A stretch of 45,900 bases of DNA from Gammaproteobacteria bacterium (GTDB lineage: Bacteria; Pseudomonadota; Gammaproteobacteria; SG8-11): positions 1 to 45,900 of the forward strand of contig JAADIM010000123.1 of assembly GCA_013151345.1 (NCBI GenBank). Reading direction: 5' to 3'. This document shows, piece by piece, positions 1-45,900 of the stretch. The number at the start of each line of letters is the position of its first letter. Within the stretch, counting starts at the first letter, position 1. Both the position numbers and the translations under genes were made by a program. The notes under the pieces were generated by a model. The model was given only the letters and a program-made list of their open reading frames with translations. It was not told the DNA's origin and did not search any database.

Positions 1-193
1 TTTTTGCAGCTTAACAAGATGATGACTATGATCTAACTGTATATTTTCCATTTGACTATACTCTAACTCTTAAATATTATTTTCAGCTAACAGTGGTTTA
101 GACAGTTGCCATATTTTACAGGTTTATTTTGCATCTGTATAAATCATTTAAATTTGCACATACTAGTACTAATATAAGCACTAGTTCTGACGT

Positions 194-1028
194 GTGACTA
201 ATTTACCGATTAGCTTAAAAAGAGATGACTTAATGGATTTACAGTCTATTGAAATTGAACGATTTTGGGATAAATATATAAAAATAACAAAAGGTTATAA
301 AGTTTCTGCTGGTGATGTTCGGTGGTGCGTCAGGCGGGTCGAAATCTATATTAAGGCACACCAGGGACTACGATTGGCACAACATTCGGACCGCACACTA
401 GAAAAATACCTTAAAGATTTAGACTGCAATGACAGCATTCCAGATTGGAAATTTACACAAACAGTTTTGGCGTTAAAAATTCTATTTGTTGAGATGGTTA
501 AACCAGCGTGGATTGCGAACTTTCCTTGGGATTTTTGGCTACATTCAGCTGCGCGCTTGCCACCCAATCATGCGACAATCGCGCGCGCGGGATGTGGCAT
601 CGACTGGCGGTAATATCAATATAAAGAACGAAGTTGAAAAACCTGATTTAGCAACTCGGACGACTGGATTGGGTATTAAAGTCAAAAAGTTGTTTCCATC
701 ACATTTCTCTCGGCTGGTAATTGAGATTCGCAACAAGCACTATTCTATCCGGACCGAACACGCTTATGAAAATTGGTTGGTTCGTTATATTGCTTTTAAC
801 GCTATGCAAGAACCTGCCATGCTTGATGAAAAAGCGGTAGTTGCCTTTTTGGAGCATTTAGTTATTGATCGTGGTGTATCAAGTAGTACGCAAAGCCAGG
901 CTTTATGTGCGATTGTATTTTTTTATAAATATGTTATTAAAAAAGAATTGGGTGAATTTGGGCTGTTTTTACATTCGAAGAAACCGCGTCGTCTACCTGT
1001 TGTGCTTTCTCAACAAGAAATTAAATAG
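194..1028 (+). pseudogene. Broken integron-integrase-like tyrosine recombinase
   Basis: Two overlapping ORFs (194..613 and 486..1028) read as consecutive parts of one tyrosine recombinase. The first carries an extra N-terminal SAM-like domain (FWDKYIKITK, later FPWDFW) as seen in long integron-integrase-like proteins. The second carries the usual integron-integrase core-binding domain (IRNKHYSIRTEHAYENW, then SSSTQSQALCAIVFFYK). Reading passes from one frame to the other at a CG dinucleotide run near 580-589, where homologues would read straight on. The protein stops after LPVVLSQQEIK, exactly where the catalytic domain with its R-H-R-Y residues should begin, so it cannot recombine DNA. The start is GTG at 194 or, more likely, ATG at 233. 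Family assignment is from recognised motifs; the inactivation is seen directly. No attI site or cassette array was recognised. Confidence 0.75.
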
Positions 1029-1049
1029 AAGAAATAGCGAAGAAATAGA

Positions 1050-1107
1050 AGAAATAGGGTCAGACTCGAAAAGAAATAAATTTTAATTCGAGTCTGACTC
1101 TATTTCT
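1050..1107. repeat. Inverted repeat, 21-bp arms, at integrase truncation point
   Basis: The arms 1050-1070 and 1087-1107 (AGAAATAGGGTCAGACTCGAA and its complement with one G/A difference) flank a 16-base AT-rich loop. The GGGTCAGACTCGAA core resembles short palindromes that accompany REP-associated (IS200-like) transposases in gammaproteobacteria; that link is from memory. A run of GAAATAG units (1026-1056) leads into the left arm. It lies just after the premature end of the integrase remnant and could also act as a transcription terminator. Confidence 0.6.
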
Positions 1108-1172
1108 TTTGAGCGAAGCACTTAGTACGTAGCGAGTAAGAATGCGAGTGGGCGTGCTTTTTAAATTTAGCA

Positions 1173-1775
1173 CTAGTCAAGATCAATATCAGGATGGTCC
1201 TTAATTCCGTAAGCTTCTTCCATCACCTTCTTATAGAAGGCCAATGGAGGCATCTTCATCTTCGCTCTTAGTTTGTCTACTATTTTTTTATCTTCAATCG
1301 GTTTGAAAATAATTTCATTATTTTCGACAGCTACTTGAGTGCCATAAGTTTGCTTTTTTCCCCGAGCTAATAATACACGGTCTGTCAATAACGCTAGTTG
1401 TTGGCCAGAGATCCCTTCATTTCGTTCATACGACTTTCCCAAATTTGACAACATAGACTCTTGGAAATTAAGGTCAAGAGAATGTTGCACAATAATAAAA
1501 GCTGCTGACACCCCTTCTACACCTACTAATTCTTTAGTAGGCCATCCGTTACCTGCAACTATGTCCTTTATTTTTTTTGTATTTCTGTCATCAATTTTAT
1601 GTGCTTTATCTAAAAGCGCTTGCGGGACTTTCCCGGCCCCAAATTTCATAATATTTTTTCTTATTTCTTGATCTTCAAATTCCATAGCTAATAATTTTTT
1701 TTGAAGTTCAACATTAATTTCAGCTAAAGCGGAGTGTGATAACAATAAAGAAAAGAAAATCAATAACATACGCAC
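1173..1775 (-). CDS. Secreted DUF6624-like protein
   Basis: A 200-residue protein with a clear Sec signal peptide (hydrophobic residues 3-15, likely cleavage after SALA). The mature part contains the segment GWPTKELVGVEGVSAAFIIVQHS followed by a paired FQ, which I recognise as the hallmark of the DUF6624 family of exported bacterial proteins of unknown function. The start ATG at 1775 follows a GGAGG-type ribosome site (cctcc on the plus strand). It is a single gene with no operon partner: the neighbour on the left is the integrase remnant and on the right a small gap before a GNAT gene. Function is unknown. Confidence 0.6.
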   Translation of the reverse strand: MRMLLIFFSLLLSHSALAEINVELQKKLLAMEFEDQEIRKNIMKFGAGKVPQALLDKAHKIDDRNTKKIKDIVAGNGWPTKELVGVEGVSAAFIIVQHSLDLNFQESMLSNLGKSYERNEGISGQQLALLTDRVLLARGKKQTYGTQVAVENNEIIFKPIEDKKIVDKLRAKMKMPPLAFYKKVMEEAYGIKDHPDIDLD

Positions 1776-2005
1776 TAATTCGCCTCCTTAGTAAAATTAG
1801 TAGAGTAGAACCTCAGTACACGTGAACCCATTTGGTAAATTTAACCTGTCGATGCAAAAACCCAATATTTCGACCCGCAGACGCACACTGCTTTCTAAGT
1901 CTTCACAAGGAATTATTGAAATACAAGATTCAACGCTCATTCTTTTTCTCATAGATGTATTACACCCGGGTCCACTGCCCAGTGAAACCCAATGTCTAGT
2001 TTAGA

Positions 2006-2494
2006 TTAGCCCATGTAAAGCTCATTTACAAAATTTCCATCGACCTTCAATGATCCTTTTCTTACACCCTCAATTTCAAACCCAACCTTTTCATATAGGG
2101 CTATCGCTCTTTGATTGGTTTCCATTGCGGTGAGCTCAATGCGATAAAAGCAATTGGCTTTTGCCCATACACACATGGTTTGCATTAATTGTGTACCAAT
2201 AGATTTTCCCCAATGCGAGGCCAACACACCCATAGCGATATGAATCGTATGACGTTCACGGTTTGCCGTGCCACTTGTGCCGCCGAGAAATCCAAGCAAT
2301 TTTTCACCCTCGTTAGCCACGAATAAAACCCGGGAATTTGATTGTGCAAACTCTTCGATTAACTTCGCCTGTCTTTCAATTGTTGTTTTTCTTTCGCCTG
2401 GTTCCATGAGCATAAACCGGGTTTCCCGATCCAATGTGGTGAACAAATTAACCAGTTCAGCTTCATCACCTGCTTTTGCTTCCCGAATTTTCAT
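2006..2494 (-). CDS. GNAT-family N-acetyltransferase
   Basis: A 162-residue single-domain GNAT protein that would transfer acetyl from acetyl-CoA to an amine. The N-terminal beta strand is KIREAKAGDEAEL, the acetyl-CoA loop is GKSIGTQLMQ in place of the classic RGxGxG, and the C-terminal motif B region is TNQRAIALYEKVGFEIEG, typical of RimI/YjaB-like enzymes. I chose ATG 2494 because family members usually begin MxIR and an AGAGAA lies just upstream; the ORF track extends to a TTG at 2518 with no ribosome site. The next gene upstream ends 10-35 bases away on the same strand, so co-transcription is possible. Substrate (protein, antibiotic, polyamine) cannot be predicted. Confidence 0.8.
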   Translation of the reverse strand: MKIREAKAGDEAELVNLFTTLDRETRFMLMEPGERKTTIERQAKLIEEFAQSNSRVLFVANEGEKLLGFLGGTSGTANRERHTIHIAMGVLASHWGKSIGTQLMQTMCVWAKANCFYRIELTAMETNQRAIALYEKVGFEIEGVRKGSLKVDGNFVNELYMG

Positions 2495-2528
2495 GAATTT
2501 CTCTATAGCCATCAACACAATAAAACAA

Positions 2529-4142
2529 TTAACGCACCATAGTTATCGAGACATCATCTATATACCAACCTTCTTTCACACCCGCTTTATCGGGTGGCTG
2601 ATACAAATAAAAACCTAATCGAATCACCTTGTTTGCATAATTTGTTAACCCTGAGGCAGACAATTTCCATTGACGAGTATATCCAGATTGAACCAATAAC
2701 GTTTTCCAGTCGCTCCAAACACCGGGGGATGTCTCAACAGAAATCTGCAATTTGACCAGATCATGCAGATGCAACGCATACCAATGAAAAAATTTAAACT
2801 GTATTCTTTTGTTATCACCAAGTTCCGGTATTGTAATCGCGGGACTAATTAAGCGACTTTCAATATAATCAGAATATTGTCCAGACAAAACCGTGCCTGC
2901 ACAATGTATACTGTTATAACAACTCCCGCCCGACCCCGCTACCGGCGTACCGATTTCCCACTGGCCATTGTCGACCCACCAGCCATTGTACCCATTTTCA
3001 AAACCATACGAAAAAACGACGGTCTCACTGCTATCAGCTTCTTTATCATTGCCCTCATTCTTGCCCGGCGGGCGAACCAGATTATTAGCGACAAGAGTGC
3101 TGACATCTGCATTCCCATTATCTTGCACCACAACATCAACTAAACTACTGGGAGATAAATCGCCACTGTCCTGTTGTGAAACAGGGGAATTTTCCTGTAT
3201 TGGAATAACACTCTTTTCTTGCGAACTTGCCAGTTCACTTTCCTGCTGCACTTGGTTCGTAACAAACACAATATTGTCTTGCGCGACCAATGAGACGCCG
3301 CCTTTTACGCCTTTAAACCATACATTTACATATACTTCCGTACCTGTCGAATAGTTTCGCTTAAAATCATAGCTAACTATGCCTTTATAGTGTTTATTTG
3401 TGCTTATTGTTTTCCACCCCCAATCACTTTTAGATTGCAATGCAGCCAACGCTTGCTCCTTATTGTCGCTATCATTGATATAATAGGCACTAACACCCTC
3501 GTGATCTTTAGCGGAAATATTTAAGGTTACCGTTTTCGAATTTGTTTCCAGTGCACCGCCATCAATAAAATTCGCGGCTGTTGTATTTTTTGGCGGGCGA
3601 CTACTACCAATAGGCACTGCGTTAGTTTGACTTGGCTTAACATCGACTAATGTTTGAGATTGCGATGCAGAGAATAATGAAACAGGAATGTCTATTTTAC
3701 CGCCATCATAAATAATAGCGATCTTTGCTTTCCTTTTGCCCGGCGATAAATTGCTTCGATTAATTTTTACATTAATATTATGCGGTGTTTTTGAAGCGAC
3801 GCCCTTTGTATCTGACAGTGTAATCCACGGCTTATTCACGCTCATCGACCACAACACCGTCTTGGCATTTTTGCTCGCTATACTGAATTGCGCTATTGAT
3901 TGGCTACTACCAAAATCAATAGCGCTGGGTGTCACGGCTAAATCACTTGGAGGACTTTTTTCGCCACATGAAACACACGCCAGTATCAATACCAGCAGTA
4001 GCGCAATTTTCGCATGAAAAAAATTGCGCCTGTTGCATCGATAGTCAATTAAATAACCAAATAAATTGCTAACCAGCTTTTTTACTGGCGCTGCCGTCAG
4101 GGTTGTCGTGTTGATGTGCATTGATAAATGATATCGCATCAC
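2529..4142 (-). CDS. Surface lipoprotein with BACON-like and jelly-roll domains
   Basis: Up to 537 residues. A hydrophobic segment ending ILACVSCGEKSPP looks like a lipoprotein or Sec signal, placed about 45 residues in, so the true start is probably later than the ORF start and may be non-canonical. Next comes a BACON-type beta domain (AVTPSAIDFGSS ... WITLS ... INRSNLSPGKRKAKI), a long Ser/Gln/Pro/Asn-rich linker, and a C-terminal domain opening FENGYNGWWVDNGQWEIGTP and closing GWYIDDVSI. That last pattern occurs at the ends of many secreted bacterial proteins and is probably a carbohydrate- or surface-binding jelly roll. The first codons overlap the end of the ComFB-like gene in another frame. 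Likely a cell-surface binding or adhesion protein; ligand unknown. Confidence 0.65.
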   Translation of the reverse strand: MMRYHLSMHINTTTLTAAPVKKLVSNLFGYLIDYRCNRRNFFHAKIALLLVLILACVSCGEKSPPSDLAVTPSAIDFGSSQSIAQFSIASKNAKTVLWSMSVNKPWITLSDTKGVASKTPHNINVKINRSNLSPGKRKAKIAIIYDGGKIDIPVSLFSASQSQTLVDVKPSQTNAVPIGSSRPPKNTTAANFIDGGALETNSKTVTLNISAKDHEGVSAYYINDSDNKEQALAALQSKSDWGWKTISTNKHYKGIVSYDFKRNYSTGTEVYVNVWFKGVKGGVSLVAQDNIVFVTNQVQQESELASSQEKSVIPIQENSPVSQQDSGDLSPSSLVDVVVQDNGNADVSTLVANNLVRPPGKNEGNDKEADSSETVVFSYGFENGYNGWWVDNGQWEIGTPVAGSGGSCYNSIHCAGTVLSGQYSDYIESRLISPAITIPELGDNKRIQFKFFHWYALHLHDLVKLQISVETSPGVWSDWKTLLVQSGYTRQWKLSASGLTNYANKVIRLGFYLYQPPDKAGVKEGWYIDDVSITMVR

Positions 4143-4365
4143 TAACCGCCTTTTGAACAGCTAATTCCATTTGCGCTCGCTCTGTTGGTGTTATGTAAAA
4201 AGATGCATCTATCGGGTGTCTTATATAACGGGATGGAAGTTGATTGAGGGCAACACAGGCGATATCGGCAGTATAACCTTCGTCGCTCATTTCTTGTACT
4301 TGCGGTTCATTTTCTAGCTGAGAAAACACCATATTCTCATAATAATTACTCACTAGTTCACTCAT
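4069..4365 (-). CDS. ComFB-like (late competence) family protein
   Basis: A 98-residue protein. After an NYYENMVF helix it has the family core DIACVALNQLPSRYIRHPIDASFYIT and a C-terminal helix of the type found in ComFB-domain proteins. Classical ComFB carries a CxCxxC-like zinc site just before this core; here only the single Cys in IACVALN remains, as in many gammaproteobacterial members. Cyanobacterial ComFB proteins have been reported as cyclic-dinucleotide receptors, but binding here is inference. I chose ATG 4365 (MSELVSNYY) over the ORF start at 4392 because GAGG lies upstream of it and none precedes the longer start. Its 3' end overlaps the beginning of the BACON lipoprotein ORF, suggesting coupled expression. 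Confidence 0.65.
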   Translation of the reverse strand: MSELVSNYYENMVFSQLENEPQVQEMSDEGYTADIACVALNQLPSRYIRHPIDASFYITPTERAQMELAVQKAVSDAISFINAHQHDNPDGSASKKAG

Positions 4366-4570
4366 AATAATACTTACCTCATTTATTGTCATTTATTGCA
4401 AAAAATATAAAAAAAGGTATAGAAAAATGCTCTTTATACATTTAAATTAATAATAGCACTTAAAAGAAAAGAGGCATTAGCAGCAATACAAGCAACTTGA
4501 TTTACCAATACGCTTATTTTAACAGTCCATTGTTGTAACAGTGCATTGTTTTACCAGTAGATTATTTTTG

Positions 4571-5734
4571 CTAATCACCAGGTAAAAATAATTCCAGCAA
4601 ATCATTTAAATACCGTCGTCCACTTTCTGTCGGCCGAACGCGCGTTAAATCCCAATCAATTAGCCCTTTTATTTTCGCTTCTTTTAATTGCTTTTCCACA
4701 ATAAAAATAGGTAACCCTGTATGCACACTAAAAACCTGGGTTTCAAACCCATTGGTCAAACGCAGTGCATTCAGCAAAAACTCAAAGCCTGCATCTTGTC
4801 GTGTTAATTTTTTTTTGCCGCCAATTTGCTCATTTACAGCCACCTTGTTTATGTAGTCCTGGGGTTGTTTAACTTTCCAATATCGATGAATACTTTGCTC
4901 GCTGGCATTCGTTATTTTCGCGTGTGCGCCCGCGCCAATACCGAGGTAATCGCCGAATTGCCAATAATTAAGATTATGGCGGCATTGCATGTCTTGGCGA
5001 GCGTATGCGGATACTTCATATTGCTGATACCGGTTTTCTTGAAGCAATGCCTGGCACGTTTGCTGATTACGATAGATTGATTCGTCTTCAGGCAGACTGG
5101 GCGGATTTTTATGAAAATAAGTATTCGGTTCGACGGTTAATTGATAATACGATATATGTGTTGGGTTTAAATCAATGGCCGTGTTGATGTCATTTATAGC
5201 TGAATCCGGTGTTTGAGCCGGCAAACCGAACATTAAATCTATATTCACATTATCAAAATTTGCTTTATATGCGGTCTCAATCGCAGAAACCGACTCACTG
5301 GCATTATGTATTCGCCCAAGACGTTGCAGACAATTATCATCAAAACTTTGCACACCAATAGAAATTCGATTTATACCCAAAGAACGTAATTCATCAAACT
5401 TACTTTGTTCAACCGAGCCAGGGTTAGCTTCCAGGGTAATTTCTATATCCGGATTGATGGGTAATCGCGCGCGTATTGATGATAGCAAACTATTTAAAGA
5501 TTCAGGTGATATCAAGCTTGGCGTACCACCACCAATAAATATACTGCTGATTCGTCTCCCCCATATTAATGGCAAATCATTTTCCAAGTCTTTGACTAGC
5601 GATTCAATGTACGCGGCTTCCGGAATAGCGTTTTTAACTTCGTGTGAATTGAAGTCACAATAGGGACACTTGCGAACACACCAGGGAAAATGAATGTAGA
5701 GGCTTAGCGGTGGTAGTGTTGAGAAATTAAACAT
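4571..5734 (-). CDS. hemW: HemW, radical-SAM heme chaperone
   Basis: A 387-residue protein of full family length. The radical-SAM cluster motif is CVRKCPYCDFNSH near residue 18, the form with an extra Cys/Phe that separates HemW from true coproporphyrinogen dehydrogenase HemN. GGGTPSL (SAM binding), VQSFDDNCLQRLGRIH and LMFGLPAQT follow in the expected order, and the C-terminal HemN domain is present. HemW is thought to carry heme to respiratory cytochromes rather than to make porphyrin. It is monocistronic on the minus strand; ubiB lies upstream with a 131-base gap. In E. coli-type genomes it usually follows rdgB, which is not the case here. Confidence 0.93.
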   Translation of the reverse strand: MFNFSTLPPLSLYIHFPWCVRKCPYCDFNSHEVKNAIPEAAYIESLVKDLENDLPLIWGRRISSIFIGGGTPSLISPESLNSLLSSIRARLPINPDIEITLEANPGSVEQSKFDELRSLGINRISIGVQSFDDNCLQRLGRIHNASESVSAIETAYKANFDNVNIDLMFGLPAQTPDSAINDINTAIDLNPTHISYYQLTVEPNTYFHKNPPSLPEDESIYRNQQTCQALLQENRYQQYEVSAYARQDMQCRHNLNYWQFGDYLGIGAGAHAKITNASEQSIHRYWKVKQPQDYINKVAVNEQIGGKKKLTRQDAGFEFLLNALRLTNGFETQVFSVHTGLPIFIVEKQLKEAKIKGLIDWDLTRVRPTESGRRYLNDLLELFLPGD

Positions 5735-5865
5735 AACTAATTCGAAAAATACTTATTTTAAGGTGTATTCTAGGCACCGATGATGTTTCTTATGGTTTGG
5801 TTTGTTCTACGCTGCTGGCGCATAAACCGCGCTCTCGATAACTGTTCCTGCGTTATTTTGATAGC

Positions 5866-7527
5866 CTAATCGCGATGTTCTGGCCATGAAAAAATCAAAA
5901 TAAAAGCACCTAAACCACCTAACATAAATGTGAGTAGCGGCGCACTCCCTAGCGCGATCATTTTTCCATTATCCAACCCATATAACATAAACGCAGATAT
6001 TATAAATGCTGACGCAGTTACGGCACGAAAAGTACGTCGACTTGAGCGCCGTATTTCATACTGGGTTTTACGTAGTTCATCAATTTTTTCTCTGGTAATT
6101 TCTTCGTTTTCTTTCTGCGCCTGAAGGTAATCATAAAGTAATCCCGGTATTTCCGGTAATTTTTCTGCCCACATGGGTGCGTTTTTGGTGACCGATTTAA
6201 TAATTGAACGCACTCCAAATTGTTCATCCGCCCAACGTTCAAGAAAAGGTTTTGCGGTTTTCCATAAATCCAGATCCGGATAGAGTTGCCGCCCCAAACC
6301 CTCGATGTTTAATAATGTCTTCTGCAACAAAACCAGTTGCGGCTGCACTTCCATATTGAAACGTCGCGCCGTTTGAAACAAACGAATCAACAAATGTCCA
6401 AATGAAATATCTTTTAGTGGTCGCTCAAAAATGGGCTCGCAGACAGTTCTTATCGCCGATTCAAAATCACTCACTCGCGTATCTTTCGGCACCCAACCTG
6501 ATTCAACATGTAACTCTGCAACACGACGATAATCGCGTTTAAAAAACGCTAGAAAATTTTCTGCCAGATAACGCTGATCTTCGACATTCAACGCACCCAT
6601 GATACCAAAATCAATCGCGATATATTTTCCTTCCGGAGAAACAAAAATATTTCCGGGATGCATATCCGCATGAAAAAAATTATGCTGAAATACTTGCGTA
6701 AAAAATATTTCAACACCGTGTTCAGATAACTTTTGCAAATCGATGCCTTGCGCTCTTAGCGTATCGATATCGCTTATTGGCGTACCAGATATCCGCTCCA
6801 TCACCATGACATTCTGTCGTATATGCGGCCAGTACACTTCGGGCACATAAAGTAACGAAGATCCTTCAAAATTGCGTTTTAGCTGCGAAGCAGATGCAGC
6901 TTCACGTGCCAAGTCTAGCTCATCGATGATAGTTTGCTCGTAATCTTCAACAACTTCTAAAGGTCGCAACCGCTTGCCTTCGCGCCAATAGCGTTGAGCA
7001 AGCTCTGCAATAAAATAAAGAAGACCGATATCACGACGAATTGCTTTCTCAATACCGGGACGCACTACTTTTACGATAACTCGAGTACCATCGAGTAATG
7101 TTGCGGCGTGTACTTGTGCGATAGAGGCCGAGGCCAAAGGCGATTCATCAAAATTCAAAAAAACTTCGTTAACCGATTTGCCGTAGGCTTTCTCCACAAT
7201 TGCACGCGCCTCCTTGCCAGGGAACGGTGGCACTTGATCCTGTAACAATGCCAGCTCTTTGGCAATATCGTCAGGTATTAAATCGCGGCGCGTAGATAAA
7301 ATCTGCCCAAACTTAACAAAGATGGGACCAAGATCTTCTAATGCACGACGAATACGTTCGCCGCGCGGCGCTTTATTTGAACGCAGAACATTCCAGGGGA
7401 GAAAATAAAAAATGAAACGAATAGGCCGAAAAAAATGAGTTGCCAAAATAATCTCATCAAGGCCGTGTCTCACTAGAACGCGGTTTATCGCAATAATGCG
7501 AAAAATTTTCATCCCTGTTCTTTTCAT
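5866..7527 (-). CDS. ubiB: UbiB, ubiquinone biosynthesis ATPase/kinase-like protein
   Basis: A 553-residue member of the ABC1/ADCK/UbiB atypical kinase family needed for aerobic ubiquinone synthesis. The family KxGQ motif appears as [15 protein letters not shown], the alanine-rich loop as [13 protein letters not shown], the catalytic stretch as [13 protein letters not shown] and the metal motif as AIDFGIMG. Two hydrophobic helices at the C terminus (around residues 505-548) would anchor it in the inner membrane. The start overlaps the ubiJ stop by four bases, so the two are translationally coupled. It is the last gene of the ubiE-ubiJ-ubiB run, as in E. coli. Confidence 0.95.
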
Positions 7528-8189
7528 AGCCGATGTCCTGGCTTAAGTCCTGGTTGATGATTTTCTGGTTGTTTAGATACACTCAGCAAACGCTTAACGC
7601 GCGCTTCCAAACGATCGACATCTGATCGAATTAAATCGACATTTGATAAAAATTGTTCGACCTCTTCGCACCTGGGTAATTGTTGTGATTCTTCCTGAAG
7701 ATATTCAGCAACATCCAGCTCCAACGTTTCAGCCGTCTTTTTGCTCCAACTCTTACCCGCACGTGCGAGATTACCGACCTGGTGGGCAATAACATCGCCG
7801 GTGATTTTTGATAACTGTTCTTCCAGGTCAATTTCAATTTGATTAAGAATTTGTTTCAGTGCCTGGCCTAACTCAACATCGCCTTTTATTTCCACATCAC
7901 CAGAGAACAGGATATTCTCTGAATCCTGAGACTCTTTTGCCAACGCCATATTTATTAGTGAAACCGGAGTACCAATTAACCAGGTATCGATGTTTTCTGG
8001 CACATCCTTAATAACCATGACACCCTCTGGCTTAACTTTTATATAAAAAGTAACATCAAATCCATTCAACTGTACCGCAACAGTTTTATCGCTATAGTTA
8101 GCCAGTCGTGTCAGCGCAACAGGATCAAGTTTCAGATATTGATTAATTGCTTTTTCAACTACGGTAAGTAACACAGTTGGGACATTCAT
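7524..8189 (-). CDS. ubiJ: UbiJ, SCP2-domain ubiquinone accessory factor
   Basis: A 221-residue protein with an N-terminal SCP2-like lipid-binding fold (residues about 15-115; [21 protein letters not shown], later [19 protein letters not shown]) and a C-terminal coiled coil ([26 protein letters not shown]). UbiJ holds octaprenyl intermediates for the soluble Ubi metabolon together with UbiK. The first hydrophobic residues ([17 protein letters not shown]) fit the family. It lies between ubiE and ubiB, the conserved order, and its stop overlaps the ubiB start by four bases. A 138-base gap separates it from ubiE. Confidence 0.9.
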
Positions 8190-8327
8190 AACTCATCCGG
8201 GAAAAATATTATTATCTAAGCTGCAACTATTATAACGTCGAACGGAGCTTCAGCAAACTCCGCACAGGGGTTCCTTGCGTCACCCGACACCTACAAAAAC
8301 GATGTTTTTCAGCAGACGTTACCGATT

Positions 8328-9095
8328 TTAGTATTTATATCCTTTATGCAGTGCGACAACACCGCCACTCATGTTGAAATATTCGCAACTTTCAAAACAT
8401 GCTTCTTTCATCATAGCAAGCAGCGTACCTTGATCTGGATGCCTTTTTATTGACTCAACAAGATATTGGTAACTTTGTTCATCGCCAGTAATTAATTTAC
8501 CGATCTTGGGTATGACATTAAAGGAATAAGCTTCATAAACAGTCGCAAGTACTGGAATGGTTACTTTGGAAAACTCTAGCACCAAAAGCTTACCACCCGG
8601 TTTTAATACACGATAGATTGATCGTAGCGCTTTATCTTTATCAGTGACATTGCGCAATCCAAACGCAATAGTGACACAATCAAAGGTATTATTCTCAAAA
8701 GGCAGGCACTCGGCATTTACTTGCGCATATTCGACATTGCCTACAAAACCTTTGTCGATCAATCGCCTTCGACCAACTTGCAACATGGCATCATTAATAT
8801 CTGCTAAAACAACCTTGCCTGTGTCGCCAACAAGGCTTGCGAATTTTTCTGCTAGATCGCCAGTGCCACCCGCTAAGTCCAAAACATGTTGCCCAGATTT
8901 TACAGAAGACAGATCTATAGTGAATTTTTTCCACAATCGATGAGCACCCAACGACATAAGATCGTTCATCAAATCGTATTTGCCAGCGACAGACTGAAAA
9001 ACCTCTTTTACTTTATGAATTTTTTCGCCCAGTGGTACCTGCTGATAACCGAAGTGTGTTGATTGGCCCTTTGTCTTAGACATGGTCTGCGGCAT
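8328..9095 (-). CDS. ubiE: UbiE, demethylubiquinone/demethylmenaquinone C-methyltransferase
   Basis: A 255-residue class I SAM-dependent methyltransferase of full family length. The SAM-binding motif is [15 protein letters not shown], motif II is [20 protein letters not shown] and the second UbiE signature is [16 protein letters not shown]. It methylates the quinone ring in ubiquinone (and, where present, menaquinone) synthesis in the cytosol. The start may be at MPQTM or at the MSK four codons later; neither has a strong ribosome site. Only nine bases separate it from the DUF971 gene upstream, so they are probably one transcript. Confidence 0.95.
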
Positions 9096-9104
9096 CTTGA
9101 ATAG

Positions 9105-9464
9105 TTATTTTCTTTTGTGGCCTGCTTGTTCCATTCTTTGCAGATATTCTTTCCATAATGTTTCTTTATTTATACCGAGGTCATACAAGGTATCCCAGGA
9201 ATAAATCCCGGTATTATGGTTGTCGTCAAAGTGAAGTTGGATTGCGTAATTGCCCACAGGTTCGATTTCCTTAATATTCACATCTTGCTTACCAATCTGC
9301 AGCACTTCCTGCCCGGGTCCATGCCCACGTACCTCTGCCGATGGAGAATAGACTCGTAAGTATTCACAAGGCAGTTCAAAACGATTGCCATCATCGAATG
9401 CAATTTCCAGAGTGCGTGACTTTTGGTGGAGGTTAATTTCTGTTGGTTTAGGCGTTTTGCTCAA
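9105..9464 (-). CDS. DUF971 / GBBH-like N-terminal domain protein
   Basis: A 119-residue stand-alone DUF971 domain, the fold found at the N terminus of gamma-butyrobetaine hydroxylase. Visible family landmarks are LEIAFDDGNRFELPCEYLRVYSPSAEVRGH and YAIQLHFDDNHNTGIYSWDTLYDLG. Members of this family often occur next to iron-sulfur or ubiquinone genes and have been suggested to help cofactor assembly, but no firm biochemical function is known to me. Its position between hslU and ubiE is the usual gammaproteobacterial arrangement. Confidence 0.85.
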   Translation of the reverse strand: MSKTPKPTEINLHQKSRTLEIAFDDGNRFELPCEYLRVYSPSAEVRGHGPGQEVLQIGKQDVNIKEIEPVGNYAIQLHFDDNHNTGIYSWDTLYDLGINKETLWKEYLQRMEQAGHKRK

Positions 9465-9557
9465 TGGCTTGTCCTGATATGGGTTGTGTGCTGCAAATGT
9501 AATGCATAAGTTTCAATTTTTGACTTGCATCTTATTAACTTGTTTACAGATATTCTA

Positions 9558-9617
9558 ATAAAACATAGCTTTATAAAACAGAGCTTTATAAAACGTAGCT
9601 TTATAAAATATAGCGAC
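9558..9617. repeat. Four tandem 15-bp units over the hslU stop
   Basis: Units ATAAAACATAGCTTT (9558), ATAAAACAGAGCTTT (9573), ATAAAACGTAGCTTT (9588) and a diverged ATAAAATATAGCGAC (9603). The last unit holds the final codons and stop of hslU on the minus strand, so the other three look like slippage copies of the gene end extending into the spacer before DUF971. Confidence 0.85.
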
Positions 9618-10974
9618 TCAAATCTTCATCTTTCACAAGCTCGTTTAAATGATCGTCAACATAGCTTGCATCAACTTCGATGCTCTCATTGTTGCGATCA
9701 GCCGCTTCGAATGAAAGCGTTTCTAATAAACGCTCCATCACAGTGTACAAACGTCTGGCACCGATGTTTTCGGTTGATTCGTTAACTTGCCAGGCGACTT
9801 GCGCAATACGTGAAATACCATTTTCGGAAAAGCTTAACGTCACCCCTTCAGTAGCGAGCAATGCAGAATACTGTTGCGTTAATGACGCATCGGGTTCTGT
9901 TAGAATGCGAACGAAATCGTCTACGGTCAACGAACGCAGCTCTACCCGGATAGGTAGACGGCCTTGCAATTCAGGAATTAGGTCAGAGGGTTTGGCCAGG
10001 TGAAATGCACCGGATGCTATGAACAGGATATGATCCGTTTTTACAATGCCGTATTTGGTTGATACCGAGCAGCCTTCAACGAGCGGCAACAAATCACGTT
10101 GCACACCTTCACGCGACACATCCGCCCCGGACGTTTCTGAACGTTTACAAATCTTGTCCATTTCATCCAGAAAAACAATTCCATTTTGCTCAACATTTAC
10201 GATTGAACGGCTTTTGATTTCGTCTTCGTTGACTAGTTTTGTAGCTTCTTCCTCGATCAACAGTTTAAACGCTTGTTTTATTTTCAATTTTCGGGTTTTA
10301 GTACGCCCACTGCCCAGGTTCTGGAACATACCCTGCAATTGATTCGTCATTTCCTCCATACCGGGCGGCGCCATTATTTCTACACCGATAGCCGCTGTAT
10401 TGAGTTCAACTTCAATTTCCCTGTCGTCCAATTTGCCTTCACGGAGCATTTTTCGGAATTTTTGCCGAGTAGTTGACACGTCTTCTTTTTCTACATTATT
10501 ATCGCCAGTGTTTTTTTCCTCTGCGTTAAAACCGAACCCAGCCGATCTCGCTGGTGGTATTAATATATCTAGGATGCGCTCTTCTGCGAACTGCTCAGCC
10601 TGCAAATGTACTTTTTTAACCTCACGTTCTCTTGTTAGCTTAATTGAGATATCTGCAAGATCGCGTACAATCGAATCAACGTCACGACCAACATAACCCA
10701 CTTCAGTAAACTTTGTTGCTTCCACTTTAATAAAGGGTGAGTCAGCTAACTTGGCCAAGCGGCGTGCAATTTCGGTTTTACCAACGCCGGTGGGGCCGAT
10801 CATTAGGATATTTTTTGGGGTAATTTCATTTCGCAGTTCTTCATCAACCATACTGCGGCGCCAACGATTACGTAGTGCGATGGCGACGGCTCTTTTTGCA
10901 TTTTCCTGTCCAATAATATGCTTGTCCAATTCCTGAACAATTTCTCGCGGTGTCATGGGTGTCGTATCTGTCAT
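9601..10974 (-). CDS. hslU: HslU, ATPase subunit of the HslVU protease
   Basis: A 457-residue AAA+ unfoldase. Walker A is [17 protein letters not shown], Walker B is [11 protein letters not shown], sensor 2 lies in [14 protein letters not shown] and the pore loop region is [10 protein letters not shown]. The extreme C terminus SRYIL is the peptide that docks into HslV and activates it. The inserted I-domain (about residues 105-235) is present and charged. HslU unfolds substrates and feeds them to HslV in the cytosol. It starts six bases after hslV, so the two form one operon. Heat-shock control is typical, but I did not identify a sigma-32 promoter with confidence. Confidence 0.97.
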
Positions 10975-10980
10975 GGTCTA

Positions 10981-11526
10981 TTATTCTTCAATTTCCAATT
11001 CTTCTATCGTAAGATTATGGTTGGTATATATACAAATATCGGCGGCGATATTTAAGCTTTTTTCAACAATCGTGCGCGCATCTAATTGCGTCTCGGCCAA
11101 CATGGCCATGGCAGCCGATTTAGCATATTGACCACCTGAACCTATTGCGATTAAACCTTCTTCAGGCTCAATGACATCGCCATTTCCTGAAATGATAAGC
11201 GAGGCTTTTGTATCCGCGACGGTGAGCAAGGCTTCCAATCGTCGCAATGACCTTTCTGTTCGCCAGTCTTTAGCTAATTCAACTGCTGCACGGGTAAGGT
11301 TTCCCGAGTATTTTTCGAGCTTACCTTCAAAACGTTCAAATAAAGTAAATGCATCTGCCGTCGCACCGGCAAAACCAGCGATGACTTTTTCATTATATAA
11401 ACGCCGAACTTTACGTGCATTGCCCTTCATAATGGTATCACCCATTGAAACCTGGCCGTCGCCACCGATGACGACTTTATTGCCACGCCGTACCGATAAT
11501 ATTGTTGTACCCCTGAAATCGTTCAA
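10981..11526 (-). CDS. hslV: HslV, peptidase subunit of the HslVU protease
   Basis: A 181-residue Ntn-hydrolase threonine protease. After removal of MNDFRG the catalytic Thr starts [23 protein letters not shown], exactly as in the family. [17 protein letters not shown] and [15 protein letters not shown] are further proteasome-beta-like signatures. HslV forms the dodecameric chamber capped by HslU. The gene is first of the hslVU pair; about 400 non-coding bases with tandem repeats and a half palindromic element separate it from xerC, so its promoter probably lies there. Confidence 0.97.
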
Positions 11527-11598
11527 AAGTTAACTTCCTAATTTTGTTGCAAAAAAAAACATATTATTTACCATATTGCCTGCATCGCTATGCTAACT

Positions 11599-11650
11599 AT
11601 ATGCATTGCTTATATGCATTGCTTATATGCATTGCTTATATGCGTTACTT
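11599..11650. repeat. Four tandem 13-bp ATATGCATTGCTT units
   Basis: Three perfect copies (11599, 11612, 11625) and one with two changes (11638), each containing the palindrome ATGCAT. They lie about 70-125 bases upstream of hslV on its 5' side, in the xerC-hslV gap, where they could alter promoter spacing. Copy number is the kind that varies by slippage. Confidence 0.9.
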
Positions 11651-11787
11651 ACTGGCATAGCATCGAGCTGAGATTGTACACCATCCCAACAACTTATAAA
11701 GCAAACCCGCCCGCAGGGTGCAAAGGGTGCAAAAGCTGAAATGCGGGCAAAACTACAAAATTCAAGGTGAAATAACCTGACCCGCAA

Positions 11788-11889
11788 TGACATTCCTCGC
11801 AATAGTCCCGCTATTACTCGTCATGTCGCCTTGCCATGAAATGAATAGGGCACACTCTTAACACCTAGATCTCAAACGCTACGGGTATA
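11788..11889 (-). repeat. Half copy of the 162-bp palindromic element (family 1)
   Basis: Read on the minus strand from 11889 it gives TATACCCGTAGCGTTTGAGA, then the shared TTTCATGGCAAGGCGACATG and AGTAATAGCGGGACTATTGC segments, and stops matching the complete copy (35986-36147) after GAGGAATGTCA. Only one half of the palindrome is present; the sequence beyond is unrelated. It is nearly identical to the copy at the right edge of the window. It sits in the otherwise gene-free stretch 11527-11934. Confidence 0.85.
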
Positions 11890-11934
11890 GCCTTGATGAC
11901 GCACAGCAAAATCCGGGTTGTTATTTGCGCTTAG

Positions 11935-12834
11935 CTATTTACGTCTAGCTCTGGGGTGGGCTTTGTCGTAAATTCGGGCAAGGTGTTGAAAATCCAAATG
12001 TGTGTATATTTGAGTGGTAAAAATATCCGCATGCCCAAGCAATTCTTGTACTGCTCTCAAATCGCCACTTGATTCCAACAAATGACTCGCAAAAGAGTGG
12101 CGAAGTTTATGTGGATAGACATTGCTATCCAGTCCCTGCTTCACTCCCCATTCTTTCATTCGGATCTCTACAGCACGTCGCGAAATACGCGCACCGCGTT
12201 TACTCACAAAGAGTGCGGGTTCATCCATTAGTACCATGTTGCCCCTGGCATGCATCCAGTCGATAATCGCTTCTTTTGCAAATTTACCGACGGGCACAAT
12301 ACGTGTTTTTGCCCCCTTACCTGTTACACGCACCTCGGCTTGCGCTAAATCAATATCACCCAAATCCACGGACACAAGTTCCGCCAAGCGCAATCCAGAA
12401 GAATACATTAATTCGATCATGGCTTTATCACGTATCGATAACAAATCGTCTGCCGGAATATTTAGCAGCTTTGGAACCTGATCAACATCCAGAGTCTGTG
12501 GTAACTTCCGCGCGGTTTTCGGCGCGCTAACACTCACGGCCGGACTTTTGTTGACGACGTTCTCTCGCTCCAGGAACTTAAAAAACGACCGTAAAGTAGA
12601 TAGCTCGCGTTGCAAACTTCGACCACTTAATCCTCCTCGATGCCGCTGGCTAATATATGCGCGCACATCGTGTACATTCAAATCTTTCCACGCGGCAATT
12701 TGCTTATTTCGGCAAAAGACGACAACCTTGTTCAGATCTCTGGCATAGTTACTTACTGTATGGCCTGACAATCGACGCTCAGCTTGCAGATAATTAATAA
12801 ACTGACTTACCCACTCAATTTCGTTTGTATCCAT
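11935..12834 (-). CDS. xerC: XerC, tyrosine recombinase for chromosome dimer resolution
   Basis: A 299-residue recombinase from the ATG at 12834 (MDTNEIEWVSQFINYL); the longer ORF start at 12981 adds 49 unlikely residues. Catalytic residues are visible in order: Arg in SSGLRLAELVSV, His-x-x-Arg in YPHKLRHSFASHLL, and Tyr in TTQIYTHLDF. With XerD it resolves chromosome dimers at dif. Length and the HPRARRK-type tail match XerC rather than XerD, and the neighbours dapF and DUF484 are the standard XerC context. Confidence 0.95.
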   Translation of the reverse strand: MDTNEIEWVSQFINYLQAERRLSGHTVSNYARDLNKVVVFCRNKQIAAWKDLNVHDVRAYISQRHRGGLSGRSLQRELSTLRSFFKFLERENVVNKSPAVSVSAPKTARKLPQTLDVDQVPKLLNIPADDLLSIRDKAMIELMYSSGLRLAELVSVDLGDIDLAQAEVRVTGKGAKTRIVPVGKFAKEAIIDWMHARGNMVLMDEPALFVSKRGARISRRAVEIRMKEWGVKQGLDSNVYPHKLRHSFASHLLESSGDLRAVQELLGHADIFTTQIYTHLDFQHLARIYDKAHPRARRK

Positions 12835-13000
12835 TATACTTGGCTTCTTATTCTTTCTTGTCAGCAAGAGTAATTTGAGGGTACAACTACGACATGGCTT
12901 CGCACTTAGATCGGCACAACTTACGATCGGAACAACATAGACCGGAACAACAAGAGCGGAACTTAAACAAAAGCATAGCAAACGTTACTTAAAACACCAC

Positions 13001-13720
13001 TTATAAACGCGCTTTCAATGAACAGCTAATTAACTCCGCTAAATTTTTCAAAAATTCGGTGCCCTTCCCCGCGTGGAAGCGCTGTACATCGTAACTTCCG
13101 ATACATAACAAACCAAAACAAGAGCCACTCACCAATGGCAATAGCGCCGCCGATCTAACGTCTGTCTTCACGTCACCAAAAAGGGTTTTTGTAAGCTCTG
13201 GTTTAAATTGCCCGCATACAGGCTTCCTATCACTAATAATTTGACCTATATCTTTAAATTCAGGGTCACGGTTGTCTATAAACGAATCGAACAGCCCTGA
13301 TGGCAGTTGAGAAGGATCAATAACAGCATCGTCACCCGTGCCCACGAAAAAAAGAAAATTACTTTCATCGACCTTATAATCTAATTTTAGCCTGGCACGC
13401 GACACGCCCAATACAGCTTCAATTGATTCCGCCTGATACAACGCTATTGTGAGTTTATGTAATTGCTTGTTTAACCTATCATTTTCTTTTGCTATCTGTA
13501 CAAGTTCCTGAAGCTGTCTTTTAAGTTGTTTTTTCTGCTCGCGAAGAATAGACACTTGCCGCTCTACCAAAGAAACCGCCGGACCACTGTCATGAGGTAT
13601 CACAAGATCAGAAAGCAATTGCCCGTGTGTTTGGAAAAAATCAGTATTATTCGCCAGGTATTGTTTAACATCGTGTTCTGAAATCGTTTGTTTTTTAATA
13701 CTTTGTAATAATGTAGTCAT
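13001..13720 (-). CDS. DUF484 (GAF-like) protein
   Basis: A 239-residue DUF484 protein. The N terminus has the family pattern VKQYLANNTDFFQTHGQLLSDLVIPH followed by SLVERQVSILREQKKQLKRQL, a coiled coil, then a GAF-like domain (LLPLVSGSCFGLLCIGSYD). The gene always seems to sit between dapF and xerC in gammaproteobacteria; in Pseudomonas-type genomes it is the linker of that operon. Its role is not established. Its start overlaps the dapF stop by four bases, showing translational coupling. Confidence 0.9.
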   Translation of the reverse strand: MTTLLQSIKKQTISEHDVKQYLANNTDFFQTHGQLLSDLVIPHDSGPAVSLVERQVSILREQKKQLKRQLQELVQIAKENDRLNKQLHKLTIALYQAESIEAVLGVSRARLKLDYKVDESNFLFFVGTGDDAVIDPSQLPSGLFDSFIDNRDPEFKDIGQIISDRKPVCGQFKPELTKTLFGDVKTDVRSAALLPLVSGSCFGLLCIGSYDVQRFHAGKGTEFLKNLAELISCSLKARL

Positions 13721-14547
13721 AATTCAATATTTCCTTCAAAAACCGTTTGTGCTGGACCGGTCATTAACACAGCCCCCCCATTGCCATTCCATTGTATCGA
13801 AAGACGTCCTCCTTTCAAATCCACTTCAACTCGTTCATCTAATAAATTACGCACTCGACCATAGGCGACAGCAGCACATGCGCCTGTTCCACAAGCCATC
13901 GTCTCACCAGAACCTCGTTCATACACTCGTAATTTAATATGACAACGACTTACGATTTCCATAAATCCAGCATTGATACCTTCGGGAAAAGATGAGTGGG
14001 TCGCCAACGACTTACCTGTCGTTGCAACAGGCGCATTGTCTACATCATCTACAATAACAACAGCATGCGGGTTTCCCATAGACACAATTCCAATCTCTAT
14101 GGGCTGCTCATCCGCTTTAAGTATATAACGTTCCTGCGTTTTGTCAGTAATCATTGGCAAATCTTCCGGTTCAAATCGAGGGACACCCATATTTACCGTG
14201 AATAGCTCACCTGATTGAAGCATTAATTCGATTACTCCCGAATTTGTTGCAACTTTGACAGTCTTTTTTGTGGTCAATGCCTTGTCCATAACAAAACGCG
14301 CCAGACAACGCGCGCCATTTCCGCATTGTTCCACCTCCCCACCGTCGGCATTGAATATTCGATAAAAAAAATCGGTGTCAGACGAACGCGGCGACTCAAT
14401 AAGTAAAATTTGATCACAACCGACACCAAAACGTCGATCAGCAATAAATTTTATATTTTCACGATCCAGGTTTACAACTTGAGTAATACCATCGATAACG
14501 ACGAAGTCATTACCTAATCCATGCATTTTTGTAAATTTTAAATTCAT
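13717..14547 (-). CDS. dapF: DapF, diaminopimelate epimerase
   Basis: A 276-residue PLP-independent epimerase that converts LL- to meso-diaminopimelate for lysine and peptidoglycan. The two catalytic cysteines lie in EQCGNGARCLARF and GETMACGTGACAA. The N terminus KFTKMHGLGNDFVVID is diagnostic. It is first in the dapF-DUF484-xerC run; the 250 bases upstream hold three GCACTAT-containing units (14595-14625) and no gene. Confidence 0.97.
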   Translation of the reverse strand: MNLKFTKMHGLGNDFVVIDGITQVVNLDRENIKFIADRRFGVGCDQILLIESPRSSDTDFFYRIFNADGGEVEQCGNGARCLARFVMDKALTTKKTVKVATNSGVIELMLQSGELFTVNMGVPRFEPEDLPMITDKTQERYILKADEQPIEIGIVSMGNPHAVVIVDDVDNAPVATTGKSLATHSSFPEGINAGFMEIVSRCHIKLRVYERGSGETMACGTGACAAVAYGRVRNLLDERVEVDLKGGRLSIQWNGNGGAVLMTGPAQTVFEGNIEL

Positions 14548-14793
14548 ATTGTCTTGGTTTAAATATTCATATCTATTGTGTCGAGACTATAATTGGCACT
14601 ATATCAGCACTATGTCAGCACTATAAGTAAGCTTTTCGATACGGATACTAATTGTGTAGGTACTAACGACGACTAACTAGTAGGCACTAGAATGTAAGCG
14701 GCGACGTCGGCCAGTATTAAAGACATATCACAAAATTTTGTCAATTTGTAATTATGCCAGAAATTGGAATGAGAAGCCTATTAGATCAATGCT

Positions 14794-15702
14794 TTATTTT
14801 ATCAACGAAAGGGGTTGAATAATCTTTGTCGTAGATTCAGGTTGAAGCGTTACGTGCTCAACGCCAAATCGCGTCTTTAACATGCCAGACTGTTGATCCA
14901 GTATCTGCTGCCATTTCCCCAACTCATCAACAACGATGTGTGCCGACAGCGCAATTCGCCCACTCGACAGTGTCCAGATGTGCAAATCATGAACTGAATT
15001 TACGTCTTCTATTGCGGCCATAGCATTGCCAACTTCTTGCAAATCAATATGTAAGGGGACACCCTCCATTATGACATGCAGTACCTCACGCAATAAATGC
15101 AGACTTGAATAAAGAATCAGAGCGCAGATCACAAGAGAAAGGATAGGATCTATCGGGGTCCAACCAGTGAAATGAATCACTGTCCCTGCGATCAACGCAG
15201 CAACCGATCCCAATAAGTCACCTAACACATGCAGCAACGCTCCGCGAGTATTAAGAGTCTGGTGCCCACTACTCACCACGAAAGCAACCAGCAAATTAAT
15301 AACCAAACCCACCGCAGCAACCCACATCACTGTACTACCAATAACAGGTTGAGGGGACTGAAACCTATCCACAGCCGCTACAACAATACCGACAACAATG
15401 ACAATCATAAACAAACTATTGACCAATGCAGCAATAACCTCTGCCCGGCCGTAGCCATAAGAATGTTGGTCTGTGGGCGGCTTCATGGCAATCCAGGCGG
15501 CAAAAGAAGCCAAACCCAACGCGGTTGCATCGGAAACCATATGCGCTGCATCTCCAAGCAATGCCAAGGATCCTGACAACCACCCCGCAACTGCTTCAAC
15601 ACCCGCAAAAGACAGCGTCAAAACTAGCGCCCAGATTAATGACCGGCTTGGAGAAGCCGCGCTGTGTGAGTGAGAATGGGAGTGGTGCGCGTGGTTATGC
15701 AT
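14794..15702 (-). CDS. Cation diffusion facilitator (CzcD/ZitB-like)
   Basis: A 302-residue CDF transporter from ATG 15702 (MHNHAHHSHSHSHSAA), whose His-rich N terminus is typical of zinc exporters. Six transmembrane helices are visible; metal-site residues appear in LLGDAAHMVSDATAL (HxxxD, helix II) and HVLGDLLGSVAAL (HxxxD, helix V), the zinc-selective pattern. A cytosolic C-terminal domain (SVHDLHIWTLSSGRIALSAHIVV) completes it. It likely exports Zn2+ or a similar divalent ion by proton antiport. The longer ORF start at 15759 would overlap moaC and lengthen the N terminus without support. Confidence 0.9.
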   Translation of the reverse strand: MHNHAHHSHSHSHSAASPSRSLIWALVLTLSFAGVEAVAGWLSGSLALLGDAAHMVSDATALGLASFAAWIAMKPPTDQHSYGYGRAEVIAALVNSLFMIVIVVGIVVAAVDRFQSPQPVIGSTVMWVAAVGLVINLLVAFVVSSGHQTLNTRGALLHVLGDLLGSVAALIAGTVIHFTGWTPIDPILSLVICALILYSSLHLLREVLHVIMEGVPLHIDLQEVGNAMAAIEDVNSVHDLHIWTLSSGRIALSAHIVVDELGKWQQILDQQSGMLKTRFGVEHVTLQPESTTKIIQPLSLIK

Positions 15703-15740
15703 AATGTAATAATAGAGCAATAATAGCGTAATATTTGTAT

Positions 15741-16220
15741 CTAGAACGTTGAGGACCACGTCCCCGACTTGCCGCCTTCTTTTCTTAATAAACGGATACC
15801 ACCCATCGCCATACCACGATCCACGGATTTACACATATCGTATATAGTCAACAATGCAATTTGCACCGCCATAAGCGCTTCCATTTCGACACCTGTTTTA
15901 CCAACCGTCTGTACAGTTGCGACGCAAGAAACCCGATTTTTTTCTTCGTCCGTCTCAAAACTTACTACAGCACTATCTATTAAAATTGAATGGCAAAGTG
16001 GCACCAATTCAGACGTTTTCTTCACCGCCATTATTCCGGCAATTCGTGCCACACCGAGCACATCCCCTTTTTTATGATTGCCTTCTATTATCAAAGACAA
16101 CGTCTCGACCTGCATAGTAATATAACCGCATGCTTCAGCGATACGACGGGTCTCTTGTTTATCACCCACATCAACCATGTGGGCCTCACCAGAGGCGCTA
16201 AAATGGGTTAATTTCGCCAT
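15741..16220 (-). CDS. moaC: MoaC, cyclic pyranopterin monophosphate synthase
   Basis: A 159-residue enzyme of full length, from ATG 16220 with AAGG seven bases upstream; the ORF start at 16250 lacks this. Signature stretches are [29 protein letters not shown] and [26 protein letters not shown], which carry the active-site His, Glu and Lys. It makes cPMP, the first stable intermediate of the molybdenum cofactor. It is divergent from moaD. The window also encodes a molybdoenzyme at 33 kb that needs this cofactor. Confidence 0.95.
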
Positions 16221-16328
16221 ACATTTACCTTCATACCTGCATTTGCTCACTCGTTCGCTGAGTGTGTTCCATTACACTGCCTAAACGACTACCATACACT
16301 AAGTCACCTAATCAGATAATACAGAAAT

Positions 16329-16562
16329 ATGACCATTACAGTTAAATACTTCGCTAGCTTGAGAGAAGAATTCGGACGGGCGCAAGATGAAATAAGTGGC
16401 GCAACGGTAAAGACAGTCGCCGATGTTTGGAAAGAGGTTGCAAATGGGCAACCACTAAAACCAAATGTTCTTATGGCGGTAAATTTAGAATATGTCGACG
16501 CCAACCATATTGTAAACCAAGGCGATGAGGTCGCTTTTTTTCCACCTGTTACCGGAGGTTAA
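16329..16562 (+). CDS. moaD: MoaD, molybdopterin synthase sulfur-carrier subunit
   Basis: A 77-residue ubiquitin-like protein ending VAFFPPVTGG, whose terminal Gly-Gly is adenylated and thiocarboxylated before sulfur is passed to cPMP. The N terminus ITVKYFASLREEFG is standard for MoaD. The moaE partner is not adjacent: the next gene downstream is an unrelated binding protein on the other strand. moaC is divergent 108 bases away, so a shared promoter region is likely. Confidence 0.93.
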   Translation: MTITVKYFASLREEFGRAQDEISGATVKTVADVWKEVANGQPLKPNVLMAVNLEYVDANHIVNQGDEVAFFPPVTGG

Positions 16563-16688
16563 TCGCTAGTACTCCGTAAAACTGGTGCTTACTTCGGAAG
16601 ATATTTAGAAAAACAGCTAAGCATAAAAACCGGGCGTTTAAAGCACGCTAGAACCACTTGTTAAATAAATATTCAATTAGGCCTTGAC

Positions 16689-17507
16689 TTACCAACCCCA
16701 AATAACACCCTCAAGTAAATCCTCAAGTCCTGTGTAGACAGCTTGTTTCGCAGGCTCAACAAAATATTTTTCTTTTTTGCTGAAACGACCAAACAACTTA
16801 TCTGCAGACTCGGCACCCTTTGCTGTTGTTAACACGTACGCAACTAATTCACGCGTTTTACTATCGAGCTTACTACTGACAGTAACGGTTTGATTGGGTA
16901 ACGAGCGACTTTTATAAATAATTTTGACCGATTTTTTTTCCGCGTCCGTCAATTTTTTATAGATATTGTCACGCACAATAGCGGCCCTGCATCGTTGATT
17001 TTTAAACGCCCGATAGACACCTTTAAATCCACCTTTGATTTCATAAATTTCCGGCTGAACTACCGGATTATCGTAAAGCGAATAAACCGTCACTGTGCCC
17101 AAATTTGGTGACGCCAGACCACATATTTTGTATCGCACAAGATCGCGTAAATCATTGATTTTATCGTCGTCCTTACGGACGAGAATATCAAAATCCAACG
17201 AACCCGGTAACATCGCAACCGGGCTGTGTTTAAGGTGTTTTATACGCCATGCCGCAAAATGGGGGCCATCAAATATAATGTCATATTTTCCTTTACGCAT
17301 ATTGACTGAATACTGAATCCAGTCAGAAGGATGCTCGTATTTTACCTTCTGGCCCAATGATTCACTTAAATACTCAACAATCGGACCATACATTTGTTCA
17401 CCCTCTGCAAGTGACTCCCTAGGTGGAGCTGAAAACGTCAAATCCGCTTGCGTAGCGGAAGAATAGCTAACAACAGCAAACAACAATATACTAGCTAAAG
17501 ATTTCAT
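16689..17507 (-). CDS. PhnD-like periplasmic substrate-binding protein
   Basis: A 272-residue exported protein from ATG 17507 (MKSLASILLFAVVSYSS, cleavage near ATQA), preceded by AGGGA. The mature protein has the PhnD/phosphate-phosphonate binding fold: FSAPPRESLAEGEQMYGPIVEYLSESLG, DIIFDGPHFAAWRIKHL and the hinge motif LVRYKICGLASPNLGT. No ABC permease or ATPase is nearby, so it is an orphan binding protein. Such orphans often feed signal-transduction proteins or bind other oxyanions or small ligands; phosphonate transport should not be assumed. Confidence 0.75.
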   Translation of the reverse strand: MKSLASILLFAVVSYSSATQADLTFSAPPRESLAEGEQMYGPIVEYLSESLGQKVKYEHPSDWIQYSVNMRKGKYDIIFDGPHFAAWRIKHLKHSPVAMLPGSLDFDILVRKDDDKINDLRDLVRYKICGLASPNLGTVTVYSLYDNPVVQPEIYEIKGGFKGVYRAFKNQRCRAAIVRDNIYKKLTDAEKKSVKIIYKSRSLPNQTVTVSSKLDSKTRELVAYVLTTAKGAESADKLFGRFSKKEKYFVEPAKQAVYTGLEDLLEGVIWGW

Positions 17508-17555
17508 ATTATTAAGTCCCTTTATATTTACGGCAATTGATTTTGGAATCCCCAC

Positions 17556-18053
17556 CTCACTCTCCGCGAGGCAATCGTACTGCGTGTCTTTTTAACTACA
17601 CTTTTATTATTTTTTAGTACTTTTTAATTATTATTAAGTAGCTTTACTTCTTCTAATTCTAAGCTGCAGATGCACTTTCCTGTTCTGCGCGAAACCAAAT
17701 TCCCATTGGGTAAGCGGCTATCGGATAAATGCTTGAGCAATCCACAGTTAAAACAACCAATAGACAGGATCGTATTTATTATTAATATATTTTGTGAATA
17801 AATTGACAATCAATTTTAACAAACACCACTCGCAAATCCAATACAATCTATATTGTAACGCATGTCTAAAAATAATGGGCGATAATAAATCGTTGCTACT
17901 TTAAGGCAATTGAAATATGGTCTAACAACAATTTCGACATATAATGTGTTTATTGACGTAACAGCAATTTCAATCAAGAAACCTGGTTCAACCAATAACC
18001 TAAGCCTGTTCATCTATATACTATAAGGCTTATAACTATTTGGAGCCTGTCAA
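17556..18053. other. Gene-free 500-bp stretch upstream of hppA
   Basis: AT-rich, with only short ORFs that lack homology signals (61 and 65 codons on the minus strand). A GGAG sits eight bases before the hppA ATG. I see no RNA gene; a TTGACA at 17803 lacks a properly spaced -10. Confidence 0.5.
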
Positions 18054-20054
18054 ATGGAAACAACCTATCTACCCCCTGCTTTAGGCATCTTAGGTCTCGT
18101 CGTCGCATTCATCATCTATGGTCGCATTAAAGCCATGCCCGCTGGTGAAGGGCTAATACTGGAAATAGCGGAAGCCATTCATCTAGGTGCTATGGTTTTC
18201 ATGAAACGAGAATATTCCATTCTCGTCCCGTTTGCTGCCGTGTTAGCTGTTTTGCTCTATGTATTCCTCGGCGCCCAAACAACGATCGCATTTGTCGCTG
18301 GCGCATTCTGTTCTGGCATTGCTGGTTATATCGGCATGTTCACCGCAACAAAGGCAAATGTACGCACAACAACCGCAGCGCATACACAGGGAGCCGCGGC
18401 TGCATTAACCACCGCTTTTTTTGGTGGCTCTGTAATGGGGTTAACTATTGCAGCCGTCGGATTACTCGGATTAGGCACCTTATATATGTTTTTTGGTGGC
18501 GACCCCGAAACCGCCCATGCCATTCACGGCTTCGGCATGGGTGCGTCAGTTGTCGCTTTATTTTCTCGTGTTGGCGGCGGCATTTTTACTAAAAGTGCTG
18601 ATGTGGGTGCCGACCTGGTCGGTAAAATTGAAGCGGGCATTCCTGAAGATGACCCACGCAACCCGGGTGTGATTGCGGATAACGTCGGCGATAACGTTGG
18701 TGATGTCGCAGGTATGGGCTCAGATATTTTTGAGTCCTATTGTGGCTCAATCATCGCCACCATCGCCATCGCATCCACGGTAGGCGCGGCCGCTATCGCC
18801 ACATTGGGAGAACGCAGTGACTTGATGTTTTTACCTTTAGGCCTGGCTTCCGTCGGCCTTATCTGCTCTATACTCGGCATTTTGCTGGTTGTCGTATTTT
18901 CTGCAAAAACACCCGAAGTCGCACTAAGAATAGGCACTATAGGTGCAGCGGTGTTATTTATTACCTCCTCATACTTTGTAATTACCATCATTGGTATCAG
19001 CGTAAATGTCTGGGGCGCAGTGGTGGTCGGCGCAGTGGGTGGCATCATTATTGGCCTAGTGACTGAATATTACACCGCCGGCAAACCAATACGCGATCTC
19101 GCCAAAGCGGGGGAAACAGGTCCTGCAACCGTTATGATCAGTGGTCTTGCGCTAGGCATGCAATCTGTTGTGGTCCCGGTTCTTACTATATGCGCTATCA
19201 TATTCATATCAGACCAACTTGTTGGTCTTTATGGCGTGGGTATCGCGGCGGTCGGTATGTTGGCAACGGTGGGTATCACTATGGCCATCGATGCTTACGG
19301 CCCGGTAGCCGATAATGCAGGTGGCATTGCTGAAATGGCTGGACTGGGCGAGGACACCCGTAAGATTACCGATTCGCTCGACGAACTCGGCAATACAACA
19401 GCGGCAATTGGCAAAGGCTTTGCGATCGGCGCAGCGGCATTGGCAGCGTTAGCGATTATTACCGCGTTCGTTGAAACTGTTTCCGCCCATAACGCGGATT
19501 TTTCCCTGGCACTCAATCACCCTCCAGTACTGGTCGGTTTATTTATTGGTGGCATATTTCCTTTTCTTGTCGCTTCTCTTACCATGACCGCAGTTGGCGA
19601 CGCTGCATTTGAAATGATCCAGGAAATTCGCCGTCAATTCCGCGAGATACCCGGATTGCTAGAAGGCACTGCAAAGCCGGATAATGCACGTTGCATTGAT
19701 ATCGCCACCCGGGCAGCACTGAAAAAAATGGTATTGCCCGGCGTACTCGCTGTTTCAGCCCCGGTGGTCGTCGGATTCGGTATTAGCGCATCGGCGTTGG
19801 GCGGCATGTTAGGTGGCGCACTATTGGGTTGTGTATTATTAGCAATCACTATGGCTAACGCCGGCGGCGCCTGGGACAATGCGAAAAAGTATGTGGAAAA
19901 AGGCAACCTCGGCGGCAAGGGGTCAGACACGCATACTGCAGTGGTAGTAGGTGATACCGTAGGCGACCCCTTCAAGGATACATCAGGCCCCTCTATGAAT
20001 ATTCTTATTAATGTAATGGCGATTGTAAGTTTGGTTATTGCGCCTCTTCTTTGA
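18054..20054 (+). CDS. hppA: Membrane-bound ion-pumping pyrophosphatase
   Basis: A 666-residue, roughly 16-helix membrane PPase that couples PPi hydrolysis to H+ or Na+ export from the cytosol. The substrate loop is [47 protein letters not shown] (quoted here in parts: [18 protein letters not shown] and [16 protein letters not shown]), and further Asp motifs are [16 protein letters not shown] and [15 protein letters not shown]. After GNTT the sequence reads [10 protein letters not shown], the alanine form of K+-dependent enzymes such as plant and Thermotoga PPases, not the Lys form of K+-independent ones. The ion pumped is not decided by this. It faces pfp convergently, a pairing that suggests PPi-based energy saving. 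Confidence 0.95.
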
Positions 20055-20065
20055 AGAAACATCAT

Positions 20066-20137
20066 TTCACCGCAAAGACGCAAAGAAACAATCTTTTAAA
20101 TTATAAACCTTTGCGTACTTCGCGTCTTTGCGGTGAA
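20066..20137. terminator. Shared hairpin between convergent hppA and pfp
   Basis: TTCACCGCAAAGACGC (20066-20081) is the exact complement of GCGTCTTTGCGGTGAA (20122-20137), with a 40-base loop that itself contains a second CTTTGCG. It starts 11 bases after the hppA stop and ends 7 bases before the pfp stop, so it probably ends both transcripts. The CACCGCAAAGACGC core is a sequence I have seen repeated in many proteobacterial genomes. Confidence 0.7.
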
Positions 20138-20144
20138 TTCATAC

Positions 20145-21407
20145 TTAAATCGTAAACTCATCTTTCAGCTTCTTCGGCACTGCAACGTTCTTCAGCACCA
20201 CATACTGCGGTAAACCATTTTTATACGGCGGATAATCTTCGCCTTTGATTAACGGCAGTAGATAAGTGCGACAACGTTCTGTGATACCCATACCATCTTT
20301 GCTAATGTAATTCCTTGGCATCATTTTCTCTACATTGGCAACCGCTGACAGTTTTGCGACACCCACTGTCCATTTATAAGGTTTATCTGATTTGCGAACA
20401 ATCGTAGGCATAACAGCATTTTGCCCTTTCAACGCCAGCTGAACGGCCGCCTTACCTAATGCATAGGCTTGTTCAACATCTGTTTTAGACGCAATATGCC
20501 GCGCCGCGCGCTGCAAATAGTCCGCTACCGCCCAATGATATTTATACCCCAGTTCATCTTTAATAAGTTGCGCGACAACCGGCGCCACGCCACCCAACTG
20601 GGCGTGACCAAAGGAGTCTTTGCCACCCGCTTCAGCGAGAAACTGACCTTCAGGGTTCTTGATACCTTCAGACACAACTATTGCGCAGTAGCCATATTTT
20701 TTAACACATTCATCAACCCGGTTTAAAAAAGCCAGCCGATCAAACGTAATCTCTGGAAACAAAATAATATGTGGCGCGTCACCCTCATTCTCAGCCGCCA
20801 GGCCACCTGCCGCTGCAATCCAGCCTGCATGACGGCCCATCACTTCCATGACGAATATCTTTGTGGACGTTTTAGCCATTGAGGCCACATCAAACGCTGC
20901 TTCTCTAATTGAAACAGCGACATATTTAGCAACAGAACCAAATCCCGGGCAATTATCGGTAATAGGTAAATCATTATCGACTGTTTTGGGTATACCCACA
21001 CACGTTATGGGATAACCCAATTTCGCCCCTATTTGGGAAACCTTATTCGATGTGTCTTGAGAATCACCACCGCCATTGTAAAAAAAATAACCAATGTCGT
21101 GGGCCTTGAATACTTCTATCAAACGCTCATATTGAGCCCTGTTTTCTTCTAGCCCTTTCAATTTATATCGACACGAACCAAATGCACCGGAAGGCGTATG
21201 GCGTAACGCGGCAATTGATTTTGCGGATTCCTTACTGGTATCAATCAAGTCTTCAGTTAAAGCCCCAATAATGCCATTTCGGCCAGCATATACTTTTCCA
21301 ATCTTATTCTTATGTTTTCGCGCAGTCTCGATAACCCCACACGCCGACGCATTTATTACGGCGGTAACACCCCCAGACTGGGCATAAAAAGCATTTCTCT
21401 TAGTCAT
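20145..21407 (-). CDS. pfp: PPi-dependent 6-phosphofructokinase
   Basis: A 420-residue phosphofructokinase that uses pyrophosphate, reversibly interconverting fructose-6-phosphate and fructose-1,6-bisphosphate (and often sedoheptulose phosphates). The donor loop is YNGGGDSQDTSNKV and the catalytic stretch is GIPKTVDNDLP; the Lys in PKTVDND marks PPi specificity, where ATP enzymes have PGTIDND. MEVMGRHAGWIAAAGGLA is the sugar-phosphate site. The gene has a GGAG ribosome site and converges on hppA. In methanotrophs and sulfur-oxidising autotrophs the two genes are neighbours and are thought to link sugar phosphate metabolism to a PPi-driven ion gradient. Confidence 0.93.
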   Translation of the reverse strand: MTKRNAFYAQSGGVTAVINASACGVIETARKHKNKIGKVYAGRNGIIGALTEDLIDTSKESAKSIAALRHTPSGAFGSCRYKLKGLEENRAQYERLIEVFKAHDIGYFFYNGGGDSQDTSNKVSQIGAKLGYPITCVGIPKTVDNDLPITDNCPGFGSVAKYVAVSIREAAFDVASMAKTSTKIFVMEVMGRHAGWIAAAGGLAAENEGDAPHIILFPEITFDRLAFLNRVDECVKKYGYCAIVVSEGIKNPEGQFLAEAGGKDSFGHAQLGGVAPVVAQLIKDELGYKYHWAVADYLQRAARHIASKTDVEQAYALGKAAVQLALKGQNAVMPTIVRKSDKPYKWTVGVAKLSAVANVEKMMPRNYISKDGMGITERCRTYLLPLIKGEDYPPYKNGLPQYVVLKNVAVPKKLKDEFTI

Positions 21408-22104
21408 TAAGAACTCCTCCCTTCAACAAATTTTTCAAGAACCATGTGTTCCAGAACCATGCATTCAAAAATAATATATTCCAGAACAATTATTTATACA
21501 TAAAAAATATTAATACATCACAAAAAACCAAAGTATGTCTTCACTCGAATATCTTCGTGCAGTCTAGTGTAACGAAAACCTCCAGCCATCCTGTTGTATC
21601 ATTGATGTTTGCAACAAGATAAGGCTATTATGTTGCCGGACTACAAACTAAGATTTTTAACAACAAAAAGCAAAACAAAAACCAAAATTTTCTAACACAA
21701 GTGATATAGCTGTACTAATATTGATTAAACATCGCATCGAGTGTGATAATTAGCTTTTTATCAGGGCTGTAAGCTAATCATATAGTTGCGAATTAGAATA
21801 AAGAGTTAGTAATAACAGATAATAACGGTCACAGGCATTAAAAAATTATTTGGCGTAAACAATCTTTGTCATCGGATCAATAAACGATTGATAGATTCTG
21901 ATTGACAAATTCTGATCGATAAACGTTCAATATTTTTGGCAACTCAAATTACCAATTCATTGATATTTAGCTATTATCAATGCTATATGCCTTTTACGTG
22001 ATAAAAGTACATGATATAAGAAGGGGTGGCGTTTATGCCGTTTAAAGCTAACGCCAAAAAACACAAACAAAATAAAGTGATTACGATATGAGTGAGGAAA
22101 CAAT
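21408..22104. other. Gene-free 700-bp stretch between pfp and adk
   Basis: Very AT-rich, with three loose TTCCAGAAC-type units near 21425-21495 and no credible ORF. A short inverted repeat (TGGCGTT 22027-22033, AACGCCA 22050-22056) lies in the adk leader about 50 bases before its start. Promoters of both divergent genes must be here, but I cannot place them with confidence. Confidence 0.5.
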
Positions 22105-23322
22105 ATGAGAATCGTACTACTCGGCGCACCAGGCTCAGGCAAAGGAACCCAGGCAAAACGTCTGGTTGAAAAATATAATGTGCCTCAAATTTCGACGGGC
22201 GATTTACTGCGGGCTGCAGTACAAGAGAATACTGAATTAGGCATACAAGCTAAAGCAGCTATCGATGCAGGACAATTTGTTTCAGACTCCATCGTACTTG
22301 CAATGATAGAAGAACGCTTAAAAAGCGCCGATACAGATAGCGGCTTCATTCTAGATGGCTTCCCTCGCAACCTCCTCCAGGCAGAAGAACTCAATACAAT
22401 GCTGGACGAGTTGAACAAACCAATGCAGGCTGCTATTTTGATCGCGGTTGATTTCGATGTCATTATTGAAAGAACAACCGGACGTCGTACCTGTGAGTCT
22501 TGCGGACAATTGTATAATATTTATACTAACCCGTCAAAACTAGAAGACCAGTGTGATCACTGTGGCGGCAATCTACATCATCGCTCAGATGATAATGAAG
22601 AAACGATTAGCAACCGCCTAAGAATTTACGAAGCCCAAACCACACCTCTTATAGCCTATTACAGAAACAAGAACATGCTTCGAACAGTCCAGGGAGTTGG
22701 CGACGTATCGGAAATATTTGATGAGCTGTGTAATGTCGTTGATGAATTACCGGAAGAAGCCATTGAAACCATGTTTACTGCGCCCGACGTGGATCTACCT
22801 GATACACCAAGGCCGGTATACCAGGAACCAGATGACGATGACGACGACGATGTGGTAGCAGCAGAAACAGAAGATGAAGAAGATGAAGAGAATGAAGAGA
22901 ATGAAGAAGAGATAAAAGAGGAAGTATCTACACCTGCGCCCGTTAAGAAGAAAACAACTAAAAAGGCGGCTAAGAAAAAGACAGCCAAGAAAACAGCAGC
23001 TAAAAAGACGACCTCAAAGAAAACAGCTAAAAAGTCGGCGGTCAAAAAGAAAGCAGTCAAGAAAAAGACTAAAAAAGCCACTACGAAAAAAGCGGTTAAG
23101 AAAAAAGCGATAAAGAAGAAAGTCGCCAAGAAAAAGGCAGCCAAAAAGACGAACAAGAAAAAAGTGACTAAGAAGAAAGCAGCTAAAAAAACCACTACGA
23201 AAAAAACGACTAAGAAAAAAGCAGCGAAGAAAAAAGTAGCAAAGAAGAAAGCGGCTAAGAAAAAAGTGACTAAAAAGAAAACCAAGAAAAAAGCAGCTAA
23301 AAAGACAATCAAAAAGCGCTAA
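22105..23322 (+). CDS. adk: Adenylate kinase fused to an acidic linker and histone-H1-like lysine tail
   Basis: Residues 1-213 are a complete adenylate kinase (ATP + AMP to 2 ADP): P-loop GAPGSGKGTQ at 7-16, DGFPRN at 84, and a lid with a zinc site formed by Cys 130, 133, 150 and 153 (CESCGQLY, CDHCGG). Family members normally end near residue 215. Here one uninterrupted frame continues with an acidic stretch (about 241-274, DDDDDDD and EEDEENEENEEE) and then about 125 residues of almost pure Lys/Ala/Thr repeats (KKAAKKK types) to residue 405, resembling histone H1 or bacterial AlgP/HctB-like tails. The tail should bind nucleic acid or another polyanion. No stop or start separates the parts, so the fusion is seen directly; its role is inference. 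Confidence 0.92.
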   Translation: MRIVLLGAPGSGKGTQAKRLVEKYNVPQISTGDLLRAAVQENTELGIQAKAAIDAGQFVSDSIVLAMIEERLKSADTDSGFILDGFPRNLLQAEELNTMLDELNKPMQAAILIAVDFDVIIERTTGRRTCESCGQLYNIYTNPSKLEDQCDHCGGNLHHRSDDNEETISNRLRIYEAQTTPLIAYYRNKNMLRTVQGVGDVSEIFDELCNVVDELPEEAIETMFTAPDVDLPDTPRPVYQEPDDDDDDDVVAAETEDEEDEENEENEEEIKEEVSTPAPVKKKTTKKAAKKKTAKKTAAKKTTSKKTAKKSAVKKKAVKKKTKKATTKKAVKKKAIKKKVAKKKAAKKTNKKKVTKKKAAKKTTTKKTTKKKAAKKKVAKKKAAKKKVTKKKTKKKAAKKTIKKR

Positions 23323-23331
23323 ACTTCTATT

Positions 23332-23364
23332 TATATCCCCTGACTACATCATTCAGGGGATATA
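23332..23364 (+). terminator. 12-bp stem hairpin after adk
   Basis: TATATCCCCTGA (23332-23343) and TCAGGGGATATA (23353-23364) are perfectly complementary around a 9-base loop, 10 bases after the adk stop. The following bases are T/C-rich without a strict T run, so it may be a weak or bidirectional terminator. Confidence 0.75.
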
Positions 23365-23467
23365 ACTTCTGCTTCTATCCAATTAGCGAGACTACACAGG
23401 AATTCACTCCATTTCCTGTACTGCGACGAGCATGTCATTTATCATGGCATGTACTTTGTAGTACTGA

Positions 23468-24502
<1,035 letters not shown>

Positions 24503-24589
24503 TAAACAAGAAAACAAAACTTGTATATTAAAATTACTTACTTTCAAACCTAGCCGCTCGGCCAAAATATTATAGAGAACGATGGGCAA

Positions 24590-25264
24590 ATGAAAAATTA
24601 TATAGGAAGTTTATTTGGTATCTCTCCGGTTCGGCCACTTCAAAAACACATGGCCAGCGTTCAAGAATGTATTTTAGTCCTTCCCGATTTTTTTCAAGCA
24701 GTGATAAATCAAGATTGGAAAGAAGCGACTATGCTTCAAAAAAAAATTCGCAATCTGGAACAGGAAGCAGACAAACTCAAAAAAGATCTAAGGTCACATC
24801 TGCCTAAAAGTTTATTTTTACCCGTATCCCGTCGGGATTTACTTGAAGTACTTACCATGCAAGACAAAATCGCCAATAAAGCAAAAGATATTGCAGGACT
24901 TATACTCGGTCGTAAAATGATTTTCCCTGAGGAAATCAGCGCGAAATTCCTGGCATTTGTGGCGCGTTGCATTGATGCATCCGGACAGGCGCAACAAGCA
25001 ATAAACGAATTAGATGAACTTGTTGAAACGGGTTTCAGTGGTGGCGAAATTAAAGCAGTACAATCCATGCTTTCCAAACTGGACAAAATAGAAAATGACA
25101 CTGACAAAATTCAGGTTGGTATCCGCGCCTCATTATTTAAAATCGAACAAAATCTTCCCCCAGTTGAAGTAATATTCCTATATACAATCATTGACTGGAC
25201 TGGAGAACTTGCTGATATATCGCAACGAGTGGGCAGCCGCCTGCAACTTATGCTGGCACGTTAA
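24590..25264 (+). CDS. DUF47 / PhoU-like PiT accessory protein
   Basis: A 224-residue all-helical protein of the DUF47 (TIGR00153) family, distant kin of PhoU. It opens with GSLFGISPVRPLQKHM and contains EATMLQKKIRNLEQEADKLKKDLRSHLPKSLFLPVSRRDLLEVL, the family hallmark. The gene lies 53 bases before a PiT transporter, the standard pairing, where it is thought to control phosphate uptake by contacting the transporter. Confidence 0.92.
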   Translation: MKNYIGSLFGISPVRPLQKHMASVQECILVLPDFFQAVINQDWKEATMLQKKIRNLEQEADKLKKDLRSHLPKSLFLPVSRRDLLEVLTMQDKIANKAKDIAGLILGRKMIFPEEISAKFLAFVARCIDASGQAQQAINELDELVETGFSGGEIKAVQSMLSKLDKIENDTDKIQVGIRASLFKIEQNLPPVEVIFLYTIIDWTGELADISQRVGSRLQLMLAR

Positions 25265-25317
25265 TTATTGCTTAAAGCGAAAAGCTGAAAAAAACTAAAA
25301 AAAGCGAGAAATCTGTA

Positions 25318-26571
25318 ATGGAGTTTGGAACAACTTTTATTATTCTTGCCTGTGCCTTTGGTTTATTCATGGCATGGGGTGTGGGTGCGAACGATGTCGC
25401 TAATGCAATGGGCACTTCAGTTGGCTCAAAAGCAGTTACGATAAAACAAGCCATCATTATCGCCACCGTTTTTGAATTCGCGGGCGCCTATCTCGCAGGC
25501 GGCCAGGTCACTTCTACTATCCGCAAAGGCATATTGGACATGGATATGCTCTCCGGGTCGCCCGAGTTGATCATCTATGGCATGTTGTCATCACTGTTAG
25601 CCGCGGGCATTTGGTTAGTCATCGCATCGCGCGCTGGTTGGCCGGTTTCAACCACGCATTCCATAGTCGGTGCAATCGTTGGATTTGCCGCAGTTGGCAT
25701 AGGGTTTGAAGCAGTAAAGTGGGCGGAAGTAGGCACCATCGCGATGAGCTGGGTAGTCTCTCCGTTGCTAGCAGGCGCGATTTCCTTTGCGCTATTCAAA
25801 AGTGTACAAAACTTAATTATCAACACAGACAATCCCATTAAGAATGCGAAACGCTACGTGCCCTTTTACATTTTTATGGTCGGTTTTATTATCGCGCTTG
25901 TAACTATGTATAAAGGCTTAAAGCACGTTGGACTGGAACTTAACGGAATAGAAAAATTCAGCATTTCTTTTTTTATCGGCTTTATCATTATGCTTGGTGG
26001 TATTTACTCAATTAAAAAATTAAAGCTCGACCCCAATGCAGATAAAGAATTTCATTACACAAATGTTGAGCGCATTTTTAGTGTACTCATGGTCGTGACT
26101 GCCTGTGCTATGGCATTCGCTCACGGCTCAAACGATGTCGCCAATGCAGTTGGCCCGATGGCAGCAGTTATAAGCATAGTGGGAAGCAATGGTTCAATTG
26201 AATCTAAAGCGCCTATGCCTCCCTGGATACTTTTGATAGGCGGCATTGGCATTGTCGTCGGATTGCTAACTTACGGTCACAAAGTGATCGCCACCATTGG
26301 CACTGGAATAACACAACTAACACCAAGTAGTGGATTTGCTGCGACGTTGGCCGCAGCCGGCACGGTTGTTGTTGCCTCTGGTACAGGATTACCGATATCA
26401 ACAACGCATACATTAGTGGGCGCCGTTCTTGGTGTCGGACTGGCACGCGGTCTTGGTGCATTAAATATGAATATCGTCCGCACTATTTTTCTGTCCTGGA
26501 TAATCACGCTACCTGCCGGTGCAATTTTATCAATAATTTTTTTCTTCACGCTAAAAAGCATATTTAGTTAA
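25318..26571 (+). CDS. pit: PiT-family inorganic phosphate transporter
   Basis: A 417-residue, roughly 10-11-helix permease with the two inverted PD001131 signature repeats, GANDVANAMGTSVGSKAVT near residue 22 and GSNDVANAVGPMAAVIS near residue 275; each half also ends in a PxSTTHxxVGA motif (VSTTHSIVGAIVG, ISTTHTLVGAVLG). It imports phosphate (often as metal phosphate) with H+ or Na+. Operon with the DUF47 gene. No Pho box was recognised. Confidence 0.95.
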   Translation: MEFGTTFIILACAFGLFMAWGVGANDVANAMGTSVGSKAVTIKQAIIIATVFEFAGAYLAGGQVTSTIRKGILDMDMLSGSPELIIYGMLSSLLAAGIWLVIASRAGWPVSTTHSIVGAIVGFAAVGIGFEAVKWAEVGTIAMSWVVSPLLAGAISFALFKSVQNLIINTDNPIKNAKRYVPFYIFMVGFIIALVTMYKGLKHVGLELNGIEKFSISFFIGFIIMLGGIYSIKKLKLDPNADKEFHYTNVERIFSVLMVVTACAMAFAHGSNDVANAVGPMAAVISIVGSNGSIESKAPMPPWILLIGGIGIVVGLLTYGHKVIATIGTGITQLTPSSGFAATLAAAGTVVVASGTGLPISTTHTLVGAVLGVGLARGLGALNMNIVRTIFLSWIITLPAGAILSIIFFFTLKSIFS

Positions 26572-26589
26572 CCCGGAGCAAATCGGTGT

Positions 26590-26679
26590 TGGGATGGCTA
26601 GTACACTGCGACCCACAGGGATGTGAGGAGGTACGGCTCCATAACAGAGGTAGAATTGCGTCGGGAGCAGCAATTGAGA
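26590..26679. repeat. Dispersed repeat family 2, copy A
   Basis: Starts TGGGATGGCTAGTA and ends GAGGTAGAATTGCGTCGGGA then GCAGCAATTGAGA. It matches copy B (30566-30649) at both ends with a diverged middle. The 3' part can form a 5-bp hairpin ATTGC/GCAAT that is conserved by paired changes in copy B. Located between pit and aroE, where no ORF is credible. Confidence 0.75.
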
Positions 26680-26801
26680 ATTATAAAATCCACGCTACTG
26701 AAATTCGTTTCTTCGGATCTGTCAATAAATAGCTTACGTCTTGTTTCTATCCTAAACACGTAGATCTAGCAATATCAACACTGGAGCTTTAGACTGACAG
26801 T

Positions 26802-27650
26802 ATGTCTTCATTATTCGACTTCGAAAATAAAACTGATCGCTACACGGTAATGGGTAATCCTATCAACCATAGCAAGTCACCGCTTATTCATACATTATTT
26901 TCCGAACAAACCAAGCAAAACATCGAATATACCGCTACCCAGGTTGATCCAGGCGGCTTTGAACAAGCCGTTGGGAATTTTCAGGCGAGTGGTGGCAAAG
27001 GGTTAAATATCACCGTTCCTTTTAAACAAGAAGCCTGGCATCTGTCAAATGAGCGCAGCGCACGTGCAGAAATTGCAGGCGCTGTTAATACTATTTTGTT
27101 CAAATCAGGTGGCATAATCTATGGAGACAACACTGACGGTATCGGCCTGGTAAAAGATATACGTGAAAATCATAATGGTACATTTGAAAATCAACGTGTT
27201 TTAATTCTGGGTGCCGGCGGTGCAGTACGAGGCGTACTGTTGCCTATACTTGAACAAAAACCAAAACAAATTATCATTGCTAACCGCACAACAGATAAAG
27301 CAAAAGCACTCGCAAAACTTTATGGCAATGCTGGTGACATTAGGGGCAGCAGCTATCAGGACGTTAATGGATTACAATTTGATTTAATTATTAACGGCAC
27401 TTCTGCCAGTCTTAATGCACAATTACCTCCGCTACCAAATAATATACTTGCAGATAACGCCTGGTGCTACGACATGATGTATGCAAAAGAACCCAGCTTG
27501 TTTTTGCATTGGGCCATACAACAAAAGGCGGTTAAAGCTATCGATGGCTTAGGTATGCTGGTCGAACAAGCTGCTGAATCATTTTATCTATGGCGGGGTA
27601 AACGTCCGGACACGACAGCTGTTATTGAAAAGCTGAGGATAGAAATGTAG
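26802..27650 (+). CDS. aroE: AroE, shikimate dehydrogenase
   Basis: A 282-residue NADP-dependent enzyme that reduces 3-dehydroshikimate to shikimate for aromatic amino acids. The substrate site is GNPINHSKSPLIHTLF and the catalytic Lys/Asp region is NITVPFKQEAW with YGDNTDGIGLV. The nucleotide-binding loop is LGAGGAVRGV followed by IANRTTDKAK, the NRT form that favours NADP. The C-terminal LGMLVEQAAESFYLWRG is diagnostic. Starts ATG 26802; no overlapping neighbours. Confidence 0.95.
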   Translation: MSSLFDFENKTDRYTVMGNPINHSKSPLIHTLFSEQTKQNIEYTATQVDPGGFEQAVGNFQASGGKGLNITVPFKQEAWHLSNERSARAEIAGAVNTILFKSGGIIYGDNTDGIGLVKDIRENHNGTFENQRVLILGAGGAVRGVLLPILEQKPKQIIIANRTTDKAKALAKLYGNAGDIRGSSYQDVNGLQFDLIINGTSASLNAQLPPLPNNILADNAWCYDMMYAKEPSLFLHWAIQQKAVKAIDGLGMLVEQAAESFYLWRGKRPDTTAVIEKLRIEM

Positions 27651-27752
27651 GGTGCCGGTGCCCTGTTAATAATTACTACTTACAACGCTACTACTTACAA
27701 AGCTGCGCGAGTTATTTAAAAGCAGTACGAAGCAAAAGCATGTTGAAACTAT

Positions 27753-28214
27753 TCACCACTTATACTCCCCCCAAAAGTACTCGTCTGCCCCCCCCCTTGT
27801 ACCCCTTACTCCCCAAAAGTACTCGTCTGTGCCTCTGCGTTCGATTAATCGACGTTCTTCATCACGCCAAGGACTCTCGCGCCATTCCACATCCCGGCGA
27901 TCGTTAACATAGGCGCGATGCCTATACTCTCTTACGACAAGATCACTACCTTTAAAATTTACATTATCCAACATATCGATGGCAACGCTGGCTATTTTTT
28001 TTGAACGAAACTCGATATGTCCATAATTCAACACGCCCCCCCGCCACTCTTTTTGAAATACACGGAAAGAGGTATTCGTCTTGTCCAAGTTGCCTTTGCT
28101 GATAAGCTTCTCATAAACTTTATCAAATACATTTTTCCGCAACGTATTTTTAAACAACGCCCTCAGATCCGACGCATCAATATCGCTCGGAAGATTTCCG
28201 ACAAAAATTTCCAA
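27753..28214 (-). CDS. RRM-domain RNA-binding protein with repeated DEYFWG tail
   Basis: A 153-residue protein. RNP2 is EIFVGNLPSD at the N terminus and the RNP1 region is NYGHIEFRSKK near residue 65, so residues 1-95 form one RNA-recognition motif, longer than the usual bacterial 80-90 residues because of an insert after RALFKNTL. The tail is Arg/Glu-rich (DRRDVEWRESPWRDEERR) and ends with a duplicated DEYFWG block. The coding strand near the 3' end carries a run of nine G (27788-27796 as C on the plus strand) between two direct repeats, a slippage-prone arrangement that would change the last residues. Target RNA unknown. Confidence 0.8.
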   Translation of the reverse strand: MEIFVGNLPSDIDASDLRALFKNTLRKNVFDKVYEKLISKGNLDKTNTSFRVFQKEWRGGVLNYGHIEFRSKKIASVAIDMLDNVNFKGSDLVVREYRHRAYVNDRRDVEWRESPWRDEERRLIERRGTDEYFWGVRGTRGGADEYFWGEYKW

Positions 28215-28371
28215 TGTACCATCCTCAAAATTGTTGCACTAACTTCTTATTCTTGTTTTATGTTTATTTGTACGCTAATAAGCTTAGCAAGACAATACAT
28301 TTAATTTATGAGGCCATAGATATAATTTATGAACTAATTGCCCACATTAACAACACTCTAATCACTTATCC

Positions 28372-28905
28372 TTAAGTAAAAGTAATATATTGATTTTTTA
28401 ATGAAACATAATGCGTTGCAGAATATTCGATCCAAGCAAACTCTTCTTCGGTGAGCTCCCTGGATTTTCTAACTGGATGACCTATCCACAAAAAACCACT
28501 TTCCAGCACCTTACCCATTGGCACTAGACTCCCTGCGCCTAATAATACATTAGATTCAATAACAGCACCGTCCATGACAATAGCACCCATGCCAATCAGA
28601 CATTGATCTTTTATGGTACAGCCATGCAATACGGCTTTATGGCCTACGGTTACACTATCGCCAATGTGTAATGCATAACCCTCCGGAATAGTGTCGTGTC
28701 GATGGGTAACATGCAGTATCGAACCGTCCTGGATGTTTGTATTCGCACCGATGACAATCGAATTTACATCACCACGCACCACCGACATCGGCCAAATTGA
28801 ACTGTGCTCTCCAACGGCAACATCACCAATTACTACAGCTGTTTCATCGATGTAGACATGGTCCGCGATTCTTGGTTCAGCGTTTTGGTAAGACCTGATA
28901 TTCAT
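28372..28905 (-). CDS. Gamma-class carbonic anhydrase-like protein (YrdA family)
   Basis: A 177-residue left-handed beta-helix protein built of hexapeptide repeats (VVIGDV, SSIWPMSVVRGDVNSIVIG, NIQDGSILHV). Metal ligands are visible as the His pair in HVTHRHD and in VGHKAVLHGC, as in gamma-carbonic anhydrases. YrdA/PaaY-type members bind zinc but often show weak or no CO2 hydration, so the activity is uncertain. It sits upstream of nothing obvious; gor follows it on the same strand 64 bases away. Confidence 0.9.
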   Translation of the reverse strand: MNIRSYQNAEPRIADHVYIDETAVVIGDVAVGEHSSIWPMSVVRGDVNSIVIGANTNIQDGSILHVTHRHDTIPEGYALHIGDSVTVGHKAVLHGCTIKDQCLIGMGAIVMDGAVIESNVLLGAGSLVPMGKVLESGFLWIGHPVRKSRELTEEEFAWIEYSATHYVSLKNQYITFT

Positions 28906-28968
28906 TATCTATCCTGAAAAATGCAATCCCGCAATTGCCCGAATAAAGAGCCACATTAAAAGCATGGA

Positions 28969-30330
28969 CTAACGCAAGGTCACCAGCTCTTCTGCGCTGG
29001 TTGGGTGTATCGCAACAGTATTGTCAAAATCGGCCTTTGTCGCACCCATTTTTATTGCGACGGCAAACCCTTGCAACATTTCATCCGCACCTTGGCCAAT
29101 AATATGACAACCGACAATTTTTTCTTTGGCTCCCACTGTCACCAGTTTCATTACGGTTTTCTGCTTATGGTCGGTGAGCGCATAATACATATTGGTAAAT
29201 TGTGTCGAGTAAACTTTAACAGCATCACCATGCAACTCTCGCGCTTCTTCTTCTGTTAAGCCTATTGTACCAATAGGTGGGTGACTAAACACAACAGTGG
29301 GTATGTTGTCATAATCCAGATGCCTTTCAGGCTGGTTATTAAAAAGCCGATCAGACAATCGACGCCCAGCCGCAATCGCAACAGGTGTTAACGCCGCTTG
29401 CCCTGTTACATCACCAATCGCGTAAATTCCAGATACGTTGGTATTTTGAAACTTATCGACCGGGATAAAACCGGATTTATCCATTGCAACGCCCGCTTTA
29501 TCCAACCCTAAATCGAGAGTATTCGGCGCACGACCGGTTGCCCAAATAACGGTATCAAAGTCTTTTAACTCATGACCACCCTGGCAAGAGATATTCAATT
29601 TGCCGGAGTCAGTTTTTGAAATACTGGAAATTGATATACTGGGTAATACGTTAACACCGTTATTAGCCATTTCTTCCATCAACGCATCTCTAACCGAAGT
29701 ATCAAGCTGTGCTAGAAAATGCTGCCGACGCAATAACAAATCAACATCCGTTCCCAATGTATTCAATACACCGGCTAATTCAACCGCAATGTAACCACCA
29801 CCTACTACAGCAACACGCTTGGGTTGTTCGGTTAAAGCAAAAAAACCATCTGAAGTCATCCCAAGGTCTGCACCCTTTATTTCAGGTACGATTGGAAAAC
29901 CACCTGGTGCAATCACCAGATGATCTGCGGTGAACTGCTGGCCATTTACTTCAACACTATTCTTGCTAAAAGAACGACCAAGCAAACGTGCCGTGCCACT
30001 GATTTCATCGATATCGGAGTCTTTTAAATAGGTGTGGTACCAGTTATTAATACCGGCGATATACTTCTCTCTAGCCTTAACAAGCGTATCCCAACTGAAA
30101 TTTTTTACATCTACATCAAACCCGTAATTTGACGCAATGCTCAAAGTGTGCGCAACATGAGCACCAAACCACATTACCTTTTTGGGAACACAACCCACGT
30201 TGACACAAGTCCCGCCCATTTTGCCTTGCTCTATTAGAGCGCATTTTGCACCGTATTTCGCTGCGCGTTCAACAGCAGAAATACCGCCGCTTCCACCACC
30301 AATGGCGATTAAATCATAATGTTTTGTCAT
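28969..30330 (-). CDS. gor: Glutathione-disulfide reductase
   Basis: A 453-residue flavoprotein disulfide reductase. FAD motif [18 protein letters not shown], redox-active disulfide [20 protein letters not shown](H) motif [15 protein letters not shown] followed by LLLRRQHFL (the double Arg favours NADPH), and the C-terminal catalytic [12 protein letters not shown]. This matches Gor and separates it from lipoamide dehydrogenase and mercuric reductase. The true start is ATG 30330 ([11 protein letters not shown]) with AGGA upstream; the ORF track begins one codon earlier at a GTG. Confidence 0.95.
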
Positions 30331-30565
30331 CACTCACTTCCTAAGACCATAAAATAATAGAGTGTACGCCAATGAAATAATTGGTGTAACCCTTCTGTAG
30401 CCAACATTTATTAGACGTTCAAACGGCGGGGTGTGTTTCACACCAACTATTTTTTGTGAACCCACAACGATAAACACAACAAAAGTAATGAATTTAAGTG
30501 ATCAGACTTGAATGGATTCTGAATGCGGGTTTTAATGCTTCTCTTTTAATACAAACTTTGTAGGC

Positions 30566-30649
30566 TGGGATGACTAGTATACGGACGTACGTAGCGTCGA
30601 CTCCACGGATGGAGGAGGTAGAATCGCGCCGGGAGCGGCGATCGAGAGC
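30566..30649. repeat. Dispersed repeat family 2, copy B
   Basis: Starts TGGGATGACTAGTATACGGA and ends GGTAGAATCGCGCCGGGAGC then GGCGATCGAGAGCA. Compared with copy A, the hairpin stem ATTGC/GCAAT is ATCGC/GCGAT here, a compensatory pair. Just downstream lies GCAGTTATCGAGGAGCAATT (30668-30687), whose complement recurs in part at 45388 and 5835. The rest of the 430-base gor-gltA gap holds no gene. Confidence 0.75.
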
Positions 30650-30762
30650 AATGCATGAGGGCAGGACGCAGTTATCGAGGAGCAATTGCCGGGCGTTGCG
30701 AACCACAACCTACTCTTTAGAGATCTTTCCCGATAATAATAAGCTGTGAACTGGAGAATAAT

Positions 30763-32052
30763 ATGGCAGAAGATACGATCACTATAAGAGATGATGCCAC
30801 CGGCAAGGAAATCAAACTTCCTGTGGTCCGAGGCTCAATGGGCCCTGCGGGCTTTGACATCAGAACATTGCAAAACGAACTGGGTTATTTCACTTACGAC
30901 CCTGGCTTTATATCAACTGCAAGTTGTCAAAGTGGTATCACATACATAGATGGTGATGATGGCATGTTGCTGTACCGTGGTTATCCAATAGAGCAATTGG
31001 CGAAACACAGTAACTATCTAGAAGTCTGTTATCTACTGCTTTATGGTGAATTACCCAACCCCAGTGAAATGGCGCATTTTCAATCCGTCATTATTGATCA
31101 TACAATGATCCACGAGGGGTTGCGGCGTTTTTATTCCGGCTTCAGACATGACGCCCATCCGATGGCCATTATGGTTGGCGTAGTGGGTGCGCTGTCTGCG
31201 TTCTACCATGATTCAACTGACATCACTGATCCTCTACACCGTGAAATATCCGCCCATCGATTAATCGCAAAAATGCCGTCAATTGCGGCAGACAGTTATA
31301 AATATTCCATCGGTCAACCGTTTATTTATCCGCTGAATGAGCTCGGTTATGTCGAAAACTTTATGCGCATGATGTTTGCCGTGCCAACAACAAATTACCA
31401 AGTTCACCCTTCTTGTGTTAAGGCGCTAGAACTCATTCTGATACTGCATGCGGATCATGAACAAAATGCCAGTACCTCGACCGTGCGTCTGGCAAGCAGC
31501 TCTGGCGCAAACCCATTTGCCAGTGTAGCAGCAGGCATTGCTTCTCTTTGGGGGCCCGCACATGGCGGTGCCAATGAAGAAGTCATCAAAATGCTGGAAG
31601 AAATAAATGATCCGAAAGAAATAGCAAAATTTGTTAAGCGCGCAAAAGACAAAAATGACCCGTATCGATTGATGGGGTTCGGTCACCGGATTTATAAAAA
31701 CCATGATCCAAGAGCTGTCATAATCAGACAAATGTGCCATGATTTGCTTAAGGACCTGGATACAGTTAACCAACCGTTATTTGAAACCGCGCTTGAGCTG
31801 GAAAAAATCGCACTCGAAGATGACTACTTTATTGAACGCAAGCTTTACCCAAATGTAGACTTTTATTCTGGCATTATCCTCAAAGCCATTGGCATCCCGC
31901 TAAATATGTTCACGGTTATATTCGCTATGGCCAGAACTGTTGGCTGGATCGCACAATGGATGGAAATGATGGAAGACAAGGAACAACGCATCGGCAGACC
32001 AAGACAAGTCTATACTGGGCAACCACAACGTAAACATCCAGCAGAAAAATAA
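30763..32052 (+). CDS. gltA: Citrate synthase (type II)
   Basis: A 429-residue enzyme condensing oxaloacetate and acetyl-CoA. Catalytic residues appear in [16 protein letters not shown] (His), [13 protein letters not shown] (His) and [10 protein letters not shown] (Asp). The N-terminal extension with [17 protein letters not shown] and its length are typical of the hexameric, NADH-sensitive type of Gram-negative bacteria. SD GGAG lies eight bases before ATG 30763. It ends in a hairpin and is separated by about 350 bases from the respiratory locus. Confidence 0.97.
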
Positions 32053-32055
32053 TGT

Positions 32056-32088
32056 TAGGTCGGACTGCGCTAACCCAAGTCCGACCTA
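32056..32088 (+). terminator. Hairpin after gltA
   Basis: TAGGTCGGACT (32056-32066) pairs perfectly with AGTCCGACCTA (32078-32088) around an 11-base loop, starting three bases after the gltA stop. No T run follows. The GTCGGACT...AGTCCGAC pattern also occurs as a dispersed repeat in other gammaproteobacteria. Confidence 0.7.
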
Positions 32089-32408
32089 CATTCGATACAC
32101 ACAACAAGCTAAGACAATCCCATACACCCTATCCGTTAAATTATTTCAAGGTTAAATACTCAGTCTTTGTCGGCATGGCTTATCAGTAGCTTTATTTGCA
32201 GCTTTTTCCGTCACAACACCGTCATTACCTGAACTTACTTACATAATACACGTTTATAATACAATTTATTTTTACTCACCCGTTGACCATTAAAAATTAA
32301 ATTAACCCTAGACGATTTTTATATTGGACAAAGCAACTAAATGATCCTAAATTTGTATGAGTAATTTAAATAATTCTTGATTAATAATGCAGTCTTTAAG
32401 GGGCGTGT
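32089..32408. other. Leader region of the respiratory locus
   Basis: AT-rich 320-base stretch without credible ORF. It should contain the promoter for the cytochrome c/molybdoenzyme operon. A TTGAT at 32375 resembles half an FNR site, but the second half is poor. AAGGGG (32397) is the ribosome site of the next gene. Confidence 0.4.
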
Positions 32409-33182
32409 ATGTCGGGTGTTAAGCTAATTCACACTAAATTGATCTACTATTTCCATCATATCCCTAAATTCAATGTGCAAATAATCAGTACTAAAGTAAT
32501 AAATAGTAATAACAGCACCAACAAAACTAGAGAAAAACATAACTCACTGTCATTTATTTTGGTCATATTCCTGATTCTGCTTTTTTCTCCTATTACTCAC
32601 GCCAGCCAGTCCAGCAACGATAAAATTCTTCAAGGTAAAAAAATTATTAACCAATCCTGTATTTATTGCCATCAAGAAGATGCCATAGGCAAACCAGGGG
32701 TTGCACCCTCACTAACCAACAAAGAATTTCTGTCTATCGCATCTGATAAATTTCTTACAGCGACAATACGAGAAGGGCGTCCCGGTACGGGTATGCCACC
32801 GTTTGCCCACTTGGCAGATAAGATCGATTCGGTAGTGGCCTATTTACGTTCTAAAAGCAAACTACCGTCACGCGCCAAAGAAATTGACCAACAAGCGAAA
32901 GCCAAAGGTGACGCGCTACACGGCAAACATTTGTTTGACAAAATATGTGCAGGTTGCCATGGCAAAAACGGGGATGGTTATAGCGCCGGAGGAACGGGAA
33001 CAGCCATTGGCAAAGTCGGTTTTCTAAGCCATGCATCAGATGGCTTTATGCGTACCACAATCAAGGAAGGACGCTCCAATACGCGCATGCGAAGCTTTCA
33101 GGGTCCTGCTGGCCTCGCCAACTTATCAGACCAAGAGATCGACAATATTATCGCTTACTTGCGAACGGTACCAAGTAAGTAG
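32409..33182 (+). CDS. Exported diheme cytochrome c
   Basis: 257 residues. An unusually long hydrophilic N-region (about 45 residues) precedes a signal or anchor helix SFILVIFLILLFSPITHAS. Two class-I heme domains follow: CIYCH at 84-88 with likely Met ligand in GTGMPPF, and CAGCH at 180-184 with Met in RMRSF. ATG 32409 is supported by AAGGGG six bases upstream. It ends 35 bases before the molybdoenzyme gene on the same strand, so it is the obvious candidate for that enzyme's periplasmic electron partner in place of NapB. Whether the helix is cleaved or anchors the protein cannot be told. Motifs are seen; partnership is inference. Confidence 0.85.
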   Translation: MSGVKLIHTKLIYYFHHIPKFNVQIISTKVINSNNSTNKTREKHNSLSFILVIFLILLFSPITHASQSSNDKILQGKKIINQSCIYCHQEDAIGKPGVAPSLTNKEFLSIASDKFLTATIREGRPGTGMPPFAHLADKIDSVVAYLRSKSKLPSRAKEIDQQAKAKGDALHGKHLFDKICAGCHGKNGDGYSAGGTGTAIGKVGFLSHASDGFMRTTIKEGRSNTRMRSFQGPAGLANLSDQEIDNIIAYLRTVPSK

Positions 33183-33217
33183 ATAGCGAACTTTTATATA
33201 TTACGGAGGCACCACTG

Positions 33218-35914
33218 ATGAAGCGGTCTACTATTCATAAGAGAATGAACCGCCGGGAATTTATCAAAACCAGCGGATATATTACCGGCTCTGCCGCAGG
33301 CTTAGGCCTGTATTTATCTGACAATCCTGAACTCGAAGCCGCGCCGCAAGAAATAAAAGACTCCGAAGTAGACGCCCAGGTACTTGCCGCTTGCCCATAT
33401 TGTGGCGTGGGTTGCGGTACGATTATTCAAGTTAGGAATCGAAAAATCGTGTCAATGCGCCCCGACAAGGACCACCCCACCAACTACGGGCTGCAGTGCA
33501 TAAAAGGGATGACCGCCGCCGAACCCATTTATGTTGACCGCATGGAGGGTGATAGTTATGTGCGCAAGGATGTTTGGGACGAATGGGAGAAACCCAATCA
33601 TGGTGATTTAGATTACGTCAGTAAAACCAAAGGCTCTTTTGATGAAAAGCATTTCGTACGTGTACCTTATGAAGAAGCGTCCGACATGGTGTCGCACAAA
33701 ATAGCGCATCTCGCAAAAAAATATGGCGGCAACTCAATCGCACTTTATGGTTCCGGCCAACTTACTGTTGAAGGACAGTATCTTGAAAACCTATTTATGA
33801 AAGGTGTTTTGGGCTCAAATACAATAGAAGCCAATGCACGTATGTGTATGACATCCGCCGTTACCGGTTATTTTGCGACATTAGGTTCTGATACCCCTCC
33901 ATTGGCTTACGAAGACATTGAACTCTCTGACATGGTGATGCACTTCGGACACAATGCACGCGAATCACATCCCATTATCTATTGGCGCATAGCCGACCAT
34001 AAAAAGAAAAAAGACATCTCGACAGTGGTTGTTGATCCTCGCTACACAGGCACCAGCAAGGGTTACGATGACATTAATTCCAAAAACCAGGTACACATAC
34101 CCATCCTCAACGGCGATATAAGTTTTCTAAATGCGATTGCCCATGTATTACTTAAAGAACATAAAGACGTTATCGACTGGGAGTTTATGAAAAAGCACAC
34201 CACCGGGTGGGAAAATTATACCCAAGGTGTACTGGCACGCTACAGCCCAGAACAAGTCCAGGACCGAATGGGAGGCAAAAATCACGACGTCTCACCCGCG
34301 CTTATTCGACGTGTCGCAGGCATGTATGCTGATGCTACGCGTAAACGCTTAGCCAGAGGCAAAGATGGTCACGGCGGGGTCATCATCATGTGGGGAATCG
34401 GTTATAATCAGCATATACACGGGCAACATAATGTTATCTCCATCATTAACCTGCTCACTATGACCGGCGACCTGGCAAAACCCGGTTGTGGCCCCTTTTC
34501 CATGACTGGCCAACCTAATGCTATGGGTGAACGTTTCACTGGCGGCCTCACTGGACGATTACCCTTTAATCAACCCTTAAAAAATGACACTCATCGACTC
34601 AAAATGGCAAAAGCCTGGCGCGTACCGGAAAAAAATCTAAAACAGGCAATGAATTCCGAAAATCCGGGATACGCAGTCGGCATGATGGAGCGCGCATTGA
34701 AAGATGAAGTAAAAGCCATGTTTTTTGTTTATGCTACGCACATTGATTTACCTGATCTACACAATCTTGTTCGACCTGCGATTTCCAAAACATTTAATGT
34801 TGTCCAGGAAATTTACCGACACGCACCCAATAATCTGTATGCTGACGTCATTTTCCCTGCGGCCACCTGGGGTGAAGTTCAGGGCGTTTACATCAATTCG
34901 GAACGCCGGATCTATGTCGTTGATAAAGCCGCTAACCCGCCACTCGGTTGCCGCCCGGATATGGACATGGTCATCGACAAAGGCCGGGAGATTGCTAACT
35001 TGTTAGGCATGGACGGTGATAAGATTTTTCCATGGAAACGCTTGCCTAATGGCGACTACGATTCGGAAGAAATTTTTCGTGAAATTATCATGGCCTCCAA
35101 AGACACCGACACTGATTTGACCGGTATTCTTGCCGTCGAGGAAAAAGACAACATCAGCCCTTATCAACAAATACGCAACTTACGTGGCATTCAATGGCCG
35201 GCACCGACGTATATGTTAGCGAAAACCGGCGGTGCGACCCGGCGATATATGGCGCAAGAAGGAATATGGGAAAACCGCCCCTACGGTTATTTTCGCACCA
35301 ATGATGGAAAAGCACATATTAAACTGTGCGAGCAGGATTATTCGCAACGTAAAGAGATTACCAAACAGCTAATGGAATTTGGTGCCGTCGCAGGTAAATA
35401 TACTATCGATAATATACCTTTGTTAAAAAAAGCACGGGATATGGCGCTTACCCCGGATTTACCAGATGAAGAACACCGAAACAAGGCCTGGGCAAAGATT
35501 CCAAAAGACAAATATCCGTATTGGTTAGGACTAGGGGTTGTCTATGAACATTTCCATACGGCTAAATCAAACCGCAGTCCAACGACGCAACGCCTAGTGC
35601 CGGAAATGTATGTCGAAATGCACCCGGATGACGCAGCCGATTTAAAAATAATAGATGGCGACATAGTAAAACTTATCACTAGACGCGGTTCGTTTGAGGC
35701 ACGCGCTTCAGTGGGCACCAATACATTAATCAAACCCGCACGCAATAACGTACCCCGAGGGTATATGTTTAGCCCTTGGAATTTATCAGTGGCGGATAGT
35801 GCGGACCCGGCAAAAAACAAATGGCTGGTCAATGGCACATCATCTCGTATTTGGGATGTAGTCTCTGGTCAAGTAGATTTTAAGAAACTTGCCGTTCGAA
35901 TCGAAAAGGTTTAG
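33218..35914 (+). CDS. Tat-exported NapA/NasA-type molybdopterin oxidoreductase, substrate unknown
   Basis: 898 residues. A twin-arginine signal (NRREFIKTSGY) directs the folded enzyme to the periplasm. One [4Fe-4S] cluster is bound by Cys 59, 62, 66 and 94 (CPYCGVGCG ... GLQCIKG). Cys 210 in ANARMCMTSAVTGY is the expected molybdenum ligand, the same place and context as in assimilatory NasA and periplasmic NapA. FSMTGQPNAMGERFTGG, NSERR and the C-terminal molybdopterin-binding domain complete the family picture. An extra charged segment at about 118-146 has no counterpart I know in NapA. The gene has GGAGG eight bases upstream. No napB, napC or napD is adjacent; cytochrome c lies before it and NapG/NapH-like genes after it. 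Nitrate is a possible, not a proven, substrate. Confidence 0.85.
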   Translation: MKRSTIHKRMNRREFIKTSGYITGSAAGLGLYLSDNPELEAAPQEIKDSEVDAQVLAACPYCGVGCGTIIQVRNRKIVSMRPDKDHPTNYGLQCIKGMTAAEPIYVDRMEGDSYVRKDVWDEWEKPNHGDLDYVSKTKGSFDEKHFVRVPYEEASDMVSHKIAHLAKKYGGNSIALYGSGQLTVEGQYLENLFMKGVLGSNTIEANARMCMTSAVTGYFATLGSDTPPLAYEDIELSDMVMHFGHNARESHPIIYWRIADHKKKKDISTVVVDPRYTGTSKGYDDINSKNQVHIPILNGDISFLNAIAHVLLKEHKDVIDWEFMKKHTTGWENYTQGVLARYSPEQVQDRMGGKNHDVSPALIRRVAGMYADATRKRLARGKDGHGGVIIMWGIGYNQHIHGQHNVISIINLLTMTGDLAKPGCGPFSMTGQPNAMGERFTGGLTGRLPFNQPLKNDTHRLKMAKAWRVPEKNLKQAMNSENPGYAVGMMERALKDEVKAMFFVYATHIDLPDLHNLVRPAISKTFNVVQEIYRHAPNNLYADVIFPAATWGEVQGVYINSERRIYVVDKAANPPLGCRPDMDMVIDKGREIANLLGMDGDKIFPWKRLPNGDYDSEEIFREIIMASKDTDTDLTGILAVEEKDNISPYQQIRNLRGIQWPAPTYMLAKTGGATRRYMAQEGIWENRPYGYFRTNDGKAHIKLCEQDYSQRKEITKQLMEFGAVAGKYTIDNIPLLKKARDMALTPDLPDEEHRNKAWAKIPKDKYPYWLGLGVVYEHFHTAKSNRSPTTQRLVPEMYVEMHPDDAADLKIIDGDIVKLITRRGSFEARASVGTNTLIKPARNNVPRGYMFSPWNLSVADSADPAKNKWLVNGTSSRIWDVVSGQVDFKKLAVRIEKV

Positions 35915-35985
35915 CAAACATTTAGCAAACAAAGGCAAATATATTATATAGCATCTAATACATTGTAACTATTACACGGTGGCTA

Positions 35986-36147
35986 TACCCGTGGCGTTTG
36001 GGATTTAGGTGTAAATGTGCGTCCTATTTATTTCATGGCAAGGCGAAATGACGAGTAATAGTCGCTCTATTTATTGCGAGGAATTTCAACGCAGCCATGG
36101 AATAAAGAGGGCGTGCAGTTACACCTAAATCTCAATCGCTACGGGTA
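35986..36147. mobile_element. Complete 162-bp palindromic MITE-like element (family 1)
   Basis: The ends TACCCGTGGCGTTTGGGATT and AATCTCAATCGCTACGGGTA are inverted copies, and the match goes on inward through GATTTAGGTGTAA, TTTATTTCATGGC / GCCATGGAATAAA and part of the centre, so the whole element folds into one long imperfect hairpin. There is no ORF. It is inserted between the molybdoenzyme and ferredoxin genes of the respiratory locus, flanked by TA-rich sequence. Half or edge copies occur at 11788-11889 and 45813-45900. Confidence 0.85.
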
Positions 36148-36202
36148 CATTACATAATAGCTATAACATAGTAGCTATAATCTAGTAGCGAGGAGCAAAA
36201 TA

Positions 36203-36790
36203 ATGGACCGTCGAGTTTTCTGGAAAGTTTTATCTGGTAGCGGATTAGCAGCGCTTATCGCCAAAACCGGTTTCGCAGCAAATACCCGCACAACATCACG
36301 CTTTTTACGTCCACCCGGCGCGCTTGCCGAAGATGATTTTCTGGATCACTGCATTCGCTGTGGAAAATGTGGCGAAAGTTGTCCAAACGAAACTATCAAA
36401 TTTTTTAATTTTGAAAATGGTTTATCGTCCTTAAATACACCCTATATCGTTCCGCGCGAAAAACCGTGCATCTTATGTATGAAGTGTGGGGAAGTGTGCC
36501 CTACTGGCGCGATTAAAAATATATTGCATGATGCAGAAACGATAATGAACAACGTGAAAATGGGCAAGGCTGTTATCAACAAGGATCTATGCTTGTCCTA
36601 CCAGGGAAAAAGCTGTGGTGTATGTTATCGCGCCTGCCCGCTTCCAGATGTCGCGATGACTGTTGGCTATATGGAACAACCTACAATGACTGATGCCTGT
36701 GTCGGCTGCGGTATCTGTGAACGAGCATGTATACAAATGCCACAAGCGATCAAAGTTCTACCTACTACTACGCAGCGAGCCCACTCTTGA
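36203..36790 (+). CDS. NapG/MauM-like ferredoxin with four [4Fe-4S] clusters
   Basis: 195 residues with an N-terminal Tat-like leader (DRRVFWKVLSGSGLAALIA). Sixteen cysteines form four clusters: 50/53/56/60, 89/92/95/99, 130/138/141/145 (the spaced CLSYQGKSCGVCYRAC form) and 166/169/172/176. This arrangement is that of NapG, which with membrane NapH passes electrons from quinol to periplasmic nitrate reductase. GAGGAG precedes the ATG. The stop overlaps the start of the NapH-like gene. It is separated from the molybdoenzyme by the palindromic element, which may disturb co-transcription. Confidence 0.9.
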   Translation: MDRRVFWKVLSGSGLAALIAKTGFAANTRTTSRFLRPPGALAEDDFLDHCIRCGKCGESCPNETIKFFNFENGLSSLNTPYIVPREKPCILCMKCGEVCPTGAIKNILHDAETIMNNVKMGKAVINKDLCLSYQGKSCGVCYRACPLPDVAMTVGYMEQPTMTDACVGCGICERACIQMPQAIKVLPTTTQRAHS

Positions 36791-37839
36791 ATTCAGTAAC
36801 ATCGACGGCTAACAAAGATTTAGCTGAAAAACACATTGCCTGGCAGCGGCAATTGAACAAGCTACGTTGGCTCGCTCTGACAACGGTTTTTTCTATACTT
36901 ATATTACTGCCATTTCTGCATTTATACCAAACTTATCTGGCGGCCCATGCATATGAAATATTATCGCCCAATGAAAAAATAATTTTCAATGTGACGCAAA
37001 GCCTTACCTCTCCTTTTACTGCATCACCGGAATCCGATCTCGATAACTTTAAGGGGACTACATGGTCAGGTACATTGTTCGGTATGCAGCTAAGCGACCC
37101 TTTGGCGGTTCTCACTAACATATCAGCGAGCTTTACCTTTAACACCTCTTTTATGATGACGGCACTCATTCCGGTTTTATTAACCTTGACGCTAGGACGC
37201 TTTTTTTGCGGCTGGATTTGCCCGGCTACTTTTATATACGAACTCAATGATAACCTTGGCACCTGGTTACATAACTCTTTGTTACAGAACTCTTTGTTAC
37301 AAAAAATAGGCCTGCCAATTGGCCAACTTCGTTTCAACCAGAGACTAAAGTATCTTATCCTGGCGATCTGCATTATAGTCACTGCAATAGCAGGTACAAC
37401 GTTAGTAAGCAACGTTTACCCGCCCGCTGTCATCGGACGTGAAATTTATTATTTGATTGTAGTCGGCGGTTTTGGCATTGGCGCCACGTTTATATTAATA
37501 ACGATGCTATTCGATTTATTCATCGCCCGGCGCGGCTTTTGTCGCTACTTATGCCCAGGTGGCGCGCTTTATTCACTGTTAGGTCGTTATCGTATATTAC
37601 GTATAAAGCGAGATGTGACTCACTGTACCGACTGCGTCAGATGTAATGCTGCATGTCAGTTTGGCCTTGACCCCATGCAAGATAATTTTGGCCAGGAATG
37701 CAATAACTGCACTGCTTGTATTACAACATGCCCCACTGATGCATTGTCATTTACAATTAATGTAAAAGATGTACAGTTCCAAGGAGCAGGACACTTAGGA
37801 CATCAACACCAAAAACAGCAAGGCGGGAGACTACCATGA
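36787..37839 (+). CDS. NapH-like membrane iron-sulfur protein
   Basis: About 350 residues. Four to five transmembrane helices (LRWLALTTVFSILILLPF, MMTALIPVLLTLTLG, LKYLILAICIIVTAIAG and IYYLIVVGGFGIGATFILI) carry the paired cysteine motifs FCGWICP and FCRYLCP typical of NapH/CcoG-like proteins, and the C terminus has two cytosolic [4Fe-4S] motifs, CTDCVRCNAAC and CNNCTACITTCP. The ORF track starts at ATG 36727, overlapping napG by 64 bases; a TTG at 36787 forms a four-base TTGA overlap with the napG stop and is more likely. It would oxidise quinol and hand electrons to the NapG-like protein. Confidence 0.85.
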   Translation: MNSVTSTANKDLAEKHIAWQRQLNKLRWLALTTVFSILILLPFLHLYQTYLAAHAYEILSPNEKIIFNVTQSLTSPFTASPESDLDNFKGTTWSGTLFGMQLSDPLAVLTNISASFTFNTSFMMTALIPVLLTLTLGRFFCGWICPATFIYELNDNLGTWLHNSLLQNSLLQKIGLPIGQLRFNQRLKYLILAICIIVTAIAGTTLVSNVYPPAVIGREIYYLIVVGGFGIGATFILITMLFDLFIARRGFCRYLCPGGALYSLLGRYRILRIKRDVTHCTDCVRCNAACQFGLDPMQDNFGQECNNCTACITTCPTDALSFTINVKDVQFQGAGHLGHQHQKQQGGRLP

Positions 37840-38450
37840 GGTTAATCAATTCAGGTTCCTTTGCTATCTATTTTGTAGGTATGTTAATGACCACTCAAGT
37901 TTTTGCTCATCACGTGCTCGGGCGGCCTTCTTATAGCTTAAACGAAGATTCCAACACACCACCAAGAATACAAATTGAGCTTCTAGTCGGCGACTACAGC
38001 ATTAACTATATGGCTTTTCCCGCATTCCCGAAACCAAACGAACAAGGTCGAATTAATTTCTATGCATCGCGAATCGATAATGGTAAATCTTATTCTGGCG
38101 AAGTCACCTTTAAAATCAAAAATGATAGTTGGTTTTCATCCAAAACTGAAACGCTAGGTACGCAAACAGCAGACGATCATGTATACCACCAAAGCTTTAT
38201 GTTCAAGGAAGGAGGTGACTACATTATCAGCGCAGAGTTTCAGGACAACAACACACCGTACAAAATCGATTTTCCATTGCGCGTAGGCGCACCAGCAACA
38301 ATTGGCCCATTTGGCCTCACTGCCGGCTTTATAATTGTAATCTTGTTGATAGCAAGCACTCTGCAACAGAAAAAATTACAAAGATTAAGAACCAAACGAC
38401 ACCACGCGGATAACAGCGATGTGGATAATTTAGGAAGCAGTTTAAATTAA
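37836..38450 (+). CDS. Anchored periplasmic beta-sandwich protein (FixH/YtkA-like)
   Basis: 204 residues. A signal peptide (FAIYFVGMLMTTQVFA) is followed by HHVLGRPSYSLNED, a beta-rich domain with FKEGGDYIISAEFQDNNTPYKIDFPLRVG, and a C-terminal helix GLTAGFIIVILLIASTL with a short basic cytosolic tail. The pattern (small immunoglobulin-like domain and single anchor) resembles FixH/YtkA-type proteins that accompany metalloenzyme and cytochrome maturation genes; the resemblance is weak and from fold features. The start overlaps the NapH-like stop (ATGA), so it belongs to the operon. The N-terminal His-His could bind a metal. Function unknown. Confidence 0.6.
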   Translation: MRLINSGSFAIYFVGMLMTTQVFAHHVLGRPSYSLNEDSNTPPRIQIELLVGDYSINYMAFPAFPKPNEQGRINFYASRIDNGKSYSGEVTFKIKNDSWFSSKTETLGTQTADDHVYHQSFMFKEGGDYIISAEFQDNNTPYKIDFPLRVGAPATIGPFGLTAGFIIVILLIASTLQQKKLQRLRTKRHHADNSDVDNLGSSLN

Positions 38451-38482
38451 ATCGAAAATATATTTCTATGAGGCACAAATGC

Positions 38483-38788
38483 ATGAACAATTTATTAAAT
38501 TATCTGTTAATAATGTCAATGACTCTTTTACTGTCACCCGCACTGGCAGGCGATATTGAAAAGGGAAAAACAAAATCTGAATTGTGCGTTGGTTGCCATG
38601 GAGAAAATGGAATCAGTGTCAGTCCGATTATCCCTAATCTTGCAGGACAAAAGGAAGCATATCTCGTAAATTCACTAAAGGACTTTAAATCAGGCGCAAG
38701 AAAAAATGGTATGATGTCTCCTGTTGCCGCGACAATTAGTGACGACGACATTAACGATATAGCCGCCTATTTTTCCAGTCTGAAATAG
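38483..38788 (+). CDS. Small monoheme cytochrome c (c553-like)
   Basis: 101 residues from ATG 38483 (MNNLLNYLLIMSMTLLLSPALA), which has GAGG nine bases upstream; the ORF track starts five codons earlier. After signal cleavage the mature protein is about 80 residues with one heme site CVGCHGENGISVSP and a Met ligand in NGMMSPVA, as in soluble class-I cytochromes c4/c5/c553. It lies between the NapGH-like pair and bc1, and is a plausible shuttle from cytochrome c1 to the molybdoenzyme or an oxidase. Confidence 0.85.
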   Translation: MNNLLNYLLIMSMTLLLSPALAGDIEKGKTKSELCVGCHGENGISVSPIIPNLAGQKEAYLVNSLKDFKSGARKNGMMSPVAATISDDDINDIAAYFSSLK

Positions 38789-38820
38789 CGATATATTCTA
38801 AATAATAAAGGTGAAAACAC

Positions 38821-39360
38821 ATGGCTGATGATGAAAATCCTCCAATAGACGAAAACCGCAGGGACTTTATTTTAAACACAACAACCAGCGTTGTTGCCGG
38901 TGCCGGTATCGCAACCGCTTGTTGGCCATTTATCAGCAGCATGAACCCGAGTTCGGATGTACTTTCAAAAGCGACCAGCGAAGCCAGCTTGAAAGGCATA
39001 GAGCCAGGTGAGATGAAAACAGTACCCTGGCAAGGTAAACCGGTTTTTATTTTACACCGCACAAAAAAACAGATCACATCAATGGAAACATCTGATGGGG
39101 GAAAAGACCCGCAGGCAGATGCAGAACGCGTGCAAAACCCGGATTGGTTAGTTCTTGTCGGAATATGTACTCACCTTGGCTGCGTACCAGCGCGCAAAAA
39201 AGAGGGTTGGTTTTGTCCCTGCCACGGCAGTGTTTACGATAATAGCGGTCGAGTATTAACGGGGCCAGCACCACGCAATCTCGAACTGCCCCCGTACGAA
39301 TTTGTTTCATCCGAAAAAATCATAATTGGTAAGACTGAGAAACCTCCGATTAAGTCATGA
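38821..39360 (+). CDS. petA: Rieske iron-sulfur subunit of cytochrome bc1
   Basis: 179 residues. A Tat-type N-terminal anchor ([25 protein letters not shown]) is followed by the Rieske fold with cluster ligands in CTHLGC (Cys116, His118) and CPCHGS (Cys132, His135); the other two Cys form the usual disulfide. [14 protein letters not shown] is the standard Pro loop. It accepts electrons from quinol at the Qo site and gives them to cytochrome c1. SD AAAGGTG precedes the ATG. First of petABC, 32 bases after the small cytochrome gene. Confidence 0.96.
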
Positions 39361-39395
39361 ACCAGAGTTTCTCTACCTAACAAAAGGAAAGCGTT

Positions 39396-40670
39396 ATGAA
39401 ACATGTCATTGGTTGGATTGATAGACGTTTCCCACTAACAGCGTTTGTCAAACATGAACTCACTGAGTATCCAACGCCACGCAATTTGAGCTTTTGGTGG
39501 AATTTTGGTTCACTCGCTGGCATTGTATTAGTAATACAAATTATCACCGGTATTTTTTTGGCCATGCACTATAAGCCGGATGCTTCACTGGCATTCGATT
39601 CTGTCGAACACATTATGCGCGAGGTTAACTATGGCTGGTTGATTCGTTTTATGCACTCGACCGGTGCATCTGCTTTTTTTGCTATGATTTTCATTCACAT
39701 GGCAAGAACGCTTTATTACGGCTCGTATCGTGCTCCCCGGGAACTAATGTGGTGGACCGGACAAGTCTTGTTGTTATTACTGATGGCGACAGCATTTATG
39801 GGTTACTTATTACCTTGGGGACAAATGTCTTATTGGGGCGCACAGGTTATCACCAGTTTATTTGGTGCCGTGCCTTTCCTTGGCGATGAAATGGTGATTT
39901 GGTTGCGTGGTGATTTCACGGTTGGCAATGCGACTCTAACGCGATTTTTTGCACTTCATTATTTACTCCCCTTTATTATCGTTGCTGCTGTCATCATTCA
40001 TTTAGTTGCGCTGCATGCGGTTCGTAGCAGTAATCCATCCGGTATAAATCTGAAAGATAAGAACAATATACCGTTTCACCCTTATTTCACCGTAAAAGAT
40101 CTTTTTGGTATTAGTGTATTTTTTACCGTTTATAGTTATTTTGTCTTTTTTAATCCTAACCTGTTAATTGAAGCAGATAATTATATCCCCGCCAATCCTA
40201 TGCAAACACCGGCTCATATTGTACCTGAATGGTATTTTCTGCCGTTTTACGCCATATTGCGTGCTGTGCCTGATTTAGTCGGCGGCGTGATAGCAATGGC
40301 TCTTTCCGTGATGATCTTTGCCGCGATGCCCTATCTGGACAGATCAAAAATACCCGGTGGTGCTCGCTATCGACCTATCTTTCGCATCATGTTTTATCTC
40401 TTTATGCTTGATATATTGGTCCTAGGTTATGTCGGCGCGCATCCACCGGAAGGTTTTTTGGTCCCTTTGGGCCAGATAGCAACTTTCTTTTATTTTGCCG
40501 CATTTGCATTCTTACGATTTTTCTCAAAATGGGAAGATAAATGGCTCTTCAACAGAGGCCTACCCGCAGAAGTCCAGGCGATGCTTTCCAGCGAACAGGC
40601 ACAAAAGACTGATCGGCGACATCACAAAAAGGATCGCAGAGAAACCCCGGGAGATAACCACAATGATTAA
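39396..40670 (+). CDS. petB: Cytochrome b subunit of bc1
   Basis: 424 residues, eight transmembrane helices. Heme-ligating His pairs occur in [17 protein letters not shown] and [20 protein letters not shown]...IIHLVALH, and the Qo-site motif PEWY appears in [15 protein letters not shown]. It is the uninterrupted full-length b of proteobacteria, not the split b6/IV form. A hydrophilic, Lys/Arg-rich tail of about 35 residues extends the C terminus ([14 protein letters not shown]). It follows petA by 35 bases with AAAGGAA as ribosome site and overlaps petC by eight bases. Confidence 0.96.
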
Positions 40671-41358
40671 GCAAGTCGTATTAGTTTGCTTAATATTATC
40701 GACAGCATGTTTTAACATTTTCTTGGCAACAATAATTTTTGTAACAACAAGTTTTGCAACAACGAATAACCACCCGCTGGAGAATATTGTTTTCTCGCAG
40801 GATCCAGCTAGTCTGCAGCGAGGCGCAATGATATATTACGACGTCTGCCGCATTTGCCACAGTATGAAATACATAAGATATAAAACATTACAAGAAATCG
40901 GCCTTAGTAATAAACAAATAGATACACTTCGTGGTGACAAACCGGAAAACTCAACACCGGAAAAAACCACTTCCGACCACATGCTAAGCACATTGTATGG
41001 CCAGGTTCCGCCCGATTTGTCCTTAATGGCCAAAGCCCGTAAACACGGCCCCCAATATATCTATACATTACTCACGTCATACACTGAAAATGAAGGTAAA
41101 TATGAAAATCCGGTGTTCCCGGGAATAAAAATGCCCGACGCAATGAACATTGCTGTTGCAATAAATGAGTCCAGCAAAGAGGAGATCAAAAACCAGGCCA
41201 AAGATGTAACAGAATTTCTGCTCTGGGCTTCTGATCCGCGTGCTTCAATACGAAAAAAAATAGGACTATATGTTATAATTTATTTTAGCATACTCAGCAT
41301 ATTACTTTATTTCGTCATGAAACGTGTATGGAGCAGACTGGATAATGTAGAAAGCTAA
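40663..41358 (+). CDS. petC: Cytochrome c1 subunit of bc1 (short variant)
   Basis: 231 residues from ATG 40663, which overlaps the petB stop (ATGATTAA); the ORF track's earlier start lies inside petB. An N-terminal signal ([25 protein letters not shown]) precedes heme motif [13 protein letters not shown], then [22 protein letters not shown] and a Met-ligand candidate in [10 protein letters not shown]. The C-terminal helix [24 protein letters not shown] anchors it. It is shorter than typical c1 (about 240-260) and its segment between the heme and PPDLS is compact and sequence-divergent, but the fold is intact. Confidence 0.92.
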
Positions 41359-41523
41359 AACAAAAAATCACTACCGTTTATGATAAAATTTTTTGATGGC
41401 ATTTTTATGTTATTACACTTATCCTAAATAAATCAGTGATCCCCTCGTTTTTTTTATCCGTCTCTGCACCCTGTTTATTATTGGCTGTGGGGGTTTGTCT
41501 TTTTCATTTATTTGCTTAACCAA

Positions 41524-42364
41524 CTACTCGGCTGTTAAGCCGATGATTTTTTCATAGTCAGAGTGAGCCAACTTAAACACTTGCGGGTAATCATTTCGAC
41601 TCACAGAATAGTCACCACCTTCTTTAAAGAATCGATAATCAAAATTCTTACCAACCGCTTTGACCTTGAGTTGATAATCAATGTTGTCCGTTTTTTTGTC
41701 CACCGCTTCGCTGATCATTAATCCTAAATTAATCAGTTGGATCGTAGCGAGGGTGCCTAAGGTGCTGAAGATAGCGTGTTTTTCCATTTTTTAAGGCGAT
41801 CGCGTAGTGTAGTCATTCTACGAGTGAGTCATAAAAACTGGAAAAACGCGTTAGATTCAGTGCATTAGGTGCCAGCAATAGATCCAACTGATTTATTTAG
41901 GTTAATGACTCTATTGCCGCGAGCATTTTGTCAGCCTCATCCTTGACGACTTCTGATTCTTCCTTTGATATTGTCCACTCATCGCCCTGCTTGTTTAAAA
42001 CAAAATCAGGTCCCTCCAGACTCGTAACATCACTATCTGGTCGAACCAATGCGTGATCAAGCCAGTTATTGCTAACAACAGGATAATCGTGACTACTAAG
42101 CTTAACGCTATAGACCTCCTGCTTATCGTCTCTACTTACATGCAGTTGACAAAAACCCGGTGAGGTGCCGAAATAAAGCTTTTCCAACGTGTCATCACCA
42201 CTTGCCAGCGTTATGCGGCTCTGGTATTTATCTTCACTGACTTCAAAACGTTCTCGACTACTGGCCGTTGTTGCCACCGGCCAGCCACTACGAGTGCTCA
42301 CCAGTTTATTCAGAGCCTGCTCCACTTTATTTTGGTCTGCGGAAAATTGATAGTAATCTGGCAA
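41524..42364 (-). pseudogene. Split and N-truncated DUF4340 gene
   Basis: On the minus strand, 42364-41897 encodes PDYYQFSADQNKVEQALNKL, SGWPVATTASSRERFEVSED and LYFGTSPGF, the middle of a DUF4340 protein, but its own frame has a stop just upstream and no signal/membrane start. After IESLT-stop about 110 bases follow, then 41787-41524 encodes a piece ending KEGGDYSVSRNDYPQVFKLAHSDYEKIIGL, which resembles the DUF4340 C terminus. In intact relatives both parts lie in one 300-residue chain, normally beside gliding-type ABC transporter genes, absent here. The first block is a confident match; the C-terminal block is a weaker one. Confidence 0.65.
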
Positions 42365-42501
42365 CAGCCATCGACTTTACCTATTGGGCACCAGACACAG
42401 TGGGATTTAATCTGCGCCCTTGCGATACTGGTGATAAAATCGATAAAATTGTTTTCATTTCCGATTCAGGTATATTTACCCAGCCCGTTCCTGATGAATA
42501 A
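42365..42501 (+). pseudogene. Orphan 3' gene fragment
   Basis: From the exact end of the DUF4340 block, the plus strand reads an open frame IDFTYWAPDTVGFNLRPCDT ... FISDSGIFTQPVPDE to a stop. It has the composition of real protein but no start codon or ribosome site of its own; the ORF track only extends it through antisense DUF4340. It is probably the tail of a gene joined here by rearrangement. I do not recognise the family. Confidence 0.35.
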
Positions 42502-42528
42502 AAAATACTATCCAGGGAAGCTTTGATT

Positions 42529-43179
42529 ATGTGCAAGCTACTATTGATTATCTCGGTAATCACAATCACCAACTGTAGTTATCTTCGGGACTGGCGCTAC
42601 TTGCCACAATCTGACAATGATAAAAAGGAAATCTATGTGGTCAGTCACGGCTGGCATACAGGGATAGTTGTCTCCTCAAAAAATATTTCACCAGAATTGT
42701 CTTTTTTATTTCCATATTTTGATCGCGGAGAGTATTTTGAAATTGGATGGGGTGATAAAGGTTTTTATCAGGCAAGCGAAATCACAGGCGATCTTGTCAT
42801 AAAAGCGTTGTTATGGCCTACTCCAAGCGTTATGCATGTTGTCTCTCTAAATAATTCGCCCGAAAAAGTTTTCCCGCACAGCAACGTGATAAGGGTGACT
42901 ATTTCCGAAACCGGCCACAAAAAACTGAACAAAATCATATTAAATTCATTTAAAAAAAATGAAAATGGTAATGCCATTAAAACGGACAAAGGATTATATG
43001 GTGACAGTATGTTTTTCATGGGAGAAAGCTATTTTTTTATGACCAACACCTGTAATACCTGGACGTCTGAGATGTTGTACAGTGCCGGTTTGCCGATGAG
43101 CACCTTTCTCACGTTGACCGCCAGTAGCGTTATACGGCAAGTTGAAAACGCGACTCAAAAAAACAACTACACACCTTAA
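42529..43179 (+). CDS. DUF2459 (TIGR02117) family lipoprotein
   Basis: 216 residues from ATG 42529 (GGGAAG upstream); the ORF track begins at a TTG two codons earlier. An N-terminal lipoprotein-like signal (KLLLIISVITITNCS) precedes the family core YVVSHGWHTGIVVSSKNI, FEIGWGDKGFYQA, LWPTPSVMHVVSL and NTCNTWTSEMLYSAGLP. The family was first noted near urease genes and includes conserved His and Cys that hint at a papain-like (NlpC-like) hydrolase; the catalytic Cys would be in NTCNTW. No urease is present here. Intact despite lying among gene remnants. Confidence 0.8.
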   Translation: MCKLLLIISVITITNCSYLRDWRYLPQSDNDKKEIYVVSHGWHTGIVVSSKNISPELSFLFPYFDRGEYFEIGWGDKGFYQASEITGDLVIKALLWPTPSVMHVVSLNNSPEKVFPHSNVIRVTISETGHKKLNKIILNSFKKNENGNAIKTDKGLYGDSMFFMGESYFFMTNTCNTWTSEMLYSAGLPMSTFLTLTASSVIRQVENATQKNNYTP

Positions 43180-43331
43180 TGATGTAGGCCTAGCTACGGA
43201 TTAACTACAGCACTAAACTGTGAAAAGTCAAAAGACAAGACTTGCCAGCAGTTCTTGCCCACGGCGAAGATAAATGCCGTCGGTACGTTCCCGGCATGAA
43301 ACTGATGATTTTAGCGTAATTAGGTTCGCAT

Positions 43332-44231
43332 CTATTGCTCACAACAAAAACCACTCTGTTTTAGCTGCTCGCGAAAAGCGGGGACAAAATAACACACTCC
43401 CTCCAGCACACCAGCCGAATAATTACCGTTCATATGGGCGTTGTTACCCGTGGCCAGATAGAGCGCTTGATGCGTGCCATTTCTCTGCGTCAAGCGTAGC
43501 GCAGATTCTCTTACATCCTCAGCCGCATTGGCGACCAGCACCGACGGAATAGCACTGCCCAATACGGGCAGGTCATTGCCGCTATCACCCGCAAAGACCA
43601 CCTCATCCCGCAACAGACCCAATTGCTGGCGAAGAAAGTCTATGGCGTGCAATTTGGTGGCATTTTCTGGCAGCACATCCAATAGCCCAATGTCTTTGGG
43701 TTCATCCACGCTCCATACCAGGCTGGCCTGCACGCCAACCTCTTTCACACGCTGAGCCATCAGGGATAACAAATCGGCCTGCTTTACATGCAAAGAGACA
43801 TAATAGCTCAGTTTGTGGGTGTTTTGTTTGCCAGACTCCTGTGGCTGAAGATCAGAGATATCATCAAACAACGCTTTTATTTGCCCATGGCTTTTGCCAT
43901 TCCAGTCTTTTTCAATCACATTCTCCCAAGCCTGAAGTAGTTGCCACTGCTGGTCTACTATACGATAGATTTTGGTACCGACATCAGTGATGGCGTAGCG
44001 CGGCCAGGGCAGGCTGTAGTTCTTTATGGCTTGTTTAACCAGTTGCTGATGGCGACCTGTCACATAAACAAGGGTTACTTGCGGCTGACTGCAGAATTCT
44101 GCAAATTGTTTACGCGCCTGCGAATGTTCCGATTGCGCGCCATTGGGGATGACCGTTCTATCCATATCGGCACATAACAGCAGTTGTGGCTCACGCATAG
44201 GTTTAGGTTCACTCATTGGGCATCTTCGCAT
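43332..44231 (-). CDS. HAD-IIB sugar phosphatase (sucrose-phosphatase-like)
   Basis: 299 residues. HAD motif I is LLLCADMDRTVIPNG (nucleophile DMD), motif II YVTGRH, motif III Lys in ATKLHAIDFL and motif IV FAGDSGNDLPVL. The IIB cap lies between. DxDRTLIPNG is characteristic of sucrose-6-phosphate or mannosylfructose-phosphate phosphatases, so it probably dephosphorylates a compatible-solute sugar phosphate. No synthase is adjacent. ATG 44231 has AAAGG nine bases upstream; an in-frame ATG at 44216 is possible. Confidence 0.85.
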   Translation of the reverse strand: MRRCPMSEPKPMREPQLLLCADMDRTVIPNGAQSEHSQARKQFAEFCSQPQVTLVYVTGRHQQLVKQAIKNYSLPWPRYAITDVGTKIYRIVDQQWQLLQAWENVIEKDWNGKSHGQIKALFDDISDLQPQESGKQNTHKLSYYVSLHVKQADLLSLMAQRVKEVGVQASLVWSVDEPKDIGLLDVLPENATKLHAIDFLRQQLGLLRDEVVFAGDSGNDLPVLGSAIPSVLVANAAEDVRESALRLTQRNGTHQALYLATGNNAHMNGNYSAGVLEGVCYFVPAFREQLKQSGFCCEQ

Positions 44232-44854
44232 TCATTAAAACCTTTACCAAATTTTTCATCAAACTTTTCCTCTTTAAACTCTTCTTAATATTAAACAAGG
44301 TGCCATACACATGGCGTAGCGTGCTCATCCTTTGGACGAACTTGGTAAAGGCGAAATAATTCAATAACATCAAATATTTAGCGTAACTTCGAAGCGATCA
44401 ACTGATGAATTTACGCCTATCCAATGCCCTGGGCAATCTATTAATATCAGTCACGTTGGCGCGTTTACCACGAATGATATTTAACCAATAAAATTGGAGT
44501 AGCCGCCATCGCATCGTTCATGAATCTAAGCGCAGCACTTAAAATTACTCATAAGCCTAGCGTAAGCGCAGTGAGTTAATCTCACTATGTACGAACTATA
44601 CGATTTGTCGGCATAATATAGCGCGTTAAAACACGGTGTGGCTATGGTCTCGGTCAGGCGGTTTTTCCAGGCCTGAGCATATACCCACTTTTTTAATGGA
44701 TAAATACCCAATAGACAGGTATTTTTTTCCTCCCTTTGAAATATAAAGTACAAATCCAACATAAAGTTACGGAATTAGTCTCATTTTTGCTATTATGCGC
44801 TCGACGCCTGTCACCTTAGGGTGCAAATAAAACTTAATAAATAGGAGATATCAC
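44232..44854. other. Gene-free 620-bp stretch
   Basis: No credible gene. Several short minus-strand ORFs lack family signals. AGGAG at 44843 belongs to the following lipoprotein gene. It lies in the decayed right-hand zone and may hold further unrecognisable remnants. Confidence 0.4.
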
Positions 44855-45076
44855 ATGTCGACTTTGAAACTACTGCGCTTCGCGCTCATCCTGGCGGCAA
44901 TCGGCACGCTAACAGCCTGCGATCGGGACAACGGACCAAAAGATGCGGACAAAGAAATGGAACAATCCGGCGAAATGGCCAAGGATCAGTTAGAAGAGAC
45001 CAAGAGCGGATTAATGGATGAGGCCAGCGAGATGGATCAATCAACCGAAGAGGCCAAGAAAAAGCTAGAAGAATAG
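44855..45076 (+). CDS. Small charged lipoprotein
   Basis: 73 residues. Lipobox LTAC at 19-22 after a hydrophobic signal (LLRFALILAAIGT) predicts lipidation of Cys22. The mature 52 residues are almost all charged or small (DNGPKDADKEMEQSGEMAKD, EEAKKKLEE) and form one amphipathic helix or coiled coil. AGGAG lies seven bases before ATG. Envelope-stress proteins of this size are common next to DUF1328 genes, and a truncated DUF1328-like ORF follows. Function unknown. Confidence 0.75.
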   Translation: MSTLKLLRFALILAAIGTLTACDRDNGPKDADKEMEQSGEMAKDQLEETKSGLMDEASEMDQSTEEAKKKLEE

Positions 45077-45162
45077 ACCAACAACTAGGCACACACGCAT
45101 TGTGCACCGATTAGCACCCCAGTACACGGATTTTCGTGATCAATCCGCAGTGAAGGTGCATT

Positions 45163-45345
45163 ATGCTGTTTTGGGCTTGGGCGTTTTTTTTCATCGCGAT
45201 CATCGCAGGTGTCGTGAGATTTACTAGCGCAGTAGGCGCTGGTGCGACGGGTATTGCCAGAGGCCCTGACACCCACCCCTCGATGCAGACTTCATCGAGA
45301 ATATACGTGAGTGGCATCTTAATGTGCTGCAAACAGATAAATTAA
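45163..45345 (+). pseudogene. Truncated DUF1328 (UPF0391) membrane protein
   Basis: The first 35 codons, LFWAWAFFFIAIIAGVVRFT and GAGATGIAR, match the start of small two-helix DUF1328 proteins (usual pattern WALxFFIVAIIAGLLGF...GAASIAKILF). After GIAR the frame changes to hydrophilic unrelated residues and the second helix is missing. GAAGG precedes the ATG. So the gene has lost its 3' half, probably by recombination near 45267. Confidence 0.55.
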
Positions 45346-45400
45346 GTGTGGTGATCATGTTAAATTCATCAGTTGAAATTTCCGTTCCTCGATAACTGCT

Positions 45401-45520
45401 CCGGCGCAAATTAACGTCAACATTGAAATCAAAGGAATCAGTGGCGCTCTTGCCGATAACGTCCGTCTGTTTCTAAGCATCGAACAACAAAAAACGCATA
45501 GCGCACTGAGTGAAACTTCA
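45401..45520 (+). pseudogene. TamA-like N-terminal (POTRA) fragment
   Basis: An open frame reads PAQINVNIEIKGISGALADN then VRLFLSIEQQKTHSALSE. This is the start of POTRA 1 in TamA/Omp85-type assembly proteins (I.G..G.L..NV...LSIEQQ...LSE). A stop lies a short way upstream, no signal peptide is left, and the homology ends about 10 bases before the end of the next, antisense gene. Fragment of about 40 codons only. Confidence 0.5.
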
Positions 45521-45523
45521 GAC

Positions 45524-45814
45524 TTACTGATTTTTATCAATCAACTTCACTAACCTATCTAAATGTGCCGCCGTACCATACCTTCTGGACTTTGTGCCTT
45601 CGTTGGCATTTGTGTCATCCAAAAAGGCTACTTGCTCATTATAAATCAGCTTAGTGCCATTTTCGAACGGTTGAAACTCAACCGAAGCCAGTGAGACAGA
45701 ATGGTGGTTGGCGTTGATATGCATGTCATAGGCATAAACGATACGTTCGTTAACAGAAATATAATGGAAATGGGCGGTATATACGGCTACCGTGTGCGGT
45801 CCTTTGGTAATATA
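45524..45814 (-). pseudogene. SRPBCC (AHSA1-like) gene truncated at a repeat boundary
   Basis: On the minus strand the frame runs ITKGPHTVAVYTAHFHYISV, NERIVYAYDMHI, SVSLASVEFQPFENGTKLIYNEQVAFLD and a C-terminal helix, the second half of an AHSA1/START-like ligand-binding protein. The ORF track's Met at 45724 is internal. Reading upstream, the frame enters the palindromic element at 45815 and meets a TAG inside it, so the N-terminal half is gone. The breakpoint coincides with the element end. Confidence 0.7.
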
Positions 45815-45900
45815 TACCCGTAGCGTTTGAGATTTAGGTGTTAAGAGTGCGCTCTATTCATTTCATGGCAAGGCGACATGACGAGTAATAGCGGGACTAT
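45815..45900 (+). repeat. Family 1 palindromic element, copy cut by window edge
   Basis: Begins TACCCGTAGCGTTTGAGATT and reads through TTTCATGGCAAGGCGACATG to GCGGGACTAT at the last base. It is almost identical to the half copy at 11788-11889 and about 85 percent like the left arm of the complete copy. Whether the second arm follows cannot be seen. It directly abuts the truncated SRPBCC gene. Confidence 0.85.

Follow-up and report, generated by a model that had tools for sequence, protein, structure and literature searches.

Structure and surroundings of the window element

The DNA analysed here, referred to as the window, is a stretch of 45,900 nucleotides from a draft gammaproteobacterial genome. 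Between the genes for a NapA-like molybdopterin oxidoreductase (33218-35914) and a NapG-like ferredoxin (36203-36790), it carries on the plus strand a complete 162-nt copy (35986-36147) of a MITE, with about 26 copies in the genome. An earlier sequence-only reading had proposed a 162-bp palindrome at exactly these coordinates, which hold, and had placed one copy inside a respiratory operon. The palindrome is imperfect, with outer arms of 54 nt that align without gaps and are 83% complementary. Folded as a single strand, the element reaches -91.6 kcal/mol, against -40.0 kcal/mol (sd 3.8) for its dinucleotide shuffles (z -13.7), and 0 of 200 shuffles fold as stably. Its end motif occurs four times in the window and is absent from shuffled sequence.

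Both ends carry a terminal inverted repeat of the form TACCCGTRGCG... The left repeat (TACCCGTGGCGTTTGGGATTTAGGTGTAA, 35986-36014, plus strand) and the right repeat (TACCCGTAGCGATTGAGATTTAGGTGTAA, 36119-36147, minus strand, read inward) match the right end of an IS630-family IS found in another genome (L190) at 24 and 27 of 29 positions, respectively. The TA directly outside the left repeat (35984-35985) is one half of a target duplication whose right partner (36148-36149) has decayed to CA. The description of the element as one long palindrome is right for the paired arms and wrong for its uniformity, since the centre (36033-36100) forms a separate conserved module. This module is a covarying core hairpin, recognised on the plus strand by the covariance model R1 (61.4 bits, E 2.7e-13) and common to MITEs with unrelated ends.

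Other repeats are present in the window. An unrelated inverted repeat with 29-nt arms, 86% complementary and containing GGGTCAGACTCGA, lies at 1049-1108 and may be a terminator or belong to a further dispersed palindrome. Short tandem repeats are found beside hslV at 11598-11662 (13-nt unit TATATGCATTGCT) and at 9558-9614 (15-nt unit ATAAAACATAGCTTT), and the 3' end of an ORF at 22948-23316 is repetitive and rich in lysine codons, with a 15-nt periodicity.

Further copies in the window and the genome

Two further copies announced by the sequence-only reading, one near hslV and one at a broken gene, are indeed present. The first is a truncated minus-strand copy that has lost one end (11788-11889), flanked by hslV (10981-11526) and by a gene for a tyrosine recombinase (11935-12981); its core is detected by R1 at 11776-11839 on the minus strand (48.7 bits). 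The second begins on the plus strand at 45815, leaves the window at 45900 and extends as far as contig position 46019; it includes an N gap and an insert of about 90 nt. The 5' half of its core, cut at the window end, still scores 30.9 bits (45863-45900, plus strand). This copy interrupts an ORF, and removing it together with one TA restores an open frame of 169 codons.

Far from being limited to these three copies, the element occupies about 26 places in the genome, plus one solo end, as counted in a 2.18-Mb draft that is 68% complete. The solo end (C70:662) was considered as an IS end and rejected, having no adjoining transposase ORF; it is a remnant. Copies in this genome measure about 157-167 nt, or about 205-257 nt when they hold, at one precise position of the 3' half, the insert of about 90 nt. 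No ORF of at least 80 aa is listed within the element.

The insert, present in many copies, is itself a dispersed repeat, the second one here, and lies nested within the elements. Its sequence (TTCCGCTCCTCGGTAACTGCTCCTGCGTTACTC...) has matches of 83-89% identity in other genomes and elsewhere in the window. Examples are found in copies of the element's own genome (G000; L016 1604-1702 and L019 1604-1693), with further matches at L185 59-126, L169 626-672 and L162 41-99, and at about 45380-45406 of the window.

Evidence for movement in trans

An element with no ORF had been expected to be moved by something in trans, and its target sites and ends support this, as does its copy number. Among 20 copies examined with both flanks present, 17 have TA on both sides, the window copy being of the TA/CA type. 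One copy (L001) lies in a short tandem repeat in which the intact unit AAACTATGTTC can be compared with the filled unit AAACTA-[element]-TATGTTC, so that the TA duplication is directly visible. The orthologous site of the same-genus genome G001 lacks the element, its napA-napG pair (86% protein identity) being separated by a short gap.

A search with PF13358 for an IS630 transposase gave no match in the element's own draft genome, itself 68% complete. The genome G374 hosts many copies of the window element's family and also includes a complete 1131-bp IS630-family IS (L190 914-2044). Its frame of 347 codons encodes an IS630 transposase (NF033545, 212 bits for a cut-off of 100), and one of its ends, TACTCGTAGCGATTGAGAATTAGGTGTAA, agrees with the window copy's right end at 27 of 29 positions. 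A transposase with matching ends, called for by the sequence-only reading, was thus located in another genome. Because its ends match those of a complete IS630-family IS, the window element is, on its anatomy, classed as an IS630-type MITE that would be moved in trans. The IS630 transposase would recognise the ends of about 29 nt and insert the MITE at a TA, which is duplicated.

A conserved core hairpin

The relatives G001 and G004 match the element only in its middle, their ends being quite different. A degenerate pattern of this middle retrieves at least 114 stretches in GTDB contigs of several phyla; Gemmatimonadota, Thermoanaerobaculia, Desulfobacterales, Myxococcales and many Gammaproteobacteria, including Burkholderiales, are among the matches listed. 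The core thereby also appears in MAGs of phyla other than that of the Gammaproteobacteria. A few of these stretches, such as L113, probably match by chance. Distant blastn detected no core in plasmids, and the one match in viral contigs, whose flanks are not inverted repeats, was taken as chance.

The conserved core is a 64-nt sequence (GGCAAGGCG...AATAG...CTATT...CAACGCnGCC) forming 22 pairs with strong covariation. From its 5' side, it consists of GGC, an unpaired AAG, GCG and then a variable covarying stem; this is followed by an internal loop that is GA-rich on both sides and by AATAG/CTATT, and the 3' side returns through an unpaired CAA to CGC-n-GCC. In an alignment of 28 diverse cores, GCAAG-CG, AATAG, CTATT and CAACGC are near-invariant. 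The 22-pair structure is paired in 86% of cells, with 89 double-change cells, whereas none of 500 shuffles pairs as highly and slid structures pair in 25-45%.

The covariance model R1 detects the core in 111 of 369 sampled Gammaproteobacteria genomes at E<=1e-4, with E-values down to 1e-14; for 369 tests at this threshold, well under one genome is expected by chance, allowing for rough calibration. The window element could be a plain IS630-derived MITE whose core resembles those of other families by chance or low complexity, MITEs being common and short palindromes being able to look alike. Such a coincidence has a negligible probability, for 23 of the 369 genomes contain the exact core pattern and none contains the reversed one, a control that excludes chance similarity, as do the E-values.

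The chromosome of a member of the Longimicrobiales (G386) displays 72 core matches, some of them in head-to-tail arrays with a period of 171 nt (3738537-3739285, 67571-67806 and 2847049-2847456), an arrangement unusual for MITEs.

Independence of the core from the element ends

The core is independent of the ends that surround it. When 95 elements with clear arms were grouped by shared arm sequence, they fell into 23 clusters that are mutually unrelated. In Undibacterium, the ends of core-bearing MITEs (TAGAACTCATTTCATAAATA) are identical at 20 of 20 positions to those of a complete 839-bp IS5-family IS of the same genome. In Noviherbaspirillum, the ends of a core-bearing element match an IS630-family IS of its genome. 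Two DDE families that are unrelated to each other therefore have MITEs with this core, and the core was found in none of the autonomous IS630- and IS5-family ISs examined. Element length is constant whatever the ends, with a median of 164 nt and quartiles of 159-167 over 70 elements. The recurrence of one core across unrelated mini-transposons and phyla suggests an undescribed shared function.

Undibacterium also contains elements of about 270 nt in which two opposed cores lie between one pair of IS5-type ends (L076 6762-7031, L101 6884-7153 and L137 3345-3613).

Strand polarity and nature of the folded strand

Mismatches within the arms reveal which strand folds. The arms outside the core were aligned with all mismatches penalised equally and then read on the core strand. 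Since each mismatch becomes the other one on the opposite strand, G.T and A.C, as well as G.A and T.C, should be equally frequent if no single strand were selected. In 61 deduplicated elements, G.T was counted 171 times versus 53 for A.C (ratio 3.2), and G.A 120 times versus 32 for T.C (ratio 3.75). The same excess is obtained per arm cluster, G.T outnumbering A.C in 19 clusters and the reverse being true in 2 (p 2e-4), with 17 versus 1 for G.A over T.C (p 1e-4). Selection is thus strand-specific and acts on a folded single strand, the one reading GGCAAGGCG. The sequence-only reading, according to which RNA from either strand would form a very long hairpin, was partly right: the folding signal is confined to one strand, and it lacks the special preference for G.U expected of RNA.

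This polarity bears on the idea that the core is a functionless passenger spread between MITEs by recombination or template switching, its covariation being due to gene conversion between arms. In general, the arms of a palindrome are open to homogenisation, and recombination could carry a core from one family to another. Conversion would yield neither a polarity linked to the core and consistent over 23 arm clusters nor unpaired AAG and CAA held invariant across phyla, which makes a passenger rather improbable.

Whether the folded strand is DNA or RNA is a finer matter. The core could work as RNA, the hairpin transcript, own or read-through, being recognised by a ribonuclease or an RNA-binding protein that limits polar effects or makes a small RNA. 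Strand-specific pairing with many G.U-type pairs and a purine-rich internal loop would suit such a role, and sRNAs have been described from Coxiella MITEs (PMC5896051). Several observations speak against it and leave it unlikely, if still a serious contender: no Rfam family stands above threshold, the unrelated arms could hold no conserved promoter, no sense-strand bias is visible beside genes (18 versus 23), and the preference for G.A is as strong as that for G.T. In terms of mismatch stability, DNA would favour G.A as much as G.T, whereas RNA should favour G.U more. On this basis, folded single-stranded DNA is somewhat likelier than RNA, a modest argument that depends on energetics and mutational supply. 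The Rfam search, at gathering and permissive thresholds, returned only generic long-hairpin matches of miRNA type, far below threshold.

The position of the elements supports neither co-transcription with flanking genes nor exposure on the lagging strand. Among elements lying in tandem between genes, as judged by crude ORF calls, 18 have a sense and 23 an antisense core strand, which is no orientation bias. A replication-strand bias was not established either, the weak fit in a Longimicrobiales chromosome (38 of 53) being equalled by 17 of 500 random sets where GC skew is uninformative. Given both results, a link between the core's function and the element is likelier than one with the neighbouring genes.

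Relation to known systems

Like IS630-family (Tc1/mariner) MITEs of bacteria, the window element is short, non-coding and multicopy, with terminal inverted repeats that match an IS630 and a TA duplication. It differs from them by long arms that extend beyond the IS-derived ends, and by a core of non-IS sequence common to MITEs of other transposase families. The Undibacterium elements resemble IS5-family MITEs by their ends (20/20 to the same-genome IS5-family IS), but hold the core of IS630-type MITEs, and several of those examined have two opposed copies of it.

The integron attC sites provide a lead, and only that, as their structure is kept over their sequence, with strand polarity and unpaired bases at fixed places. 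In contrast, core elements lie outside cassette arrays and have DDE-type ends and a TA duplication, and no attC-type recombination sites were noticed in them.

Imperfect, strand-specific hairpins that are intergenic and multicopy are also typical of REP, BIME and REPIN sequences with their RAYT. The core could be a REP-like hairpin that belongs to a Y1 (HUH) transposase, for example RAYT, and is carried along by MITEs: it is irregular and strand-specific, and Y1_Tnp matches are found in about 94 of the 111 core-bearing genomes versus 241 of 369 overall. The GTAG/CGTC tag defined for REPs (PMC3733652) was not found beside the core, and the core elements are about 160 nt long and duplicate TA. 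Dependence on Y1_Tnp was rejected, as about 17 of the 111 core-bearing genomes have no match to PF01797, several of these genomes being 99-100% complete. A Y1 transposase is thus not required, and this origin is very unlikely.

The Coxiella elements QMITE1 and QMITE2 also form very stable hairpins but have duplications of 2-3 or 7-11 nt; the core motif CAAGGCG is absent from the main text of that paper (PMC5896051). The core is likewise not described in the available text of the Thiomargarita and Coxiella MITE papers. Taken alone, the window element is a new representative of an established class. Neither Rfam nor the open-access literature yielded a core common to several MITE families, ISfinder and subscription papers lying outside the scope of the search.

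Proposed function and significance

The core inside the ends is not IS630 sequence and recurs in MITEs with IS5 and other unrelated ends. Together with the arms, it would function as a single strand, folded, constant in polarity and about 160 nt long. A putative outside factor, from the host or acting in trans, may recognise this strand, so that the MITE is more likely to be copied or tolerated. The combination of an IS630-type MITE, probably mobilised by an IS630 transposase as its anatomy indicates, with a core and arms recognised as a folded strand that aids propagation is the explanation favoured here, with reasonable though far from full confidence. A more tentative extension, somewhat doubtful at present, is that one hairpin module serves across phyla as a general MITE accessory. 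It would not depend on which transposase moves the MITE (IS630, IS5 and probably others) and would act as a strand-specific folded strand, with a putative widespread host or trans factor promoting copying or tolerance.

In the usual view, a MITE is a decayed IS with nothing but filler inside. A structured core kept across phyla, in MITEs of two unrelated DDE families, indicates that the interior of a MITE can be under its own selection. The covariance model of the core offers a ready means to find and classify such elements. The shared core points to a common putative partner, and which partner recognises the folded core strand becomes a testable question.
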